Below are positions 1 through 62,169 of a stretch of DNA of 62,169 nt, in pieces (position 1 is the stretch's first letter; each line of letters starts with the position of its first letter). The position numbers and the translations under genes are program-made. The stretch comes from Desulfomonilia bacterium (GTDB lineage Bacteria; Desulfobacterota; Desulfomonilia; UBA1062). Under the pieces are notes generated by a model. It was not told where the DNA came from and did no database searches. It saw only the letters and a program-made list of their open reading frames with translations. The DNA is taken from positions 1 to 62,169 of the forward strand of contig DATCTV010000019.1 in NCBI GenBank assembly GCA_036567785.1, written 5' to 3'.

Positions 1-14
1 GTTGTTGCTTCCAC
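1..14 (-). CDS. 5' end of a truncated gene at the window edge
   Basis: Only the first four codons lie in the window. A GTG at 14 (minus strand) is preceded, six bases upstream, by a perfect AAAGGAGG (complement of 21-28). An in-frame ATG at 35 lacks such a site. The gene follows the tiny gene at 83-304 on the same strand, so the two probably form an operon. In other genomes I recall comparable tiny genes near DUF2924 and recombinase genes; whether this one is such a gene cannot be told from four codons. Confidence 0.35.
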
Positions 15-82
15 CCGAAACCTCCTTTGCTTCATGGGCTTCGCCCCGGCGGACGGCCCGTCCGCACCGCAATCTCAGGGCG

Positions 83-304
83 TTAACTCGTGAATGAATG
101 AAGGCTTCGGTGGCCCGGAATATCAAGGCGAATCGAAGTAAACGCCTCAGATTCTTCAACTTGCGCTACATGCTCTGCCCCACTGCCGGAATCTGGGGCG
201 ATTCGGCGTCCGTTTCGATGGCGCATGTAACCCCGGGCCAGGATCGCGGCGATCTCCGATATCACCTCTTCAAGTGAGGTGGGGACGTGTTCGTTGTCCG
301 GCAT
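83..304 (-). CDS. 73-aa hypothetical protein of the GC-rich island
   Basis: The start is ATG at 304, not the longer upstream reading frame, because AAAAGGAGG sits six bases before it (complement of 308-316). The protein is hydrophilic. It begins with an acidic stretch followed by a short amphipathic segment IAAILARGYMRHR at about residues 18-30, then a low-complexity C-terminus. I recall small proteins with an ILA-GYLRLR-like segment that sit beside DUF2924 and serine-recombinase genes in integrated elements; this is memory of a pattern, not a database result. Function unknown. The surrounding GC-rich composition and the tRNA-Asn 3' end nearby fit a mobile-element gene. No membrane segment or signal peptide is visible. 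Confidence 0.55.
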   Translation of the reverse strand: MPDNEHVPTSLEEVISEIAAILARGYMRHRNGRRIAPDSGSGAEHVAQVEESEAFTSIRLDIPGHRSLHSFTS

Positions 305-740
305 CCGGTCCTCCTTTTGCGGGAGGCCGAGGAAGGGTTCCGTCATGGATGCCGCGGGACTGGATAGGCCGGTCATCGAGAATGCCGTTGGAGCCCGTTC
401 GACACCGCCTGAAGGCGATGTCGCCGGCACCCACAACGGTCTCCGATCTCACGGCTGTTTCCGCTGTCTGGTAATCCGCTTGCACCGGACCCACTGGTCC
501 GGCTTTCGGCAGATACCTACCGGAGGGGAGTTCGAAATGTCGAAGAGGGTGCAAGGATGCAACGGGGCTGTTAAACAAGGCGGGTCAAAAAACGGAGAAC
601 GGGAGAATTCGGAAAGGACATTTTCAGTGAGCGCCCGTAACCCCCAGGGTTGCACCCGACCCCCGGACTGCGGGCTTCGAAACGGAGAATCAGGGTAAAT
701 GTGCGGGTGAACGTAACTCGGCGTGAAGACGCCGGAAAAG
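305..740. other. GC-rich stretch without a convincing gene
   Basis: This 436-base stretch is visibly GC-richer than the rest of the window. It contains reading frames on both strands, but they oppose each other and have poor composition. A small plus frame at 537-698 has GGAGGGG upstream but a protein of no recognisable character. A hairpin with a 7-bp stem lies at 485-502 and a spaced inverted repeat GGGTGCAA / TTGCACCC at 547-554 and 650-657. It probably includes the promoter of the minus-strand gene starting at 304. Confidence 0.4.
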
Positions 741-776
741 ACAAAACCCCGAGGGGGCGAACCCACGGGGTTTTGT
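741..776 (-). terminator. Terminator-like hairpin after tRNA-Asn
   Basis: ACAAAACCCCG (741-751) pairs perfectly with CGGGGTTTTGT (766-776), an 11-bp stem. On the minus strand the stem ends in TTTTGT. It lies 38 bases past the 3' end of the tRNA, where a terminator is expected. Confidence 0.55.
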
Positions 777-813
777 GCTAACAAATGACCGTCGAAATCG
801 ACGGATTGAATTT

Positions 814-888
814 TGGCTCCCCAGGTAGGACTCGAACCTACAACCCTGCGGTTAACAGCCGCATGCTCTGCCATTGAGCTACTGAGGA
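814..888 (-). tRNA. tRNA-Asn (GTT)
   Basis: The minus strand folds as a complete cloverleaf of 75 nt. The acceptor stem TCCTCAG pairs with CTGGGGA, and the anticodon stem TGCGG/CCGCA encloses loop CTGTTAA with anticodon GTT. The T arm carries GGTTCGAGTCC. The discriminator is G and CCA is encoded (814-816). The tRNA is followed by a terminator hairpin at 741-776 and then by a GC-rich stretch, the usual position of an integrated element at a tRNA 3' end. Confidence 0.95.
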
Positions 889-910
889 ACGTCGGATATA
901 TCTATGCATT

Positions 911-1921
911 CTACTTGATGTTGTCAAGACCAATTGTTTTTGTCTCTTCAAGCAGTTTATCCTGTTCCAGCAGAGGGGAAATAGCCCTTCTTATTCTTAA
1001 AACTTCATTTCGCAAATAATTGATCTGTGAGGCAAGAAACCCGAAAGAGAGTATCTGCATACCGCCCAGTATGAATATGGCCATGAACATCAGGAGAGGC
1101 CTTCCCGGGGTTAATGTATGATTCAGATAAAGGGCTAGGATATATACGCCGATGCCCAATCCTATAAGGGTCAACATGATTCCTATGATTCCAAAAAGCA
1201 GAACAGGCCTTTCGAATGCCGTGAAGATAAGGTGCGTGGCCGCTGTCGATCTGAATTTGAACTTTGAAGATCCTTTTTTCCTTGCTTTCAGAACAGCCGG
1301 AATCTCTTTTATCCTGAAACCCATTGCGATAGCCTTGGAAAGGATTTCAAGGTGTATTTCCTTGTCGTCGGATTCAAGGTCGAGGCTTTCTATTACTTCC
1401 CTTCTGTAGCATCTCACTATACAGGTAACGGTGTGTATGTCCTCTGAGATGGAAAGCCTGAGAATTCTGTTTCCGAGCTTGCTTATGAAAAGCCTGTCTC
1501 TGGGCACGCCAACGGTTGAGCCTCCCGGCATGTAGGCGCTTGCCAGAACAATATCGGTTTCTTGATCATTTTGAAGGGTGCGCACCATTTCAAGTATATA
1601 TTCAGGCTCATAGGAAAGGTCGGCATCGATGGATGCGATCAGTTCACCCCTTGACGCTTTGAAACCATACCTTAATGCCTTGCCCCTTCCTCCATTTTTC
1701 TCGTATGAGACTACTCTTACCCTTGGATTTTTATCTGCAATCTCGTGAAGTTTTTCAAGGGTTGAGTCGGTACTGCCGTCATTTACAGGCAGAATTTCAA
1801 AGGATTTACCGAGACCAGCCAATGTGGTTTCTACCCTGTCAATGGTTGACCAGACATTTGCTTCTTCATTGAACATCGGTATTATGACGCTTAAATAAGG
1901 TTTATCTGTAAGTTGTTTCAT
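911..1921 (-). CDS. Membrane-anchored family 2 glycosyltransferase
   Basis: A 336-aa protein with an N-terminal GT-A domain of the dolichyl-phosphate-mannose-synthase type. Visible are SVIIPMFNEE (11-20), NDGS (48-51), GGRGKALR (77-84) and the metal-binding D99-A-D101. The C-terminus has two membrane helices (about 240-266 and 275-297) and a basic/acidic cytoplasmic tail. Such enzymes transfer sugar from a nucleotide donor to a polyprenyl phosphate or lipid acceptor at the inner membrane; the substrate cannot be predicted. The start is ATG 1921, which gives the usual N-terminus. A TTG at 1958-1960 is in frame but adds a poor extension. No Shine-Dalgarno sequence is seen, and a TATATT box (1934-1939, minus) lies 12 bases before the ATG, so the mRNA may have almost no leader. 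It stands alone between the tRNA and a terminator. Confidence 0.85.
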   Translation of the reverse strand: MKQLTDKPYLSVIIPMFNEEANVWSTIDRVETTLAGLGKSFEILPVNDGSTDSTLEKLHEIADKNPRVRVVSYEKNGGRGKALRYGFKASRGELIASIDADLSYEPEYILEMVRTLQNDQETDIVLASAYMPGGSTVGVPRDRLFISKLGNRILRLSISEDIHTVTCIVRCYRREVIESLDLESDDKEIHLEILSKAIAMGFRIKEIPAVLKARKKGSSKFKFRSTAATHLIFTAFERPVLLFGIIGIMLTLIGLGIGVYILALYLNHTLTPGRPLLMFMAIFILGGMQILSFGFLASQINYLRNEVLRIRRAISPLLEQDKLLEETKTIGLDNIK

Positions 1922-1960
1922 GAAATTTGATTTAATATAAACAATGAAAAATTGCCACAA

Positions 1961-1990
1961 AAGAAAACCCGCCGGAAAGCGGGTTTTCTT
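1961..1990. terminator. Bidirectional-type terminator hairpin
   Basis: AAGAAAACCCGC (1961-1972) pairs perfectly with GCGGGTTTTCTT (1979-1990) around a 6-base loop. T-rich sequence follows on the plus side. It lies downstream of pbpC on the minus strand and would end the pbpC/alpha-2-macroglobulin transcript before the glycosyltransferase gene. Confidence 0.7.
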
Positions 1991-2180
1991 TTATTTTTAG
2001 TCCCTGTACAACCCTGTTCTCTGAACCATACCCATTTTTTTAAAAATCAATCAATAGCGCAGTAACAACCTACCTCTTTTTAAGCCCCCTTTGCCTATAA
2101 AAAGACCTGCACAGAGACTGATTATTTATAAAACAATAGCAGCATAATATCAATAGCTTATATTGATAAATTCAAATCTG

Positions 2181-4283
2181 TCATCTCACTACAAAGTGAA
2201 TGCTATGTGTTTCAGCCATATTATTAATAAGGGCGAGGCTGTATTGTCCTTTAGCAGGTTTCCATAACATGTAACTGCCTTTTCCTATTATCCGGCCGTT
2301 CAGTTTCCATTTATATATTGATTCCGGTTCAGCCTTGAAAAGTACCTTCTGGAATTCTTCGGGGATATCAGGGTCGATTGCCAGCACTGCGCCGTCGGTG
2401 GGGTAAGCGATGGCGGGTTTGGCATGTTTGTTTGCTGCTGATATAGTTCCAAGAGGTTCTGTTCCCTCGATGAAGACCTCTTTTCTATCAGGTTCCACAT
2501 GTCTGCCATATGATATGTCTTTTTCCATGACCCCGTCCGGCCTGATGTTATCGGCCCGGTTATCCGTAGAATGTAGATAGTTCATCACATCCAGCCAGAT
2601 AGGGGCGGCACCGCTCATGCCCGAGACATTCCACATGGGTTCGCCTGAAAAATTGCCTACCCAGACACCCACCGTATATTTTTTCGTAAAACCTATGCAC
2701 CAGTTATCCCGCATATCTTTGCTGGTACCTGTCTTCACGGCGCTGAAAAACCTTGTGGCCAGAACGTTTTCCATCGCAAAGGTGGGGCTTCTGGCCTGCC
2801 TGTCAGAAAGGATGTCAGTGATGATGTAAGATGCCTTCTCATCCATTATCCTTCTGCCTGCAGCTGAGGGTTCCCCTGGGGTTAATTTAAGGGGCAGGTA
2901 AATACCTGCATTTGCTATGGCCATATAAGCGGCTGTAAGGTCGAAAAGCGTCACGTCGGCTGAACCCAGTGCAATCGAATAGCCGTAATATTCCGGATCG
3001 TCGTTAAGGGTTGAAAAACCTGATAGCTTGAGCCTCTCAAGAAAATCTTCTTTTCCTGCAAGTTCGAGCACCCTGACCGCCGGGATATTGAGCGATGAAG
3101 CGAGGGCCGTCCTTGCAGATACATCTCCCATGTACCTGCTGGAATAGTTTTCAGGGATATACATCCCGGCCTCGGTTGGTATGTCATAAGGCGTGTCGTT
3201 TAGCAGTGACGCCGCTGTAATTATTCTTTTTTCTATGGCGAGTCCGTATAGGAAAGGTTTCAACGTGGAGCCTGCCTGCCTTTTTGCCTTTATCCCGTCG
3301 ACATACACGGCGGATGAATTGATACCGCTGTTTCCGACATAAGCCAGGATTTCGCCTGTTTTATTATCGGCAACGATTACGGCGCCGTCCCGGACATTTC
3401 TGCCCAAGAGCTCGTTTAATCTGTTCTGTAGCGAGGAGAGCGCAAATTCCTGGATGTTTTTGTTCAGGCTGCATCTTGTAGAGGTGATGCCATTTTTCAG
3501 GACCTGTCTTGCGACATGCGGGGCCAGGGCGATTTCCGCTCTGATATAATAGGGCCTGGAAACGGCCTGAAAGGCGAATTCCCTGATCTCTTCCTCATGA
3601 ACTGAGATGCCGGATAACTTTATTATCCTCCATGCCCTGTCGGCGATAGTGCCGGGGCCTGATCTGTTTCCCGGCAGCATGGCACAAAGAACAGCCGCCT
3701 CCTTCATATTAATTCCTGAAGGGTCTTTCTGGAAGATCCCTTCCGATGCGGCTCGAATTCCCTTGAGCTCTCCACGAAAGCCTGCAAGATTGAGATATGC
3801 CTCCAGTATCTGATCCTTGGTCCATGACCTTTCAAGACCGACGGCAGCCCTCATCTGTCTTAATTTCTGGGGAAGGCCTCTCCTGAAGCTTTTTTTACCC
3901 TTTTCAGGGAGTATAAATGATGCAACCTGCATCGATATTGTACTCGCCCCCCTTGATCCCCCTTTCAAGGCTGAACCTGCAACGGCAAGCCAGTCTATTC
4001 CCGAGTGCGAATAAAATCTTCTGTCTTCCGCCAGAATGACAGTGTTTTTCATTGCCTCTGAAATTGATTCCAGTTTGACCCAGTCAAGCTTCCTGACTTT
4101 TTCATCTCTCCTGATCTCGTGAATGAGAATGCCGTTCCTGTCATACAACCTTGCCTCTGAAGTGGTGTAGCCGGACCTCACCTTTTCAAAGGCAGGCATG
4201 AGAGGCTTTCCTGCAAGGAAGATAATAAAAAGGGCTGCTGCGGCAGCGATTGCTGCGGTTCCGGCTTTCAGGAAATTTTTCAC
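2181..4283 (-). CDS. pbpC: Penicillin-binding protein 1C, bifunctional
   Basis: A 700-aa peptidoglycan synthase. An N-terminal membrane anchor (about 8-24) is followed by a GT51 glycosyltransferase domain with catalytic E86 in AEDRRFYSHSG and the GASTISMQ motif (112-119). The transpeptidase domain has SxxK at S339-T-L-K342, SxN at S397-L-N399 and KTG at 517-519. The last ~90 residues match the BiPBP_C domain that is typical of PbpC, which separates it from PBP1A and PBP1B. The start ATG overlaps the stop of the upstream alpha-2-macroglobulin gene by 4 bases, so the two are translationally coupled. This pairing is conserved in many proteobacteria and is thought to link repair of the cell wall to trapping of foreign proteases in the periplasm. 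All catalytic motifs are intact. Confidence 0.95.
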   Translation of the reverse strand: MKNFLKAGTAAIAAAAALFIIFLAGKPLMPAFEKVRSGYTTSEARLYDRNGILIHEIRRDEKVRKLDWVKLESISEAMKNTVILAEDRRFYSHSGIDWLAVAGSALKGGSRGASTISMQVASFILPEKGKKSFRRGLPQKLRQMRAAVGLERSWTKDQILEAYLNLAGFRGELKGIRAASEGIFQKDPSGINMKEAAVLCAMLPGNRSGPGTIADRAWRIIKLSGISVHEEEIREFAFQAVSRPYYIRAEIALAPHVARQVLKNGITSTRCSLNKNIQEFALSSLQNRLNELLGRNVRDGAVIVADNKTGEILAYVGNSGINSSAVYVDGIKAKRQAGSTLKPFLYGLAIEKRIITAASLLNDTPYDIPTEAGMYIPENYSSRYMGDVSARTALASSLNIPAVRVLELAGKEDFLERLKLSGFSTLNDDPEYYGYSIALGSADVTLFDLTAAYMAIANAGIYLPLKLTPGEPSAAGRRIMDEKASYIITDILSDRQARSPTFAMENVLATRFFSAVKTGTSKDMRDNWCIGFTKKYTVGVWVGNFSGEPMWNVSGMSGAAPIWLDVMNYLHSTDNRADNIRPDGVMEKDISYGRHVEPDRKEVFIEGTEPLGTISAANKHAKPAIAYPTDGAVLAIDPDIPEEFQKVLFKAEPESIYKWKLNGRIIGKGSYMLWKPAKGQYSLALINNMAETHSIHFVVR

Positions 4284-7200
4284 TTATTTATCTCCATGAT
4301 GCCGCCCGGTATTTCACCATAGATATCGGGTGAATAAAGGGCCTCGACCCTGGCTGGCGGAATGTTGAACACGCCTCCACAGTTAAGCCGTATAGTGTAT
4401 TCGGTGGAGAAATTTCCTCTGGGAACGTACTCGAAATATTTTTTGATGGAATCAGCTGACCTTTCGGTGAATGCCTCGAATACAAAACCGGCGGCCTTTT
4501 CCGAACCGGTCAGGAATGAAGCTCCGAGATCGGGCTGAATAATCGATGCACCCGCAGGCACCGGGTCGTTTACGACCACCCACGTCATGTCGGTTGTCGC
4601 TTCAATTTCAAGCCTTATCCTCAGGACATCCCCGATTGAGTATCTGTCTTTATATTTCTGTTCGACAGGGGTTATAGTTTTTTTCAGGCTGTAACCAGCA
4701 TATACCGGTGACTTAGGTGAAACAGCGGCCTGAAGCAGTACTGACGCCCATGGCGAGCCTGTTCCCTCATGCGTGAGTATGAGTCTGGATATATTTTCCG
4801 GCAATGAAAAAACAAGATTGTCACCGTCGGGCTTTGTCTTCCAGTCAACAGAAAACTCCTTACCGTTCAGTGTTACTTTGGTAACACCGGCGGGTAAGGC
4901 TTTTTCGTATTTTCCGGAAAACGCATTAAAGGCCAGGGTGCCCCATGCATTTGCAGTCGTGGTATCCCATCTGCCGTTTTTCATGCGGGCTGAAAGCCCT
5001 GCCGCAAGTCTGGGTATGTCATTGTTCCAGGCCTTGTCATTCAAGACGGCAAGGATAAGGCGGGAGGCGTTTACGTCGCCTGTCACCATAAGCCACCAGA
5101 GATTGTCCATGGAATCTTCCGGCACATTCATCTGTGTTCCGCTCAGTACCAGTCTTGCCCTGAGGACTCTATTGGCTTCAGCGAGGCGTTTGTCCTTTTC
5201 CTGCAAGGTCATCCTGTTCAGTATGTTTATCCAGCTGATGATGGTCGAAGTGGGCCAGAAGACCGGATCTGTCCTTATCGTACTGATGAGCTGCGGATCG
5301 ATGTTTTCATACCTGCTTATCGCGTCGATTGCTGCGATCTTTCTTATGGTGAGGTCGGACGTCAGAAGAGGGCCTTTTTTTGATATCCTTCCTTCGGTGA
5401 ACGCTTTAAGGCCTGTAATGAGCTGTTCTTTCAGATATCCGGGTATGGCATAACCCCCCTCATGTGAAACGTTCAGGAAATATGAAGTAAGGACATCGCT
5501 TCCTTCGCACGAGCCGCACGGGAAATATTTCAGGAGAAAATCCCTGTCCATATATGAAGGCAGTTTTTTCAATATCTCATCCCAGGCTGCTTTATCCCCG
5601 AGTGAAACAGCCTTTGATACATTCTGCTCGAGACATGAGTAGGGGTACCGGGACATGTACTCTCTAACGCCTGAAAGCCCTGCCGTGATCGAAGGTTTTA
5701 AATCGATTTTCACATGGCTTTTGCCTGTGAGGGCACCCTCAGGCATTTTAATGTCGATGTCCGCTGAAGGGGCAAGTCTTGCAAGCACCGCCTGAACAGT
5801 TCTTACAGGGACTGTAGGCAGCACTTTCTGTGTGATTTTCATCCTGTCTGAGGCAGGTCCCCCTTTTTCTGCTGCCGAAACAGTGTATTCAATTCCGGAT
5901 GAACCGAAGGGCACTTTTATGTCCCATGCGGCCTCAGCAGATTGGCCCGGCTGAATATTCTTAAGTGTTATCTCCTTATATTTACCGTCGTTCTTCGCAC
6001 CGGTTGACAGATTTACCCGGATATCCATTTTTCTCTGAGTTGCATTTCTGGCGGTAAAGACCGCCCGTAAACTGTCTCCTTCACGGGCTATCAGTGGAAG
6101 GCCTGAAATGAGCATCAGGTCCTGGCTTGTCCTGACGCTTGCGCTGCCTGTGCCGAAAAGACCGGCGCCGCCCACGGCGATTGCCGCTATCCTGAATGCA
6201 GTCAGTGAATCGTTCAGGGGTATTCTGATCGATGCTTCACCGGAATCGTCAAGTTTCAGTGTCCCTTTCCACAAGAGCAATGTGTCGAAGAGATCGCGCG
6301 TAAGCTGTCTTCCACCCCCTCCGCCGTGGGGAAGCGCTTTAAGGCCGAAATGCCGTCTTCCCACGACCATTGACTGCGCCGTTGACGTTTCCACCCCGTA
6401 GCCCCTTGTCTTCATCATGGAGGAGAGAATATCCCAGCTGTCATTCGGCATGAGTTCAAGGAGTCCTTCATCGACGGCTGCTATTGACACCTCTCCGCCT
6501 TTTGCAGGGGAGAGGCTGGATGCATTCCTGACTTTGATCTTTACATCCATTACATCCCTTATCTTATATACGGTCTTGTCTGGTATCACATCGACTGTAA
6601 GCTCATGTGCCTTCCATCCAACGAGTATCCCGGATATTCCAAGCTTGTATGAGGGCTTACCGGGATCGAACATCGAAGTAGGTTTCGTACCGGGTATCCT
6701 GCCGCGAACAGCAAGAACGGAGACGAAGACATTCGGCGCATACTCGTCTTTTACCGGCAGTTCCACAAGAGGGCTTTTGCCGGAGATGTCAATTACGCGG
6801 GCGTCGATTATGCCTTCGCGCTCCATGGTTACAAGCGCCGTGGCCTCCCTGAAAGGCATCCTGACCTGAAAACGGGCAGTATCGCCCGGTTCATAAGCGG
6901 TTTTCTCCGGGATAACGTCGATCCTGTCGTCGTTAGACTGTTCGAACCACCAGTCATCTTTTCCGGCAAGCCACATGCTGGTGCTTGTCGATGCCGTGTT
7001 GCCGTTCTTATCCGTTGAATGGGCATAAAGGATTATATTTCCGGATACTGCCGATTTCCCGGTGCAGTTCATCATGCCCCTGCTGTCGGTCGAGCCATCA
7101 TAAAGTCGTCCCATATATTTTATCTCACGGACGTTCTTATAGGCATAATATCCGCCGGCCATGCGCACCCTGTGCGTGTTGTATGTTTCCTGGTAGTAAT

Positions 7201-9958
7201 CGACCGCAATCTTCTGGTCTGCGACAGGCCTTTCATTAAGGTCAAGTGCAACTATATTATATTTGAATCTCTCCTGGTTCTGGTTCCAGTAGTCCTGGCT
7301 TATGCCCAGAAGCAAAGAGGAAGGATATACGGCGGTGTTGTTTGATGTGGTCTGAACCTCACCGTTGGGATCACGGTATTCAAGTTCGGTGTGAAGGGTT
7401 TTGTATGATGATGAAACCGGCAATCCTTTCAATTCCGCCCTGGCACAGCCGTTCTTATCCAGAGTAATATCAAGCGTCTTGAGGAATCCATTTGCCGGTG
7501 CTTCCTGAGACGGCTCATCCCATGAGAAAACGCCGTAGCCGAAATCGGTATCGTCTTCGGTTATGCCAGTTTTTATCTGACCCGCATTGAAGGTGAATGA
7601 TTCATATCCTTTCGGATAAATGACCCGGTCCCTCATCTCAGAACGCAGCTTCACGCTTCTGCCGGCTGCAGGACCGCCCGAGAGATATGAAAGGGTGATG
7701 TCCAGGTCTAAATCAACAGGCTTTACCTGAAGCTCTTTCGGCCCCTGGATGGTCGCCTTCATCAGGGGGATCTTGAAAGAGCCAATTTTAAACATGCCTG
7801 AAGTAATTGTGCTCTCATATGAAGCTTCTTCGTTTGAACCGGGAATTGCCTTGCCTTTCTTGCCCAGGACTATCTCATATGAGCCCAGTTTTGCGGCTTC
7901 GGGAATTTTCCAGTCTGTTTCCCCTGAACCTGCATCGTTTAAGACAAGGGGAAGCTTGTACTGCTGGTATGAACCGGTGTGAGTAATGGCAATCTCATCC
8001 GGGAAATCCTTTTTTGAGGCTATCTTGAAGCCGTTTACGGATCTCTGCCTGATGTAATGCTTCATGTGGACTGTTTCACCCGGTTTGAACAGAGCCCTGT
8101 CAAGTACAGTATGTGCAGACAACAAACTGCCGTCACCGTAGTCTGTTTGTGAAAGCTGGAAACGCCAGGGTTCAATCCCTTCGTTCCAGGACGAATGTGT
8201 GAATGAAACGTCGCTTTCCTTACGGGCGAAAACGAATATGCCGCCGCATATTTCTGTGAGCGCATGGCTCGACTCCCGGTAGTTGATATCGCACTTGCAG
8301 TCAGGAAGGGATGAGGGTTCAGGTAGCCTGCTGTTTATCATCAGAATGCCTTTTCTATCGGTTGTTCCCTGCCAGAGAAGGTCTCCGTTGCAGTTCCTGA
8401 GGGTAATCTGCGCATCTTTAACGGGCTTGGCGGTGTCGAGCGATGTAACCCATACGAGAGAATTTTCAAGGCCTTTTTTGAAATGCACGCCCATGTTTGT
8501 GACAAGTGCGGCAGCAGGGACAAAGGCGGCGGAGGATTTTATGTTCAGCCTTGTTCCAAGCATTCGGCTTTCGACTTCGATGATGTTCAGGCCACCTGTC
8601 CGGACAGGGATTCCGACTACCCTGAAATCTGTCTTCCGACCTTTGAAGTCGATTCTCATGTCTTGTGCTGTGGAATTCTTCCTGAAGACAGAAACTTCTC
8701 GTTTGGCCTGTGCAACACTCTTGAGCCAGTCTATCATCAGCTTGTCATTGTCTATTGGAACGGACAGACTCCTTATTTTAAGCCCTGCCACGGTTTTTTT
8801 TGATTGAGAAATGTCTGATATTGTCGAGGTCTCGATATTTCTTACAGTTAGGGGAAGCATGGCATCTGATTTTTCCAGTATACCGAAACGGCTTGAGAAT
8901 TTGGCCAACGCCGGCATGCCGCCTGTCTTGACCCGCATCGGGAATTTAGAAGAGTTGGCGAGTCTGCGGCCATCGAGGTCTCTTATGATTTTAGGAACAT
9001 CGATAAGGTATTCGGAATTCTCTTCAAAAGGACCGTTAAATCTCAACAATCCAGCCTGTTTTTCAGGCCGGTAGATTCGGCCGTTCTTTCCTTTAAGTAG
9101 AATTTTATCTTTATATATGTCGGGAAAATCCGCTGTGAATTCGAGTTCCATGGGGCTTAAAGGTATGCAAGGCGCATCCGGCCTTTCTCTGGAACATATA
9201 AACTTTGCCCGGAACTGTTCCCTGGTCTTATAGTTCATTACCATCTCACTTGGAGTTGCAACTCCCGATAAGGATTTGATGCCCTTGCCCCATATAAGAC
9301 TTACATCAGCCATATCAGGGAATGTCTGTTTTGCCTGAAAGACTATGGCGTTCTCATCTGGTCCGTTATATCTGGCAGATTTCAGCAGCACCTTCCTGTC
9401 CTGGCCCTTAATTATATTGATGCCGATTTTCTCCCGGAGGCCTTTTACGGCGAACCATGTTTTCGAAATAACGCTTGCCTCATCGGGAACTGCATCAAGC
9501 TGGATTATGAAAATCTGCCTGTTCTCGATTCCGCTGTTGCCGGATTCGGGAAGCACCTTTATGATCGAAGGCCCGCCGGTCGAGAATGTAAATCTTTTTT
9601 TGCCAGTGAGTGTTTTACCGGACAGCGATTTAAGGCCTTCCCTGAGAACAAAACCGCAACTGCATCCTCCGGGGAGGTTTGTTCCGAAGTCATACACCCA
9701 TGTTGTACTGTCGACCCATCTCCCCTTGCCCGGCGGCTGGCAATAAATATCAAAGGGGACAAGATCAGCCGGGTTTCCCAATGCGACCATTGGTTCGGAG
9801 AAGGTCACACTGACCTGACGCAGGTCTTTCAGTGTACCCTCGGGGTTGAATGTCTTGACGGATGGAGTCTCGGATGCACCCAGAGTAAAGACTAGAAACA
9901 TTACGCAAAACGCCGTCAACAAATTGTCCAGTCGAGGGTGATAATGATTTTTTTTCAT
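4280..9958 (-). CDS. Bacterial alpha-2-macroglobulin (YfhM type)
   Basis: A 1892-aa exported protein. The first ~28 residues form a signal peptide with a hydrophobic core (FCVMFLVFTLG); there is no clear lipobox Cys, unlike E. coli YfhM. The thioester motif CLEQ is present with Cys1442 and Gln1445, in the context YPYSCLEQNVSK, so the protein can in principle trap proteases covalently. The region upstream, with a glycine run (HGGGGG), is the usual A2M domain context. GGAGG lies seven bases before the ATG. The gene overlaps pbpC by 4 bases. By analogy the protein acts in the periplasm with PbpC, inactivating proteases that enter through envelope damage. Confidence 0.9.
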   Translation of the reverse strand: MKKNHYHPRLDNLLTAFCVMFLVFTLGASETPSVKTFNPEGTLKDLRQVSVTFSEPMVALGNPADLVPFDIYCQPPGKGRWVDSTTWVYDFGTNLPGGCSCGFVLREGLKSLSGKTLTGKKRFTFSTGGPSIIKVLPESGNSGIENRQIFIIQLDAVPDEASVISKTWFAVKGLREKIGINIIKGQDRKVLLKSARYNGPDENAIVFQAKQTFPDMADVSLIWGKGIKSLSGVATPSEMVMNYKTREQFRAKFICSRERPDAPCIPLSPMELEFTADFPDIYKDKILLKGKNGRIYRPEKQAGLLRFNGPFEENSEYLIDVPKIIRDLDGRRLANSSKFPMRVKTGGMPALAKFSSRFGILEKSDAMLPLTVRNIETSTISDISQSKKTVAGLKIRSLSVPIDNDKLMIDWLKSVAQAKREVSVFRKNSTAQDMRIDFKGRKTDFRVVGIPVRTGGLNIIEVESRMLGTRLNIKSSAAFVPAAALVTNMGVHFKKGLENSLVWVTSLDTAKPVKDAQITLRNCNGDLLWQGTTDRKGILMINSRLPEPSSLPDCKCDINYRESSHALTEICGGIFVFARKESDVSFTHSSWNEGIEPWRFQLSQTDYGDGSLLSAHTVLDRALFKPGETVHMKHYIRQRSVNGFKIASKKDFPDEIAITHTGSYQQYKLPLVLNDAGSGETDWKIPEAAKLGSYEIVLGKKGKAIPGSNEEASYESTITSGMFKIGSFKIPLMKATIQGPKELQVKPVDLDLDITLSYLSGGPAAGRSVKLRSEMRDRVIYPKGYESFTFNAGQIKTGITEDDTDFGYGVFSWDEPSQEAPANGFLKTLDITLDKNGCARAELKGLPVSSSYKTLHTELEYRDPNGEVQTTSNNTAVYPSSLLLGISQDYWNQNQERFKYNIVALDLNERPVADQKIAVDYYQETYNTHRVRMAGGYYAYKNVREIKYMGRLYDGSTDSRGMMNCTGKSAVSGNIILYAHSTDKNGNTASTSTSMWLAGKDDWWFEQSNDDRIDVIPEKTAYEPGDTARFQVRMPFREATALVTMEREGIIDARVIDISGKSPLVELPVKDEYAPNVFVSVLAVRGRIPGTKPTSMFDPGKPSYKLGISGILVGWKAHELTVDVIPDKTVYKIRDVMDVKIKVRNASSLSPAKGGEVSIAAVDEGLLELMPNDSWDILSSMMKTRGYGVETSTAQSMVVGRRHFGLKALPHGGGGGRQLTRDLFDTLLLWKGTLKLDDSGEASIRIPLNDSLTAFRIAAIAVGGAGLFGTGSASVRTSQDLMLISGLPLIAREGDSLRAVFTARNATQRKMDIRVNLSTGAKNDGKYKEITLKNIQPGQSAEAAWDIKVPFGSSGIEYTVSAAEKGGPASDRMKITQKVLPTVPVRTVQAVLARLAPSADIDIKMPEGALTGKSHVKIDLKPSITAGLSGVREYMSRYPYSCLEQNVSKAVSLGDKAAWDEILKKLPSYMDRDFLLKYFPCGSCEGSDVLTSYFLNVSHEGGYAIPGYLKEQLITGLKAFTEGRISKKGPLLTSDLTIRKIAAIDAISRYENIDPQLISTIRTDPVFWPTSTIISWINILNRMTLQEKDKRLAEANRVLRARLVLSGTQMNVPEDSMDNLWWLMVTGDVNASRLILAVLNDKAWNNDIPRLAAGLSARMKNGRWDTTTANAWGTLAFNAFSGKYEKALPAGVTKVTLNGKEFSVDWKTKPDGDNLVFSLPENISRLILTHEGTGSPWASVLLQAAVSPKSPVYAGYSLKKTITPVEQKYKDRYSIGDVLRIRLEIEATTDMTWVVVNDPVPAGASIIQPDLGASFLTGSEKAAGFVFEAFTERSADSIKKYFEYVPRGNFSTEYTIRLNCGGVFNIPPARVEALYSPDIYGEIPGGIMEINK

Positions 9959-10045
9959 ATATGCCTCCGGGGCAGCAAGTGGATTATTTGCTCATTTCAG
10001 GATGCCGGTCGGTATTTTAACTCATAAAATAGTTCGTACTGTCAG

Positions 10046-10083
10046 GATACCAATTTTGTAGGTATCATAGAACGATATTATCG
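10046..10083. promoter_or_regulatory. Two operator-like palindromes in the divergent region
   Basis: GATACC (10046-10051) and GGTATC (10061-10066) form an inverted repeat with a 9-base spacer. CGATA-T-TATCG (10073-10083) is a second short palindrome. Both lie between the divergent alpha-2-macroglobulin and perR genes. The binding protein is unknown and chance occurrence is possible in AT-rich sequence. Confidence 0.3.
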
Positions 10084-10117
10084 GATATTTCGTATTATTT
10101 TTTTATAAAAAAAGTTA

Positions 10118-10153
10118 TTGACATCCAACTCTATTAGTAATAATTATCATTAA
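10118..10153 (+). promoter_or_regulatory. perR promoter with PerR/Fur-type operator
   Basis: TTGACA (10118-10123) lies 17 bases before TAATTA (10141-10146). The AT-rich palindrome ATTAGTAATAATTATCATTAA (10133-10153) covers the -10 and reaches the start codon at 10154. Nearly the same box lies at the -10 of the desulfoferrodoxin promoter (17160-17181). The arrangement predicts that PerR represses itself. The distance from the -10 to the ATG (7 bases) implies a leaderless transcript. Confidence 0.7.
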
Positions 10154-10567
10154 ATGAATAAAAATTCACAAAGAATAACCAAACAAAAACTCATGATAGT
10201 GGATGAATTAAGAAAAGTAAAAACTCATCCTACAGCTCAGGACGTATATGCAATGGTTCGCAGGCTGCTGCCGAATATCAGTCTTGGCACGGTCTACAGA
10301 AATCTTGAGATGCTTTCTGATAAAGGGGATATACAAAGGCTTGCCTTTCATTCAGGCAAGAGGCGTTATGACGGCAACCCGAATAATCATCCGCATATAT
10401 GCTGCAAGGTATGCGGAAAGGTGGACGATCTTCCGGAAAATATGGATATAAATGAAAAGATCATTCATTCCATTACAGAAGTCTGCGGGTATGAAATTAC
10501 TGATTACAGCATAGAGCTTTTCGGAATATGTGCTGATTGTAGAAAAGAAAAAATAAATTCAAAATAA
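10154..10567 (+). CDS. perR: Fur-family peroxide-type regulator (PerR-like)
   Basis: A 137-aa metalloregulator. An N-terminal winged-helix domain (HPTAQDVY, SLGTVYRNLEML) is followed by the dimerisation domain with HPHICCKVCG and a second CxxC (ICADC), the pair that holds a structural zinc in Fur and PerR proteins. The co-transcribed rubrerythrin gene and the shared operator upstream of the superoxide reductase operon support PerR rather than Fur, but the iron/peroxide distinction is inference. The N-terminus fits the family at ATG 10154; no Shine-Dalgarno sequence precedes it and the predicted transcription start is at the ATG itself. It probably represses its own operon and the operon reading from 17138 to 12421. 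Confidence 0.9.
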   Translation: MNKNSQRITKQKLMIVDELRKVKTHPTAQDVYAMVRRLLPNISLGTVYRNLEMLSDKGDIQRLAFHSGKRRYDGNPNNHPHICCKVCGKVDDLPENMDINEKIIHSITEVCGYEITDYSIELFGICADCRKEKINSK

Positions 10568-10579
10568 AAGGAGTGTTTT

Positions 10580-11155
10580 ATGGCAAACTTAAAGGGAACG
10601 AAAACGGAAAAAAATCTTCTCGGTTCTTTTGCCGGGGAATCACAGGCCAGAAACCGCTATACATATTTTGCAAGTCAGGCCAGGAAAGAGGGTTATGTTC
10701 AGATAGCTGATATCTTTGAAGAGACGGCGAATCAGGAAAAAGAACACGCAAAAAGGTTCTTTAAATTCCTCGAAGGCGGTGATGTCGAGATAACTGCAGC
10801 ATTTCCGGCAGGTGTCGTTGGGACCACACTCGAAAACCTGAAGGCGGCAGCGGCAGGCGAATATCACGAGTGGAGCGACATGTATCCGGGATTTGCGAAA
10901 ATTGCCCGAGAAGAGGGTTTCGAAGCCATAGCCAAAGTCTGGGAAGCGGTTTCAATTGCCGAGAAGCAGCATGAAAAACGCTATAAGGATCTGGCTGCAA
11001 ACATAGAAGCAGGAAAGGTTTTCAAGAAAGACGGCAAGATTGTATGGCGATGCAGAAACTGCGGATACCTCCACGAAGGTACCGAGGCTCCTGCATCATG
11101 CCCTGCATGCGCCCATCCGCAGGCATATTTCGAGGTGCTCGGAGAAAACTGGTAA
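10580..11155 (+). CDS. rbr: Rubrerythrin
   Basis: A 191-aa NADH-peroxidase-type rubrerythrin. The N-terminal four-helix domain carries the diiron ligands in GESQARNRY, EETANQEKEHAKRFF and SIAEKQHEKRY. The C-terminal rubredoxin domain has CRNCGY and CPAC, four Cys for one iron. It reduces hydrogen peroxide in the cytoplasm with electrons from rubredoxin or NADH systems. AAGGAG precedes the ATG, 12 bases after the perR stop, so it is in the perR operon and likely derepressed by peroxide. Confidence 0.96.
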   Translation: MANLKGTKTEKNLLGSFAGESQARNRYTYFASQARKEGYVQIADIFEETANQEKEHAKRFFKFLEGGDVEITAAFPAGVVGTTLENLKAAAAGEYHEWSDMYPGFAKIAREEGFEAIAKVWEAVSIAEKQHEKRYKDLAANIEAGKVFKKDGKIVWRCRNCGYLHEGTEAPASCPACAHPQAYFEVLGENW

Positions 11156-11166
11156 GACAAATAAAT

Positions 11167-11190
11167 CAGGACTGCCGGAAGGCAGTCCTG
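11167..11190 (+). terminator. Intra-operon hairpin without U-tract
   Basis: CAGGACTGCC (11167-11176) pairs perfectly with GGCAGTCCTG (11181-11190) around a GGAA tetraloop. AAAAG follows, not T, so it is not a standard intrinsic terminator. It separates the rubrerythrin gene from the thioredoxin-like gene and may protect the upstream mRNA 3' end or reduce downstream expression. Confidence 0.45.
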
Positions 11191-11203
11191 AAAAGAGGTT
11201 CGC

Positions 11204-11770
11204 ATGAAGAAAGGAATCTTTCTTACTGCTTTGTTCTTGTTTGTATCGGCAGGTTTGTTGAACGCGGATGTACTGAAATATTCAAAAGAAATCGGAAGCA
11301 TTAAACTGAATGTTCCGGAAGATAAGATTTTAAGAAATTATCTGGGAATAAAGCAGAAAGAAGGTCAGTTTAGCATTCCTGAAATCAGGCAGGGAATATT
11401 GATTGTCGAAATATTCAACATGTACTGCCCTCATTGCCAGCACTATGCACCGAAGGTCAATGAACTTTATACAAGGATAAATGCAAGAGCTGATACAAAA
11501 GGCCGTGTGATGATGCTTGGCATAGGTGTGGGTAATTCTCCGTTCGAAGTGAATATTTTCAGGAAGAAGTATGATGTAGCCTTTCCATTGTTCGATGACA
11601 AAGCGTACAGTGTAGCAAACAAACTGGAAGGAGTTCTGACTCCTCATTTCTTTGGCATGATCCTTGATGGAAAAGGCGGCTACAGGGTTTTTTATTCACA
11701 GAACGGCGGGTTTGAAAATGCCGACGAGTTTTTAAACAGCCTGCTCAAGCTTACTTCCGGTATAAAATAG
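11204..11770 (+). CDS. Exported thioredoxin-fold protein (CPHC)
   Basis: A 188-aa protein with an N-terminal signal peptide (about 1-21, ending near LLNAD) and a thioredoxin fold with redox motif CPHC in NMYCPHCQHYAPKV at about residue 72. A cis-Pro-type segment GVLTPHFFG follows. It would act in the periplasm as a thiol-disulfide reductase or oxidase; the CPHC dipeptide is that of DsbA but the sequence around it is closer to TlpA/ResA-type proteins. AAGAGG precedes the ATG. It is followed 9 bases later by a peroxiredoxin, which it may reduce; that partnership is inference from position. Confidence 0.75.
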   Translation: MKKGIFLTALFLFVSAGLLNADVLKYSKEIGSIKLNVPEDKILRNYLGIKQKEGQFSIPEIRQGILIVEIFNMYCPHCQHYAPKVNELYTRINARADTKGRVMMLGIGVGNSPFEVNIFRKKYDVAFPLFDDKAYSVANKLEGVLTPHFFGMILDGKGGYRVFYSQNGGFENADEFLNSLLKLTSGIK

Positions 11771-11779
11771 GAGGCGTTC

Positions 11780-12367
11780 ATGAAGCGGTTTTTTCCGATG
11801 ATTTTTCTTGTCCTGTTTTTGTCTGTTCCGGCTTTTTCGGCGTCTGAAGCCTTTAAAGATAATATCTATAATCCGGGAAGCCTTAAGCCGGTCGACAGCC
11901 AGACAACCCTTAAGACTGGAGATGCCGCCCCGGATTTCGATTTACCTGCGGTTTCCGGGGGACATATAAAACTTTCCGATTTCAGAGGGAAGAAGAATGT
12001 GGTCATATCTTTTGTGCCTGCTGCATGGACACCCGTATGTTCTGACCAGTGGCCGGGATATAATATCGTCAAGGAACTCTTTGATGCAAATGATACAATT
12101 CTCATAGGCATCAGCGTTGACAGTATTCCCACCCTTTATGCCTGGACAAAACAGATGGGGTCGCTCTGGTTCCCGGTCCTTTCCGACTTCTGGCCACACG
12201 GAGCTGTTGCCCGGAGTTACGGAGTTTTGAGAACGAACGGGACCTCCGAGAGGGCCATATTCATTATCGATAAAAAAGGTTTCATAAGATACATCGATGT
12301 GCACGATATCAATACCCGGCCGGAGCTCGAAAATATTATCGGTGCTCTTGAAAAGCTGTCCCGATAA
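11780..12367 (+). CDS. Exported peroxiredoxin (AhpC/TSA family)
   Basis: A 195-aa protein with a signal peptide (about 1-20) and a peroxiredoxin domain. The peroxidatic Cys lies in PAAWTPVCSDQW, the usual PxxxTxxC pattern. No Cys is visible in the C-terminal half, so it would be a 1-Cys type recycled by an external thiol partner, perhaps the CPHC protein encoded just upstream. It would remove peroxides in the periplasm. GGAGG precedes the ATG. It is the last gene of the perR operon as far as spacing shows. Confidence 0.8.
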   Translation: MKRFFPMIFLVLFLSVPAFSASEAFKDNIYNPGSLKPVDSQTTLKTGDAAPDFDLPAVSGGHIKLSDFRGKKNVVISFVPAAWTPVCSDQWPGYNIVKELFDANDTILIGISVDSIPTLYAWTKQMGSLWFPVLSDFWPHGAVARSYGVLRTNGTSERAIFIIDKKGFIRYIDVHDINTRPELENIIGALEKLSR

Positions 12368-12372
12368 TCTGC

Positions 12373-12406
12373 GAGAAAATATCTGCCCGGAGATTCTCTT
12401 TCTTTT
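12373..12406 (+). terminator. Probable terminator of the perR operon
   Basis: GAGA (12373-12376) and ATCT (12381-12384) pair with AGAT and TCTC (12391-12398) around GCCCGG, with a bulge, followed by TTTCTTTT. The stem is imperfect. It lies between two convergent operons. Confidence 0.4.
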
Positions 12407-12420
12407 GGCCGGGATTCTAG

Positions 12421-12918
12421 TCAGCTGAAGGTTATGAAACGATCTTTCGTGGCATTACAGATCGGACATACATCTGGAAGAACGCCGTCAGAAACATATC
12501 CGCAAACCTCGCAAACATAATATTGGGTTTCGCGATCTTCCATCACATGGTCCATAGCCTCTTTATATAGTTTTGCGTGGATTTCCTCCACGTCGCGGGA
12601 CTGGCTGAAATAGAGTGATGAGGCCCTGTCTCCTGACTCTTCGGCCTTCTTTATGAAATCATCATAGGCCACTTCGGCCACTCTGCTTTCGCTTTCGAAG
12701 CTTTGTTTGAGGTTTTCTTCCGTGCTTCCCACCTCTTTCAGCAGTCTTAAAGCGCGTTTACCGTGAATTTCTTCGGATAATGATATAACCCTGAAGAGTT
12801 TGGCCAGCTGTGGATAACCCTCGGCATCAGCTTTTTCGGCAAAAACCTTGAGCCTGAGGGACGCCTTTGATTCGCCGGTATATGCATCATGAATCGCCTT
12901 TTTTATAACATCATCCAT
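12421..12918 (-). CDS. Rubrerythrin-family protein with rubredoxin domain
   Basis: A 165-aa protein, shorter than classical rubrerythrin. The ferritin-like domain shows TGESKASLRL, SLSEEIHGKRAL and SRDVEEIHAKLY, providing Glu/His iron ligands. The C-terminal rubredoxin-like part has CEVCGY and CPICNA. The likely role is peroxide reduction in the cytoplasm. Its start overlaps the end of the upstream DUF2400 gene by 8 bases, and it is the last gene of the minus oxygen-defence operon. It is distinct in sequence from the rubrerythrin at 10580. Confidence 0.88.
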   Translation of the reverse strand: MDDVIKKAIHDAYTGESKASLRLKVFAEKADAEGYPQLAKLFRVISLSEEIHGKRALRLLKEVGSTEENLKQSFESESRVAEVAYDDFIKKAEESGDRASSLYFSQSRDVEEIHAKLYKEAMDHVMEDRETQYYVCEVCGYVSDGVLPDVCPICNATKDRFITFS

Positions 12919-13723
12919 AAACAGCCTCCTGATGTAATTTTTCCCTGCATTTGTCAGGGATGCGTCCGTTCCATATCCCCGGACGCGTCAGGGCAAAATC
13001 GTATTTCACCGGATCATCAGGATTCATCTCTCTGAAAAATCCGGTGATTTCAAGTGCGGTTTTGATATCCGCCGATTTTCTATTTGTTATGCCCAGGTTT
13101 GAACATACTCTGAATATATGAGTATCAATGGGCATGACAAGAAGTCTGGGGCTGATGCTTTTCCAGCAGCCCGGATCCACGTTATCTTTCCTGATCATCC
13201 ATTTAAGAAAGAGATTGAGTCTCTTGCATGCGCTTTTTGCCGAAGGCCTAGGTAGCAGGCTCTTGAATTCATAGTCCCCGGACAATCTTTCAACCATTTT
13301 TTCAAGAGCGGGAAGTATAGTTGTATCATCTGATTTAATGTTTGAAGCAATGCATGCCTCAATTGAACCATGACTTGAAATAACATTTCTTATGCCTTCA
13401 ATAAGAAAGGCCGTCTCTCTGCCATTTGTAAACCTGTGCTTGAAGGAAGAAAAGGTCTCCTGCAATGTTTTGCCGTTCGATCTTTCTATGAAAAGCCTCG
13501 GACTTTTTCCCATTGTATCGAGCACGGTCCCCGCGCTTTTAAGGATCTGAGCAACCCTGCCGTATGCAAGGCATGATACAATAAGTCCAACTACTTCCCT
13601 GTCAGGCCCTTCGGGGTATCGATAGACAAATTCAAGGGGATCGGGATGTATGTATTCGTAATGGTTATATGCCCGATACAATCCTTCGAAGAATTCCTTT
13701 GAAGGGGGGCTGCATCCGGGCAT
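12911..13723 (-). CDS. TIGR02757 / DUF2400 family protein
   Basis: A 270-aa protein of unknown function. The start is ATG 13723 with AGGAAG upstream; a longer frame extends to 14017 but that part overlaps the rubredoxin gene on the same strand and has poor composition. Recognisable family features are YEYIHPDPLEFVYRY, LIVSCLAYGRVAQI and the C-terminal MPIDTHIFRVCSNLGIT with RPGIWNGRIP. The PIDTH-RV segment resembles the end of helix-hairpin-helix DNA glycosylases, which might mean a DNA repair role, but this is inference. It lies inside an operon otherwise made of oxygen- and peroxide-defence genes. Confidence 0.75.
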   Translation of the reverse strand: MPGCSPPSKEFFEGLYRAYNHYEYIHPDPLEFVYRYPEGPDREVVGLIVSCLAYGRVAQILKSAGTVLDTMGKSPRLFIERSNGKTLQETFSSFKHRFTNGRETAFLIEGIRNVISSHGSIEACIASNIKSDDTTILPALEKMVERLSGDYEFKSLLPRPSAKSACKRLNLFLKWMIRKDNVDPGCWKSISPRLLVMPIDTHIFRVCSNLGITNRKSADIKTALEITGFFREMNPDDPVKYDFALTRPGIWNGRIPDKCREKLHQEAVYG

Positions 13724-13748
13724 TATTTTACTTCCTACTTCTTGATTG

Positions 13749-14465
13749 CTATTCAGGTGAAAATTCGTCCTTGCTTGCACCGCATACAGGGCAGGTCCAG
13801 CTTTCAGGCAGTTTATCGAACGGGGTTCCTGCAGGGATTCCGCCTTCCGAATCTCCCTTTTCCGGGTCATAGATATATCCGCAAACTCCGCATACGTATT
13901 TCTGCATATTCTCTCCTTTTTTAATTTCTTGTTTTTCTTCTTCCCTGGCGACATCTCCCTTGTATGTAGGAGCCGTCTTTGGCGCCTTTCCCTTCTTGAC
14001 ATCCTGATAAACGGCATATGTAAGTGGTTTGCCTTTTTTCAGCACATCGCAACCAATAATTTCTACAATGAAAACCGTGTGAGTGCCGGCATCGGCTTCA
14101 CCGATGACCTTGCCTTCCATCCATGAGAGGCAGTTTTCTGTAACAATGGGGCAGCCTGTTTCGCCTTTGAAGTATTTCGCCTGAGACAATTTATCGATGT
14201 CTCTGCCAGACTTGAATCCGAATGTGCCTATAAAAGGCAGAGGTGTGTCCTCTTCAAGTGTTGATATGGCCAGTACACCGCTTGCCTTGATGTATTCATG
14301 CGTAAGGTTTTCCTTGTTTATGCTTACGGCGACCTTTGCAGGCTTGTTGCTTACCTGGAAGGCGGTGTTTGCAATCTGACCGTTTGCCTTATCGCCGGAT
14401 ATGCTGGTGACAATATACAGACCATAGCTTATATCCCAGAGTGCCTTTGAATTAATCTCACCCAT
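13749..14465 (-). CDS. hrb: High-molecular-weight rubredoxin (flavin reductase-rubredoxin fusion)
   Basis: A 238-aa fusion. Residues 1 to about 165 form an FMN-binding flavin-reductase-like domain ([29 protein letters not shown]). A charged linker leads to a rubredoxin at about 187-236 with [10 protein letters not shown] and [11 protein letters not shown]. In Moorella this architecture passes electrons from NADH to the flavodiiron protein, and here the flavodiiron gene is the next upstream and shares one base with it. The pair would reduce oxygen or nitric oxide in the cytoplasm. Confidence 0.9.
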
Positions 14466-15667
14466 TACATTTTCTCCTTCATTTTAGATGCGATTGCCAG
14501 TCCGAGCTGTCTGCATTTCTCAATTGCCTCAGCATTCGGCACCCACTTGATTTTCAGAGGTTCTGCAACTGTTTCAACGCCTATTTCTTTAAGGTATGCA
14601 TCAACCTGTGCAGCAGACTCGCCGCTCCATCCGTATGAGCCGAATGCCGCGCCAACAAGATTTTTTGGCTTCAGACCCTTAATATATGTAAGAACGTCCG
14701 CCATGGACGGGAAGAGGTTGTTGTTCAAAGTAGGGGCGCCTGCGACAAAGGCCCCTGACTCAAGCAGTTCAAAGGCTACATCGCTTCTATGCGATGCGCC
14801 CATGTGAATCGATTTCACCTTTGCTCCGCCTTCCAGAAGACCTTCTTCTATTGCACGGGCCATTTTTTCCGTTGATTTCCACATGGTATCATAAACGATG
14901 ACAGCCTTCATTGTTGGTTTCTGCGTTGCCCAATCCTGATATCTGCCGATGATATGTGAAATACCCTGGCCTCTCCATACGGGACCGTGATCGGGCGCAA
15001 CTGTTTCAAGCTGCATCCCGCTCGCCTTTAGTTTTTCAATCAGATTGAGTACAAGCTGCGAATAGGGAAGCAGAATATTTGCATAATAAGTGGCCCCTTC
15101 GAATTCGAGCAGGTCTGCAGGCAGTTCATCCGCGAAGCGCTCATCGCTGGCCATATGCATACCGAATGCATCCTGGGAAAAGAGGAGCTTTCTTTCCTTT
15201 AAATAGCTGAACATGGAATCTGGCCAGTGGAGCATTCGTGTTTCGGTGAATGCAAGCGTCATGTTACCGAGGCTTAGTTCATCCCCGCTTTTGAGAGGGA
15301 TTATTTCCTTTTCTATCGAGAAATGCTCATTTAATCCCTTTACCCCCATTACAGAGGCGTAGACCTTATCCGGCTCAGTTTCCCTGATTATTTCCGAAAG
15401 GCATCCGGAGTGATCCATTTCGGTGTGGTTGGATATGATTATGTCAATCTTTTTCGGATCGATTACTGAAGAAATGCGGCTCATTAGCTCTTCTTTAAAA
15501 GGCGCTTTTACGGTATCAACAAGTGTTATCTTGTCCGCAAGTATCAGGTAGGCATTGTATGTGCTTCCCCTGTGAGTGGAGTACCCGTGAAAGTCTCTTA
15601 TGTTCCAGTCGATGGCGCCCACCCAGAAAACATCTTCAGTAATCTTAACAGCCTTGAATCCAGGCAT
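14465..15667 (-). CDS. fprA: Flavodiiron protein (oxygen/NO reductase)
   Basis: A 400-aa A-type flavoprotein. The N-terminal metallo-beta-lactamase-like domain carries diiron ligands in NHTEMDHSG, with a later Asp in SQDAFGMH and His in APDHGPVW. The C-terminal flavodoxin domain binds FMN ([13 protein letters not shown], about residue 260; GSYGWSGE). The enzyme reduces oxygen to water, or NO to N2O, with electrons from rubredoxin. The start is ATG 15667, since AAGGGGA fits it; the TTG two codons upstream is too near the Shine-Dalgarno site. The high-molecular-weight rubredoxin encoded next is the natural electron donor. Confidence 0.95.
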
Positions 15668-15700
15668 TGTCAAATCCCCTTTTCTTTGCAGCTTTTTTGA

Positions 15701-16186
15701 TTATGCTATTGACTTGAGCTTGTCGCTCAACATGACTATGTGTTTCATTTCTTCATCTATAATGTCTTCTATTGCATTCTTTGATTTTGCTTCCGGTAGA
15801 GCCTTTCTTATGCCAGTGTAAAAAAGAATTGAGTTTTTCTCCGCCTCGATCGCCATCCTGAGTATTTCGGAAAGAGTTGACTTTGCACTCAATGCGTCAC
15901 ACATATCCGAACCTTTTGCAAAGACCTTTCCTTCGGTAAAGGCATGGATGTATGCTGTGGCCATCTCATCAGGGTCATAGCCTTTGAATGCATCACTCAG
16001 TATCTCAGAGCGCATTTTCTTGAATTTCTTTTCATGAGCGACTTCCATTTTGGAAAGGCCTTCAAGCATATTCTTTATATCCGAATCTGAGAAAAGACCT
16101 GCTGCCTTTGAGTAAAATGCCGCACCCTGCCTTTCGATGTCTTCAGCCATTTCGAAAACTTCATCCGCGTTAAAGTAAAGTTTCAT
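15701..16186 (-). CDS. Ferritin-like / rubrerythrin-domain protein without rubredoxin
   Basis: A 161-aa four-helix protein. Iron-ligand patterns EDIERQGAAFY, MEVAHEKKF, AIEAEKNSILFY and DEEMKHIVM are spaced as in rubrerythrins, but there is no C-terminal CxxC. It probably handles iron or peroxide in the cytoplasm; some such proteins take electrons from separate rubredoxin. It lies between the ferritin and flavodiiron genes with 29- and 33-base gaps. Confidence 0.82.
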   Translation of the reverse strand: MKLYFNADEVFEMAEDIERQGAAFYSKAAGLFSDSDIKNMLEGLSKMEVAHEKKFKKMRSEILSDAFKGYDPDEMATAYIHAFTEGKVFAKGSDMCDALSAKSTLSEILRMAIEAEKNSILFYTGIRKALPEAKSKNAIEDIIDEEMKHIVMLSDKLKSIA

Positions 16187-16215
16187 GGTTACCCCTCTTA
16201 ATAATATTTTTGCAG

Positions 16216-16740
16216 CTAAGCCTGTGTGTTTTGCCCTTGTACAGGCGGTACAAATACCCTTTGGGCAAGCTCGCGGTCAAGCATAAGAATACCGTGTCCA
16301 TTATCGCCTATCAGGCGGAGTTCCTGTGCTATTCCGTCTGCATTTGCCTCTTCCTCAACCTGCTCGTTGACGAACCATTGCAGGAAAGTATTTGTCGCAT
16401 GGTCTTTCTCCCTGATCGCAAGATCAACCAGTTTATTGATAAGTCCTGTCACTTTCTGTTCATGTTTGTAAGTATCCTGAAAGATCGCAAGAGCCGATGC
16501 CCACTTTACAGGCGGACCGGAAATAGCCTTGAGTTCAACCCTGCCTCCTCTGTCGATAAGGAAATTGTAGAATTTGTCGGCATGTGTGAACTCTTCCAGC
16601 GCCTGAACTCTCATCCAGTTGGCAAAGCCTTTTAAATTCATAGCCTGGAACTGGGCGCTCATCGAAATGTAAAGATATGCCGAGTACAACTCGGCATTAA
16701 TTTGAGAGTTTATTGCAGCCTGCATCTTTTCACTTATCAT
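16216..16740 (-). CDS. ftn: Ferritin
   Basis: A 174-aa bacterial non-haem ferritin, full length. The ferroxidase centre is visible in NAELYSAYLY (Glu) and ALEEFTHADKFY (Glu, His), with further Glu in NEQVEEE and AQELRLIGDN. It oxidises and stores iron in a cytoplasmic shell, which limits Fenton chemistry. It is the second gene of the operon, 23 bases after desulfoferrodoxin, so iron storage rises together with superoxide removal. Confidence 0.93.
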   Translation of the reverse strand: MISEKMQAAINSQINAELYSAYLYISMSAQFQAMNLKGFANWMRVQALEEFTHADKFYNFLIDRGGRVELKAISGPPVKWASALAIFQDTYKHEQKVTGLINKLVDLAIREKDHATNTFLQWFVNEQVEEEANADGIAQELRLIGDNGHGILMLDRELAQRVFVPPVQGQNTQA

Positions 16741-16763
16741 GTCGTCACCCGTTGTTTAGGTGC

Positions 16764-17138
16764 TTATGCTTTCCAGAGACCGTGAAGATTACAGTATTCC
16801 CTTGCGGTAATCTCTTTTGCATCTATGCAGAATACTGCTTCGGGTGCATCTCCAGGCTTCAAGAATTCTCTGTATGCTTTTCCATCTGCAATGAGTTCGA
16901 TCCATTCGATATAATGTTTTTCTTCCATCGGATGTGCAACCGATCCTACTTTCACCTTGATCCCGTGTTCCAGTACTTCTATTACGGGTACATGCTTTTC
17001 TTTTGCCGCATCAACTGTATTCTCAGTAATGAGTTTCATGGACTGATGGCAGCAAACGAGTTCTCCTTTGCCTTCATGCAAAACCTCAACAATATTTCCG
17101 CACAATTCACACTTGTAGATCTCAAGTCTTTTTGCCAT
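16764..17138 (-). CDS. dfx: Desulfoferrodoxin (superoxide reductase, two-iron)
   Basis: A 124-aa protein with an N-terminal desulforedoxin domain ([15 protein letters not shown]: four Cys) and a catalytic SOR domain whose iron ligands are visible in [24 protein letters not shown] and the C-terminal CNLHGLW. It reduces superoxide to peroxide in the cytoplasm with electrons from rubredoxin, and rubrerythrins then remove the peroxide. AAGGAGGTG precedes the ATG. It is the first gene of the seven-gene minus operon and lies directly behind the PerR-type box. Confidence 0.96.
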
Positions 17139-17159
17139 TTGACACCTCCTTGGTTTTTT

Positions 17160-17202
17160 ATTAGTAATAATTCTTATTAATAGCTAACTATTTATATGTC
17201 AA
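17160..17202 (-). promoter_or_regulatory. dfx promoter with PerR-type operator
   Basis: Reading on the minus strand, TTGACA (complement of 17197-17202) lies 17 bases before TAATAA (complement of 17174-17179). An imperfect palindrome at 17160-17181, ATTAGTAATAATTC followed by TTATTAAT, matches itself at 18 of 22 positions on the other strand and covers the -10. Its left half ATTAGTAATAATT is identical to that at the perR promoter (10133-10145). A PerR-type repressor would block RNA polymerase here. Confidence 0.72.
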
Positions 17203-17206
17203 GAGA

Positions 17207-17533
17207 TTATGAGACATTAATTTTTTCCCAGAGGCTATCATCTGTTGACTGTTTTATTTTTACTATCAGCTTTCCACCAGCCTCCTGTCTTGATACGGTG
17301 CCAAATACCGATATGGGGATTGAACGAAAATAAACAGCCGCAAGTTCACCTTCTAGATAGGGTCCTTTGTCTTCATTTTCAACAGTATAAATATTCTTCA
17401 AGCAGATTCCGCCAAGACTTATATTATCAATTCTTGCGGATTTTTCGATGGAACCTTTCGGCGTGTTGATATGAACAAGTGCAATGTCGTCCATGTTTTT
17501 CCTTGCATATGCCCTTCTCTCGACATTGTTCAT
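17207..17533 (-). CDS. PilZ-domain protein
   Basis: A 108-aa single-domain protein. The c-di-GMP binding signatures are present: RRAYAR at residues 6-11 (RxxxR type) and DNISLGGI at about 36-43 (DxSxxG, with N at the second position). It would bind c-di-GMP in the cytoplasm and act on an unknown partner. GGAGG precedes the ATG. It stands alone, ending five bases before the dfx -35 element. Confidence 0.8.
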   Translation of the reverse strand: MNNVERRAYARKNMDDIALVHINTPKGSIEKSARIDNISLGGICLKNIYTVENEDKGPYLEGELAAVYFRSIPISVFGTVSRQEAGGKLIVKIKQSTDDSLWEKINVS

Positions 17534-17726
17534 GCTGATGTCCTCCCGTCGATTCTTTCACTGGTTCCTTTCAATCCATCTCAAAAACGTTTTCATTATA
17601 GAATGAAACTTAATTATAAGACAATCTTGGAATTGCAATTATAAAAAAACCAAAATCTGCCTGTACATATTTAATCTTTGATGATAAAAAACTCTTTCTG
17701 AAGTGAAATAAGGACGGATTTAAAGA

Positions 17727-17942
17727 ATGGCGGCAGTTGGAAAAATAGAAATTGACAGATCATTGTGCAAAGAATGCGAGCTATGCATGTCAGTATGCCC
17801 TGAAAAGGCCATAATCATATCAGCTGAGATGAATTACAAAGGTTATCATCCGGCTGAATTCAAGAATAAGACCTGCCGGGGATGCGGTTTATGTGCGATC
17901 ATGTGCCCTGAAATAGCTATCGAGGTTTACCGTGAGCGATAA
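17727..17942 (+). CDS. 2-oxoacid:ferredoxin oxidoreductase delta (ferredoxin) subunit
   Basis: A 71-aa protein with two [4Fe-4S] motifs: CKECELCMSVCP and CRGCGLCAIMCP. It passes electrons from the thiamine-pyrophosphate centre of the complex to free ferredoxin. It is the first gene of the operon and overlaps the alpha-subunit GTG start by 11 bases. Gene order delta-alpha-beta-gamma is that of Vor/Kor-type enzymes. Confidence 0.9.
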   Translation: MAAVGKIEIDRSLCKECELCMSVCPEKAIIISAEMNYKGYHPAEFKNKTCRGCGLCAIMCPEIAIEVYRER

Positions 17943-18996
17943 GGTGCTGATGAAAGGTACGGATGCGATTGCCGAAGCTGCAATAAGAGCGGGTTGCAGA
18001 TGTTATTTCGGCTATCCGATTACCCCTCAGAACGAAATACCTGAATACATGGCAAGAAGAATGCCCGAGGTCGGCGGTGTTTTTCTTCAGGGTGAGAGCG
18101 AGATTGCCTCGATAAATATGGTTCATGGAGCTGTAGCTGCAGGGGTCAGGACAATGACATCTTCATCTTCTCCGGGAATAAGCCTGAAGCAGGAATGTCT
18201 GTCATTTCTTGCCACGCAGGAATTGCCGGCGGTCATTGTGAACATAATGCGGGGTGGCCCTGGCCTGGGCAACATTGCACCAAACCAGGGTGACTATTAT
18301 CAGGCAACCCGCGGGGGAGGCCATGGCGACTACAGAATGCCTGTAATTGCCCCGGGCTCAATTCAGGAACTGTACGATCTTACCATGGATGCTTTTGATA
18401 TTGCCGATAAATTCCGATCTCCGGTGCTGATACTTGGAGACGGGATGATGGGACAGATGATGGAGCCAATTGTCATTCATGAAAAGCCCGAAGTGGAACT
18501 TCCTGAAAAAGACTATATACTCGATGGCGCCAGAGGAAGACACGGGAGGGTGCTTAAATCGCTCATCCTTAATGCAAGAGGCATGGAAGAGCAGAATTGG
18601 AAATTGAAGCGGAAATACGACCTGATGAGGCAGGAACTTCCTCGTTGTGAAGAATACATGACAGACGATGCAAAGCTTGTAGTAGTTGCATATGGAACAG
18701 CTGCCAGGATTGCAAAGGGCGCGGTTAAAAGGGCAAGGGCAGGAGGGCTGCAGGTAGGTATTTTCAGGCCGGTGACATTATGGCCGTTTCCTGACAGCGC
18801 ATTGCTTGAGGTCGCTAAAAAAGCAAAACTGTTCCTTGTATTTGAGATGAGCACCGGGCAGATGATTGATGACGTGAAACTGGCTGTCGGAAACAGGATT
18901 GAATGTGAGTTCTACGGCAGGCCGGGTGGTGTAATACCGCAACCTAAGGAGATAGAGAGAATCATCGAGAGGTTGTGGCTGCAGAAGGAGCTGTAG
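17932..18996 (+). CDS. 2-oxoacid:ferredoxin oxidoreductase alpha subunit (VorB/KorA type)
   Basis: A 354-aa subunit, full length. The N-terminal pyrimidine-binding domain shows GCRCYFGYPITPQNEI and the GESEIAS-NM segment; IMRGGPGLGNIAPNQGDY is typical of the Kor/Vor branch. The C-terminal part is the transketolase-C-like domain. The start is GTG 17932, with GAGG seven bases upstream. The complex oxidatively decarboxylates 2-oxoacids to acyl-CoA with reduction of ferredoxin. Branched-chain oxoacid (Vor) seems likeliest from overall resemblance, but 2-oxoglutarate cannot be excluded. Confidence 0.9.
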   Translation: MSDKVLMKGTDAIAEAAIRAGCRCYFGYPITPQNEIPEYMARRMPEVGGVFLQGESEIASINMVHGAVAAGVRTMTSSSSPGISLKQECLSFLATQELPAVIVNIMRGGPGLGNIAPNQGDYYQATRGGGHGDYRMPVIAPGSIQELYDLTMDAFDIADKFRSPVLILGDGMMGQMMEPIVIHEKPEVELPEKDYILDGARGRHGRVLKSLILNARGMEEQNWKLKRKYDLMRQELPRCEEYMTDDAKLVVVAYGTAARIAKGAVKRARAGGLQVGIFRPVTLWPFPDSALLEVAKKAKLFLVFEMSTGQMIDDVKLAVGNRIECEFYGRPGGVIPQPKEIERIIERLWLQKEL

Positions 18997-19749
18997 GTGG
19001 AGAAGATATTTTCAAGGCCAGCTTGCATGAAACCGGCGCCATTCCATTATTGTCCGGGGTGCGGGCATTCGATAATTCACAGACTCATTGGTGAACTGAT
19101 CGACGAAATGAACTTGAGGGAGAACATCGTCTGCGTGCCGCCATGCGGATGTGCGGTTCTTGCCTATGATTATTTTGATATCGACATGGTGGAAGCTGCA
19201 CATGGAAGAGGGTGTGCTGTCGCAACAGGCCTTAAAAGGGCAAATCCTTCTCTAATGGTTTTTACATATCAGGGAGACGGCGACATATCGGCAATAGGTA
19301 CTGCTGAAACGCTGCATGCGGCAAACAGGGGCGAGCTTATAACAAGCATATTTGTCAACAATGCCGTTTACGGTATGACCGGAGGCCAGATGGCGCCCAC
19401 GACAATACTAGGGCAGAAGACCACGACGTCTCCTGCAGGCAGAAGCGCCAGAGTTGAAGGGTATCCCTTGAAAATAACCGAACTTATAGCACAGCTTGAC
19501 GGTGCCGCTTATGTGGCAAGGAATTCATTAGCCACTCCCGCGAAGGTCAATGCTACTAAAAAATCGATTAAAAAGGCTTTGGAAATCCAGCAGCAGGGTA
19601 TTGGTTTTTCTCTCGTGGAAATTCTTTCACCATGCCCGACCAACTGGAAGGTTAATGCCCTTGAGGCGTTTAAGTATCTCGAAGATGTTATGGAAAAGGA
19701 ATTTAATCCCGGGGTATTGAAGGATATTACTAAAAGCAGGAAGGCTTAA
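18997..19749 (+). CDS. 2-oxoacid:ferredoxin oxidoreductase beta (TPP) subunit
   Basis: A 250-aa thiamine-pyrophosphate-binding subunit. The TPP motif starts at GDGDISAIG and ends at FVNNAVYGMTGGQ. Cys in YCPGCGHS and PPCGCA are as in Kor/Vor beta subunits. The GTG start directly follows the alpha stop and has AAGGAG seven bases upstream, so the subunits are made in step. Acts in the cytoplasmic complex with the neighbouring alpha, gamma and delta subunits. Confidence 0.93.
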   Translation: MEKIFSRPACMKPAPFHYCPGCGHSIIHRLIGELIDEMNLRENIVCVPPCGCAVLAYDYFDIDMVEAAHGRGCAVATGLKRANPSLMVFTYQGDGDISAIGTAETLHAANRGELITSIFVNNAVYGMTGGQMAPTTILGQKTTTSPAGRSARVEGYPLKITELIAQLDGAAYVARNSLATPAKVNATKKSIKKALEIQQQGIGFSLVEILSPCPTNWKVNALEAFKYLEDVMEKEFNPGVLKDITKSRKA

Positions 19750-19759
19750 AACAACTGAT

Positions 19760-20308
19760 ATGATTACCAAGACCATCATGAGCGGTATTGGGGGACAAGG
19801 CATATTATTCTCAGGTATCTGCCTCGCATGGGCCGCAATGGAGGAAGGGCAGCATGTTACTTATCTACCTTCTTATGGCGCGGAAATGAGGGGAGGAATA
19901 GCATCCTGTACCATAGCCATTTCCAATGATGAAGAAATAGCTTCTCCTGTTTCCTCCGAACCCGATTACCTGGTAATAATGGACAATCAATCATTATTCA
20001 GGCTTCAGAACCGGATCGTACCGGGAGGAATTCTGTTCCTTAACAGTAATATGGTTACGGACAGGCCGATCAGGAACGATATCGAGGTTGTTGATGTCCC
20101 AGTTAATGATATTGCATTGTCATCTGTCGGACTCAGATATTCAAATATGATCATGCTTGGCGCATTCGTAGGGCATACGCATATAATCAAGATATCGTCA
20201 ATCATTGATAATATGGCCGATATCCTTGGAAAGGGAAAAGCGAGGTTTAAAGATAAAAATATCGATGCCATAAAGACCGGAAATAATTTATTTTCAAAGG
20301 GGAACTAA
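19760..20308 (+). CDS. 2-oxoacid:ferredoxin oxidoreductase gamma subunit
   Basis: A 182-aa subunit with the signature GIGGQGILFSG near the N-terminus and YLPSYGAEMRGG, both standard for the gamma domain that contributes to CoA binding. It completes the four-subunit enzyme. The gap to the beta gene is 10 bases; the Shine-Dalgarno site is weak, so coupling to the preceding gene is likely. Confidence 0.92.
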   Translation: MITKTIMSGIGGQGILFSGICLAWAAMEEGQHVTYLPSYGAEMRGGIASCTIAISNDEEIASPVSSEPDYLVIMDNQSLFRLQNRIVPGGILFLNSNMVTDRPIRNDIEVVDVPVNDIALSSVGLRYSNMIMLGAFVGHTHIIKISSIIDNMADILGKGKARFKDKNIDAIKTGNNLFSKGN

Positions 20309-20310
20309 GA

Positions 20311-20739
20311 ATGTCAGTAAAACAGTTTCGAATAAAAATGGAAAATAAATCCGGAATGCTTTCAAACCTCAGTGAAATTCTCGGTGAACAGGGTGTTAAT
20401 ATTAGAGCTATCAGTGTAAGTCATATGGCAAGCGATGCCAGCAACATTTGCATTGTTGTCGATGATCCCAAGAGGGCGAAGGATGCCCTGAAAGCAAGAG
20501 GTATTGAATACACCGAACATGAGATTCTGGCTGTTGAAATGCCTGACCACCCTGGCGGCATGAATGCAGTTCTCAAACCGCTGAGGGATGCGAGTATTAA
20601 TGTCATAACTGCATACCCGTATATAGGCAGGGCCGCCAATCCGATCATGATTATGGAAGTTGACCATATCAAGAAAGCGACAGATGTTCTAAATCATAAC
20701 TGGGTCAAGGTCTGGGATAAAAGCGTCTATAAGCTTTAA
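20311..20739 (+). CDS. Tandem ACT-domain protein
   Basis: A 142-aa protein of two ACT domains: residues about 5-68 (ENKSGMLSNLSEILGEQGVNI) and about 72-138 (MPDHPGGMNAVLKPLRDASINV). ACT domains bind amino acids at dimer interfaces, and this protein has no catalytic domain. It starts 2 bases after the gamma-subunit stop, with AGGGGAA upstream, so it is part of the oxidoreductase operon. It may sense the amino acid from which the 2-oxoacid is made; this is inference. Confidence 0.85.
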   Translation: MSVKQFRIKMENKSGMLSNLSEILGEQGVNIRAISVSHMASDASNICIVVDDPKRAKDALKARGIEYTEHEILAVEMPDHPGGMNAVLKPLRDASINVITAYPYIGRAANPIMIMEVDHIKKATDVLNHNWVKVWDKSVYKL

Positions 20740-20759
20740 TATCTTAACGGGAATGTTTA

Positions 20760-21185
20760 ATGGCATACACGATAACTGAAAACTGTAAAGGTTGCGGGGC
20801 GTGTAAAAAGCTTTGTCCTACTGAAGCGATTTCAGGTGAAAAAAAACTGCAGCATACAATAGATAAGAACAAGTGTATTGAATGCGGCGTTTGCGGAAGA
20901 ATATGCCCTACCGCAGAAACTGTTCAGGATTCGAAAGGCAGATACTGCGAAAAGCTTAAAAGATCTGAATGGCCCAAACCTGTTGTTATTCGCTCCATAT
21001 GTTCTGCCTGCAGTATTTGTGTTGATATGTGCCCGTTTGATTGCCTTGTCCTGACCGAACCCGAGGACTTTCCAAAAACAATCAAGTCAAGTGCACAACT
21101 GGCTGATGAAAAAAACTGTGTCGGGTGCGGCATTTGCAGTGATGCCTGCCCACAGGAAGCGATATATCTGGCAAGGACATTATAA
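20760..21185 (+). CDS. Polyferredoxin with four [4Fe-4S] motifs
   Basis: A 141-aa protein with CKGCGACKKLCP, CIECGVCGRICP, CSACSICVDMCP and CVGCGICSDACP. All four motifs are complete, enough for four cubane clusters. It is presumably the electron acceptor or relay for the 2-oxoacid oxidoreductase encoded upstream. GGGAA precedes the ATG. The last six bases overlap, tail to tail, with the gene on the other strand. Confidence 0.9.
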   Translation: MAYTITENCKGCGACKKLCPTEAISGEKKLQHTIDKNKCIECGVCGRICPTAETVQDSKGRYCEKLKRSEWPKPVVIRSICSACSICVDMCPFDCLVLTEPEDFPKTIKSSAQLADEKNCVGCGICSDACPQEAIYLARTL

Positions 21186-21803
21186 GTCCCCTTTTTTTAT
21201 TCTTTTAAGAGCTACCTGTCCAACCTTTACGGTCATCGAGTATCCTTCGTATGCAGCATAGAAGATTCCGAAAACAGGCAGAAGTTTCAGAAACCTGTTT
21301 TTTGTCGGAAAAATTTTTGAGACCAATTTGTTGAATCCCTTGCTAAGATATTTTGGAGGCAGAACGCGGGTTACATATTGTTCCGTTATTGTTGAAATAT
21401 CTGCCGTATCTATATCATCCGCCAGTTCATATGCATTGCCGAGAATCCTTAAGATCTCTTCCTCAAGATTGTCATCACCTTTCTCATATCCGTTCATCAA
21501 AAGCAGAATCAGGGAGAGTTTTACGCCTTGCTCAAGGATAAGGAAGTTTTCAGTTCCCAGCAGAAGAAAAGATATCAATGTCCCCATACCGGGAAAAATT
21601 GAAGGTGAATTTACGATACCGCTTTTGAAGGCCTGTTCATTAGCCAGCTCTTCAATAACATCCTGCATGCATATATTCATGCCGTATCTTCCGGAATTTT
21701 CCAATGCCCGCTTCGAGAGTTTATGGGCCCTGTTCAAGTTTCCTTTGATAAGATTATGAACAAGCAGACCGAATTTCCCTGAAACTACATTTATTGTTGA
21801 CAT
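21180..21803 (-). CDS. Hypothetical protein, EcsC-like
   Basis: A 207-aa protein I do not firmly recognise. It has a hydrophobic central segment with PSIFPGMGTLISFLLLGTEN (about 68-87) followed by a long apolar helix, and a second hydrophobic stretch near the C-terminus (LLPVFGIFYAAYEG) followed by a basic tail. The arrangement recalls EcsC-family proteins, which associate with membranes. GGTGG precedes the ATG at a usable distance. It is not in an operon. Confidence 0.55.
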   Translation of the reverse strand: MSTINVVSGKFGLLVHNLIKGNLNRAHKLSKRALENSGRYGMNICMQDVIEELANEQAFKSGIVNSPSIFPGMGTLISFLLLGTENFLILEQGVKLSLILLLMNGYEKGDDNLEEEILRILGNAYELADDIDTADISTITEQYVTRVLPPKYLSKGFNKLVSKIFPTKNRFLKLLPVFGIFYAAYEGYSMTVKVGQVALKRIKKGDL

Positions 21804-21995
21804 ATTATCCCACCAGCCTGAAATACCGTTGACTTATAGTATCGCTGATTATATACACGATAATATTCAATAGTAAAGGGGACGGGAAAACGCTTTGTCA
21901 ACAGCTGTCCAGCCTGTATTTTCGTTAATTTTTATGATAAGAAAAAAACAAACCTGTTTTAAATCAAACGCTCATCCTGCCAAGGAGGTATGTTA

Positions 21996-23180
21996 ATGGC
22001 AATCAAGTCCATAAAGGATATTGAGATTAAAGGCAAAAGAGTTCTTATCAGGGTTGATTTTAATGTACCGCTGGATGAAACATGTAAAATTACTGATGAT
22101 TCCCGTATCAGGGCTGCTATACCAACAATCAAGTACGCAGTTGATTCCGGAGCAAAAGTTATTGTGATGTCGCATCTCGGGAGACCTAAGGGAAAGGTTG
22201 TTAAATCTCAAAGTCTTATGCCTGTGGCCAGGAGGCTATCCGAGCTCCTTGGAATAAGCGTGAATATGGCGCCTGACTGTATAGGACCGAATGTCAGGGA
22301 GATGGTTGAGGTGTTGAAACCTGGCGAGGTGCTGCTGCTTGAGAATCTGCGCTTTCACCCGGAGGAAGAGAAGAATGATCCTGAATTCTCGAAACAGCTT
22401 GCCAGTTTTGCGGACTGCTATGTCAATGATGCCTTTGCAACTGCACACAGGGCGCATGCATCCAACTCTGGTGTCTGCAGTTACATAAACGATACTGCGG
22501 CAGGATTTTTAATGCTTGATGAAGTCAATTATATAAACAGGGTTCTCAAAGATATAAAAAGACCTTTTGCAGCGGTAATCGGAGGTGCAAAGGTTTCCGG
22601 CAAACTCGAGGTGCTTGAAAACCTACTGGACAAGGTTGACAAGCTTATAATCGGGGGAGGAATGGCTTATACTTTTCTTAAGGCTGTTGGTTTCAATGTC
22701 GGCAAATCCATTGTCGAGCAGGATCTGATTGATACGGCTAAATCTATTATTGAAAAAGCGGGATCCAAGGGCGTTAAGATTTATCTGCCTGTGGATAGTG
22801 TGTGTGCAGCGGAATTAAAGCAAGGCATCCCGGTTTATATAAAGACAGCTCAAGAGCATCCCGAAGACCTTATGGGTCTTGATATCGGGCCGGCCTCCCG
22901 GCTTCTCTACTGTGAGGCAATGGCTGACTGCCAGACAATTGTCTGGAATGGTCCTATGGGAGTCTTTGAAATAAAAGAATTTTCTGAAGGAACCATGAAA
23001 ATCGCGCAGGCAATTGGTTCGTCAAAGGGATTTACAATAGTAGGCGGCGGAGATACTGATGCTGCATTGCATAAAAGCGGCAACTATGACAAGGTCGGTT
23101 TTGTTTCCACTGCTGGTGGGGCATTTCTCGAAATGCTTGAAGGAAAAGTGCTGCCTGGTGTAGCGGTTCTGGACAAATAA
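21996..23180 (+). CDS. pgk: Phosphoglycerate kinase
   Basis: A 394-aa monomeric glycolytic enzyme, full length. Visible are RVDFNVPLD, SHLGRPKG, LLENLRFHPEEE, NDAFATAHRAHAS and the C-terminal ATP-binding GGGDTDAAL. The start is ATG 21996: AAGGAGG lies eight bases upstream, while the in-frame ATG at 21990 is too close to it. It transfers phosphate between 1,3-bisphosphoglycerate and ADP in the cytoplasm. First gene of pgk-tpiA-secG. Confidence 0.97.
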   Translation: MAIKSIKDIEIKGKRVLIRVDFNVPLDETCKITDDSRIRAAIPTIKYAVDSGAKVIVMSHLGRPKGKVVKSQSLMPVARRLSELLGISVNMAPDCIGPNVREMVEVLKPGEVLLLENLRFHPEEEKNDPEFSKQLASFADCYVNDAFATAHRAHASNSGVCSYINDTAAGFLMLDEVNYINRVLKDIKRPFAAVIGGAKVSGKLEVLENLLDKVDKLIIGGGMAYTFLKAVGFNVGKSIVEQDLIDTAKSIIEKAGSKGVKIYLPVDSVCAAELKQGIPVYIKTAQEHPEDLMGLDIGPASRLLYCEAMADCQTIVWNGPMGVFEIKEFSEGTMKIAQAIGSSKGFTIVGGGDTDAALHKSGNYDKVGFVSTAGGAFLEMLEGKVLPGVAVLDK

Positions 23181-23204
23181 ACATTATTCCCGGAGGGAAA
23201 AGAT

Positions 23205-23960
23205 ATGAGAAAAAAGGTGATTGCCGGCAACTGGAAGATGTATAAATCACTGAGTGAAGTGAAAACCTTTGCATCAGAATTCAAAGATATGGTTACGGCA
23301 ATAGATGACAGAGAAATAGTCATATGTCCCCCGTTCATACATATCAGAACCCTGGTTGAGTTATTTGCAGGGTCGCCAGTAAAAATAGGCGGACAGAATC
23401 TTTTCTGGGAAGATGAAGGTGCTTTCACTGCAGAAATAAGCGGTCCCATGCTTAAATCTGCAGGGGCAAGCTATGTCATTATAGGCCACTCCGAGAGAAG
23501 GCAGTATTTTTGTGAAACAGACGAGACAGTCAATAAAAGACTTTTTGCTGCGCTGAAGAGCGGGCTCATGCCGATTGTATGCATTGGTGAGACACTCAAT
23601 CAGCGTGAAAGCGGATCTACATTCAATGTTATTGACACACAGGTAAAAAATGGGCTAAAGGGGCTTGCCGGTGGAGATGTTCTAAGGCTTGTTGTTGCCT
23701 ATGAGCCTGTATGGGCAATAGGGACCGGAAAGACTGCCACACCAGAGATTGCACAGGAAGTACATTCATATATCAGGTCAATCCTGTCAGATATGTTTGG
23801 AAGTGAGGCATCTGGAAGCATTCCTATTCTGTATGGCGGCAGTGTGAAGCCTGAAAATATAGACATGCTGATGGCACAAAAAGATATTGACGGTGCGCTT
23901 GTGGGTGGTGCAAGCCTGAAGGCTGATTCTTTCGTGCGCATAGTAAAATACAGGAGTTAA
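23205..23960 (+). CDS. tpiA: Triosephosphate isomerase
   Basis: A 251-aa enzyme, full length. Catalytic features are NWKMYK (Lys), GHSERR (His), and AYEPVWAIGTGKTA (Glu and the mobile loop), with GGSVKPEN at the phosphate site. It interconverts dihydroxyacetone phosphate and glyceraldehyde 3-phosphate in the cytoplasm. GGAGG precedes the ATG. It is co-transcribed with pgk (24-base gap) and secG (5-base gap). Confidence 0.97.
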   Translation: MRKKVIAGNWKMYKSLSEVKTFASEFKDMVTAIDDREIVICPPFIHIRTLVELFAGSPVKIGGQNLFWEDEGAFTAEISGPMLKSAGASYVIIGHSERRQYFCETDETVNKRLFAALKSGLMPIVCIGETLNQRESGSTFNVIDTQVKNGLKGLAGGDVLRLVVAYEPVWAIGTGKTATPEIAQEVHSYIRSILSDMFGSEASGSIPILYGGSVKPENIDMLMAQKDIDGALVGGASLKADSFVRIVKYRS

Positions 23961-23965
23961 CTATT

Positions 23966-24361
23966 ATGTATGGAGTTTTATTGACAATACACATTCTGGT
24001 CGCAGTTTTTTTAATCATCTCGATTCTGCTTCAGGCGGGAAAAGGTTCCGATCTCGGGGCGGTATTCGGAGGGAGCGGTTCACAGGCACTTTTTGGAACT
24101 GCCGGGCCAATGGATTTTATCAAGAAGGCCACCATAGTTCTTGTGGTTCTTTTTATGGTGAACTCACTGCTTCTTGGCTATGTTGTTAAAGCAAAGCCTT
24201 CTACAAGCGTTATGACCTCATCTCCAAAACCAAAAGCTGCACAGACTGTACCGGCTCCTGCAGGGAAGCCGGCTGTTCCTGCTGCTACTGCATCACCCGC
24301 TCAGCAGGCAAAGCCAGCACAGCCAGCATCACCTCAGCAGTCACCATCTCCTTCAAAATAA
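23966..24361 (+). CDS. secG: SecG, protein-export membrane subunit
   Basis: A 131-aa protein. Two membrane helices (about 3-22 and 50-72) flank the SecG signature LLQAGKGSDLGAVFGG and SQALFGTAG. The last ~55 residues are a Pro/Ala/Lys/Ser-rich low-complexity tail that is longer than in E. coli SecG. It assists SecYE in protein export. Placement after tpiA is common in bacteria. Confidence 0.95.
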   Translation: MYGVLLTIHILVAVFLIISILLQAGKGSDLGAVFGGSGSQALFGTAGPMDFIKKATIVLVVLFMVNSLLLGYVVKAKPSTSVMTSSPKPKAAQTVPAPAGKPAVPAATASPAQQAKPAQPASPQQSPSPSK

Positions 24362-24375
24362 CAACCTGATAAAAT

Positions 24376-24412
24376 ATCACAAGGTTTGGTCTTAATGACC
24401 AAACCTTGTGAT
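24376..24412. terminator. Perfect 16-bp hairpin after secG
   Basis: ATCACAAGGTTTGGTC (24376-24391) pairs without mismatch to 24397-24412 around TTAAT. No U-tract follows on either strand, but the position between the convergent secG and PurF-like genes suggests a shared termination or 3'-protecting structure. Confidence 0.6.
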
Positions 24413-24551
24413 TGAATTTGATACTAGTTTTTATCTCTTCCCTGAAATCAGCTGTCTTGTGCAAGCCTGATCCAGACTTTGTGATATCTGGCAAGTCTTT
24501 CAACTGAATTGTTGTTAATAATTTTCATTCGCTTCATGTCCATAAGGTAGT

Positions 24552-25961
24552 CTACATGTAGCTGGAGCCATCCCAGCAATGCGTGCAGAGTTTATCTTTG
24601 GGCAATCCAATTGCATCAACCAGATCGTCAAGACGCTGATATTTTAAGGTAGTCAGCTTGAGTCTCTTTCTAATGCATTCAACCATTTCCGCATATTTCT
24701 CTGAATCCGCATCAGCATATTGATCAAGGCAGTCGCATTTTTCGGGATCGATTCCAAGTTCTTTCATTGCAGTTCTGCTGGCTAGATCAAGAGAGGAACG
24801 CGAACGAGAGAAATTCAGAAATTCACAGGGATAGACAAGAGGCGGACAGGCAACACGCATATGAATCTCGGACGCGCCGCAGCTGTAAAGTATCTGGACA
24901 TTGTCTTTAAGCTGTGTGCCCCTCACGATCGAATCATCGCAGAATACAAGCCGTTTGCCTTCAATAAGCGCCCTGTTTGGAATAAGCTTCATCCTGGCCA
25001 CCAGATCTCGCATTTCCTGATTTTGGGGCATAAAGCTCCTGGGCCAGGTGGGTGTGTATTTTACATAAGGTCTCATGTATGCGATATGGCGTTCGTTTGC
25101 ATAGCCTATTGCATGGCCGATTCCCGAATCGGGTATTCCCGAAACGATGTCAGCCGGCATGCTGTCATTTCGCCCCAGCGCATTCCCGCAACGGTAACGT
25201 ACATATTCCACGTTGATGCCTTCATAATTGGAAGTCGGATAACCATAATAAACCCATAAAAACGAGCAGACCTGCATCTTTTCGCCCGGTACTTTTATTT
25301 GCTCAATGCCGTCCGGAGTTATAAGCACGATCTCGCCGGGGCCGAGGCAGTATTCCTCAATATAGCCAAGGTTGAGAAAGGCGCTGGATTCAGAACTGAC
25401 GGCATAGGCGCCATCTTTTCTGCCAACTATAATCGGGGTGCGCCCAAGTTTATCACGCGAGGCATAGATACCATGTTCAGTAAGCAGAAGAATTGAGCAT
25501 GAACCTTTAACCATCTCCTGCGCATAGGCAAGTCCCTCCGCATATGAGCCTTGCTCGCATATGGTTACGGCTATAAGCTCGGTCGGGTTTATGTCATCGC
25601 CTGATGTTTCGGTGAAATAGTTTTTGTGTTTGAAAGCCAGTTCGGAGAGTTCCGTCGTATTGTTAATCTTCGATACCGTCACAATACCGAACCTTCCCAG
25701 ATGAGAATTCAGCACCAGAGGCTGGGCATCAGTATCGCTTATGACACCGATTCCCATGTTACCCTCAAATTCTGACAAGTCCGGTTCGAACTTGTTTCTG
25801 AAATAGGCATTTTCGATGTTGTGGATGGATCTTTTGAATGAGCGGCCTTTCAGGACTGCCATGCCGCCCCTCATTGTTCCAAGATGAGAATGATAATCGG
25901 TTCCATAGAACAATTCTTTAACGCAATCGTCTTTTGAAGCAACTCCGAAGAATCCGCCCAT
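24552..25961 (-). CDS. Amidophosphoribosyltransferase-like protein with degenerate glutaminase domain
   Basis: A 469-aa PurF homologue. The N-terminus is MGGFFG where PurF has MCGIFG, so the catalytic Cys is replaced by Gly. The Arg of the HVRYS segment and the Asn of HNGN are also replaced (GIGVIS, VTVSKIN). The phosphoribosyltransferase half is intact: RDKLGRTP (169-176) and PRPP loop VFCDDSIVRGTQ (339-350). Cys at 232 and a C-terminal CTHC, together with a Cys in RVACPP, match the [4Fe-4S] ligand positions of B. subtilis PurF. GGAGG precedes the ATG, so the start is secure. It cannot use glutamine itself; it may use ammonia, another amine, or be regulatory. It is not next to other purine genes. 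Confidence 0.85.
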   Translation of the reverse strand: MGGFFGVASKDDCVKELFYGTDYHSHLGTMRGGMAVLKGRSFKRSIHNIENAYFRNKFEPDLSEFEGNMGIGVISDTDAQPLVLNSHLGRFGIVTVSKINNTTELSELAFKHKNYFTETSGDDINPTELIAVTICEQGSYAEGLAYAQEMVKGSCSILLLTEHGIYASRDKLGRTPIIVGRKDGAYAVSSESSAFLNLGYIEEYCLGPGEIVLITPDGIEQIKVPGEKMQVCSFLWVYYGYPTSNYEGINVEYVRYRCGNALGRNDSMPADIVSGIPDSGIGHAIGYANERHIAYMRPYVKYTPTWPRSFMPQNQEMRDLVARMKLIPNRALIEGKRLVFCDDSIVRGTQLKDNVQILYSCGASEIHMRVACPPLVYPCEFLNFSRSRSSLDLASRTAMKELGIDPEKCDCLDQYADADSEKYAEMVECIRKRLKLTTLKYQRLDDLVDAIGLPKDKLCTHCWDGSSYM

Positions 25962-26085
25962 GTTTCCTCCATGTGTATATTTGATTACAGGTATAAAAGA
26001 CGAGATATTTATGTCAGAGAAAAGAGGTCAGTACAAGTGATAAGTCTTTATCGGTGATTTGAATTAAATGACGGCGGATATCTTT

Positions 26086-26205
26086 TTAAGGCATCCTATA
26101 TGATTTGCGATGCTGTATTTCACCGTGCATGACTTGATTCTGTCTGAAAGCGAACCGTACAGTGATTGCCAGAAAGGCTATTATTCCTATCGCTGTGAAT
26201 ATCAT
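26086..26205 (-). CDS. 39-aa single-pass membrane peptide
   Basis: A short frame beginning at ATG 26205, overlapping the AtpI stop by 4 bases (ATGA), with AAAGGAGGG upstream. The peptide has one hydrophobic helix at the N-terminus (about 2-15, MIFTAIGIIAFLAITV) and a basic, His-containing tail. Function unknown. The coupling to the AtpI gene and the strong ribosome-binding site support translation. Confidence 0.6.
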   Translation of the reverse strand: MIFTAIGIIAFLAITVRFAFRQNQVMHGEIQHRKSYRMP

Positions 26206-26441
26206 CTTTTTGCCCTCCTTTCCGTAATAGCCTCCTGAATGAAGCCTTTGAAACCCAGAATTATACCGACTATAAGGAAAAGGAAAGTGAAGTTGGGTGT
26301 CAGACCGGTTACCTTGTCAATGTACATTCCCAGATAAAGCCCGAGAAAAGTCACAACAACCAGTACCAGACCGTGCGCGCTGATTCTTGTTATCTTCTGC
26401 ATCAGTTCCCTTGGGATCTTTTCTTTTTTATTCTTTTTCAT
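26202..26441 (-). CDS. AtpI/AtpZ-type small membrane protein
   Basis: A 79-aa protein with a basic N-terminus and two membrane helices (about 24-41 and 51-68) separated by a short loop with GLYLGMYIDKVTGL, the pattern of AtpI/AtpZ proteins. AtpI helps assemble the ATP synthase c-ring or forms a Mg/Ca channel in some bacteria. No other ATP synthase gene is in the window, so it is a stand-alone copy. GAGGGTG precedes the ATG. Confidence 0.75.
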   Translation of the reverse strand: MKKNKKEKIPRELMQKITRISAHGLVLVVVTFLGLYLGMYIDKVTGLTPNFTFLFLIVGIILGFKGFIQEAITERRAKR

Positions 26442-26467
26442 GACACCCTCTTAATCCATATTGTCCT

Positions 26468-26644
26468 TTAGAAGAGAAATGCGATAAGCTGTCTTGCAGG
26501 GGCTGTGTTTACAGCAATCAGCATGATGATAAGCGCATATACTGCTGCAGCTTCCGCCGGCTTGAGTCCGAGAACCTTGTATGTGAACCTGATTCCGATC
26601 CCCGTCATGAATAAGCATCCGATTACTATCCAAAGTGTAAGCAT
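26468..26644 (-). CDS. 58-aa two-helix membrane protein
   Basis: Starts at ATG 26644 with AGGAG seven bases upstream; a longer upstream frame lacks support. The peptide has two hydrophobic segments (about 2-18, LTLWIVIGCLFMTGIGI, and 32-47, EAAAVYALIIMLIAV) joined by a basic loop. It lies 26 bases before the AtpI-type gene and so is first in a three-gene operon of small membrane proteins. I do not recognise the family. Confidence 0.6.
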   Translation of the reverse strand: MLTLWIVIGCLFMTGIGIRFTYKVLGLKPAEAAAVYALIIMLIAVNTAPARQLIAFLF

Positions 26645-26769
26645 CTTGAATCTCCTTTCTTTTGTTTGATTGATCATTATGCAGCAACGATCGTGCCAGA
26701 TTTCGGGTGCCCATAACATACTGTTATTACAGGGATAATAATAGGAGTAAAAAACGTTTGATGCCACAA

Positions 26770-26858
26770 TGACAAAATATCTGGTACTCTTGCTTTGAGT
26801 ATGTGACAATTTGTCAATCGGCCTGAGCATGCTTTCATTCTGTCATGACATGGTGTCA
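26770..26858. promoter_or_regulatory. Cluster of TGTCA/TGACA half-sites
   Basis: Six half-sites lie at 26770, 26804, 26812, 26841, 26846 and 26854. Four of them pair as TGACAATTTGTCA (26804-26816) and TGTCATGACA (26841-26850). They lie between the divergent small-membrane-protein operon and the P-type ATPase gene. The regulator is unknown. Confidence 0.45.
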
Positions 26859-26948
26859 AGAATGTGAATCTTTAAAAGATTGACTTTAATGAAGCCGTAC
26901 AGCAAATGCATATAAAATAATTAATTATAAGCCGTCGGGAGGTGCTTT

Positions 26949-29693
26949 TTGACAAACTGGTATTCATTAAAGACACCATCGGTGCTTGATGAGCTGAAAA
27001 CTACAATAAACGGCCTGTCCACGGATGATGCTGCAAGGCGTCTTCAAGAAGACGGTCCGAATGAACTTAAAGAACAGGGGACAAAAAGTCCCTTTGTCAT
27101 ACTTTGGGAACAGTTCACGGCGTTCATGGTTCTGATTCTTATTGCAGCTGCTATCATTTCCTTTTTCCTTGGAGAGCATGTTGATGCGATAGCCATAATG
27201 GTTATCGTCATCGTGAACGGGATACTGGGTTTTCAGCAGGAATTTAAGGCGGAAAAAGCCATGGCCGCCCTGAAAAGAATGTCTGTTCCCACTATCAAAG
27301 TCAAACGCGAAGGAAATGTGATAGAGATTCCATCTATTGAGATCGTTCACGGGGATATTGTTCTTCTGGAGGCGGGCAATCTCATTCCAGCCGACGGCAG
27401 GCTGATCGAATCAGCCAATCTGCGAGTACAAGAGGCTGCGCTTACTGGAGAAAGCGAGCCAGTTGAAAAGCACGAAGACATTGTTGAAGGCGATAATATC
27501 CCTCTGGGTGACAGAAAAAACATGGCATATATGGGCACGGTGGTAACATACGGCCGGGGCCAGATGGTTGTGACAGCCACCGGCATGTCAACGGAGCTGG
27601 GCAATATTGCATCGATGTTGCAGAAGGTAGGCGGTGAACAGACTCCTCTTCAGAAAAGACTGGACCAAATCGGCAAGAAACTTGCGCTTCTGGCCGCCAT
27701 CCTTGTATGTATAATTTTTATTGAAGGGCTGATTACCGAGGGCAGAGGTGCAATAAAGGAGCTGTTCCTGACCGCGGTCAGCATGGCTGTCGCGGCGGTT
27801 CCGGAAGGGCTTCCCGCCGTGGTCACGATAGCCCTTGCTCTAGGGGCGCAGCGCATGCTCAGGCGAAGGGCTCTCATCCGTAAACTGCCGGCTGTTGAAA
27901 CGCTTGGCTCGGTGACTGTCATATGTTCCGACAAAACTGGAACCCTTACTGAAAATGTCATGACTGTAACCATGCTGGATGTAGCCGGGCACACTCTTGA
28001 CTTTACAGAACACCTGAAGAAAACAGGCCCTATTCTTGATTTCGATGATCCGGATATACCAATGGAAAAAGTGCATAACATGGCGCTTCTTCTAGCAGGT
28101 GGGACGTTGTGCAATGATGCGGAACTGAGGATTGATAAATCTACTGGCAATATAAGCGCAATCGGCGACCCTACAGAAGGTGCAATTGTCGTTGCCGCGA
28201 TGAAGGCCGGGCTTTCAAAGACCGAGATGGAGAAAGACATGCAGAGGGTTCTTGAACTGCCGTTTGATTCGGAACGCAAATGCATGACAACTGTACATGC
28301 TGCATCAAAAGATACCATCATGGATGAGCTAAGAAACTGGCATGCGAATGCAGGGGCGCCTTCATTTGTCGCATTCACGAAAGGAGCAGTTGACCAGCTT
28401 CTCGGCGGAACCACATCAGTATTGAACGATGGGGTTGTTGAGCCGGCCGATGCCAAAATCAGAGAAAGCATTCTGGCGGCAAACAATAATATGGCGGGTA
28501 AAGGCATGAGGGTTCTGGGTGTTGCCTACAGAACATTTGATGCAAAACCTGCTCCGGATCAGCTTGAAAAAGACCTGGTTTTCGTGGGTATGATCGGGAT
28601 GATCGACCCGCCGAGGCAGGAGGTTAAGGAATCTGTTCATACCTGCAAGACCGCGGGAATAAGGCCTGTGATGATAACAGGCGACCATCCTCTGACAGCG
28701 GCTCATATTGCCAGGGAACTGGGAATCTATGATGGCGGCAGGATTATTACGGGCCGGGAACTTGCAGGCATGTCGATTGAGGATCTGGAAAACGTTGTCG
28801 AGGATGTCTCGGTCTATGCAAGGGTATCTCCTGAACACAAGCTTAATATAGTAAAGGCGCTTCAGGACAAGGGTCATATAGTGGCCATGACCGGCGATGG
28901 GGTAAACGATGCACCTGCGCTCAAAAAGGCGGATATCGGGGTGGCGATGGGCATTACCGGGACCGATGTCTCTAAAGAGGCCTCGGACATGGTGCTGCTG
29001 GATGATAATTTCGCCACGATCGTGGCCGCAGCCGAAGAAGGCCGTGCCATTTATGATAATATAAGAAAATTTTTCAAATATCTTATGGCAACCAATTCCG
29101 GTGAGCTGATGGTAATGATTTCCGCACCTTTTTTTGGAATGCCGCTCCCGCTGCTTCCTCTGCAGATACTCTGGATGAATCTGGTAACCGATGGTTTGCC
29201 TGCACTTGCACTGGGTGTCGAACCTGCTGATTCCGATATCATGAAGCGGCCGCCTTATCCATCGAATGAGAGCATTTTTGCGCGTGGCATCGGCTTTCAT
29301 ATATTATGGGTAGGCGTATTAATGGCGATAATATGCGTGGGAATGGGCTATTGGGGATTCAGCACAAACAATCCTGAATGGCAGACAATGGTCTTTACTA
29401 CCCTGACCCTTACACAGATGGCGCATGTCTTGGCGATCCGGTCTGAAAGGAAATCGCTGTTTACGATAGGGCTCATGTCAAACAAGCCTCTGCTTGCAGC
29501 AGTGATGGCTACGATTCTTCTACAGCTTGTTCTTATATATGTGCCTTTCCTTCAGAATATATTCAAGACGGTTGCCCTGGGGCCGGTTGATCTGCTGGTA
29601 AGCCTGTTGCTGAGTACTGTAATCTTTTTTGCCGTCGAATTTGAGAAGTGGCTGTTCAGGCTGAGAGATGCCAGAAAAACTGGTATAAAATAG
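26949..29693 (+). CDS. P-type calcium-type cation-transporting ATPase
   Basis: A 914-aa P2A-like pump. In order: N-terminal cation-ATPase domain, M1-M2, actuator motif LTGESEPV (about 166-173), M4 with VPEGLPAVV, phosphorylation site CSDKTGTLT, nucleotide domain, hinge [17 protein letters not shown], and M5-M10 with NSGE and [22 protein letters not shown] in M4 and NLVTDG in M6 are those of SERCA/PMCA-type calcium pumps. It would export Ca2+ (possibly Mn2+) from the cytoplasm. The TTG start is chosen because GGGAGG lies seven bases before it and the N-terminus then fits the family. The HDOD gene follows 2 bases after the stop. Confidence 0.92.
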
Positions 29694-29695
29694 CC

Positions 29696-30577
29696 ATGAA
29701 TATCGATAAATCAAGGCAGACTGTTTATAACACAATTGATGAAGCCGGAAATAACCTTCAAATGCCTGAATATATATCCGGAATTGAAGGCCTTATTGCC
29801 GACCCTAAAGCATCAGCCCGGGATTTATGCGAGATTATCGACAGTAGCCCCGATTTGTCCGGTGTCATAATTAATGCGGCTAATTCTCCTTTTTACAATC
29901 TTTCGAAAAGGGCAGCCAGTACTATTCAGGCGGTTCAGGCCATCGGATTTAAAGAGGTAATGGCTGTTGCAAGATGTCATGCCGTATATGAGATGTTCGC
30001 ATCGGACAGGTCAAGTCTTTCTGAAAAGGTTATTGCCCACGGAAGTGCGGTGGGAACGGCCGCTGTCCTTATTTCCATGCATCTGAAAATGAAGCTGAGT
30101 GCTGAAATATTTCTTGCAGGACTTGTTCACGATATCGGCAAGGTGTTCATGTCATTATTCATGACTGACACTTTTGAAAAGTTCATCCGGGAGCTGAACG
30201 ATCCGGAGAATCTTCTGGGATACCATAGGCTTGAAGCCATTATCTTTGAAGTAACGCATTCGGAAACCGGCGCAGCGGTTCTAGAAAGGGCAGGTTTCGA
30301 TGTTAACACCATAAATGCGGTTTTATATCATCATAAAAGTCCTGAGAAGGGGCAGGCCCCTTTGCTGGCCTCCATAATCCATATCGCCGATATTATCTGC
30401 AATATAAAAGGTCTTACGCCGTTCAAGGGGCTCACTTTTCCTATGGCAGAACAGGAATTGCTTTTGCCTGTTCAGGATGTGAAAAAGGATTTTGGTGCAA
30501 AGGACATGGTGTATCTGGCCGACAGGATGGATATAGAGGTCGAGAGGTTGAGGCCGTTTTATGCGGCGTTAAGATGA
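29696..30577 (+). CDS. HDOD-domain signalling protein
   Basis: A 293-aa protein that is almost entirely an HDOD domain (about residues 20-220): SPFYNLSKRA, the HD-like LVHDIGKVFMS, and a later YHHKSPEK. HDOD proteins are thought to be non-catalytic relatives of HD-GYP phosphodiesterases with scaffold roles in c-di-GMP and stress signalling; here the HD pair is retained. The start is ATG 29696, 2 bases after the ATPase stop, with no clear ribosome-binding site, so translation is likely coupled. Confidence 0.82.
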   Translation: MNIDKSRQTVYNTIDEAGNNLQMPEYISGIEGLIADPKASARDLCEIIDSSPDLSGVIINAANSPFYNLSKRAASTIQAVQAIGFKEVMAVARCHAVYEMFASDRSSLSEKVIAHGSAVGTAAVLISMHLKMKLSAEIFLAGLVHDIGKVFMSLFMTDTFEKFIRELNDPENLLGYHRLEAIIFEVTHSETGAAVLERAGFDVNTINAVLYHHKSPEKGQAPLLASIIHIADIICNIKGLTPFKGLTFPMAEQELLLPVQDVKKDFGAKDMVYLADRMDIEVERLRPFYAALR

Positions 30578-30592
30578 AAGGAGAAGGACTCT

Positions 30593-31186
30593 ATGATCAG
30601 AAACAATATATTGAGTCTGTTTGTTCTCTGCCTTGCTTTTCTTATTACATGGCATACTGATGCTTATTGCGGGCAGGTCAGCCGGGAGCCGAACAAACCT
30701 CGGACAATAGAAGGTAAACCGGGTTTCAGCCTGAGCAGCCTCTCTTTCGGGAATTCACAGACAATTCCGGAAAAGTACTCATATAACATGAAGCCACAGT
30801 GTTCGGGAGATAACTATTCGCCGACCCTTGTCTGGAAAGGTGTGCCTGCCGGGACTAAGAGCCTTGCCATTATTATGCATGACCCTGACGGAGGCGACTG
30901 GACGCACTGGGTTCAGTTCAATATCCCGCCCGGTGTAATGAGACTTGATGAGGCGAAGGGCGGTCCTGATGCAGGGCTTAAAGGTGCAAACAGCTTTGGA
31001 GGCATTGGATATGCCGGTCCCTGCCCGCCTTCCGACGGCAGAACCCACAGGTATATCTTAACGCTTTATGCCCTTGATTCGGAAATTAATCTGCAAACAG
31101 GGGTCAGCAGGGAATATCTTCAAAAGGCCATGTCAGGCCATATCCTAGGCAAGGCTTTACTTACGGGACTGAAAAAGAGGGATTAA
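30593..31186 (+). CDS. Exported PEBP / YbhB-YbcL family protein
   Basis: A 197-aa protein with a signal peptide (about 1-24) and a phosphatidylethanolamine-binding-protein fold. Family features are KPQCSGDNYSPTLVW, IMHDPDGGDWTHWV and the PCPPSDGRTHRYILTLYAL segment. These proteins bind anions in a small pocket; the bacterial function is unknown. AAGGAGAAGG precedes the ATG, 15 bases after the HDOD gene. It converges on apgM. Confidence 0.88.
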   Translation: MIRNNILSLFVLCLAFLITWHTDAYCGQVSREPNKPRTIEGKPGFSLSSLSFGNSQTIPEKYSYNMKPQCSGDNYSPTLVWKGVPAGTKSLAIIMHDPDGGDWTHWVQFNIPPGVMRLDEAKGGPDAGLKGANSFGGIGYAGPCPPSDGRTHRYILTLYALDSEINLQTGVSREYLQKAMSGHILGKALLTGLKKRD

Positions 31187-31207
31187 AAGTATGACCCGCA
31201 GACTTTT

Positions 31208-32410
31208 CTAACTTGCAACCCCGAGAAGCATTTTAAGGATAGTATATCCGTCTTCCATGAACAGGCCTGATGCCAGCGCGTCTTTCTCTGTAAACCTTTT
31301 AGGCGCAGACATGTTCTTTCTGCTGTCGTAGAGGAGAAACGGCACAGGCTCAGGCGTATGGGTTTTCTTTGCTATAGGGGTCGGGTGGTCCGGCATGAAA
31401 AGAAGTCTGTAAGGTTCTTTCATTGCGTTGAGGCCATCAAGGACAATCGGCATTACCCTTGAATCGATATCTTCAATCGCCTTTATCTTCTCCTTCAGAT
31501 ATCCGCCGTGGCCGGCCTCATCAGGTGCTTCGATATGGACATATACAAAATCATGTCTGGTCAAGGCATCTATCGCGGCATTAGCCTTTGCCTCATAGTC
31601 GGTATCTATCCATCCGGTTGCCCCGGGGACATTTACCACCTCCATGCCTCTGAGTTTTCCGAGCCCCTTCAGCAGGTCAACTGCCGATATCATGGCCCCG
31701 TTTATTCCGAATTCATCCATAAGAGTGGGGCACCTCATGCCTTTTCCCTCACCCCATGGCCATAGCGCGCTTGCCTCTCGCTTGCTTTTTGCCCTGCGAG
31801 CACGATTTACAGGGTGGTCTTTGAGGGCTGATATCGACTCGTCAATGATGTTTTTTAAAAGCTTGTCATTGGGCAGATAAGGCATGACAGCCTTTCCTGT
31901 GATGTCATGAGGAGGGGTTGCCTTCAAGCCGCTGTTGTTAAATCCGTTTATAACCATCAGGTGCCTGTATTCAACGCCGCGGTAAACACTGACCCCGGAA
32001 TGTTTTGTGATTACCGGCCTCAGATAGTCGATCAGAACGCCTGCCTCTTCGGTAGAGATATGGCCAGCGGAATAGTCTTCCATGACAGGACCGTCTTCAC
32101 CCTTGCCAAGGGTCACGAAATTTATCCTGAATGCGGTGTCGTCCTCCGCAAGTGTTACCCCTATGCTTACCGCTTCGATCGGAGCCCTCCCGGTATAATA
32201 GAGTGTGGGATCAAGACCAAGAACTGCCATGTTTGCGATGTCACTGCCCGGAGGAAATCCCGGCTTTACCGTTCTCGCCATGCCGAGCGTCGATTTTGAT
32301 GCAAGCTTGTCTATATTCGGAGTGGACGCCGCCTCAAGAGGTGTTTTCCCGCCGAGCGAGTCTATGGGATAGTCGGCCATTCCATCGCCAAGTATAACAA
32401 TATATTTCAC
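31208..32410 (-). CDS. apgM: ApgM-type cofactor-independent phosphoglycerate mutase / possible homoserine kinase analogue
   Basis: A 400-aa member of the archaeal-type phosphoglycerate mutase family (alkaline phosphatase superfamily). Metal-binding and catalytic regions are VILGDGMADYP, PPGSDIANMAVLG (catalytic Ser), HIEAPDEAGH and the C-terminal DHPTPI. The GTG start has GGAGG seven bases upstream. It lies 25 bases after homoserine dehydrogenase in one operon. I recall that subsystem annotation has proposed genes of this type beside hom as functional analogues of homoserine kinase, so the enzyme may phosphorylate homoserine rather than isomerise phosphoglycerate; the sequence alone does not decide. 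Confidence 0.88.
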   Translation of the reverse strand: MKYIVILGDGMADYPIDSLGGKTPLEAASTPNIDKLASKSTLGMARTVKPGFPPGSDIANMAVLGLDPTLYYTGRAPIEAVSIGVTLAEDDTAFRINFVTLGKGEDGPVMEDYSAGHISTEEAGVLIDYLRPVITKHSGVSVYRGVEYRHLMVINGFNNSGLKATPPHDITGKAVMPYLPNDKLLKNIIDESISALKDHPVNRARRAKSKREASALWPWGEGKGMRCPTLMDEFGINGAMISAVDLLKGLGKLRGMEVVNVPGATGWIDTDYEAKANAAIDALTRHDFVYVHIEAPDEAGHGGYLKEKIKAIEDIDSRVMPIVLDGLNAMKEPYRLLFMPDHPTPIAKKTHTPEPVPFLLYDSRKNMSAPKRFTEKDALASGLFMEDGYTILKMLLGVAS

Positions 32411-32435
32411 ATCCGCCTCCGTTAAAGCATTTTCT

Positions 32436-33758
32436 TCATTTCTTCTTGATGGAATTGTCTTCGACCCTTAAGACAATGGGTTTTCCACCGACTTCCTTGA
32501 TAAGGGAAAGCGTTTTTATAGCCTCCATCATGTCTGCTTCCCTGGCCTCGTGTGTCATCATGACCACCTGCACGAATTTGTCTTCAGGCGCCGGCTTCTG
32601 TATGACGGAGAGAATGCTTATGTCTTTTTCTCCGAGTATCCCTGCAATTTTAGCAAGCACGCCGGGTTTGTCCGCCACTTTTATTCTCAGATAGTAGTTT
32701 GTGCTTATCTCCTCGATAGGCATGAAGCTCTTTTTCAGACTCTGGTCTTTTCTGTATCCGAGATGGGGAATTCTGCCTGCAACACCTGCCTGTATGTTCC
32801 TGGCGATGTCGGCAATATCGCTCATTACTGCAGAAGCGGTGGGCATCATACCCGCTCCCCTGCCGTAGAAAAGGGTCGTGTCGACGATGTCGCCCTTGAC
32901 ATAGAATGCATTGAATACGCCGTCAACGCGGGCAAGCTGATATGAAAAGGGAATCAATACGGGATGGACACGGGCCTCTACTCTGGCGCCTCTGTCTATG
33001 GCTATGCCGAGTAGCTTCACCTTGTATCCGAGTTCTTTGGCATAGGTTATGTCAATGCTGTCCAGCTTGGAGATGCCTTCCACATACATGCCTTTTAGAT
33101 CGGGTGCGGTCCCGTAGGCAAGGCTGCACAGGATTGCAAGCTTGTGTGCGGCATCGTGACCTTCGATGTCCAGCGTAGGGTCAGCCTCGGCATAGCCGAG
33201 TTTCTGGGCAGTTTTCAGGACATCATTGAAGCATACGCCCTTTTCGGTCATCTCCGTCAGTATGTAGTTGCAGGTTCCGTTCATTATACCGTGTATGAAT
33301 ATATAGTTATTGGCGATCAGGGCTTCCCTCAAGGTTTTGATTATTGGGATGCCGCCGCCGACTGCCGCCTCGAAATAAAGGTCTCTGCCGCAGGATTGCG
33401 CAGTATCGAACAGGGATTTTCCCTTTGCCGCGAGCAGGGCCTTATTGGCCGTCACAACGTGTTTCCCAGCCTTGAGCGCGTTCGTTATGAACGTCTTTGC
33501 AGGTTCAATTCCCCCGATCAGCTCAACCACGATATCAATCTCCGGATCATTGATGATCTCGTTTGCATCTGTTGTAAGGATTGCTTCAGGAAGTATAATT
33601 TCCCTTTCCCTGGCGATGTCTATGTCGGCCACCTTTTTGAGCGTCAAAGGAAAGCCGAGCCTTTCCTCCAAAAGACCCATATTCTGGATGAGGGTCTTTG
33701 CAACGCCCGCGCCGATTGTTCCGAATCCGATAATCCCAATCTTGATCTCTCTCATCAT
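32436..33758 (-). CDS. hom: Homoserine dehydrogenase
   Basis: A 440-aa NAD(P)H-dependent enzyme that makes homoserine from aspartate semialdehyde. The Rossmann motif is [15 protein letters not shown], followed by the catalytic domain with [13 protein letters not shown] and [22 protein letters not shown]-terminal ACT domain (about 350-425, [20 protein letters not shown]) would mediate feedback inhibition by threonine. The start overlaps the aminotransferase stop by 4 bases. Confidence 0.95.
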
Positions 33759-34930
33759 ACATTATACCCCAGAGCTTTTCTTATGCCTCTTACCGCCTGT
33801 CTGATCCTGTGCTCGTTTTCAACCAGAGCAAACCTTACATGATCATCTCCGTATCTTCCGAAACCGATCCCAGGCGAAACTGCCACCTCACCATATTCGA
33901 GCAGCTGCTTTGAAAATTCAAGAGAGCCCATCTTTCTGAATTCTTCAGGAATCTGAGCCCAGACAAACATCGTACCCTTTGGTTTCGGAATTTCCCAGCC
34001 TGATTTTGCAAGCCCGTCACACAGGACATCCCTCCTGCTCTGATACCTGACATTTATTTCATTTACACAGGACTGGTCTTCGTTAAGGGCGATGATGGAT
34101 GCGATCTGAATAGGCTGGAACACGCCATAGTCAAGATAACTCTTTATCCTTCCCAGGGCATACACAGCCTCCTTGTTGCCCACTGCGAAACCCACGCGCC
34201 AACCCGCCATGCTGTAGCTTTTTGAAAGCGAGAAGAATTCAACCGCGATATCCTTGGCGCCCGGCACCTGGAGGATGCTGGGTGCGACATAGCCGTCAAA
34301 GCACAGGTCAGCATAGGCAAAGTCATGGATGATGAATATGTCATGTTCCTTTGCAAACTCGACCACCTTGGTGAAGAAGTCGAGATCGACCACAGCGGTG
34401 GTGGGATTATGAGGAAATGAAAGTATCATGAGTTTCGGCTGCGGCCATGTGAGTTTGGTTGCGGTGAGCAGGTCGGCGAAAAAATCCCTGTCCCTTAGCA
34501 GAGGGATGCCTCTTACATTTCCGCCGGCAAGAACCGTTGCGTAAGTGTGTATAGGGTAAGTCGGGTTGGGTACGAACACGACGTCTCCTGAAGTGATCAT
34601 GGAGAATATCATGTGCGCGAAGCCTTCCTTGACCCCCATGGTGGTTATAGCCTCGGTGTCAGGGTCTATGTCCACATCGAATCGGCGTTTATACCAGTTG
34701 GAGATGGCTGACCTCAGTTTGTATATTCCCTTTGATGCTGAATATCTGTGATTCCTGGGATTGCGGGAAGCCTCCACCATCTTCTCTATGATATGTTCAG
34801 GTGTTGGGATGTCCGGGTTTCCCATTCCCATGTCTATAATATCCCTGCCGTCGCGCCTTGCCTTCATCTTGAGCACGTCGACTTCAGCGAAAACATATGG
34901 TGGAAGCCTGTCAATCCTTACAAACTGCAT
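33755..34930 (-). CDS. alaC: AlaC-type aminotransferase
   Basis: A 391-aa class I PLP enzyme. The N-terminal [15 protein letters not shown] and [13 protein letters not shown], and the PLP lysine in [15 protein letters not shown], are those of AlaC (glutamate-pyruvate transaminase). Substrate assignment by family resemblance only; the place next to homoserine dehydrogenase could mean a role in aspartate-family amino acids. The start is ATG 34930, with AGGAG six bases upstream, overlapping the lipA end by 20 bases; a longer frame to 35017 runs inside lipA. Confidence 0.88.
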
Positions 34931-35798
34931 CCTTTCTCCTCTGGTTTTGTACCCTGATCTCTTTAAGTATGTCCCCTGCCCTGTAAGAGCTTCTGACAAA
35001 GGGGCCTGCGACAACATAACTTATGCCAATGCCTTTTGCAAGCATGGCCCAAGTCTCGAACGCTTCAGGTTCCCAGTATTTAGAGACCGGCACTTGATTT
35101 CTAGTGGGTCTCAAATACTGTCCGATTGTCAGAATATCCACTCCTGCCTCTTTTACCGAGCGGATCAAATCCTCTATTTCAGCACTACTCTCCCCCAGTC
35201 CTACCATGAAACCTGTCTTGACTAGGACACCGCCATGCCTTCCTGCGGCATCAAGAACAGCCAGACTTGTATCGAGGTCTGCCCCTGGCTTTATTTCACT
35301 GAAGAGGGTACTTACGGTTTCAACATTATGCCCGAACACGTCCGGTTTTGCCTCAAGTACGATATCGAGAAGACTGGTATCACCGGAAAAATCAGGGGTA
35401 AGAACTTCAACTGAGATCCCGGGCATTTTTTTGTTCACTTCACTGATGCATGCGGCAAAATGGCCGGCGCCTTTATCGGCCAGGTCATCTCTGGTTACCG
35501 ATGTTATTACAACATGCTTGAGACCAAGTTCCAGTGCGGCTTCTGAAAGAAGAGCAGGTTCATCCGGATCTGGTGCTTCTGGTCTGCCGCTACTCACTGA
35601 GCAGAAGCGGCAGTTCCTGGTGCAGATGTCTCCCAGAATGAGAAAAGTCGCGTCTTTTTTTGAAAAGCATTCGGAAATATTGGGACAGCGGGCTTCCTCG
35701 CAAACCGTTGACAGGCCGCCTTTTCTCAGCCTGAGCTTGACGTCTCTGAGGCTAGAGGGTTCCCTGTGGTTTCTGAGCCATGCCGGAAGCCTCTCCAT
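34911..35798 (-). CDS. lipA: Lipoyl synthase
   Basis: A 295-aa radical-SAM enzyme. The auxiliary cluster motif is [12 protein letters not shown] and the radical-SAM motif [15 protein letters not shown] near the C-terminus carries the RSSY serine that ligates the auxiliary cluster. It inserts two sulfurs into octanoyl groups of lipoyl proteins. The start is set at ATG 35798 (AAGGA upstream); an in-frame TTG at 35876 would add a basic, uncharacteristic 26 residues within lapA. Confidence 0.95.
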
Positions 35799-36117
35799 CG
35801 GCTGTGGTCCTTTCTTTCTCAGCTCTGGCTTTCTCTGTCTTGAAAAAGGCCTCTTTTTCCCTGAGGTTTTTTTCAAGCAGTTCGACCTCTCTTGCGGTAT
35901 TTTTCTCTCTTGTTTTGAGTTCGGATCCTGAGAGGATATTGTATATGAAAGCTACCAGCGTACCTGTTATGAACGAAACAAAGAGTATAAGGTACAGTGG
36001 AAATTCTTTTGATGTGAGCGAAAAGAAGTGAAGGCTTGCCCCCTGCTGATTTGAAACCCCGAAAAGTATGCCGGCTACAATTATTGCGATAACGATGGCT
36101 ACCTTAATATATATCAA
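35752..36117 (-). CDS. LapA-domain inner-membrane protein
   Basis: A 121-aa protein with two membrane helices (about 3-20 and 42-62) around a short periplasmic loop, then a charged coiled-coil tail (about 70-110) as in LapA/YciS (DUF1049). LapA with LapB controls LPS synthesis through FtsH/LpxC in E. coli; here there is no lapB next to it. The start is TTG 36117, overlapping the HIT gene stop by 4 bases, with AAAGGAG upstream. The end overlaps lipA by 47 bases. Confidence 0.8.
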   Translation of the reverse strand: MIYIKVAIVIAIIVAGILFGVSNQQGASLHFFSLTSKEFPLYLILFVSFITGTLVAFIYNILSGSELKTREKNTAREVELLEKNLREKEAFFKTEKARAEKERTTADGEASGMAQKPQGTL

Positions 36118-36581
36118 GAGAGGGCTCCTTTGATTTTGGCAAGTGTCTTCTCAATATGTTCGGATACTATATGCACTTCCGAGAGTACTGGCATGAAGTT
36201 CGTATCCCCGTTCCATCTGGGTACGATATGCACGTGGATATGATCTGCTATCCCGGCACCGGCAGCTGCACCCATATTTATTCCTATGTTAAAACCCTCG
36301 GGCCGCATGGATTTTTTTATTGCAGCCGTAAGCTCTTTTACAAGCCTGAACATGTCGGCGCCTTCCTTGTCATCGAGGTCATTAATGTCACCTGTATGCC
36401 TGGCAGGTGCTACCATGCAGTGGCCGGCGTTATAGGGGAAGCGGTTCATAATGGCAAATGATGAAGAGTTTTTTTTGATAAGCAGGTTGTGACCCTCTTT
36501 CAGTGCGTTGCAGAAAAGGCAGCCCTCATGCTTCGGTGCCAGGATATATTCTCCCCTGCAAGGTGCCCAGATATTATTCAT
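36114..36581 (-). CDS. HIT-family nucleotide hydrolase/transferase
   Basis: A 155-aa protein with the histidine triad HIHVHI preceded by GAGIADH. N-terminal GCLFCNALKEG, with a later His, may bind zinc as in Fhit/AP4A-phosphorylase-like bacterial HIT proteins. It probably hydrolyses or phosphorolyses dinucleoside polyphosphates such as Ap4A. It is coupled by 4-base overlaps to genes on both sides. Confidence 0.9.
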   Translation of the reverse strand: MNNIWAPCRGEYILAPKHEGCLFCNALKEGHNLLIKKNSSSFAIMNRFPYNAGHCMVAPARHTGDINDLDDKEGADMFRLVKELTAAIKKSMRPEGFNIGINMGAAAGAGIADHIHVHIVPRWNGDTNFMPVLSEVHIVSEHIEKTLAKIKGALS

Positions 36582-37066
36582 AATTTTATTATCTCTCCCC
36601 TGATATTTCCCGTGTCGACTTCGATTATACCGGCTGAACCCTCTTTTGTAAATCTTGAGTCGGTCGGGGAGCCGGGGTTGAAAAAGAATATACCCGCTTC
36701 GAAGGCGGAAAAAGGCTGATGTGTGTGGCCATAAACGATTGCATCGATATCTGAAAATTCACCCCTGATGCGCTTTCTGATGCCGTCAGGTGAACCCCAT
36801 CCGTGGATCATTCCTATCCTCATGCCTTCAACCTCGATGACCTTTTTAACAGGATACCTGCTTTTAACCTCTAAGGGGTCCATATTGCCAGATACCGCAT
36901 GAACCGGTTTGCCGGTCGCGTAAAGAGCGTCCAGTACTCCAGGCCATACCATATCACCTGTATGAATGAACATATCGACTGACTGAAAATGCTTTTCTAT
37001 TATTTCATCGATGATTTGTTCGGGCCTGATGATATGGGTATCCGAAATAGCGCCTATTCTGATCAT
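36578..37066 (-). CDS. YfcE/MJ0936-type metallophosphoesterase
   Basis: A 162-aa calcineurin-like phosphoesterase, a minimal single domain. Metal ligands are seen in SDTHI, HTGDMV, SGNMD, MIHGWG and YGHTHQP. Such proteins hydrolyse phosphodiesters in vitro; the physiological substrate is unknown. First gene of the seven-gene minus operon that ends with apgM. The N-terminus MIRIGAISDTH fits the family at ATG 37066. Confidence 0.9.
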   Translation of the reverse strand: MIRIGAISDTHIIRPEQIIDEIIEKHFQSVDMFIHTGDMVWPGVLDALYATGKPVHAVSGNMDPLEVKSRYPVKKVIEVEGMRIGMIHGWGSPDGIRKRIRGEFSDIDAIVYGHTHQPFSAFEAGIFFFNPGSPTDSRFTKEGSAGIIEVDTGNIRGEIIKL

Positions 37067-37156
37067 TACCCAGGATAGCCATACACTGAGGGATATTTCA
37101 AGAGAAAGCCCTGAATTTTTTAAAGCATCACATCCTGACCGATATGGATTGATCTG

Positions 37157-37183
37157 TTTACAAACCTGTCAAGTGCATATAAT
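37157..37183 (+). promoter_or_regulatory. Promoter-like elements before the DUF6051-like gene
   Basis: TATAAT (37178-37183) is a perfect -10, 12 bases before ATG 37196. TTTACA (37157-37162) is a possible -35 with a short 15-base spacer. The expected transcript would have a leader of only about six bases. Confidence 0.5.
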
Positions 37184-37195
37184 GGGGTGAAGGAA

Positions 37196-38416
37196 ATGTC
37201 ATATATCTATCTCCACGAAAAACTTAAGAAAGCTTTCGGCATGATTGAGGATGAATCCCTCTGTGATGATCTGTCCATAACAATCAGGAAAAAGGATTTT
37301 GTCTCAGCATATGCAAAGCTGCTTCCAGGGGCACCTTCTTATTTCTGTAAGATGCATGGTGAGGAGTTTGATGAGGAACAGTCCGTGCAGGACATTACCG
37401 TCAACCACCCTGCAATAGCTATCGATGATTATAATATCAGCAGCAACATCAGCTTTCCTTACTATATAATGAGGAATGCGGATTCAGAAGACTCAAAAGG
37501 CGTCATCTTTCTCTTTCACGGGCTGAATGAAAAGAACTGGGACAAATACCTGCCATGGTCGTATGAGATGGTAAAGAAGACCCGCAAGGCCGTAATCATG
37601 TTTCCCATTGCATTTCATATGGAACGGGCACAGAGCGCCTGGTCGGATTTCCGTCTGATGAGAAAGGTCGCGACAGAAAGATCATTAAAGCCTGACAATG
37701 CTCAGAGCTCCTTTGTGAACGCCGCCATCAGCGAAAGGCTTCAGGCCAATCCCGAAAGGATCTTCTGGTCGGGTTTTCAGACATATATGGACTTTTCTGA
37801 TCTTTTGCGCATGATAAGAAAAGGTCTGGTAGAGGGTATCTCTGGTAATGCAGGGATCGACTTTTTCAGCTATTCCATAGGTTCAATACTGACCCTGATC
37901 CTTCTGATGGCAGATGCAGGTTCAGACCTTGACGAATCACGGCTGTTCATATTCTGCGGGGGGGCTACGCTCGACAGGATGTATCCCATATCAAGATACA
38001 TCATGGATATGAAGGCCTGCATAGCCGTGCAGAATTTTTACGAGGAGCAGCTCAATAATAACTTTGCAGGAAAGAAAAGGCTCGGACACTATTTAAGCGG
38101 ACTGCATTTCGAGCAGAGCTATTTCAAGGCCATGCTGACTTACAGGCATTTCAGGGAATTGCGTGAAAACAGGCTGAAAGAGATTTCTGAACGCATACGT
38201 GCCATAACTCTGGTTAAGGATGAGATCGTCCCGCCTCATGAAGTACTGAATACGCTCAAGGGCGGTTTCAGGGATATAAATACAAAAGTGGACGTGCTCG
38301 ATTTTGAATTTCCATACAACCACGCGACGCCTTTCCCTTTAACCGAGAAGTATAAGGACCTTGTCAACGAGGCGTACAGGCAGGTAATGGACGAGGCCAG
38401 CTCTTTCCTGGCCTAG
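37196..38416 (+). CDS. DUF6051-like alpha/beta-hydrolase-fold protein
   Basis: A 406-aa cytoplasmic protein. A hydrolase-like strand-turn VIFLFHGLNEKNWDKYLPW (oxyanion region) and a nucleophile-elbow-like FFSYSIGSI suggest an alpha/beta hydrolase. Possible acid and base are in LVKDEIVPPHEVL and FPYNHATPF near the C-terminus. I associate the sequence with DUF6051, from memory. Substrate unknown. ATG 37196 is preferred over the in-frame GTG 37187. The gene stands alone, divergent from the phosphoesterase operon. Confidence 0.65.
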   Translation: MSYIYLHEKLKKAFGMIEDESLCDDLSITIRKKDFVSAYAKLLPGAPSYFCKMHGEEFDEEQSVQDITVNHPAIAIDDYNISSNISFPYYIMRNADSEDSKGVIFLFHGLNEKNWDKYLPWSYEMVKKTRKAVIMFPIAFHMERAQSAWSDFRLMRKVATERSLKPDNAQSSFVNAAISERLQANPERIFWSGFQTYMDFSDLLRMIRKGLVEGISGNAGIDFFSYSIGSILTLILLMADAGSDLDESRLFIFCGGATLDRMYPISRYIMDMKACIAVQNFYEEQLNNNFAGKKRLGHYLSGLHFEQSYFKAMLTYRHFRELRENRLKEISERIRAITLVKDEIVPPHEVLNTLKGGFRDINTKVDVLDFEFPYNHATPFPLTEKYKDLVNEAYRQVMDEASSFLA

Positions 38417-38440
38417 AAGACCTTTTCATACTTGAAAGAC

Positions 38441-39499
38441 TCAACTGCCGTCTTGTCCGATCAGTGACTTTCCGAGTCTTCTCTGCTTGATCTTTGATAC
38501 CCCGTCGGCGATCCTTATAATTTTACCGAAATCATCGATCATGATTGAAAGCTGTTTGCTCCCATCGTTGGAGTCTGAAATTATCCTGCCTGCGAGTTCC
38601 TGAAATTCTGCGGCCATTGTCCGAGAAACAAGTATGACTGGCAGAAGTTTGCTTTTAATATTTTCATTAAGCTCAGCAGCTGTCTTTTCAGCGATGAAGG
38701 CTGCAGTCCCGCTTATTGCCTTCATCCTGCCGAGCATGAGCAGGTCTTCGTCATTGATTCCTGTATGTCGCAGTATTTTTACGATACCGTCCATGATAAA
38801 ACCCATGGCCCCGGCAAGAGGTCCCATCATCATGATATCCTCGACCTCTCTGAATGGAAGGACGATTTCCTCATACGCCTTACCTTCTTTGCCGATGAGA
38901 TTTTTTTCAGGCACGGTGCAGGAATCAATTTTTAATGTTCCATGGGGCGAAGGTCTGAGAAAGGGCAGATCCATGTCTGCTACTTTCAGTCCTTCGGATG
39001 ATTCAGGCACAATCAACGCGCTGAATTCTTTACGGCCTTCCTTCTCATCCGTGACTGCTATGACGACAAGTATGTCCGCAATGGGCGCATTGGTTATAAA
39101 GGCCTTTTCACCGGTGATGACATAGCCGTCCCGTGTCAATTCAGCCCGGGTTTTCATGTGCTTCGGATGGGCCCCTGTTTTGGGTTCGCTCATGGCGAGG
39201 CTGACGGTTTTGCCGCCGGCAAGCATGGCCTTCTGTTTATCGGTGCCCAGCCTCTCGAATACGAAACGGCAGGCAAGCTGATGAAGCATCCAGGACAGCG
39301 CAATTCCGATATTGCCACCGTGCTTTACCAGTGCTTCGCCGGCCGAACTTATTTCAGAATAGCTCATGAAAGGTTCAAGAAGGCCCTCCGAGCGCATCAT
39401 CTCCCAGATATCACTGGGAAAAGGCCCTTCGCACAGGTTTCGTCCCGCTATATGTTCACTGGCAAATCGCCTCATCTTTTCATTGCAGGGGGTTTTCAA
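38441..39499 (-). CDS. Acyl-CoA dehydrogenase-like protein
   Basis: A 352-aa flavoprotein homologue, somewhat shorter than the usual 380. Family features are SLAMSEPKTGAHP (FAD/substrate region), ITGEKAFITNAPIADILVV and LGRMKAISGTAAF. At the C-terminus, where short-chain acyl-CoA dehydrogenases have YEGTNEI with catalytic Glu, it has ADGVSKI, so Asp lies at the Glu position. Activity is therefore uncertain. The TTG start has AAGGAG nine bases upstream. It follows the CoxE-like gene by 45 bases on the same strand. Confidence 0.8.
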   Translation of the reverse strand: MKTPCNEKMRRFASEHIAGRNLCEGPFPSDIWEMMRSEGLLEPFMSYSEISSAGEALVKHGGNIGIALSWMLHQLACRFVFERLGTDKQKAMLAGGKTVSLAMSEPKTGAHPKHMKTRAELTRDGYVITGEKAFITNAPIADILVVIAVTDEKEGRKEFSALIVPESSEGLKVADMDLPFLRPSPHGTLKIDSCTVPEKNLIGKEGKAYEEIVLPFREVEDIMMMGPLAGAMGFIMDGIVKILRHTGINDEDLLMLGRMKAISGTAAFIAEKTAAELNENIKSKLLPVILVSRTMAAEFQELAGRIISDSNDGSKQLSIMIDDFGKIIRIADGVSKIKQRRLGKSLIGQDGS

Positions 39500-39544
39500 C
39501 TGTCTTCTCTCCTTTTCAAGCTAAAGAGCTTATCAGCTCGACAG

Positions 39545-40882
39545 CTATAATACCAGTTCCTCCACGAACTCCATCAATTCGTTCAATGTTCTAACCTGCC
39601 TCAGCTCATTGCAATAGGGTTCATATGTACTCATCTCGCTGTCACCTGTATTCCATACGTAGTGCGGCTCCGGGTTGAGCCATATAACGCGGCGCGCCCT
39701 TTCCCTCATCTCTTCGAAGATATCGTCCCTGGGGTTCTGGTAATTCGTCCTTGCATCTCCCATGACGATAAGAGTCGTCTTCTTGTCGAGTGTATCCATG
39801 TGCTTGTCCTTGAACTCGATAAGGGTCCTGCCGTAGTCGGTGGGCTGATTGAATTCAAGCGGGGATTCCTTGAGGACAAGGTCTATGGCGTGATTTATCT
39901 CATGCTCCTTGAGTGTTTTCGTCACGTCTGCTAGTCCTGCTACAAATATGAAGCTCTTTACATCAGCGAAGCATTCCTGAAGTGAATAAAGGACATTCAG
40001 CATGAATCGGGCGGAAGCCCAGACCGAACTGGACACATCGCACAATGTTACGATGCGAGCCTTTCTTTTCGGCTTGTGGCGCATTCGGATCTCAATCGGA
40101 ACCCCGTGATATTTCTGGGCGGCCCTCAATGTTTTCTTCACGTCGATTACGCCTGAGGACGTCGATGCCCATCTCCTGGTCACGATGTCCTTGAGCTTTC
40201 TCACAAGGTGGTCGATAGTTTCCCTTACCTCCTGGATCTCCTTTTCAGTCAGGCTTCCGAAAGGTTTTGAGCCGGCACCCTTCTTTTCGTCATGGGCCTT
40301 CAGCTTCTTAAGTCCGTCCGCAACGGGCCCCTGATCTTCGACCATGAGCCTGTATGCGCGCTCGATGCGCGAGTTTATGAGGTCGGCATACTCGTCCTGG
40401 CCACGCTGATACGCGCTGTTCAGGGCAAGGTCACGAACCCTGTTGAGCATCAGCAGTATCTCCAGGCGGTTGGCGAGAGGACCGAAATTGAACCTCATGA
40501 ATGACGGGGGTTCATTCTCCTTCATTCTCTTGAGAACTTCCAGATAGGGAAGGGGATTGCCGGATACGAAATCGACTATGGTCTTTTCCTTTTCCCCTGC
40601 ATCTTCCTTGAGATGCGAGAGCACATCACGCATTTCATCAAAAGGATTGGACTTGTCGGATTCGTCGGGGAGTCCGTGAAAAAAGAGATCATAGAGCCTG
40701 TCGAATTTTCTCGAATCACGGTGAGTCTTGACGAAGTTGCATTTAAGGGTGGTCCTGAACATTTCCTCGTCGAGATAATCTATGATCTCCAGATGCCTCG
40801 AACAGTCCAGCGCCTCGGCGGTGGAAACCTTGAGTTCGCCGGCCTTAAGACATGAAATGAAATCGAGCAGGAGGTTCAGCAA
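39545..40882 (-). CDS. CoxE-like VWA-domain protein
   Basis: A 445-aa protein with a C-terminal von Willebrand A domain. The MIDAS motif is DVSSS in IVTLCDVSSSVWAS (about residue 290). The N-terminal half is the helical region of CoxE proteins (LLDFISCLKAGELKVST). With a MoxR-type ATPase such proteins work as a chaperone that inserts metals or matures enzyme complexes. The start is TTG with only a weak GGTGA, and a stop codon lies two codons upstream; the GxxExxY cassette ends 41 bases upstream, which may have displaced the original ribosome-binding site. Confidence 0.85.
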   Translation of the reverse strand: MLNLLLDFISCLKAGELKVSTAEALDCSRHLEIIDYLDEEMFRTTLKCNFVKTHRDSRKFDRLYDLFFHGLPDESDKSNPFDEMRDVLSHLKEDAGEKEKTIVDFVSGNPLPYLEVLKRMKENEPPSFMRFNFGPLANRLEILLMLNRVRDLALNSAYQRGQDEYADLINSRIERAYRLMVEDQGPVADGLKKLKAHDEKKGAGSKPFGSLTEKEIQEVRETIDHLVRKLKDIVTRRWASTSSGVIDVKKTLRAAQKYHGVPIEIRMRHKPKRKARIVTLCDVSSSVWASARFMLNVLYSLQECFADVKSFIFVAGLADVTKTLKEHEINHAIDLVLKESPLEFNQPTDYGRTLIEFKDKHMDTLDKKTTLIVMGDARTNYQNPRDDIFEEMRERARRVIWLNPEPHYVWNTGDSEMSTYEPYCNELRQVRTLNELMEFVEELVL

Positions 40883-40922
40883 GAGTCACCAGCCATTGGT
40901 TGTCTTACAACAAGAAGAAAAT

Positions 40923-40952
40923 ATTCACCACGAAGGACACGAAGATCATGAA
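40923..40952 (+). repeat. Left 30-bp inverted repeat of GxxExxY cassette
   Basis: This copy matches the reverse complement of 41378-41407 at 25 of 30 positions. Both contain degenerate direct repeats of CACGAAG (CCACGAAGGACACGAAG here). It lies on the downstream side of the GxxExxY gene. Confidence 0.75.
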
Positions 40953-40999
40953 TTATTACAAGTTTTAGCCAGGTTAAAACTTGTAATCTGTATTGTAAC

Positions 41000-41371
41000 T
41001 TATAGAACATATCGCTTAATGCCTTCTCTTAAAACTCTGACATTAAAGTTTATCAGCAAACCCTTACTTATATTTGACAGCTTCATATATGTTAATAATT
41101 GTGCTTCATGAATTCCAATCAAACGTTCAACACTTTTGATTTCAAGAATAAGTTCATGTTCTATTAAAATATCAGCCCTATATCCACAATCAAGCTTGAT
41201 GTCTTTATAAACAACTGGAAAAGGATATTGTAACTTAAACTCAATACCATTTATTTGTAACTCATAGGCAAGGCATTGTTCATAAGTTGTTTCAAGCAAC
41301 CCGGGTCCCAAATTCTTATGAACCTCTATCGCACACCCGATAACTTTGTTTGACAGCTTATCAAATTTCAT
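41000..41371 (-). CDS. GxxExxY protein
   Basis: A 123-aa protein of the GxxExxY family, named from the motif seen here as GLLETTY (about residues 24-30). A PD-(D/E)xK-like core is visible: E27, D55/D62 in LDCGYRADILIE, and EIKSVERL. That fold suggests a nuclease, but no function has been proved as far as I know. AT-richer than its neighbours and flanked by inverted repeats at 40923-40952 and 41378-41407. It interrupts a MoxR-CoxE gene pair. The ribosome-binding site is weak. Confidence 0.88.
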   Translation of the reverse strand: MKFDKLSNKVIGCAIEVHKNLGPGLLETTYEQCLAYELQINGIEFKLQYPFPVVYKDIKLDCGYRADILIEHELILEIKSVERLIGIHEAQLLTYMKLSNISKGLLINFNVRVLREGIKRYVL

Positions 41372-41377
41372 TCTTTC

Positions 41378-41407
41378 TTCGTGACCTTCGTGCTCTTCGT
41401 GGTCAAT
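41378..41407 (-). repeat. Right 30-bp inverted repeat of GxxExxY cassette
   Basis: On the minus strand this reads CCACGAAGAGCACGAAGG within the repeat, the partner of 40923-40952 with five mismatches. It lies seven bases before the start codon and so forms the 5' leader of the gene. Confidence 0.75.
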
Positions 41408-41448
41408 AATTAACTTTTGCCATATTAACTTATTTTTTTACTAATCCA

Positions 41449-42357
41449 TTACTTTAAAATTTTTGTGATGTTTTCATTCACTTTGTCCGCGTCGGTCTTG
41501 TACTTTATGAGCGCGCCAAGCGTGTCGGCCACGAGGTCTGCGGAAAGGTCTTCCACCTGAAGCGCGATGAGAGCCCTTGCCCAGTCGAGGGTTTCCGATA
41601 TGCACGGCCGTTTTCTCAGCTCAAGTTTACGGATCTCCCTTACGGCATCGATCATACTGTTAAGCAGCCTTTCCTCGATGCCCGGTATACGGGTCTTAAC
41701 AATGAGCTTCTCGATCTCGCGGTCGGGGTAGTCTATCCAGATATGCAGGCAGCGCCTTTTGAGTGCATCACTCATGTCCCGGTAATTATTCGATGTCAGT
41801 ACGACAAACGGGATATTTTTGGCCTTTCTTGTCCCTATTTCCGGTATGGTTACCTGAAAATCGCTTAAAAGCTCGAGCAGGAAGGCCTCGAACTCGGGGT
41901 CGCTCTTGTCCACCTCGTCTATGAGCAGGACGGTGGGCTCCTCCGAGCTTATCGCTTTTAAGAGCGGCCTCGAACAGATGAAGCGCTCTGAGAAAAATGC
42001 GTCTTCTTCGCCTGCGATCCTGTCAACCGCTTCGGATAATGTTTTTGCGCCCTCGATGACCTCGCCTATCTTTTCCTTTACCATCTGAGTATACAGCAGC
42101 TGCTTTGCATATTCCCATTCATACAGGGCCTTCGCCTCATCGAGTCCCTCATAGCACTGGAGCCTTATGAGTTCGCGGCCGAGACAAAGGGCGACAGACT
42201 TTGCAAGTTCGGTCTTTCCGACGCCTGCCGGCCCCTCGACGAGCATGGGTTTGTTGGTTGCCTGGGCCAGATAGACCACCGTCGATATCCGCCTTGAAGG
42301 GATGTATCCAACCGACTCCAGTTCGCTGCTGACGTTTTCCACAGATGAAAATGACAT
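41449..42357 (-). CDS. MoxR-type AAA+ ATPase
   Basis: A 302-aa ATPase. Walker A is GPAGVGKT (about 40-47), Walker B LLIDEVDK, sensor 1 VLTSNN, with RRCLH as arginine-finger region. The start is ATG 42357 with AGGAG eight bases upstream; the frame runs open far beyond but that part is antisense to the aminotransferase gene. MoxR ATPases remodel or activate partner proteins together with VWA proteins, here the CoxE-like gene downstream, from which it is now separated by the GxxExxY cassette. Confidence 0.92.
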   Translation of the reverse strand: MSFSSVENVSSELESVGYIPSRRISTVVYLAQATNKPMLVEGPAGVGKTELAKSVALCLGRELIRLQCYEGLDEAKALYEWEYAKQLLYTQMVKEKIGEVIEGAKTLSEAVDRIAGEEDAFFSERFICSRPLLKAISSEEPTVLLIDEVDKSDPEFEAFLLELLSDFQVTIPEIGTRKAKNIPFVVLTSNNYRDMSDALKRRCLHIWIDYPDREIEKLIVKTRIPGIEERLLNSMIDAVREIRKLELRKRPCISETLDWARALIALQVEDLSADLVADTLGALIKYKTDADKVNENITKILK

Positions 42358-42447
42358 GGCTTTTCTCCTAAGGGAATTACTGAAAAAGGGCTTATCAAGT
42401 ATGCTTAAGTATGGCAAGAGATAAAAAACACCGCAGGAGAAGTCAAT

Positions 42448-43620
42448 ATGCCGCTTGAAATGAGCAGAAGAAACAGCTGTGCAATGCAGTCCGAGATCAG
42501 GAACATGACCATTCAATGCAGCCGTATCGGGGGCATCAACCTCTCGCAGGGCCTTTCCGACCTCATGCCTCCGAAACCGGTGATTGAGGCAGTCAAGAAG
42601 GCCATGGACGACGGTTTCAATATATATTCCAGCTACTCGGGCCTTCCTCTTTTGAGAGCGGCCATTGCCGGGATGTACAGTAAACGCTACGGGATAGAAG
42701 CTGACCCGGATACCGGGATAGTGGTCACGGCTGGCGCAACCGGGGCATTTTTCTGCGCAGCCTATTCTCTTCTGAATCCGGGTGACGAGGTGATCGTATT
42801 CGAACCTTTCTACGGATACCATGTTAATACCCTGAAGGCACTCGATGTGGTGTCGGTTTTTGTGAGAATGCAGCCCCCGGACTGGAGATTTTCTTATGAT
42901 GAACTGGATAGTGCGATTACGGATAAGACTAAGGGCATTCTCATAAACACGCCCGCCAACCCCACGGGAAAGGTGTTTTTGAGGGAAGAACTCGAGATGG
43001 TATCCGGTATTGCCGCAAAATACGACCTGTTCGTATTCACAGACGAGATATACGAGCACTTTCTTTATGAAGGGTTCAACCACGTTCCTCCCATCACTTT
43101 GCCCGGGATGAGGGAGCGAACGGTTATGATCGGCGGTGCGTCGAAAATGTTCAGCGTAACGGGCTGGCGTATAGGCTGGTGCCTCTGCGACGAATCATGG
43201 GCCCGGGCCATAGGCCTTTTCAACGATGTGGCCTATATATGTGCGCCTTCACCGTTCCAGGCGGGTGTTGCGGCGGGCATTACAGGTTTCGGCGAAGACT
43301 ACTACACAGGGCTCAGGAATAAATTCGCAAAAAAGCGCTCGATGCTGTGCGAAGCCCTGTCAGCCTCTGGCATAAATCCGTATCCGCCTCAGGGTGCTTA
43401 CTATGTCTTTGCGGATATAGGATCCCTTCCCGGTGCGACCAGCAGGGAAAGGGCCATGTATCTCCTGGAAAAGACAGGAGTGGCATGCGTTCCCGGCAGC
43501 GCATTCTACCACGATGACAGCGGTGAAAACCTTGCCCGCTTCTGCTTTGCCAAGGAAGACGATGTCCTTGAGGACGCATGCAACAGACTGGAACTCTTGA
43601 AGAAGGACCGGCATGAATGA
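42448..43620 (+). CDS. Class I aminotransferase
   Basis: A 390-aa PLP-dependent enzyme. Features are INLSQGLSD, YSSYSGLPLLRAAIA, the NTPANPTGKV loop, DEIYEHF and PLP Lys in GGASKMFSVTGWRIGW. It most resembles aspartate/aromatic or kynurenine/methionine-type aminotransferases; the substrate is not decided. AGGAG precedes the ATG. It is divergent from moxR with about 90 bases between. Confidence 0.88.
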   Translation: MPLEMSRRNSCAMQSEIRNMTIQCSRIGGINLSQGLSDLMPPKPVIEAVKKAMDDGFNIYSSYSGLPLLRAAIAGMYSKRYGIEADPDTGIVVTAGATGAFFCAAYSLLNPGDEVIVFEPFYGYHVNTLKALDVVSVFVRMQPPDWRFSYDELDSAITDKTKGILINTPANPTGKVFLREELEMVSGIAAKYDLFVFTDEIYEHFLYEGFNHVPPITLPGMRERTVMIGGASKMFSVTGWRIGWCLCDESWARAIGLFNDVAYICAPSPFQAGVAAGITGFGEDYYTGLRNKFAKKRSMLCEALSASGINPYPPQGAYYVFADIGSLPGATSRERAMYLLEKTGVACVPGSAFYHDDSGENLARFCFAKEDDVLEDACNRLELLKKDRHE

Positions 43621-43630
43621 GATTTCAGAC

Positions 43631-43661
43631 AAAAAAAAGCCCCTTCCTTTGCGGAAGGGGC
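43631..43661 (-). terminator. Intrinsic terminator of the CpxP-like gene
   Basis: GCCCCTTCC (43639-43647) pairs with GGAAGGGGC (43653-43661). Eight A at 43631-43638 give a U-tract on the minus strand. It lies 68 bases past the CpxP-like stop and just past the plus-strand aminotransferase end. Confidence 0.85.
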
Positions 43662-43728
43662 GAATAAAATGAGGAGTCTTTTATAGGGGTTTTGAGTTTT
43701 GGGCTTATGTGTTTGTCTCTGTCATGTT

Positions 43729-44232
43729 TTACTTTTCAGTCATGGGGCATTTGCCTGGTTTGAAACATCCTTTTTTGCCGCCCATGCATCTGCCCGGGAA
43801 GTCTTTGCTCCATGCTTTCATCTTTTCAATAAGCTGCTTCTGCTGTTTGGCATCCAGCGTGTTATAAAACTGGGTGAAATAGTCGACCATCTTGACGCCC
43901 GGATTCACATCTGCCGAGAGCTTTTGCCTTATGTCCGCTGCTACGGCATTTAGATCAGGGCTGGCCTTGGCCAGTTCCTTGTCAACTTCGGCATGCATTG
44001 CCTGCATGCGTTCCCTGTGGGCGGTCATGTCCTTTTCTATGCTGGCTTTGATACCGTCGAGGGTTGTTTTTTGGGCGGGTGTAAGGTTGAGGTCTTTCAG
44101 CTCTTTATCGATTATTGCAGTGAAATTGCCCTTTCCTCCGCACCCTGGACCAAAGCCCTGCCTGCAGCCTGCAAACGTCAGAAACGATACCGCTATCAGT
44201 ATGCTCAAAGCGATGAACAATGTCCTTTTCAT
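43729..44232 (-). CDS. Spy/CpxP-like periplasmic lipoprotein
   Basis: A 167-aa protein. A signal peptide ends in a lipobox (LTFAGC, Cys22-23 region), followed by a helical domain with LNLTPAQKTTLDGI and LDAKQQKQL, which fit the LTxxQ repeats of CpxP/Spy. The C-terminus is rich in Cys, Gly and Lys. CpxP proteins restrain the sensor kinase and act as chaperones. The gene is divergent from the RR/HK pair, as cpxP is from cpxRA in E. coli. Confidence 0.82.
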   Translation of the reverse strand: MKRTLFIALSILIAVSFLTFAGCRQGFGPGCGGKGNFTAIIDKELKDLNLTPAQKTTLDGIKASIEKDMTAHRERMQAMHAEVDKELAKASPDLNAVAADIRQKLSADVNPGVKMVDYFTQFYNTLDAKQQKQLIEKMKAWSKDFPGRCMGGKKGCFKPGKCPMTEK

Positions 44233-44278
44233 CAGTCGTCTCCTTTTCTCTTTGTTGGGAACTGTTTAAACCCGATAT

Positions 44279-44335
44279 GTAAAGGACGTATGTCGGGATT
44301 GTAAAAAATTGTAAACATATGCAAAGACCGGTAAA
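44279..44335. promoter_or_regulatory. CpxR-type boxes (GTAAA repeats)
   Basis: GTAAA occurs at 44279, 44301, 44311 and 44331. The middle pair forms GTAAA-N5-GTAAA, the E. coli CpxR box, at 44301-44315. The spacings of 22, 10 and 20 bases keep all four near the same face of the helix. They lie between the CpxP-like gene and the response-regulator gene. Confidence 0.7.
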
Positions 44336-44381
44336 TTTTCTTGCATGACAAATGAAAGCGTAGCAAAAAGCATGGGTAGAT

Positions 44382-45074
44382 ATGGAAAAGAAAGTCCTTA
44401 TTATAGATGATGACGTAAAGCTCCGGGATCTTTTAAGGGAATATCTCGAAGGGTTCGGCTTTAATGTAAACTGGCTTCCTGACGGGAGCAGGGCCCTGGA
44501 TACAATCAGAGATTTCTCGCCGGATATCGTAATACTCGATATTATGATGCCGGGTGATGACGGGATTGAGGTGCTCAGGAAGATTCGTACGAAATTTACC
44601 GTGCCGGTTGTAATGCTTACAGCCCGGGGTGAGGATTCTGACAGGATAATCGGGCTTGAACTGGGTGCGGATGATTATCTGCCGAAACCCTTCAATCCCA
44701 GGGAACTTCTGGCAAGGATAAAGGCTGTGCTAAGGCGCACTGAAAGCGATAATACTGCTGAAACTTCAGATATCCTGAGGGCCGGAGGCCTTACCCTTGA
44801 CAGACAGAGACAGAAGATAATATTTGAAGGGGACGAATCGGAACTGTCCACGACTGAATTCAAGATAATGGAGGCGTTCATTCAAAGGCCGGGCTCCGTG
44901 CTTTCCAGGGATGAACTGATGAACCTGGCGCGTGGAAGGGATTTCATGGCTTTTGATAGGAGCATTGACGTTCACGTGAGCAGATTAAGGGCCAAACTGG
45001 AAGAGTTGACAGGCAGCAGGGACTGGATAAAGACACACTGGGGTTCAGGATACCTCTTTACAAAGGTGCTATGA
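44382..45074 (+). CDS. OmpR/CpxR-family response regulator
   Basis: A 230-aa two-domain regulator. The receiver domain has the acidic pair IDDDVK, phospho-acceptor Asp in DIVILDIMMPG (about 52), Thr in MLTARG and Lys in LPKPF. The C-terminal winged helix has the usual LSTTEFKIMEAF and VHVSRLRAKL segments. It presumably binds the GTAAA boxes upstream and controls both itself and the CpxP-like gene. The stop overlaps the kinase ATG by 4 bases. Confidence 0.93.
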   Translation: MEKKVLIIDDDVKLRDLLREYLEGFGFNVNWLPDGSRALDTIRDFSPDIVILDIMMPGDDGIEVLRKIRTKFTVPVVMLTARGEDSDRIIGLELGADDYLPKPFNPRELLARIKAVLRRTESDNTAETSDILRAGGLTLDRQRQKIIFEGDESELSTTEFKIMEAFIQRPGSVLSRDELMNLARGRDFMAFDRSIDVHVSRLRAKLEELTGSRDWIKTHWGSGYLFTKVL

Positions 45075-46432
45075 AAACCGGAAAGCTGTATCTTAAATTT
45101 TTCCTGACGTTTGTTGCCATCCTTTTAGTCACTGAAATGCTGATATTCTCTTTTTTCCATTTCATTATCAGCCGCAACATGGATGAACGTATAGCCAACA
45201 TAAACCGCTATACACTTACAAACCTCATAGAAGGCCGTTTCATGAGATCGCCCGGGATTCCTGTTGAAGATAATCCTGAACTCAGGAGACTGTTCTTTGA
45301 GCTAGGCAGAGTTTATAACGCGAAACTCTGGATCACGCATGGCGGCCGTGTAATATGCAGTTCCTCCGATGTCCCGTTCAGCCGTCCCGGCAGTATTTAC
45401 GGCATTCGCTATATGATCAGAGACCAACAGGGTTCTTCTCTGAAGCTGCTCTTTTCGACACCCATCAATCTGCCTAACGGCAGTGTAGGAGTTCTTCACA
45501 TGTCGATGAAACAGCCGCACAGAAGGCCTCATGACATCACATTCGCCATCGGTCTTTCGGCAATAGGCGCGATAATCGCTATAATGCTGTTTCCACTCTA
45601 CAGGTTTATTGCAAAACCCCTTTCTGAACTGAAAGCTGCTGCAATAGGTATTGCGGGAGGAAATCTCTCGGCACGTGTAAATGTTGATAGCAGCGACGAG
45701 ATAGGAGATCTGGCCAACGCATTTAATAAAATGGCAGACAATGTGGAGCGCATGGTAAAATCCACCCGCGAGCTCACTGCAAACATCTCGCATGAACTGC
45801 GCTCGCCACTTGCGCGCATTCTGGTTGCAGAAGAACTGCTTGAGGAAAAACTGGGACAGGCCGAAAACGTTAAGTACTATCTGGAAAGCATCAGGGAAGA
45901 GACCGCCGAGATAGACAGGATGATAGGAGATATCTTAAGGCTGAGCAAACTAGACATGAATGCCGCAAGCGCACAGAAGGAATATTTTGATATTGCGGAA
46001 GTATTGAGAGATCTCCTCGGACGCTGGAATGCATCGGCCGAACATTCCGGCATAGAGCTTGATTCCGATATTCCCGAAACTCCTGTGATGATTCATGCAA
46101 TCAGGGACGACATAGGCCGCGCTCTTGACAACCTGATTGCAAATGCAATCAAGTTCTCGGACAAGAAAGAGCCTGTTTCGGTAAGGCTCGAATTGGATAT
46201 TGACAGTATCCAGATAAGGATAAGGAACACATGCGGCAAACTTTCTGAAGATGATCTTAACAAAATATTTATCCCTTTTTACAGGGTTCCCGGCAGCACA
46301 CAGCAGGGAACCGGGCTTGGTCTTACCATAGCCCGGAAAATTGCCGAAAACAACGGCGGGAGCCTCAATGCCTTATCATGGGAATCCGGCATCGAAATGC
46401 TGTTATCAATTCCGGTTTCCGATAAGGTTTGA
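45071..46432 (+). CDS. CpxA-like sensor histidine kinase
   Basis: A 453-aa membrane kinase. One N-terminal membrane helix (about 8-29), a periplasmic sensor of ~130 residues, a second helix (about 158-178), HAMP (about 180-232), H-box NISHELRSPLARI (about 240-252), and ATPase domain with N-box NLIANAIKFS and G-box GTGLGLTIARKIAENNGG. It phosphorylates the adjacent response regulator. The sensor loop has no recognisable ligand motif; by analogy the signal is envelope protein damage. Confidence 0.92.
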   Translation: MKTGKLYLKFFLTFVAILLVTEMLIFSFFHFIISRNMDERIANINRYTLTNLIEGRFMRSPGIPVEDNPELRRLFFELGRVYNAKLWITHGGRVICSSSDVPFSRPGSIYGIRYMIRDQQGSSLKLLFSTPINLPNGSVGVLHMSMKQPHRRPHDITFAIGLSAIGAIIAIMLFPLYRFIAKPLSELKAAAIGIAGGNLSARVNVDSSDEIGDLANAFNKMADNVERMVKSTRELTANISHELRSPLARILVAEELLEEKLGQAENVKYYLESIREETAEIDRMIGDILRLSKLDMNAASAQKEYFDIAEVLRDLLGRWNASAEHSGIELDSDIPETPVMIHAIRDDIGRALDNLIANAIKFSDKKEPVSVRLELDIDSIQIRIRNTCGKLSEDDLNKIFIPFYRVPGSTQQGTGLGLTIARKIAENNGGSLNALSWESGIEMLLSIPVSDKV

Positions 46433-46465
46433 ACCGGCCAAGACCACTAAAATTACAATCCGCTG

Positions 46466-46492
46466 TTAACTGACTTATTTTTTTTATATAAT
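46466..46492 (+). promoter_or_regulatory. Promoter-like elements before the PIG-L operon
   Basis: TATAAT (46487-46492) lies 7 bases before ATG 46500. A weak -35-like TTAACT (46466-46471) precedes it with a 15-base spacer. No Shine-Dalgarno sequence is present. A leaderless mRNA is implied. Confidence 0.45.
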
Positions 46493-46499
46493 TCTCAAA

Positions 46500-47351
46500 A
46501 TGGATATCTCAGAAAAATCTATTATCTACGTTCCGGACGGTATCGAGCCTGGGGTTGCCCTTGCCCGTACAACCCATATGGCGATAGTTGCGCATCAGGA
46601 CGATGCCGAAATAATTGCGCATGACATAATATCGCAATGCTTTGACAATCCTTTCAAGTGGTTTACCTGTGTAATCGTTTCAGATGGCGCAGGCAGTTCC
46701 AGAAAGGGTAAATATTCAGGAATATCACCTGCAGAGCTTGTAGACATACGGAACAAAGAACAGAAAGAGGCGGCCAGGGTTGGGGACTACGGGGCCCTTG
46801 TCTTGATGGGTCATCCGAGCAGCAAAGTTAAAGGGCCAGGCTATTCGGGTGTAACGGATGAATTGACGAATATTCTGAAATGGGCAAAGCCGGATTACAT
46901 TTATACACACAATCCATTTGACATGCATGATACGCATGTTGCTGTCATGCTGAGGACAATTGATGCACTAAGACAACTTTCTGATGAATACGTACCGGAA
47001 GAGATCTATGGCTGCGAAGTATGGAGGAGCCTGGACTGGCTGCTGCCGGAAGACCGCATACCGATTGATGTTTCGCTCAGGCCGGAGCTTGCCAGGAATC
47101 TTCTGGGCATATTCGAATCTCAGATCGGTTCTGGCAAGCGGTATGATCTTGCCGTGCTGGGCAGAAGGCTTGCAAATGCGACTTTTGACAATGCAGTAAA
47201 ACCTGATTCAACCGAAGCCCTTACATATGCAATTGACCTGAAACCTCTCATAGACAATCCCGGCCTTGATGTCGTCGTATTTGTGAGAAGGTTCATCGAC
47301 AGGTTCAAAGATGACGTCATTAACCGTATAGAAAAGCTCGGGGGCGCCTGA
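46500..47351 (+). CDS. Cytoplasmic PIG-L family deacetylase
   Basis: A 283-aa protein without signal peptide. The zinc motif AHQDDAE (31-37) replaces the common AHPDDE, with further ligand HNPFDMHDTHV. The family removes N-acetyl groups from GlcNAc-containing compounds (GPI precursors, mycothiol precursors, chitobiose). It is first of four genes with junctions of 1, 21 and 4 bases, and the next encodes a SIS sugar-phosphate protein, so an amino-sugar substrate in the cytoplasm is likely. Start at ATG 46500 has no Shine-Dalgarno site. Confidence 0.85.
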   Translation: MDISEKSIIYVPDGIEPGVALARTTHMAIVAHQDDAEIIAHDIISQCFDNPFKWFTCVIVSDGAGSSRKGKYSGISPAELVDIRNKEQKEAARVGDYGALVLMGHPSSKVKGPGYSGVTDELTNILKWAKPDYIYTHNPFDMHDTHVAVMLRTIDALRQLSDEYVPEEIYGCEVWRSLDWLLPEDRIPIDVSLRPELARNLLGIFESQIGSGKRYDLAVLGRRLANATFDNAVKPDSTEALTYAIDLKPLIDNPGLDVVVFVRRFIDRFKDDVINRIEKLGGA

Positions 47352-48349
47352 TGAAAAAGGATGCCCCGGCTTTTAACGTGATCAAGGAAATGTTTGAGGC
47401 ATCCGTGACCATAAGGAATTTTGATCCGGAAGCCGTCAAACCTTTTGCAAAGCTTGCCGAGAAATATGACGCGCTCTTTCTTACAGGCGAGGGCAGCAGC
47501 AGAATGTTTCCTGCAGGCCATGCGGTATGGCTTTCCATGAGATATGAAGGTCTGGCCAGGGTCTTTTCGGCAGGCTCGACTGAGGCCCTTTTTTATGACC
47601 TCAAAGATTTCGCCGTATTTGCAGCGACAAATTCAGGCAGGACAAAAGAGACAGTAAGGCTTCTGAAAATGCTCGGGTCAGTTGGGCACAAAGGGCTTTT
47701 TGCAATCACAAATTCCCGTGGTACTCCTGTCATTGATGCAGCGTGCATGTCATATATGCTTTCCTGCGGTATGGAAAAGGCAATACCTGCCACAAAGAGT
47801 CTTATAGAGCAGGCTTTGTTTTACCATGCCCTGCTTTTTGAAATGGCCGGGGTTTCTCTGGACGGTCTCGAGGAAACTGCAAGCGCTTTTGATGAAACAC
47901 TTTCGCGTGACATATCTCCTGAAATTGTCAAACTGACGGCCGGGGCTTCTTTTATATATTTTGCCGGGTGGAGTAATGGGGTTGCCGAGGAACTTTCCCT
48001 GAAGGCAGGCGAGATTCTGCGTAAAAAGACCAGGTACCTTAACGGCTCTCTGCTGCTGCACGGGATTGAAGAAATAATGGACAAGGGTGAACTCGTCGTT
48101 CTTATTGACCCGTTCGAAGAGGAAGAGGTCGTAATCAAAGAAAGGCTTGAAGAAAATATCGGTGTAAATGTCATTGCAATCTCGGATAGAGAGACCATTT
48201 TCCCGACCATACCGGTTTCTTTAGCGCCGGGTTTTGAGTGTTATGTTCAAATGGCCGCAGCCTGGAATCTGCTGATTGAAGCGAGTCTGATGCTGGGGCT
48301 TGATATCGATCATCCGGCGAGGGTTAAGAAGGTCGGCAATGTTTTCTGA
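47351..48349 (+). CDS. SIS-domain sugar isomerase/deaminase-like protein
   Basis: A 332-aa protein of two SIS domains. The phosphosugar-binding loops are LFLTGEGSSRMFPA (about 43-56) and ATNSGRTKETVRLL (about 96-109). It resembles the isomerase half of glucosamine-6-phosphate synthase and AgaS-type deaminases/isomerases, with no glutaminase domain. The start codon shares its A with the PIG-L stop (TGATG). After deacetylation by PIG-L the amino sugar could be deaminated or isomerised here; this is inference. Confidence 0.85.
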   Translation: MKKDAPAFNVIKEMFEASVTIRNFDPEAVKPFAKLAEKYDALFLTGEGSSRMFPAGHAVWLSMRYEGLARVFSAGSTEALFYDLKDFAVFAATNSGRTKETVRLLKMLGSVGHKGLFAITNSRGTPVIDAACMSYMLSCGMEKAIPATKSLIEQALFYHALLFEMAGVSLDGLEETASAFDETLSRDISPEIVKLTAGASFIYFAGWSNGVAEELSLKAGEILRKKTRYLNGSLLLHGIEEIMDKGELVVLIDPFEEEEVVIKERLEENIGVNVIAISDRETIFPTIPVSLAPGFECYVQMAAAWNLLIEASLMLGLDIDHPARVKKVGNVF

Positions 48350-48370
48350 TTCCCGCATATGGAGAGAAAA

Positions 48371-49156
48371 ATGAAAAAAATTATTTCCGCTGTTGCTGTG
48401 TTAGCAGGGCTGGCTGCACTTTCGGGATGTTCCCATGTCCCCACGGGCAGCCTCCTTGACGGGGTAAAACCGGGGCCTGACGGAAGGATAAATGTTGTTA
48501 CGGTTTTCAGCCATCCTGATGACGAGACATTCTACACGGGCGGTACGCTCATCAAGATGAAGAAAGACCCGAGAGTCAAGCTTCATATTGTATGCCTTAC
48601 AAACGGCAACATGGATGAGGCCAAGGAGAATCTCGGCATTACGAAGGACCAGCTTGGAAAGTTCAGGAAAGAGGAACTCAATCTTGCAGGTCTGGTGCTA
48701 GGCGCGGACAGTGTGGTGTGTCTCGATTATGATGACCAGGGGCTTGAGCCCGCCGACAAAGGTATTATGCTCGGACGAGTTCTGGATGAGATCAACAGGA
48801 ATAATGCGGCAATTATTATTACTCATGATCCTTTCGGACTTTCTGGGCATTCGGACCATATCGTCTGTAATGATATCACAAAAAAGGCGTTTGATGAGTC
48901 GGCTGCGCAGAGGCTTTATTACGTCACCATGACGCCTTGCAGGTACAAGTATAACATGATCTTCGCCCTGTCGGATTCAAAGGCCGAAAAATCAAAGCCG
49001 ACAATCCGTGTTGATATAAGCAGGGAGAAAAAGCTCAAGAAACTAGCACTGTATTCCCATGTGACCCAGGCCAATTTCTCATTCTGGAACTCGATAGCCA
49101 TGACCGAGGACCTCTGGTACAGCTATGAGTATTTCACGCTTGCAGGGCAGAAATGA
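48371..49156 (+). CDS. PIG-L family deacetylase lipoprotein
   Basis: A 261-aa exported PIG-L protein. A signal peptide ends in lipobox LSGC (Cys about 20). The zinc motif is SHPDDETFYTGG and a second ligand lies in GLSGHSDHIVC. It would deacetylate an amino-sugar compound at the envelope. ATG 48371 is preferred over 48359, since GGAGAG fits only the former. It overlaps the patatin gene by 4 bases. Having a cytoplasmic and a lipoprotein PIG-L in one operon is unusual. Confidence 0.87.
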   Translation: MKKIISAVAVLAGLAALSGCSHVPTGSLLDGVKPGPDGRINVVTVFSHPDDETFYTGGTLIKMKKDPRVKLHIVCLTNGNMDEAKENLGITKDQLGKFRKEELNLAGLVLGADSVVCLDYDDQGLEPADKGIMLGRVLDEINRNNAAIIITHDPFGLSGHSDHIVCNDITKKAFDESAAQRLYYVTMTPCRYKYNMIFALSDSKAEKSKPTIRVDISREKKLKKLALYSHVTQANFSFWNSIAMTEDLWYSYEYFTLAGQK

Positions 49157-51366
49157 ACGCCGGATTATTCAAGAATTTATCAAGAATTCTTGTATTAATT
49201 CTTATATTGATAAACACCTCGCCTTTTTGTGCTGAAGCGGAAGAAGACCTGCAGAAACCTTCCAGACCAAAGGTAGCTCTCGTATTGAGCGGCGGAGGTG
49301 CGAGGGGCCTTGCCCATATAGGCGTACTTAAAGTCCTTGAAGATTTAAGGGTTCCCGTCGATATGATAGTCGGCACGAGCATGGGATCAATCGCAGGAGG
49401 CCTTTACGCTAACGGATATTCCCCGGCGCAGCTTGAGGAAATGGTGCTTCATACTCCTTGGGATACACTCTTCTCCAATGACAAGTCGAGGGCTGAACTT
49501 CCTTACAGGAAAAAACCCGATGAAAAGAACTATTTCGTGAATCTGGGCATAGACTATAAGCAGGGCCTCATAATGCCAAAGGCATTGATACCTGCTAAAA
49601 AGTTTGAATTCAGGCTGAGAGCCTGGACTGCCGGGGCCCCTGAAGATTTCAACAGTTTCAGGATACCTTTCAGAGCGGTGGCAACCGATATAGAAACCGG
49701 CAGAACCGTCGTCCTTTCCCATGGAGACCTTGCAAAATCCCTTAGGGCTAGCATGGCGGTTCCTGGAGTGTTCAATCCTGTTGAAATAGAGGGCAAGGTA
49801 CTTGTAGACGGAGGGGTGTCCGACCAGCTTCCGGTGGATGTCGCAAAGAAGATGGGAGCTGATATCATCATCGCCGTCAATGTCGGTACTCAACTCAAGA
49901 AGGCCTCCGAGATCAATTCAATAATCGATGTCACCGATCAGCTCTCCAGAATACTTACCAACAGGACTGTTTTCGATGCCAAAGAACTGCTGGGAAAAGA
50001 TGACATCCTGATCGTGCCCGATCTCATGGGGTTTACTAACATGGATTTTTCAAAGACCTCACAGGAGATAGAACGGGGCGAGCAGGCTGCACTGAACGTC
50101 AGGGACGAACTAATCAGATATTCCGTGTCCGAAGGTGTTTTCAGCAATTATATAAAGAATCAACGGAGGCCAGTCGAGGCTCCTTTCGAATTTATTGAAG
50201 TGGAAACCCCTTTCGGGAATTTCAGGGAAGATATAGAAGTAAAAAGCACCGATATCCAGACAATCATTGACACCAGAATGGTCAACCGCATCATTTTCAA
50301 GAACAGGGAATTCAGCACCGTGGATTTTTCGGTCATTGAGGAAGACGGCAAAAAAGGGTTGCTTTTAAAATCAGAAACCACGGAATGGGAGCCTGATGTT
50401 TTAAAATTCGGTTTCGAGGCCGAAGACGACATCGAGGGAAACGACAATTATAATGTCATGTTCGGCTATACAATGAACTCCATTAACCGCTTTGGCGCCG
50501 ACTGGAAGAATGAGGCCCAGTTCGGACTGACTAACCGTTTTTTCACCGAGTTCTATCAGCCCTTCAGCCCAAAGTTGTGGACGCCTTTTGCCGCGCCCTG
50601 GTTCGAGGCAAAAAACACGTCGGTCTACATATATGATGAAACGCAAAAGGTTGCTGAATACCGTACACGGGAAATTACCGGAGAATTCGATCTGGGTTTC
50701 CAGTTCGGCCGTTTCGGTGAAATAAGAATAGGGATAGGCCGGGGAAATTATCATATCACTCCCAAGATTGCCCCTTTTGACTGGCCGGATGATCAGATTG
50801 CCGATGCAGGGTACTCATGCAAGCTGGTGATCGATACCATAGATAACCTTAATTTCCCGAGATACGGTCTATATTTCGAGGCCGACGGCTTTTTATCCGA
50901 TACTAACCTTGGCGCTGAATATTCCTACGGCATGTATGAGGGGAAGATAGCGGTTCCGCTGACATTCGGCAAAAGCACGATAATGCCGCTTGTTAAAGGA
51001 GGAAGCTGCCGCAGTCTTGATGTAGAACTCGATGGGGTCGTATTCTTTTCGCTCGGGGGATTCCAGAATCTGTCAGGTATGTACCCGGATCAGATACAGG
51101 GAAATCAGATGCTTTTCAGCGAACTCCAGTATTTATACAGGATATGGCATCTGCCCAAGATCATAGGCAGAAATATTTATGCAGGCTTTACGCTGGAGGC
51201 CGGAAATGTATGGAAAGATGCGAGCGACAGCTCCTTGAATGATCTTATAGGAGCAGGCAGCTTATTTGCCGGTCTGGAGACATTGATAGGGCCAATATAT
51301 CTCGCTTATGGCAGGGCGGAAGGTGGACAGAGTGCATTTTATTTTTATCTGGGACACATGTTCTGA
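49153..51366 (+). CDS. Patatin phospholipase with BamA-like barrel (PlpD type)
   Basis: A 737-aa outer-membrane protein. Signal peptide about 1-26; patatin domain about 38-240 with [11 protein letters not shown], the catalytic Ser in [10 protein letters not shown] and Asp in [10 protein letters not shown]; a POTRA-like linker; then an Omp85 16-strand-type barrel ending in Phe (YLGHMF), as needed by the BAM machine. This is the type Vd architecture of Pseudomonas PlpD, a phospholipase A1. It would cleave acyl chains at or outside the cell surface. It is last in the PIG-L/SIS operon, which links lipid cleavage to amino-sugar deacetylation. Confidence 0.92.
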
Positions 51367-51377
51367 CGGAGGGGTTC

Positions 51378-52139
51378 ATGAAAATAATATCATGGAATGT
51401 TAACGGGATAAGGTCTGCCGCAAAGAAAGGTCTCATTGAATGGATTAATTCTGGACAGCCTGATATCCTATGCCTTCAGGAAACAAAAGCGGAGCCCGGA
51501 CAGCTTGAAAAAGCAATCCGGGAGATACCTGGATATTCGAGCTATTTTTCTTCGGCTGAAAAAAAAGGCTACAGCGGGGTTGCGCTTTATACTAAAACCC
51601 TGCCCGTTACCGTTGGCTTCGGGATGGGTGTCCCCAGGTTTGATTCCGAAGGCCGGATGATTATCGCGGAATATGATGAATTTTTCATATTCAATGTCTA
51701 TTTCCCTAACGGAAAGCAGTCACAGGAGAGGCTCGACTATAAGATGGAATTCTATGATGCCTTTCTTGAAACAATGAAAAGCTATCTTGCTATAGGAAAA
51801 GGTATTATTGTCTGCGGGGACGTTAACACCGCGCATACTGAAATCGATCTGGCAAGACCCAGGGAAAACGAAAAGGTATCAGGTTTCCTTCCGATGGAAA
51901 GGGCATGGATTGATAAATTTCTTGCCACCGGATTTGTTGATACGTTCAGGATATTTAACAGCAGCGGTGGTAACTATACCTGGTGGGATCTGAAAAGCGG
52001 GGCAAGGGCCAGAAATGTCGGATGGAGAATAGACTATTTTTTTTCTGACAAGGCCTTTTCTTCAAAGATAAAAAATGCATTTATTCTGCGGGATGTCATG
52101 GGTTCCGATCATTGTCCCATAGGTATAGAGGTTGAATAG
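51378..52139 (+). CDS. xthA: Exodeoxyribonuclease III
   Basis: A 253-aa AP endonuclease/3' exonuclease. Catalytic residues are in [36 protein letters not shown] and GSDHCPI (Asp-His). It repairs abasic sites in DNA. GGAGG precedes the ATG, 11 bases after the patatin gene; it may be read through from that operon but has an unrelated function. Confidence 0.96.
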
Positions 52140-52279
52140 GCACTTAAAATTTGTTGCATGAAATTTTATTTTGATAATTGAAACAACACAGCAGTTGGGT
52201 TAGTATCCAATTGCAGCACGATTTATAATCTGAATTTAAATAAATCCTGAAAAAACCATTTATCAAAGAGGGGGTATAC

Positions 52280-53506
52280 ATGAAAAAGATATCGATTATT
52301 CCGGCCGCATTTCTTATGGTGCTTGTTTTTGCCGTATCTTCTCAAGCAGTGGACTTCAGGCTTGGTGGTACCGATTTGAGTGTCGGTGGAAGCGCGCGGC
52401 TCGATGCGGGATGGCAATATAACGACAAGGGGGATGTAGGTGACGGAGAGGCAGGCAACAATACCAAGATGTTCGTGACCATACCATCTGATACAAACAT
52501 ATATTTAAGAGCGAAAAGCGAAAACCTTCTCGGTTATGTGGAACTGGGCCTTTCCAATTCCCATTTAAATGTTTATAACTCGGACCTCGACTATCCCCAG
52601 GACAAAGGTGCGGTAAGGATAAGGTATGCCTATGGTCAATATACATTCAACATAAATAACGAAATATTGATAGGTCAGACTGACTGCCTGTTCAGCCAGC
52701 TTACGCCCAAGCAGTATCTTTATGATGACAACGGGATGCAGGGATTCGGCGTAGTGATGTCCGACAGGTATCCTCAGATACGTTATACCTATAAGCAGAA
52801 CAGGATTATTGCACAGGTGGCCATTCAGCAGCCATTGGTAAACGACCCTGATGATTTCAAACTGGCTTCAGAACCCAATGAAGGTATTTATGAGGCAAAT
52901 GAGATACTTCCCGCTATTGCAGGAAGCATTACATATAAAATTAACAATGATATTTCCATTATACCCAACTTCTATTTTCAGTATTATAAATTCAAGGCCA
53001 ATTCTTCTGAAGTGAATGATGACATTGATGTCACAACATTCGGTCTTTGCGTAAATGCCGATGCCAAAATCAACATTGTGGAACTGACCGGCGGGATCTG
53101 GTGGGGAGTCAACCTTGGAATATTCGGAAATGATAGAAGATTTAATCTCTCAGGTGATTCCACTGTATTTGGGGCGCCTGTCGGAAATCATTATGCCGAT
53201 GGTACGTTATCGACGGGCATAAAGAATAATCAGAGCTTTGGCGGCTGGGTTCAGGCGGCTGTGAATGCAGGCCCCGGTCTCCTGAGACTGGGTTTAGGCG
53301 GGCAGAGGGCGCAGACTGGTGTCACCGATCACGGATATACGGAGCACATATATACCTGGGGAATGTTTGCAAATTATACATATATGCTTGTGAAAAACTT
53401 CTCGATAGCACCGGAAATAGTGTTCATGAACAACGGGTATGATGTGGACCGCAGCAACCTCGGAAATACCACCCTTGCGGGTGTACATTTCCAGTACGAT
53501 TTTTAA
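52280..53506 (+). CDS. Porin-like outer-membrane barrel protein
   Basis: A 408-aa protein with signal peptide (about 1-23, ending SQA-VD) and repeated alternating amphipathic segments typical of beta strands, ending in Phe (HFQYDF), the signal for outer-membrane insertion. The family resembles poorly characterised proteobacterial porins; no substrate can be named. GAGGGGG precedes the ATG. A strong terminator follows at 53531, so it is a single-gene unit. Confidence 0.75.
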   Translation: MKKISIIPAAFLMVLVFAVSSQAVDFRLGGTDLSVGGSARLDAGWQYNDKGDVGDGEAGNNTKMFVTIPSDTNIYLRAKSENLLGYVELGLSNSHLNVYNSDLDYPQDKGAVRIRYAYGQYTFNINNEILIGQTDCLFSQLTPKQYLYDDNGMQGFGVVMSDRYPQIRYTYKQNRIIAQVAIQQPLVNDPDDFKLASEPNEGIYEANEILPAIAGSITYKINNDISIIPNFYFQYYKFKANSSEVNDDIDVTTFGLCVNADAKINIVELTGGIWWGVNLGIFGNDRRFNLSGDSTVFGAPVGNHYADGTLSTGIKNNQSFGGWVQAAVNAGPGLLRLGLGGQRAQTGVTDHGYTEHIYTWGMFANYTYMLVKNFSIAPEIVFMNNGYDVDRSNLGNTTLAGVHFQYDF

Positions 53507-53530
53507 ATAAAGAAGAATATCTGTAGATAT

Positions 53531-53569
53531 AAAAAACCCGGTGGATATATCAATTCGCCGGGTTTTTTT
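53531..53569 (+). terminator. Intrinsic terminator of the porin-like gene
   Basis: AAAAAACCCGG (53531-53541) pairs with CCGGGTTTTTT (53558-53568), 11 bp, and a T-run is included on the 3' side. It lies 24 bases after the stop codon. Confidence 0.85.
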
Positions 53570-53628
53570 ATATTCCCGTATTGCCAAGAGAATTCTTTGA
53601 ATATATATCCCTGCTGACAGGAGGGAAT

Positions 53629-55038
53629 ATGTCGGACGAGAACAACAGCACAACAATGGCGGATCTCTTGAAGGAATATGACAGAAAAGAGAAAAAAAGG
53701 CTTAACGTAGGTGACAAGGTAAAGGTGGAGATCATCTCTATCAGCAAGGACACGGTATTTGTCGATACAGGCATGAAGATAGACGGTACGGTGGAGATTG
53801 CGGAGCTTCTGGATGAAAACGGCAACCTGCCTTACAGTGTTGGTGATATGCTTGAGCTTTATGTAATGTCCATACGTTCGAGGGGCATAGTCCTTTCCCG
53901 CGCCCTTTCCGGTATAGGCGGTCTCAACATGCTGGAAGAGGCCTATGAGAACGGCATTCCTGTCGAGGGCAAAGTGAAGTCTGTAGTAAAGGGTGGCCTC
54001 GAGGTCGAGGTGATGAAGAGACGCACCTTTTGTCCGGCAAGTCAGATCGATATAAAATATGCCGGGAAGCTTGAGGATTTTGTCGGAAAATCCTTCAATT
54101 TCCTTATTACCGAGTTTGCCGAGGAAGGCAGAAATATAATTCTTTCAAGAAGGGCCCTGCTCGAGCAGGAACAGGAGAAAACGAAGGCCGCTTACAGGCA
54201 GGATCTGGCCGAAGGAAGTTCTGTCACCGGCCGCGTGGTCAGGGTTATGCCGTTCGGTGCTTTCGTAGAACTCACCCCTGGGATAGAGGGGCTGATTCCC
54301 ATCTCCGAACTCGGTTGGGCACGTGTCGATAAGGTGGAAGATCTGCTTCATGAAGGCGATATGGTTACTGCAAGGATAATTACCCTAACACCGGAAAAGA
54401 TCACACTATCGGTCAAACAGGTATCTGCTGATCCGTGGGACAGTGTTTCTGAACGATTTTCAGACGGACAGAAGTTAAAGGGCAAGGTTACAAGGCTTGC
54501 AAAATTCGGTGCGTTTGTCGAACTGGAACCCGGAATTGAAGGACTGGTTCACATAAGCGAGATGAGCTATCTGAAGCGGGTAAACGATCCTTCCGAAATT
54601 GTCAAACCGGGTGATATCATCGATGTAATGATCAAGGAAATCGATGGAGAAAACCGGAAGATATCACTCAGCATCAAAGACGCCGAGGGTGACCCCTGGA
54701 TAGGTATCGACGATAAATATCCTATTGGCAAGCCTTTTACGGGCATTGTCGAGAAAAAGGAAAGATTCGGATGGTTCATTCAGCTTGAACCAGGTATTAC
54801 GGGTCTTATGCCTAAATCGAGGATAGACAAGGCGCCGGACCCGTCAGTGATAGAGAAGCTTTCCGCAGGAGAGAAGATTATTGTCAGGGCGGAAGAGATA
54901 AATGCAAGCGAGAGGAAGATAACGTTAGCGCCTGCGGGTGAATCTGATGAGGACTGGAAGCAATATACGTCCGAAACAAAAATTATGAGCCCGCTTGCGG
55001 CAAAGCTTCAGGCAGCCATGAACAAGAAGAAAAAATAG
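53629..55038 (+). CDS. Multi-S1-domain RNA-binding protein (RpsA-like)
   Basis: A 469-aa protein made of about five S1 OB-fold repeats (roughly 25-100, 110-180, 195-265, 280-352 and 365-435). FGAFVELTPGIEGLIPISEL and FGAFVELEPGIEGLVHISEM are classic S1 signatures; the last repeat (FGWFIQLEPGITGLMPKSRI) is more divergent. It binds single-stranded RNA and may stand in for ribosomal protein S1 or act as a paralogue. AGGAGG five bases before ATG 53629 fixes the start. A lysine-rich C-terminus ends the protein. Confidence 0.88.
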   Translation: MSDENNSTTMADLLKEYDRKEKKRLNVGDKVKVEIISISKDTVFVDTGMKIDGTVEIAELLDENGNLPYSVGDMLELYVMSIRSRGIVLSRALSGIGGLNMLEEAYENGIPVEGKVKSVVKGGLEVEVMKRRTFCPASQIDIKYAGKLEDFVGKSFNFLITEFAEEGRNIILSRRALLEQEQEKTKAAYRQDLAEGSSVTGRVVRVMPFGAFVELTPGIEGLIPISELGWARVDKVEDLLHEGDMVTARIITLTPEKITLSVKQVSADPWDSVSERFSDGQKLKGKVTRLAKFGAFVELEPGIEGLVHISEMSYLKRVNDPSEIVKPGDIIDVMIKEIDGENRKISLSIKDAEGDPWIGIDDKYPIGKPFTGIVEKKERFGWFIQLEPGITGLMPKSRIDKAPDPSVIEKLSAGEKIIVRAEEINASERKITLAPAGESDEDWKQYTSETKIMSPLAAKLQAAMNKKKK

Positions 55039-55054
55039 CCACGGGAGAGAGAGT

Positions 55055-55435
55055 ATGGAGAAAAAAACCTATATGATTGAAGGACTGCCTCATGTCGGTC
55101 CGTATTCGAATGTTGTTGAGGCAGGAGGTTTTCTGTTTGTGTCAGGAACCCTTCCAGTTGATACGATAAATAATATTTCTGTAAAAGAAAACGTTTCAAA
55201 GGCAACCGAACTTATTCTTAATAATATAAAGAAGGCCCTTGCCGAGTGCGGGAGTTCGATAGATCAGATTGTTAAAACGACAGTCTTTTTGAAGGACATG
55301 GCGGATTTTAATGAAATGAATGAAGCATATAAGACCTTCTTTCCTGTTGCACCGCCTGCAAGAAGCTGCATTGCGGTAAAGGCAATACCAGGAGATTATC
55401 CTGTTGAGATCGAGGCAATAGCAATTAAGAAATAA
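55055..55435 (+). CDS. ridA: RidA family enamine/imine deaminase
   Basis: A 126-aa protein, full length. Features are GPYSNVVEAGGFLFVSG, VVKTTVFLKDMADF-like (IVKTTVFLKDM), NEAYKTFF and the Arg in PPARSCIAVKAIP that binds the substrate carboxylate. It hydrolyses reactive 2-aminoacrylate made by PLP enzymes. It follows the S1 gene by 16 bases and is closed by a strong terminator. Confidence 0.93.
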   Translation: MEKKTYMIEGLPHVGPYSNVVEAGGFLFVSGTLPVDTINNISVKENVSKATELILNNIKKALAECGSSIDQIVKTTVFLKDMADFNEMNEAYKTFFPVAPPARSCIAVKAIPGDYPVEIEAIAIKK

Positions 55436-55453
55436 AACAAATTTTTTAGGGAT

Positions 55454-55485
55454 AAAAAAAGGCGGGCATTTGCCCGCCTTTTTTT
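55454..55485. terminator. Strong bidirectional terminator
   Basis: A7 plus GGCGGGC (55454-55467) pairs with GCCCGCC plus T7 (55472-55485), a 14-bp stem with a four-base loop. It serves ridA on plus and hppA on minus. Confidence 0.92.
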
Positions 55486-55504
55486 GTTCTTTCAGTAATT
55501 CTGA

Positions 55505-57922
55505 TTACTTGACATCCTTCGGAATTCTCATTCCGTAGAATGACCTAAGAACAAAGATTACCGCTATGGCGAGGAAGGCAACGCCGATGTACTGAGCCGT
55601 ACCCTGAAGGGTCGGAACAATGGCTATTTCCATTGCAAGAAGCCCGAACAGTGTTGTGAACTTGATGATCGGGTTAAGAGCAACAGAAGATGTATCTTTG
55701 AACGGGTCGCCAACCGTGTCGCCGACAACAGCTGCCTTGTGAAGCTCTGTTCCCTTTTCCTTGAGATCGACTTCAACGACCTTCTTTGCGTTGTCCCAGC
55801 ATCCGCCGGCATTGGCCATGAATATTGCCTGGAACAGACCGAAAATGGCAATCGATATCAGGTAGCTGACAAATAAGCTGACCGTATTGTTATCGGTTGC
55901 GGTCGGTGCTGAAAGGAATGCAAAGGCAAGTGCAAAGCAGAAGATCGCAATAAAGATATTGATCATGCCCTTCTGTGCATACTGCGTGCATATCTTGACA
56001 ACTTCCTTTGAGTTTTCAGTGGAAGCGCTTAATGAAGCATTTTCATCAAGATTGATATTGTCTTTGATGTAGATAACAGCTCTGTATGCTCCGGTCGTAA
56101 CAGCCTGGGTGGAGGCGCCGGTGAACCAGTAAATTACGCAACCGCCACAGAGAAGTCCGATAAGCGTATAAGGATTGAGGAGGTTGAGTATCATCTCCGG
56201 CTCAACTCCGAGAGCCTTCTTGAGAAGAAGGATGAGTGAGAAAATCATCGTTGTTGCACCGACAACAGCCGTGCCGATAAGAACCGGCTTTGCCGTTGCC
56301 TTGAATGTGTTACCTGCACTGTCGTTTGCTTCGAGGTGATGCTTCGCTGTTTCCATGACCGGTTTGAAGCCGAAGTCTTTCTCGATCTCTTTTTCTATAT
56401 TCGGAATTGATTCGATCAAAGAAAGTTCATAAACAGACTGTGCATTGTCGGTAACCGGGCCGTATGAGTCAACGGCTATCGTTACCGGGCCCATACCTAG
56501 CATGCCGAATGCGACAAGGCCGAATGCAAAGACTGAAGGATAGCTCATAAAATCAGCAAGACCAGCAGTACTTGTTATGTATGCAATGAACATCAGAACG
56601 GTGATGGCCAAGCCAAGCCAGAATGCAGCGAAATTACCTGCGACAAAACCGGAAAGGATATCGAGTGCCGCTCCGCCTTCGCGGGCTGCCGTAACTACTT
56701 CGTCGCAATGTTTTGACTTGGAGCTTGTAAAGACCTTGACAAGTTCGGGAATGATAGCAGCAGCAAGTGTTCCGCAGCTGATGATGATGGAAAGCTTCCA
56801 CCACAGTCCGCTCCCATATTTGCTGAGCTGCCAGTTGCTTACTGCGAATGTTACTAATATGGAAACTATTGATGTAATCCATACGAGAACTGTAAGGGGT
56901 TTTTCGAAATCGGCCTCTTCCTGGTTATCCTTCATGATTGCATTGGTGGGGATCTTGTTGATCAGGAAGGATCCGATAGAGGTTATGATCATGAGAACAC
57001 GCATAATGAATATCCAGATAAGCATTTCAGCCTGATAGTCGGGCAGAACTGAGAGCAGTATAAAGCTGATAAGCGCAACGCCTGTAACGCCGTATGTTTC
57101 AAAACCGTCGGCGGTTGGACCAACGCTGTCGCCGGCATTGTCGCCTGTACAGTCAGCAATAACACCGGGGTTTCTCGGGTCGTCTTCCTTGATTGTGAAG
57201 AATATTTTCATGAGGTCGGAACCGATATCGGCAATTTTTGTGAATATACCGCCGCAGATCCTGAGAACGCTTGCGCCGAGTGATTCGCCGATTGCGAAAC
57301 CGATGAAAGCAGGTCCTGCAACATCGCTTGGGAGGAAAAGAAGGATTATGAGCATCATGATAAGCTCAACGCATATGAGAAGAACGCCTATGGACATTCC
57401 TGCATTAAGGGGTATGTTGAGAAGTTTGCTGGGTTTGCCTTCAAGGGATGCAAAGGCCATACGGCTGTTGGCAAGGGTGTTCATCCTGATGCCGAACCAT
57501 GCAACACTGTAAGATCCCAATATACCGAGGACGGAAGCAATAAGTACTATTGCGACATTGCCCGCCGGCATATGAACAAGGAATCCGAAATAGAAAAGTA
57601 TGCACGCGCCTATGAAGACTTCAAGCAGTATGAGGAATTTTCCCTGCTGGAGAAGATAGGTCTTGCATGTCTGGAAGATGATATCCGAAACATCAAGCAT
57701 TGCCTTATGAGCAGGCATTCCCTTAACCTTGCCATACATGATCAAACCGAAAATCATACCCAGCACGCAAATGCCAAGGCCAATGTAAAGCCACATTTTG
57801 CCTTCTGCCGGAAGTTCCGGAACGATCAGCTCGGCTTCAGACGCAAAAAGCTGCGATGAGGCGAGCACGCCGATGAGCGTAAACATGCATACGCCCAGAA
57901 AATGATTAAGCCTTTTACCCAT
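55505..57922 (-). CDS. hppA: Divergent membrane pyrophosphatase (ion pump)
   Basis: An 805-aa membrane protein with about 16 helices that couples pyrophosphate hydrolysis to H+ or Na+ export. The substrate motif reads EDDPRNPGVIADCTGDNAGD, and the usual GADLVGKVE before it is replaced by GSDLMKIFFTIKE. The GNTxxA motif reads GNTFKA, with Lys at the position that marks potassium-independent enzymes. The N-terminus carries a signal-like segment (about 1-28) before the first core helix, as seen in this branch. Ion specificity cannot be read from the sequence with certainty. AAAGGAG precedes the ATG. Single gene with its own terminator. Confidence 0.92.
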   Translation of the reverse strand: MGKRLNHFLGVCMFTLIGVLASSQLFASEAELIVPELPAEGKMWLYIGLGICVLGMIFGLIMYGKVKGMPAHKAMLDVSDIIFQTCKTYLLQQGKFLILLEVFIGACILFYFGFLVHMPAGNVAIVLIASVLGILGSYSVAWFGIRMNTLANSRMAFASLEGKPSKLLNIPLNAGMSIGVLLICVELIMMLIILLFLPSDVAGPAFIGFAIGESLGASVLRICGGIFTKIADIGSDLMKIFFTIKEDDPRNPGVIADCTGDNAGDSVGPTADGFETYGVTGVALISFILLSVLPDYQAEMLIWIFIMRVLMIITSIGSFLINKIPTNAIMKDNQEEADFEKPLTVLVWITSIVSILVTFAVSNWQLSKYGSGLWWKLSIIISCGTLAAAIIPELVKVFTSSKSKHCDEVVTAAREGGAALDILSGFVAGNFAAFWLGLAITVLMFIAYITSTAGLADFMSYPSVFAFGLVAFGMLGMGPVTIAVDSYGPVTDNAQSVYELSLIESIPNIEKEIEKDFGFKPVMETAKHHLEANDSAGNTFKATAKPVLIGTAVVGATTMIFSLILLLKKALGVEPEMILNLLNPYTLIGLLCGGCVIYWFTGASTQAVTTGAYRAVIYIKDNINLDENASLSASTENSKEVVKICTQYAQKGMINIFIAIFCFALAFAFLSAPTATDNNTVSLFVSYLISIAIFGLFQAIFMANAGGCWDNAKKVVEVDLKEKGTELHKAAVVGDTVGDPFKDTSSVALNPIIKFTTLFGLLAMEIAIVPTLQGTAQYIGVAFLAIAVIFVLRSFYGMRIPKDVK

Positions 57923-58176
57923 GATAATATCTCCTTTAAATTAAGTTCGCCTTTGTTATTAAGAAGTTAAGAAATCTAGTTGAAACCGCTAAGTTGGTAA
58001 CACAGCACCCGGCAAGTGTCAAGGTTATAAATTGTTTCAGAATCAATTCAAAAAGCCCACGGATACTGAATTTACCAGATAAAAACGGTTATAGAAAATT
58101 CTGAATCACAATTCATTAGTGGTGGTGTTTGTGAAATAATTTGACTTGAATTCTTCCATTCATATATTTAAGGCCA

Positions 58177-59334
58177 ATGAAAGGAATAATGCTGAAGGCT
58201 TCGTTTCTGATAATAACAGCAGTTCTTTTATCCGGATTTCTGTTTTCTGGGAATGAAAATAATTCGAAAAAAACTATTGGTGTGATATTGCCTATGAGCG
58301 GCAAATTCAAACCATATGGATTAAAGTTGCTCAAAGGGGTTGAACTGGCATCCAATATATATACCGGAGAAGGAACACGGAAGATAGAATACATAATCCG
58401 TGATTATGGAAGTGACGAAACAAGGCTTTCCGATATTATTGAAGACCTGGATCGTGACAATAATGTAATCGCCATATTGGGGCCTATGGGCACTCAGGCA
58501 TGCAGGACCGCGATAAAAAAAGGAATACCGACCTTTATTTATTCCAAAGAGAATCTTGTACCGCATGAAGGCTCATGCTGTTATGGAAATTATCTTACTA
58601 TAGGGACACAGGTTGGCACACTTTTAAAGACAGCGCGGAATCAGGGGATAAAACGCTTTGCCCTTCTTTCTCCTTCGGATGCATTTGGAAGGACATTCAG
58701 GGATGTCTTTATCCGGACAGCTCCGCAGTACAATATCGAAGTAGTTTTTTCACAGGAATATGCTGATGATACAAAGGATTTCTCAAGCGTCGTCAGACTT
58801 TTCAAAGATAATATAATGAAACGGAAAAAACCTGGAAAACAAAAAGCTGCGAACGTGCAGATGCAGTCAATCGAGGCAGTGATGATACCCGATACGGCAA
58901 CCAATGCATCGACTATTGCAGCGTATCTGTCTTATTACGGGATAAAAGATATCAGGCTTTTTGGAACCGACCTCTGGGATACGCCGGATTTCATAAGGCT
59001 GGGCGGAAAAAATATTGAGGAGGCATGCTTTGTCAGTGGATTTTATGCCGAAAGCTCATCAATAAGGATCAGGGATTTTGTTTCAGCCTTTTCGGCCACG
59101 TTTGATGCATCTCCGAGCATATGGGAAGCAAGCGCTTATGATACGGTCTCAATAATCAGACAGATGATAGAAAAGGGTGCCGGGACGAGGAATGAGCTCA
59201 ATGAAGCCATAGCGTCCTTGAAAGACTATCAGGGAGTAACAGGTATAATATCATTTTATAGTGACGGGTCCACCCGCAGAGAAATAACCGTTCTTACGGT
59301 AAGGGACGGGAATATACTAGAGGTAGTGCAGTGA
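58177..59334 (+). CDS. Periplasmic binding protein type I (LivJ/LpoA-like)
   Basis: A 385-aa exported protein. A signal segment (about 5-23) has no lipobox Cys. The leucine/amide-binding fold starts at KKTIGVILPMSGKFKPYG (about 31-48) and includes AILGPMGTQACR and LLSPSDAFGRTF. Without transporter genes nearby it resembles the LpoA/LppC penicillin-binding-protein activators more than an ABC transporter component. Its stop overlaps the start of the BamD-like gene (GTGA), so both probably act in the envelope. The start at ATG 58177 has only AAGG upstream. Confidence 0.78.
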   Translation: MKGIMLKASFLIITAVLLSGFLFSGNENNSKKTIGVILPMSGKFKPYGLKLLKGVELASNIYTGEGTRKIEYIIRDYGSDETRLSDIIEDLDRDNNVIAILGPMGTQACRTAIKKGIPTFIYSKENLVPHEGSCCYGNYLTIGTQVGTLLKTARNQGIKRFALLSPSDAFGRTFRDVFIRTAPQYNIEVVFSQEYADDTKDFSSVVRLFKDNIMKRKKPGKQKAANVQMQSIEAVMIPDTATNASTIAAYLSYYGIKDIRLFGTDLWDTPDFIRLGGKNIEEACFVSGFYAESSSIRIRDFVSAFSATFDASPSIWEASAYDTVSIIRQMIEKGAGTRNELNEAIASLKDYQGVTGIISFYSDGSTRREITVLTVRDGNILEVVQ

Positions 59335-59996
59335 AAAGAACATTTCAGTACAGTTTTGCATGGTATGTTGAAATTTTAATGATTTTTTCGATCATGATGG
59401 GGTGTGCCCATGACCAGGAAGGGAAGGCGCCGCCCGCCGATGTCCTGTATAAAGAGGCTCAGCAATTTGCAACGGATGGCAAAGTTGAGAAGGCTTCAGA
59501 GGCTTTCATGAAGGTCAGGACATTCTATCCCGGCAATGATCTTGCAAAGCAATCTCTGCTCGATCTGTCCGACCTTTATTATAATAATAAAGAATATGTT
59601 TCTGCATTGAGCAGCTACCAGGAATTCAGGATGCTTTACCCTACGGATGCTAAATCCGAGTACTGCATGTTCAAAGCAGCCATGTGCCATTTCAAGCAGA
59701 TATTGACCATTGACCGGGATCAGACTGAAACGGTCAAGTCTATCAAGTCTTTTGAAGATTTTCTTCGCATGTACCCTGATTCCACCTATTCAAATGAGGC
59801 AAATGAAAACCTCAAAAAATCAAAAATAGTGCTTGCAAAAAACGGGATATACATAGGCAAATTCTACATGCATAGGAAAAAATGGCATGAAGCGGCATGC
59901 AGAAGATTTACTGAAGTCAAGGCCGGGTTTCCCGGACTTGGCCTGGACGAGGAGCTTGATAAACTTATAAAAGAATCCTGCGGCACTAAGGAGTAG
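59331..59996 (+). CDS. BamD-like TPR lipoprotein
   Basis: A 221-aa lipoprotein. A long N-terminal segment ends in lipobox MMGC (Cys about 25). Five TPR-like helix pairs follow (VLYKEAQQFATDGKVEKA, YNNKEYVSALSSYQEFR, FEDFLRMYPDS), as in BamD/ComL. It may be BamD of the outer-membrane assembly machine or a paralogue. The GTG start overlaps the stop of the LpoA-like gene. The tail overlaps selB by 11 bases. Confidence 0.82.
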   Translation: MKRTFQYSFAWYVEILMIFSIMMGCAHDQEGKAPPADVLYKEAQQFATDGKVEKASEAFMKVRTFYPGNDLAKQSLLDLSDLYYNNKEYVSALSSYQEFRMLYPTDAKSEYCMFKAAMCHFKQILTIDRDQTETVKSIKSFEDFLRMYPDSTYSNEANENLKKSKIVLAKNGIYIGKFYMHRKKWHEAACRRFTEVKAGFPGLGLDEELDKLIKESCGTKE

Positions 59997-61851
59997 GATA
60001 TGGTTTCCTCATATCTCCAACCCTCAGGGTTATTCTTATCCTGTCAAGATATTCCATGTAGGGTATAGCATACTTGCGGCTTACTCCTGTAATTGTCTTC
60101 ATGTCTGCCGGATTCATGGTGCTGTTGTTTCTGAAGAATTCCCTTATCTTTTCCTTAAGGATTTTTTCATTCTCGTCAGTCAGGAAGATATCATCCTTTA
60201 TCCTGAAGAGTCTGCCTTCCCTGACCATGAATGAAAGTATGCCGGTCAGCTTCTTCATGTCGATATCCAGTTTCTCTGAAATCAGCAGTGGGCTTGGGGG
60301 TTCGAGACCGGAGCTGTTGAGCAGCATGTAGATGTTCCGGGTTACATCTTTATCATTTCCAAGGGACGCATTGAAATCTATCATTCTGATGTTAGGGCCG
60401 TCCTCGATGATTATCCGGTTTTTTAGCATATCTGTAAGTGCCCTGTGGAAAAGTTTGGGGTTGGCCTTTGTCTTGATGGATGACTTCAGATGCTCTTTTG
60501 AAATCCCGGGTGATGACGGATTTGCCTCATGATAGGCTGTGGCTGTGCTTGATATAAGATTTTTCAGCACATCAATGTGTCTTGAACTGACATATAAATC
60601 ATTCTGTGAATCAAAACGCACTATCTCATTTTTTGTCTGAAGCTCCTGCAATGCCTTTTCAACAGACTGAGAGTTATCTGCAAGGTGGGCCTGAACAGTC
60701 TTTTTCGAAATGCCGGTCAGGCCGGAATCCATTACAAGTCCCAGGATGACCCTTGATAGATTGTCGCTCATAAGTTCTGTTGCCGTCTCGATTGAGAACC
60801 TTCTTGACGGATACGGATTGATAACCCTTCCCCCTCCCAGTGTTGTGCCGGGTGAAATGCTTCTGATAATAAATCTGTTACCTATGGATGCTATTATTGG
60901 TTCCTTCAGCCTGATACGTGCAAGCGTCTTTTCTCCAGAAGTATACAGGTTAATATTGCCGTCGACTTCAGCGGTCCCTGTGTAGAGTCTTATTCCGCCT
61001 TTTCCGGGCTGTTTGATAAGCCTCAACTCGGCATCAATGACTTGAGTAGGCCTGAACAGGCCGGATGGCACAAGCCATTGCCCTCTGGCGATTTCCTCAC
61101 GGTCTATCCCCTGAAGATTGATTGCCGTTCTCATACCTGCCGCCGCAGTTTCAACATTTTCGGAATGAATCTGTATGCTTCTTATTTTTGCCCTTATCCC
61201 TGAAGGAAGTATTTCCACATCCTGGCCCCCCTCAAAAGTACCTTTTGCCAGAGTACCGGTTACAACCGTTCCAAAGCCTTTTATGGTAAACACCCTGTCG
61301 ATTGGAAGGAAAGCAATACCGGAGGTGTTTCTTTCTCTGGCCTCAAGCACTTCTTTTTCAATCGCCATGAGCAGTCTGTCGAGTCCGGACCCGGTGACGG
61401 AACTTACAGGGATGATAGGAGTATCCCTTAAAAAGGTTCCGTCAAGGAATGTTTTGACATCGGAAACAGCAAGATCGAGAAGATCTTCATCAACCATGTC
61501 GATTTTTGTAAGCGCGACAATCCCTCTTTCAATGCCCAGAAGTTCACATATCTGGATGTGTTCTACTGTCTGGGGCATGACCCCTTCGTCTGCTGCAACG
61601 ATCAGCAGCACCAGATCAATTCCGGAGGCACCGGAAAGCATATGGCGTATGAATTTAACGTGTCCCGGGACATCGACAACGCCGATCTTTTCTCCTGACG
61701 GCAGGACAAGAGAGGCAAATCCAAGTTCAATCGTGAGGCCTCTTTCCTTCTCCTCTTTCAACCTGTCACAGTCAGTACCTGTCAGCGCCTTGATGAGGGA
61801 TGTTTTTCCGTGGTCAACGTGTCCGGCAGTGCCGATAACTATTCGCTTCAT
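59986..61851 (-). CDS. selB: Selenocysteine-specific elongation factor SelB
   Basis: A 621-aa translation factor. GTP-binding motifs are GTAGHVDHGKTSLI (G1), DVPGHVKFI (G3) and TKID (G4). Domains II-III follow, then four winged helices (about 370-621) that bind the SECIS RNA element. It brings Sec-tRNA to UGA codons, so the organism makes selenoproteins, although none is evident in the window. ATG 61851 fits the family start; no clear Shine-Dalgarno site is seen there. An open frame runs upstream to 61932 with poor composition. Confidence 0.95.
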   Translation of the reverse strand: MKRIVIGTAGHVDHGKTSLIKALTGTDCDRLKEEKERGLTIELGFASLVLPSGEKIGVVDVPGHVKFIRHMLSGASGIDLVLLIVAADEGVMPQTVEHIQICELLGIERGIVALTKIDMVDEDLLDLAVSDVKTFLDGTFLRDTPIIPVSSVTGSGLDRLLMAIEKEVLEARERNTSGIAFLPIDRVFTIKGFGTVVTGTLAKGTFEGGQDVEILPSGIRAKIRSIQIHSENVETAAAGMRTAINLQGIDREEIARGQWLVPSGLFRPTQVIDAELRLIKQPGKGGIRLYTGTAEVDGNINLYTSGEKTLARIRLKEPIIASIGNRFIIRSISPGTTLGGGRVINPYPSRRFSIETATELMSDNLSRVILGLVMDSGLTGISKKTVQAHLADNSQSVEKALQELQTKNEIVRFDSQNDLYVSSRHIDVLKNLISSTATAYHEANPSSPGISKEHLKSSIKTKANPKLFHRALTDMLKNRIIIEDGPNIRMIDFNASLGNDKDVTRNIYMLLNSSGLEPPSPLLISEKLDIDMKKLTGILSFMVREGRLFRIKDDIFLTDENEKILKEKIREFFRNNSTMNPADMKTITGVSRKYAIPYMEYLDRIRITLRVGDMRKPYPTP

Positions 61852-62004
61852 GGTTTTATGGATATACCTTCTGGATAATGGTTCGTCAATTGGCCCTTTT
61901 TTATGCCTGGCTTTATCGCATTTATCCCACATTTTGCGTTTGAGGAGACTGTAACTTTCACATAGGTTTTTCTTTTGATATAAATTGGCTGTAAACGTAC
62001 ATTG

Positions 62005-62169
62005 TCAGGCTATTTCAACTGCATTGCGGTTGAGTGAATGGCTGATGGAGCTTATTTGGTCGAGGAAGTCCTGGAGTTTCAGCCTTATCTTCGGGTTTCT
62101 GATTGATATCCTGAGAATGGTTGAGCCTGCACTTTTGCCCAACTGTGCCGGGATGATGAACCATTTCGG
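62005..62169 (-). CDS. C-terminal part of an unknown protein
   Basis: Open frame of 54 codons to TGA at 62005, running off the window edge. The fragment begins PKWFIIPAQLGKSAGST and ends in a helix-like, charged segment (KIRLKLQDFLDQISSI). I do not recognise it. It would be upstream of selB on the same strand, with about 150 bases between. Confidence 0.5.
   Translation of the reverse strand, partial: PKWFIIPAQLGKSAGSTILRISIRNPKIRLKLQDFLDQISSISHSLNRNAVEIA

Follow-up and report, generated by a model that had tools for sequence, protein, structure and literature searches.

The window analysed here is a 62,169-nucleotide stretch from a Desulfomonilia bacterium. It contains a run of four closely packed genes, which we call g1 to g4, preceded by a two-component pair and followed by an exonuclease gene:

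43729-44232, minus strand: divergent gene for an LTXXQ-motif protein (LTXXQ match), adjoining the response regulator/sensor kinase pair
44382-45074, plus strand: response regulator upstream of g1 (Response_reg and Trans_reg_C matches)
45071-46432, plus strand: sensor kinase directly upstream of g1 (HAMP, HisKA and HATPase_c matches)
46500..47351, plus strand: g1, PIG-L deacetylase, 283 aa (PF02585, 51.9 bits)
47351..48349, plus strand: g2, SIS protein, 332 aa (PF01380, 31.5 bits)
48359..49156, plus strand: g3, PIG-L lipoprotein, 265 aa (PF02585, 91.0 bits)
49153..51366, plus strand: g4, PlpD-like patatin/barrel protein, 737 aa (Patatin, 122.1 bits)
51378..52139, plus strand: exonuclease III, xth (TIGR00633, 323.8 bits; cut-off 99)

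All four reading frames are present as the sequence-only reading described them, with intergenic gaps of -1 bp (g1/g2), +9 bp (g2/g3) and -4 bp (g3/g4). Their domains exceed the Pfam gathering scores, the g4 barrel excepted. The xth gene starts 11 bp past the end of g4, a packing as tight as that within g1–g4, so the boundary of the proposed four-gene operon is arbitrary. A 67-bp AT-rich gap separates the response regulator/histidine kinase pair from g1. Judged by its domains, the pair is a CpxRA-like envelope-stress system, possibly a regulator or else a mere neighbour. In this region, promoter- and terminator-like matches occur no more often than in shuffled sequence and therefore neither support nor refute co-transcription of exactly these four genes.

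The first gene encodes a cytoplasmic PIG-L protein. Like g3, it passes the PF02585 gathering threshold of 28.2 bits with the metal motif HxDD...HxxH intact. In g1 the motif is kept as AHQDD...HDTH, and residues H32, D34, D35, H143 and H146 are invariant in an 11-sequence alignment. The g1 subfamily carries the signature AHxDD...HNPxDxHxTH / EVWxxLDW / GKRYDxAxxGRR. An AlphaFold model of g1 (pLDDT 86.5) finds diacetylchitobiose deacetylase and BshB among its top PDB folds. Assignment to BshB/MshB is ruled out by the cut-offs (BshB2, 25 bits vs 195). The NagA model TIGR00221 does not match g1, which would be a functional substitute for NagA and not a member of that family. We propose that g1 is an N-acetyl-amino-sugar deacetylase, with GlcNAc-6-phosphate as its likely substrate.

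The second gene encodes a GlmS-isomerase-type SIS protein without the glutaminase domain. It has two SIS subdomains, the catalytic Glu/Glu/His and the C-terminal Lys of the GlmS-type isomerase fold. Three residues (E214, E221 and H237) correspond in alignment to the catalytic ones of GlmS, and K327 corresponds to the NagB-II lysine. Foldseek matches g2 to the GlmS isomerase domain (1mos/1moq/3ooj; TM up to 0.80 by query), as well as to PH0510 and the glucosamine-6-phosphate deaminases of Pyrococcus furiosus and S. maltophilia. Three established families were tried and rejected. Against NagB-II (NF046059) g2 scores 25.8 bits with an equivalog cut-off of 430, which places it in the same fold and a different subfamily; GlmD (NF041128, equivalog cut-off 580) gives no match at E 0.01; and NagB (PF01182 / TIGR00502) is excluded because g2 is an SIS protein with no Glucosamine_iso domain. 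We propose that g2 is an amino-sugar-6-phosphate deaminase/isomerase acting in NagB's place. The sequence-only reading of g1 as a cytoplasmic deacetylase and g2 as a sugar-phosphate SIS protein is supported, in that the two read as an amino-sugar deacetylase and a sugar-phosphate isomerase/deaminase.

Close relatives of g1, g2 and g3 were absent from 60 related genomes, where the best match to g3 reached 31% (G059). We know of no enzyme activity for close relatives of these proteins. A plasmid search for g2 returned a single weak match (28%). Besides g2, two g2-type genes were found in its own phylum, and both adjoin PIG-L genes. One lies in the same genome, in cluster C62 (L071:7431-11800), where an SIS gene 43% identical to g2 accompanies two same-strand PIG-L genes with a ceramidase-like gene between them. 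This SIS paralogue scores 39.1 bits to NagB-II and 21.7 bits to GlmD. The C62 PIG-L proteins belong to subfamilies other than that of g1, one being BshB1/diacetylchitobiose-deacetylase-like. The other g2 homologue, in G111, sits beside a PIG-L gene, GH130 phosphorylases and a glucokinase. PIG-L adjacency therefore holds in all three own-phylum loci, in two of them with a PIG-L from outside the g1 subfamily. The genome has five PIG-L genes, and each of its two SIS genes lies less than 4 kb from one of them; in a uniform-placement simulation this had p ~1e-4.

We next consider what g1 and g2 may do together. The genome, which is 97% complete, has no match to NagB (PF01182). It also has no NagA (TIGR00221) above the cut-off of 225.65, and its weak amidohydrolase matches reach at most 24 bits. 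Our preferred explanation, which we regard as probable, is that g1 and g2 form a cytoplasmic module for amino-sugar catabolism or recycling that replaces NagA and NagB, with the envelope genes g3 and g4 standing apart from it. In this scheme g1, a PIG-L fold expected to use zinc by analogy with solved relatives, would deacetylate an N-acetyl-amino sugar taken up or recycled by the cell, with GlcNAc-6-phosphate the likeliest candidate. The SIS protein would then open, isomerise and deaminate the amino-sugar phosphate, yielding a ketose phosphate (e.g. fructose-6-phosphate) and ammonia. The two enzymes would thereby cover the steps of the missing NagA and NagB, and g3 and g4 would simply share the gene run. 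The order of the genes, their folds and conserved catalytic residues, the surroundings of their relatives and the lack of NagB and of an above-cut-off NagA are observed, whereas the substrate, its phosphorylation state, the direction of the reaction and co-transcription are what we infer here. Several points count against the module: the genome's amidohydrolases do match NagA weakly, the exact g1–g2 pair was seen in this genome only, g2 scores far below the NagB-II cut-off and does not hit GlmD, neither a GlcNAc kinase nor a transporter turned up near g1, and some relatives of g1 and of g2, described below, lie in other settings.

Relatives of g1 in other genomes give a wider context. The subfamily is present in 111 of 387 genomes of a phylum sampled around a Verrucomicrobia record (L026). 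Of its best 30 loci, 21 carry a same-strand ROK-like sugar kinase gene upstream of the g1 relative, eight have a NagB homologue directly 3' of it, and eight hold an APH-family (NahK-like) kinase. The ROK-like kinase carries ASKHA/ROK motifs, and its profile matches glucokinase 2qm1 (E 2e-4). The one NagB tested, from L093, scores 274.5 to TIGR00502, above the equivalog cut-off of 236.9. Elsewhere, a 41% relative in L019 is directly 3' of a BadF/NagK_SO3507-like kinase. The closest relative of g1 (L010, 51%) is flanked by a NagB-like gene (78 bits), a PfkB kinase and a deaminase-like SIS protein that scores 232 bits to NagB-II. No lipase was seen in the kinase–deacetylase–NagB cassettes, and a search of the g1 relatives' genomes for g2-type SIS genes gave weak matches only, mostly in GlmS-size frames. 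These loci raise the prospect, which we advance tentatively at somewhat under an even chance, that the g1 subfamily represents a GlcNAc-6-phosphate deacetylase of PIG-L type that has gone unrecognised, a non-homologous replacement of NagA. It would occur widely across the Verrucomicrobia-related phylum sampled, in kinase–deacetylase–deaminase cassettes whose ROK-like kinase is unclassified, and be paired here with an unassigned SIS deaminase instead of NagB. We found no paper joining the relevant terms in the open-access literature, whose limited coverage makes this weak evidence of absence.

The two remaining genes are envelope genes. The lipobox LSGC of g3 and its intact PIG-L motifs (SHPDDE...HSDH) bear out the earlier suggestion of a second deacetylase on a lipoprotein. 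Its true start is probably 48371 (ATGAAAAAAATT 3' of GGAGAG) and not 48359. By sequence, the nearest solved relatives are diacetylchitobiose deacetylases (8bgn, E 7e-7), and the BshB2 model gives 71 bits with a cut-off of 195. Motifs and lipobox support g3 as an envelope N-deacetylase; its relatives do not support a link to g1 and g2. In g4, residues 37-315 match PlpD 5fqu (E 7.8e-70), and the GGGAR, GTSMG and DGG motifs are kept. The C-terminal barrel reaches 19.7 bits to Omp85_2, below the Pfam cut-off of 23.1. Full-length homologues (39-43%) occur in eight other genomes of the same family, with no PIG-L or SIS genes seen flanking them. We read g4 as a probable PlpD-like patatin phospholipase with a putative Omp85-type barrel, and as a neighbour that is probably unrelated to g1 and g2.

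The sequence-only reading had placed all four proteins in one pathway, with g4 stripping acyl chains from a glycolipid, g3 deacetylating its amino sugar in the envelope, and g1 and g2 finishing the deacetylation and isomerisation inside. The tight same-strand packing, the intact catalytic motifs in all four proteins and the hopanoid locus, including a GtrA membrane protein, in which some g1 relatives occur would fit this, but exonuclease III is packed equally tightly and no lipase was seen beside the g1 or g2 relatives examined. The "surface" location of the phospholipase was an interpretation and not an observation; in the PlpD prototype the lipase domain is periplasmic (PMC11116518). The suggested check of conserved co-occurrence fails, as the four genes are not together in relatives: g4 homologues are widespread without PIG-L, and g1 relatives sit in their own cassettes. 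This is the outcome that the sequence-only reading had itself named as refuting. On this ground g1–g4 are rejected as one functional unit, and we consider the single pathway highly improbable. A narrower version keeps the g1–g2 module, leaves g4 aside and makes g3 an envelope partner that would remove acetyl groups from GlcNAc oligomers ahead of their import, in the manner of deacetylation-first chitin degradation. The diacetylchitobiose deacetylase likeness of g3, the 9 bp between g2 and g3, and the C62 pairing of an SIS gene with a similar PIG-L favour such a partnership. We nevertheless think it unlikely, as no close g3 relative lies beside g1 or g2 relatives, and chitinase, glucosaminidase and sugar transporter genes are absent among the window genes scanned.

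Biosynthesis offers another route, in which g1 acts on a lipid- or nucleotide-linked amino sugar, for instance a precursor of hopanoids or polysaccharides, and g2 serves as a biosynthetic amino-sugar isomerase. The GtrA/squalene-hopene cyclase (hopanoid) locus contains 12-13 Verrucomicrobia g1 relatives, with GtrA, PIG-L and the cyclase overlapping, which makes it conceivable that the wider g1 family acts on lipid sugars. Other g1 relatives adjoin a NahK-like kinase, a nucleotidyltransferase and a Gfo/Idh oxidoreductase, and envelope-sugar-type genes surround some of the phylum's other PIG-L genes. Against this, hopanoid and polysaccharide genes are lacking beside g1 in the window, and the downstream NagB and upstream sugar kinase genes of the best 30 loci indicate catabolism; we give the biosynthetic role a small chance. 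It is similarly doubtful that g2 has some other SIS activity, as a fructosamine-6-phosphate deglycase or ketose-aldose isomerase, and adjoins g1 by coincidence. In the Verrucomicrobia-related phylum, four g2 homologues have GH3, hydroxyacid dehydrogenase, PfkB and ILVD/EDD genes nearby and no adjoining PIG-L, which leaves room for other roles among g2-type proteins, and g2 reaches no equivalog cut-off. The recurrent PIG-L adjacency in its own phylum and the retained Glu/Glu/His/Lys set of GlmS and NagB-II argue the other way.

If the g1–g2 module and its subfamily assignment are correct, a function would be assigned to a large unlabelled PIG-L subfamily. The use or recycling of N-acetyl-amino sugars in genomes without NagA and NagB would be explained, and pathway calls that score such genomes as incapable would need correcting. 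A false lead is also removed, as evidence for a four-protein glycolipid system was not found at this locus.

Several known systems resemble parts of the run. With the BshB/MshB bacillithiol and mycothiol deacetylases, g1 and g3 have the PIG-L fold and metal motif in common, with weak NCBIfam matches. The patatin domain and putative C-terminal Omp85-type barrel of g4 (the barrel below the Pfam cut-off) recall PlpD and other type Vd patatin-like outer-membrane proteins. The bacterial Nag pathway uses a NagK/ROK kinase, NagA, and NagB or the SIS-type NagB-II (Shewanella SO3506). Its kinase–deacetylase–deaminase order is matched in six loci of g1 relatives (L026, L093, L095, L098, L101 and L103). 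Here, the deacetylase is a PIG-L protein (LmbE fold) where NagA is an amidohydrolase, and g2 is like NagB-II in fold while scoring far below its cut-off. The archaeal Dac/GlmA/GlmD chitobiose pathway of Thermococcus and Pyrococcus, like g1–g2, combines a PIG-L deacetylase with a stand-alone SIS-type glucosamine-6-phosphate deaminase. It differs in that g1 is ~15-20% identical to Dac and forms a distinct subfamily, g2 falls below the GlmD model score, no GlmA came up among the scanned window genes, and the host is bacterial, not archaeal. The g1 model nonetheless finds its best PDB match in Pyrococcus Dac, and the fold matches of g2 include PH0510 and the P. furiosus deaminase. Our best reading, by analogy, is that g1 and g2 would work like the archaeal Dac/GlmD pair.

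Four open reading frames lie on the + strand where the sequence-only reading had placed them, near-touching:

46500-47351, + strand, PIG-L protein (g1)
47351-48349, + strand, SIS protein (g2)
48359-49156, + strand, PIG-L lipoprotein (g3)
49153-51366, + strand, patatin/barrel protein (g4)

Each exceeds its Pfam gathering score (PIG-L, SIS, PIG-L and Patatin, respectively), and the catalytic motifs are intact in all four. The g4 barrel is weakly recognized by Pfam. No signal peptide is visible in the g1 sequence, and g3 has a lipobox, LSGC. The tight run extends past the proposed operon, with exonuclease III starting 11 bp downstream of g4. On the other side, a gap of 67 bp separates g1 from the end of a response regulator/histidine kinase pair. 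Promoter and terminator patterns around the genes are as frequent as in shuffled background; therefore, a four-gene functional unit is not definable from tight packing alone. The upstream regulator pair is CpxRA-like; with a divergent LTXXQ-motif (Spy/CpxP-like) protein it occupies window positions 43729-46432, directly before g1.

The four genes had been proposed to form one glycolipid pathway of deacylation, envelope deacetylation, and cytoplasmic deacetylation and isomerisation, with separation in relatives named as a result that would refute it. They are separated, and the unified pathway is not confirmed. In a set of 60 related genomes, the matches to g1 and g2 are only marginal (E 1e-4 or worse), and the best for g3 is a modest one at 31% identity, with weaker ones besides; g4 has relatives in 48. 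Among these are full-length g4 homologues (39-43%) from eight other genomes belonging to the window's family, and no PIG-L or SIS gene was seen in their flanks. g4 is PlpD-like. In the PlpD prototype the lipase domain was shown to lie in the periplasm, and a plpD mutant is reported to have altered membrane lipid composition (PMC11116518), so lipid homeostasis is the default reading of g4.

We consider g1 and g2 to be, probably, a predicted amino-sugar deacetylase/deaminase pair. The g2 model was built from three sequences and has a pLDDT of 80.9, with low values near residues 224-237 and at the C-terminus. Its fold matches both the GlmS isomerase domain and solved SIS-type glucosamine-6-phosphate deaminases. 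The glutaminase half of GlmS is absent. Residues E214, E221 and H237 align to the Glu/Glu/His of E. coli GlmS (E481, E488 and H504), and K327 aligns to the C-terminal Lys of NagB-II. The g1 metal and catalytic residues H32, D34, D35, H143 and H146 are invariant across 11 sequences.

GlcNAc catabolism takes three steps, performed by a kinase, a deacetylase and a deaminase. A genome-collection search found g1 relatives at 17 loci (34-51% identity). The closest, in an Ardenticatenia record, has a NagB-like gene and a PfkB kinase on one side and a NagB-II/GlmS-like SIS gene on the other. That cluster (L010:5998-14279) comprises MttB, two UroD/MtaA-like methyltransferase genes, PfkB, NagB-like, SIS and PIG-L genes, suggesting that this genome couples demethylation to the breakdown of amino sugars. 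An Oceanospirillaceae relative lies directly 3' of a NagK-like BadF kinase. A profile search of the phylum sampled around L026, a g1-relative locus whose record title is Verrucomicrobia, places the subfamily in 111 of 387 genomes. Among the 30 best loci there, 21 have a 460-aa protein upstream on the same strand, and eight have a NagB homologue directly downstream; the NagB of one such locus, L093, exceeds the TIGR00502 equivalog cut-off. Other g1-type loci carry a nucleotidyltransferase, an oxidoreductase and an APH-family kinase, the last resembling N-acetylhexosamine kinase.

The conserved 460-aa family lies directly upstream of g1-type genes (L092:2343-3737, L093:2349-3737, L103:59-1447 and five more). 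Members tested had no Pfam or NCBIfam match. They contain the ASKHA/ROK motifs DLGGSD, NDGxVTALAG and MGTS, and their profile matches a glucokinase structure (E 2e-4); the family is a putative ASKHA/ROK-like sugar kinase.

Across 395 genomes of the window's own phylum, g1 has only three relatives, all distant. The distribution of g1 is thus patchy and its closest relatives come from records of other phyla, which points to a possible lateral acquisition. Two of the three lie directly 3' of AnmK, the anhydro-N-acetylmuramic acid kinase (L087:3-2220, its AnmK checked by Pfam, and L089:1-2223), and are possible peptidoglycan-recycling deacetylases. In the window's own genome, which is 97% complete, PF01182 is absent and nothing scores as NagA above the cut-off; candidate replacements for NagA and NagB are g1 and the SIS/PIG-L pairs. 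A second g2-type copy sits on another contig beside two PIG-L genes that belong to other subfamilies, along with a ceramidase-like gene:

L071:7431-11800, one strand: SIS (43% identity to g2); PIG-L, 329 aa; neutral-ceramidase-like, 468 aa; BshB1/Dac-like PIG-L, 254 aa

The one further strong g2 homologue in the 395 genomes, from another genome of the phylum, has a PIG-L gene next downstream and is surrounded by GH130 phosphorylase, glycosyltransferase and glucokinase genes. The cluster (L074:613-7147: GH130 phosphorylases, GT4, glucokinase, SIS and PIG-L) looks like a mannosyl-amino-sugar utilisation locus. If GH130 frees GlcNAc from mannosyl-GlcNAc, the adjoining kinase, deacetylase and deaminase would finish its breakdown. 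Counted against this, PIG-L is missing next to four g2 homologues from the Verrucomicrobia-related phylum; the SIS subfamily may therefore extend beyond amino sugars. More than one role is likewise possible for the wider g1 subfamily, because relatives occur in a hopanoid locus. At L013:9510-14130 the genes overlap or adjoin in the order GtrA membrane protein, g1 relative, squalene-hopene cyclase, with a squalene-epoxidase-like gene next. Equivalent GtrA/PIG-L/cyclase arrangements occur in L011-L018, L020-L022 and L025 (Verrucomicrobia, mostly subdivision 6), and the g1 relative there may deacetylate a hopanoid that bears a sugar. The envelope PIG-L g3, intact and in an uninformative neighbourhood, could pre-deacetylate oligosaccharides for g1 and g2; adjacency is the one point in favour.

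For the deacetylase/deaminase reading of g1 and g2, the main uncertainties are substrate and phosphorylation state, together with the hopanoid-locus relatives. By curated cut-offs the pair is a member of neither enzyme family in either comparison, but it would probably work like archaeal Dac plus GlmD, and like NagA plus NagB.
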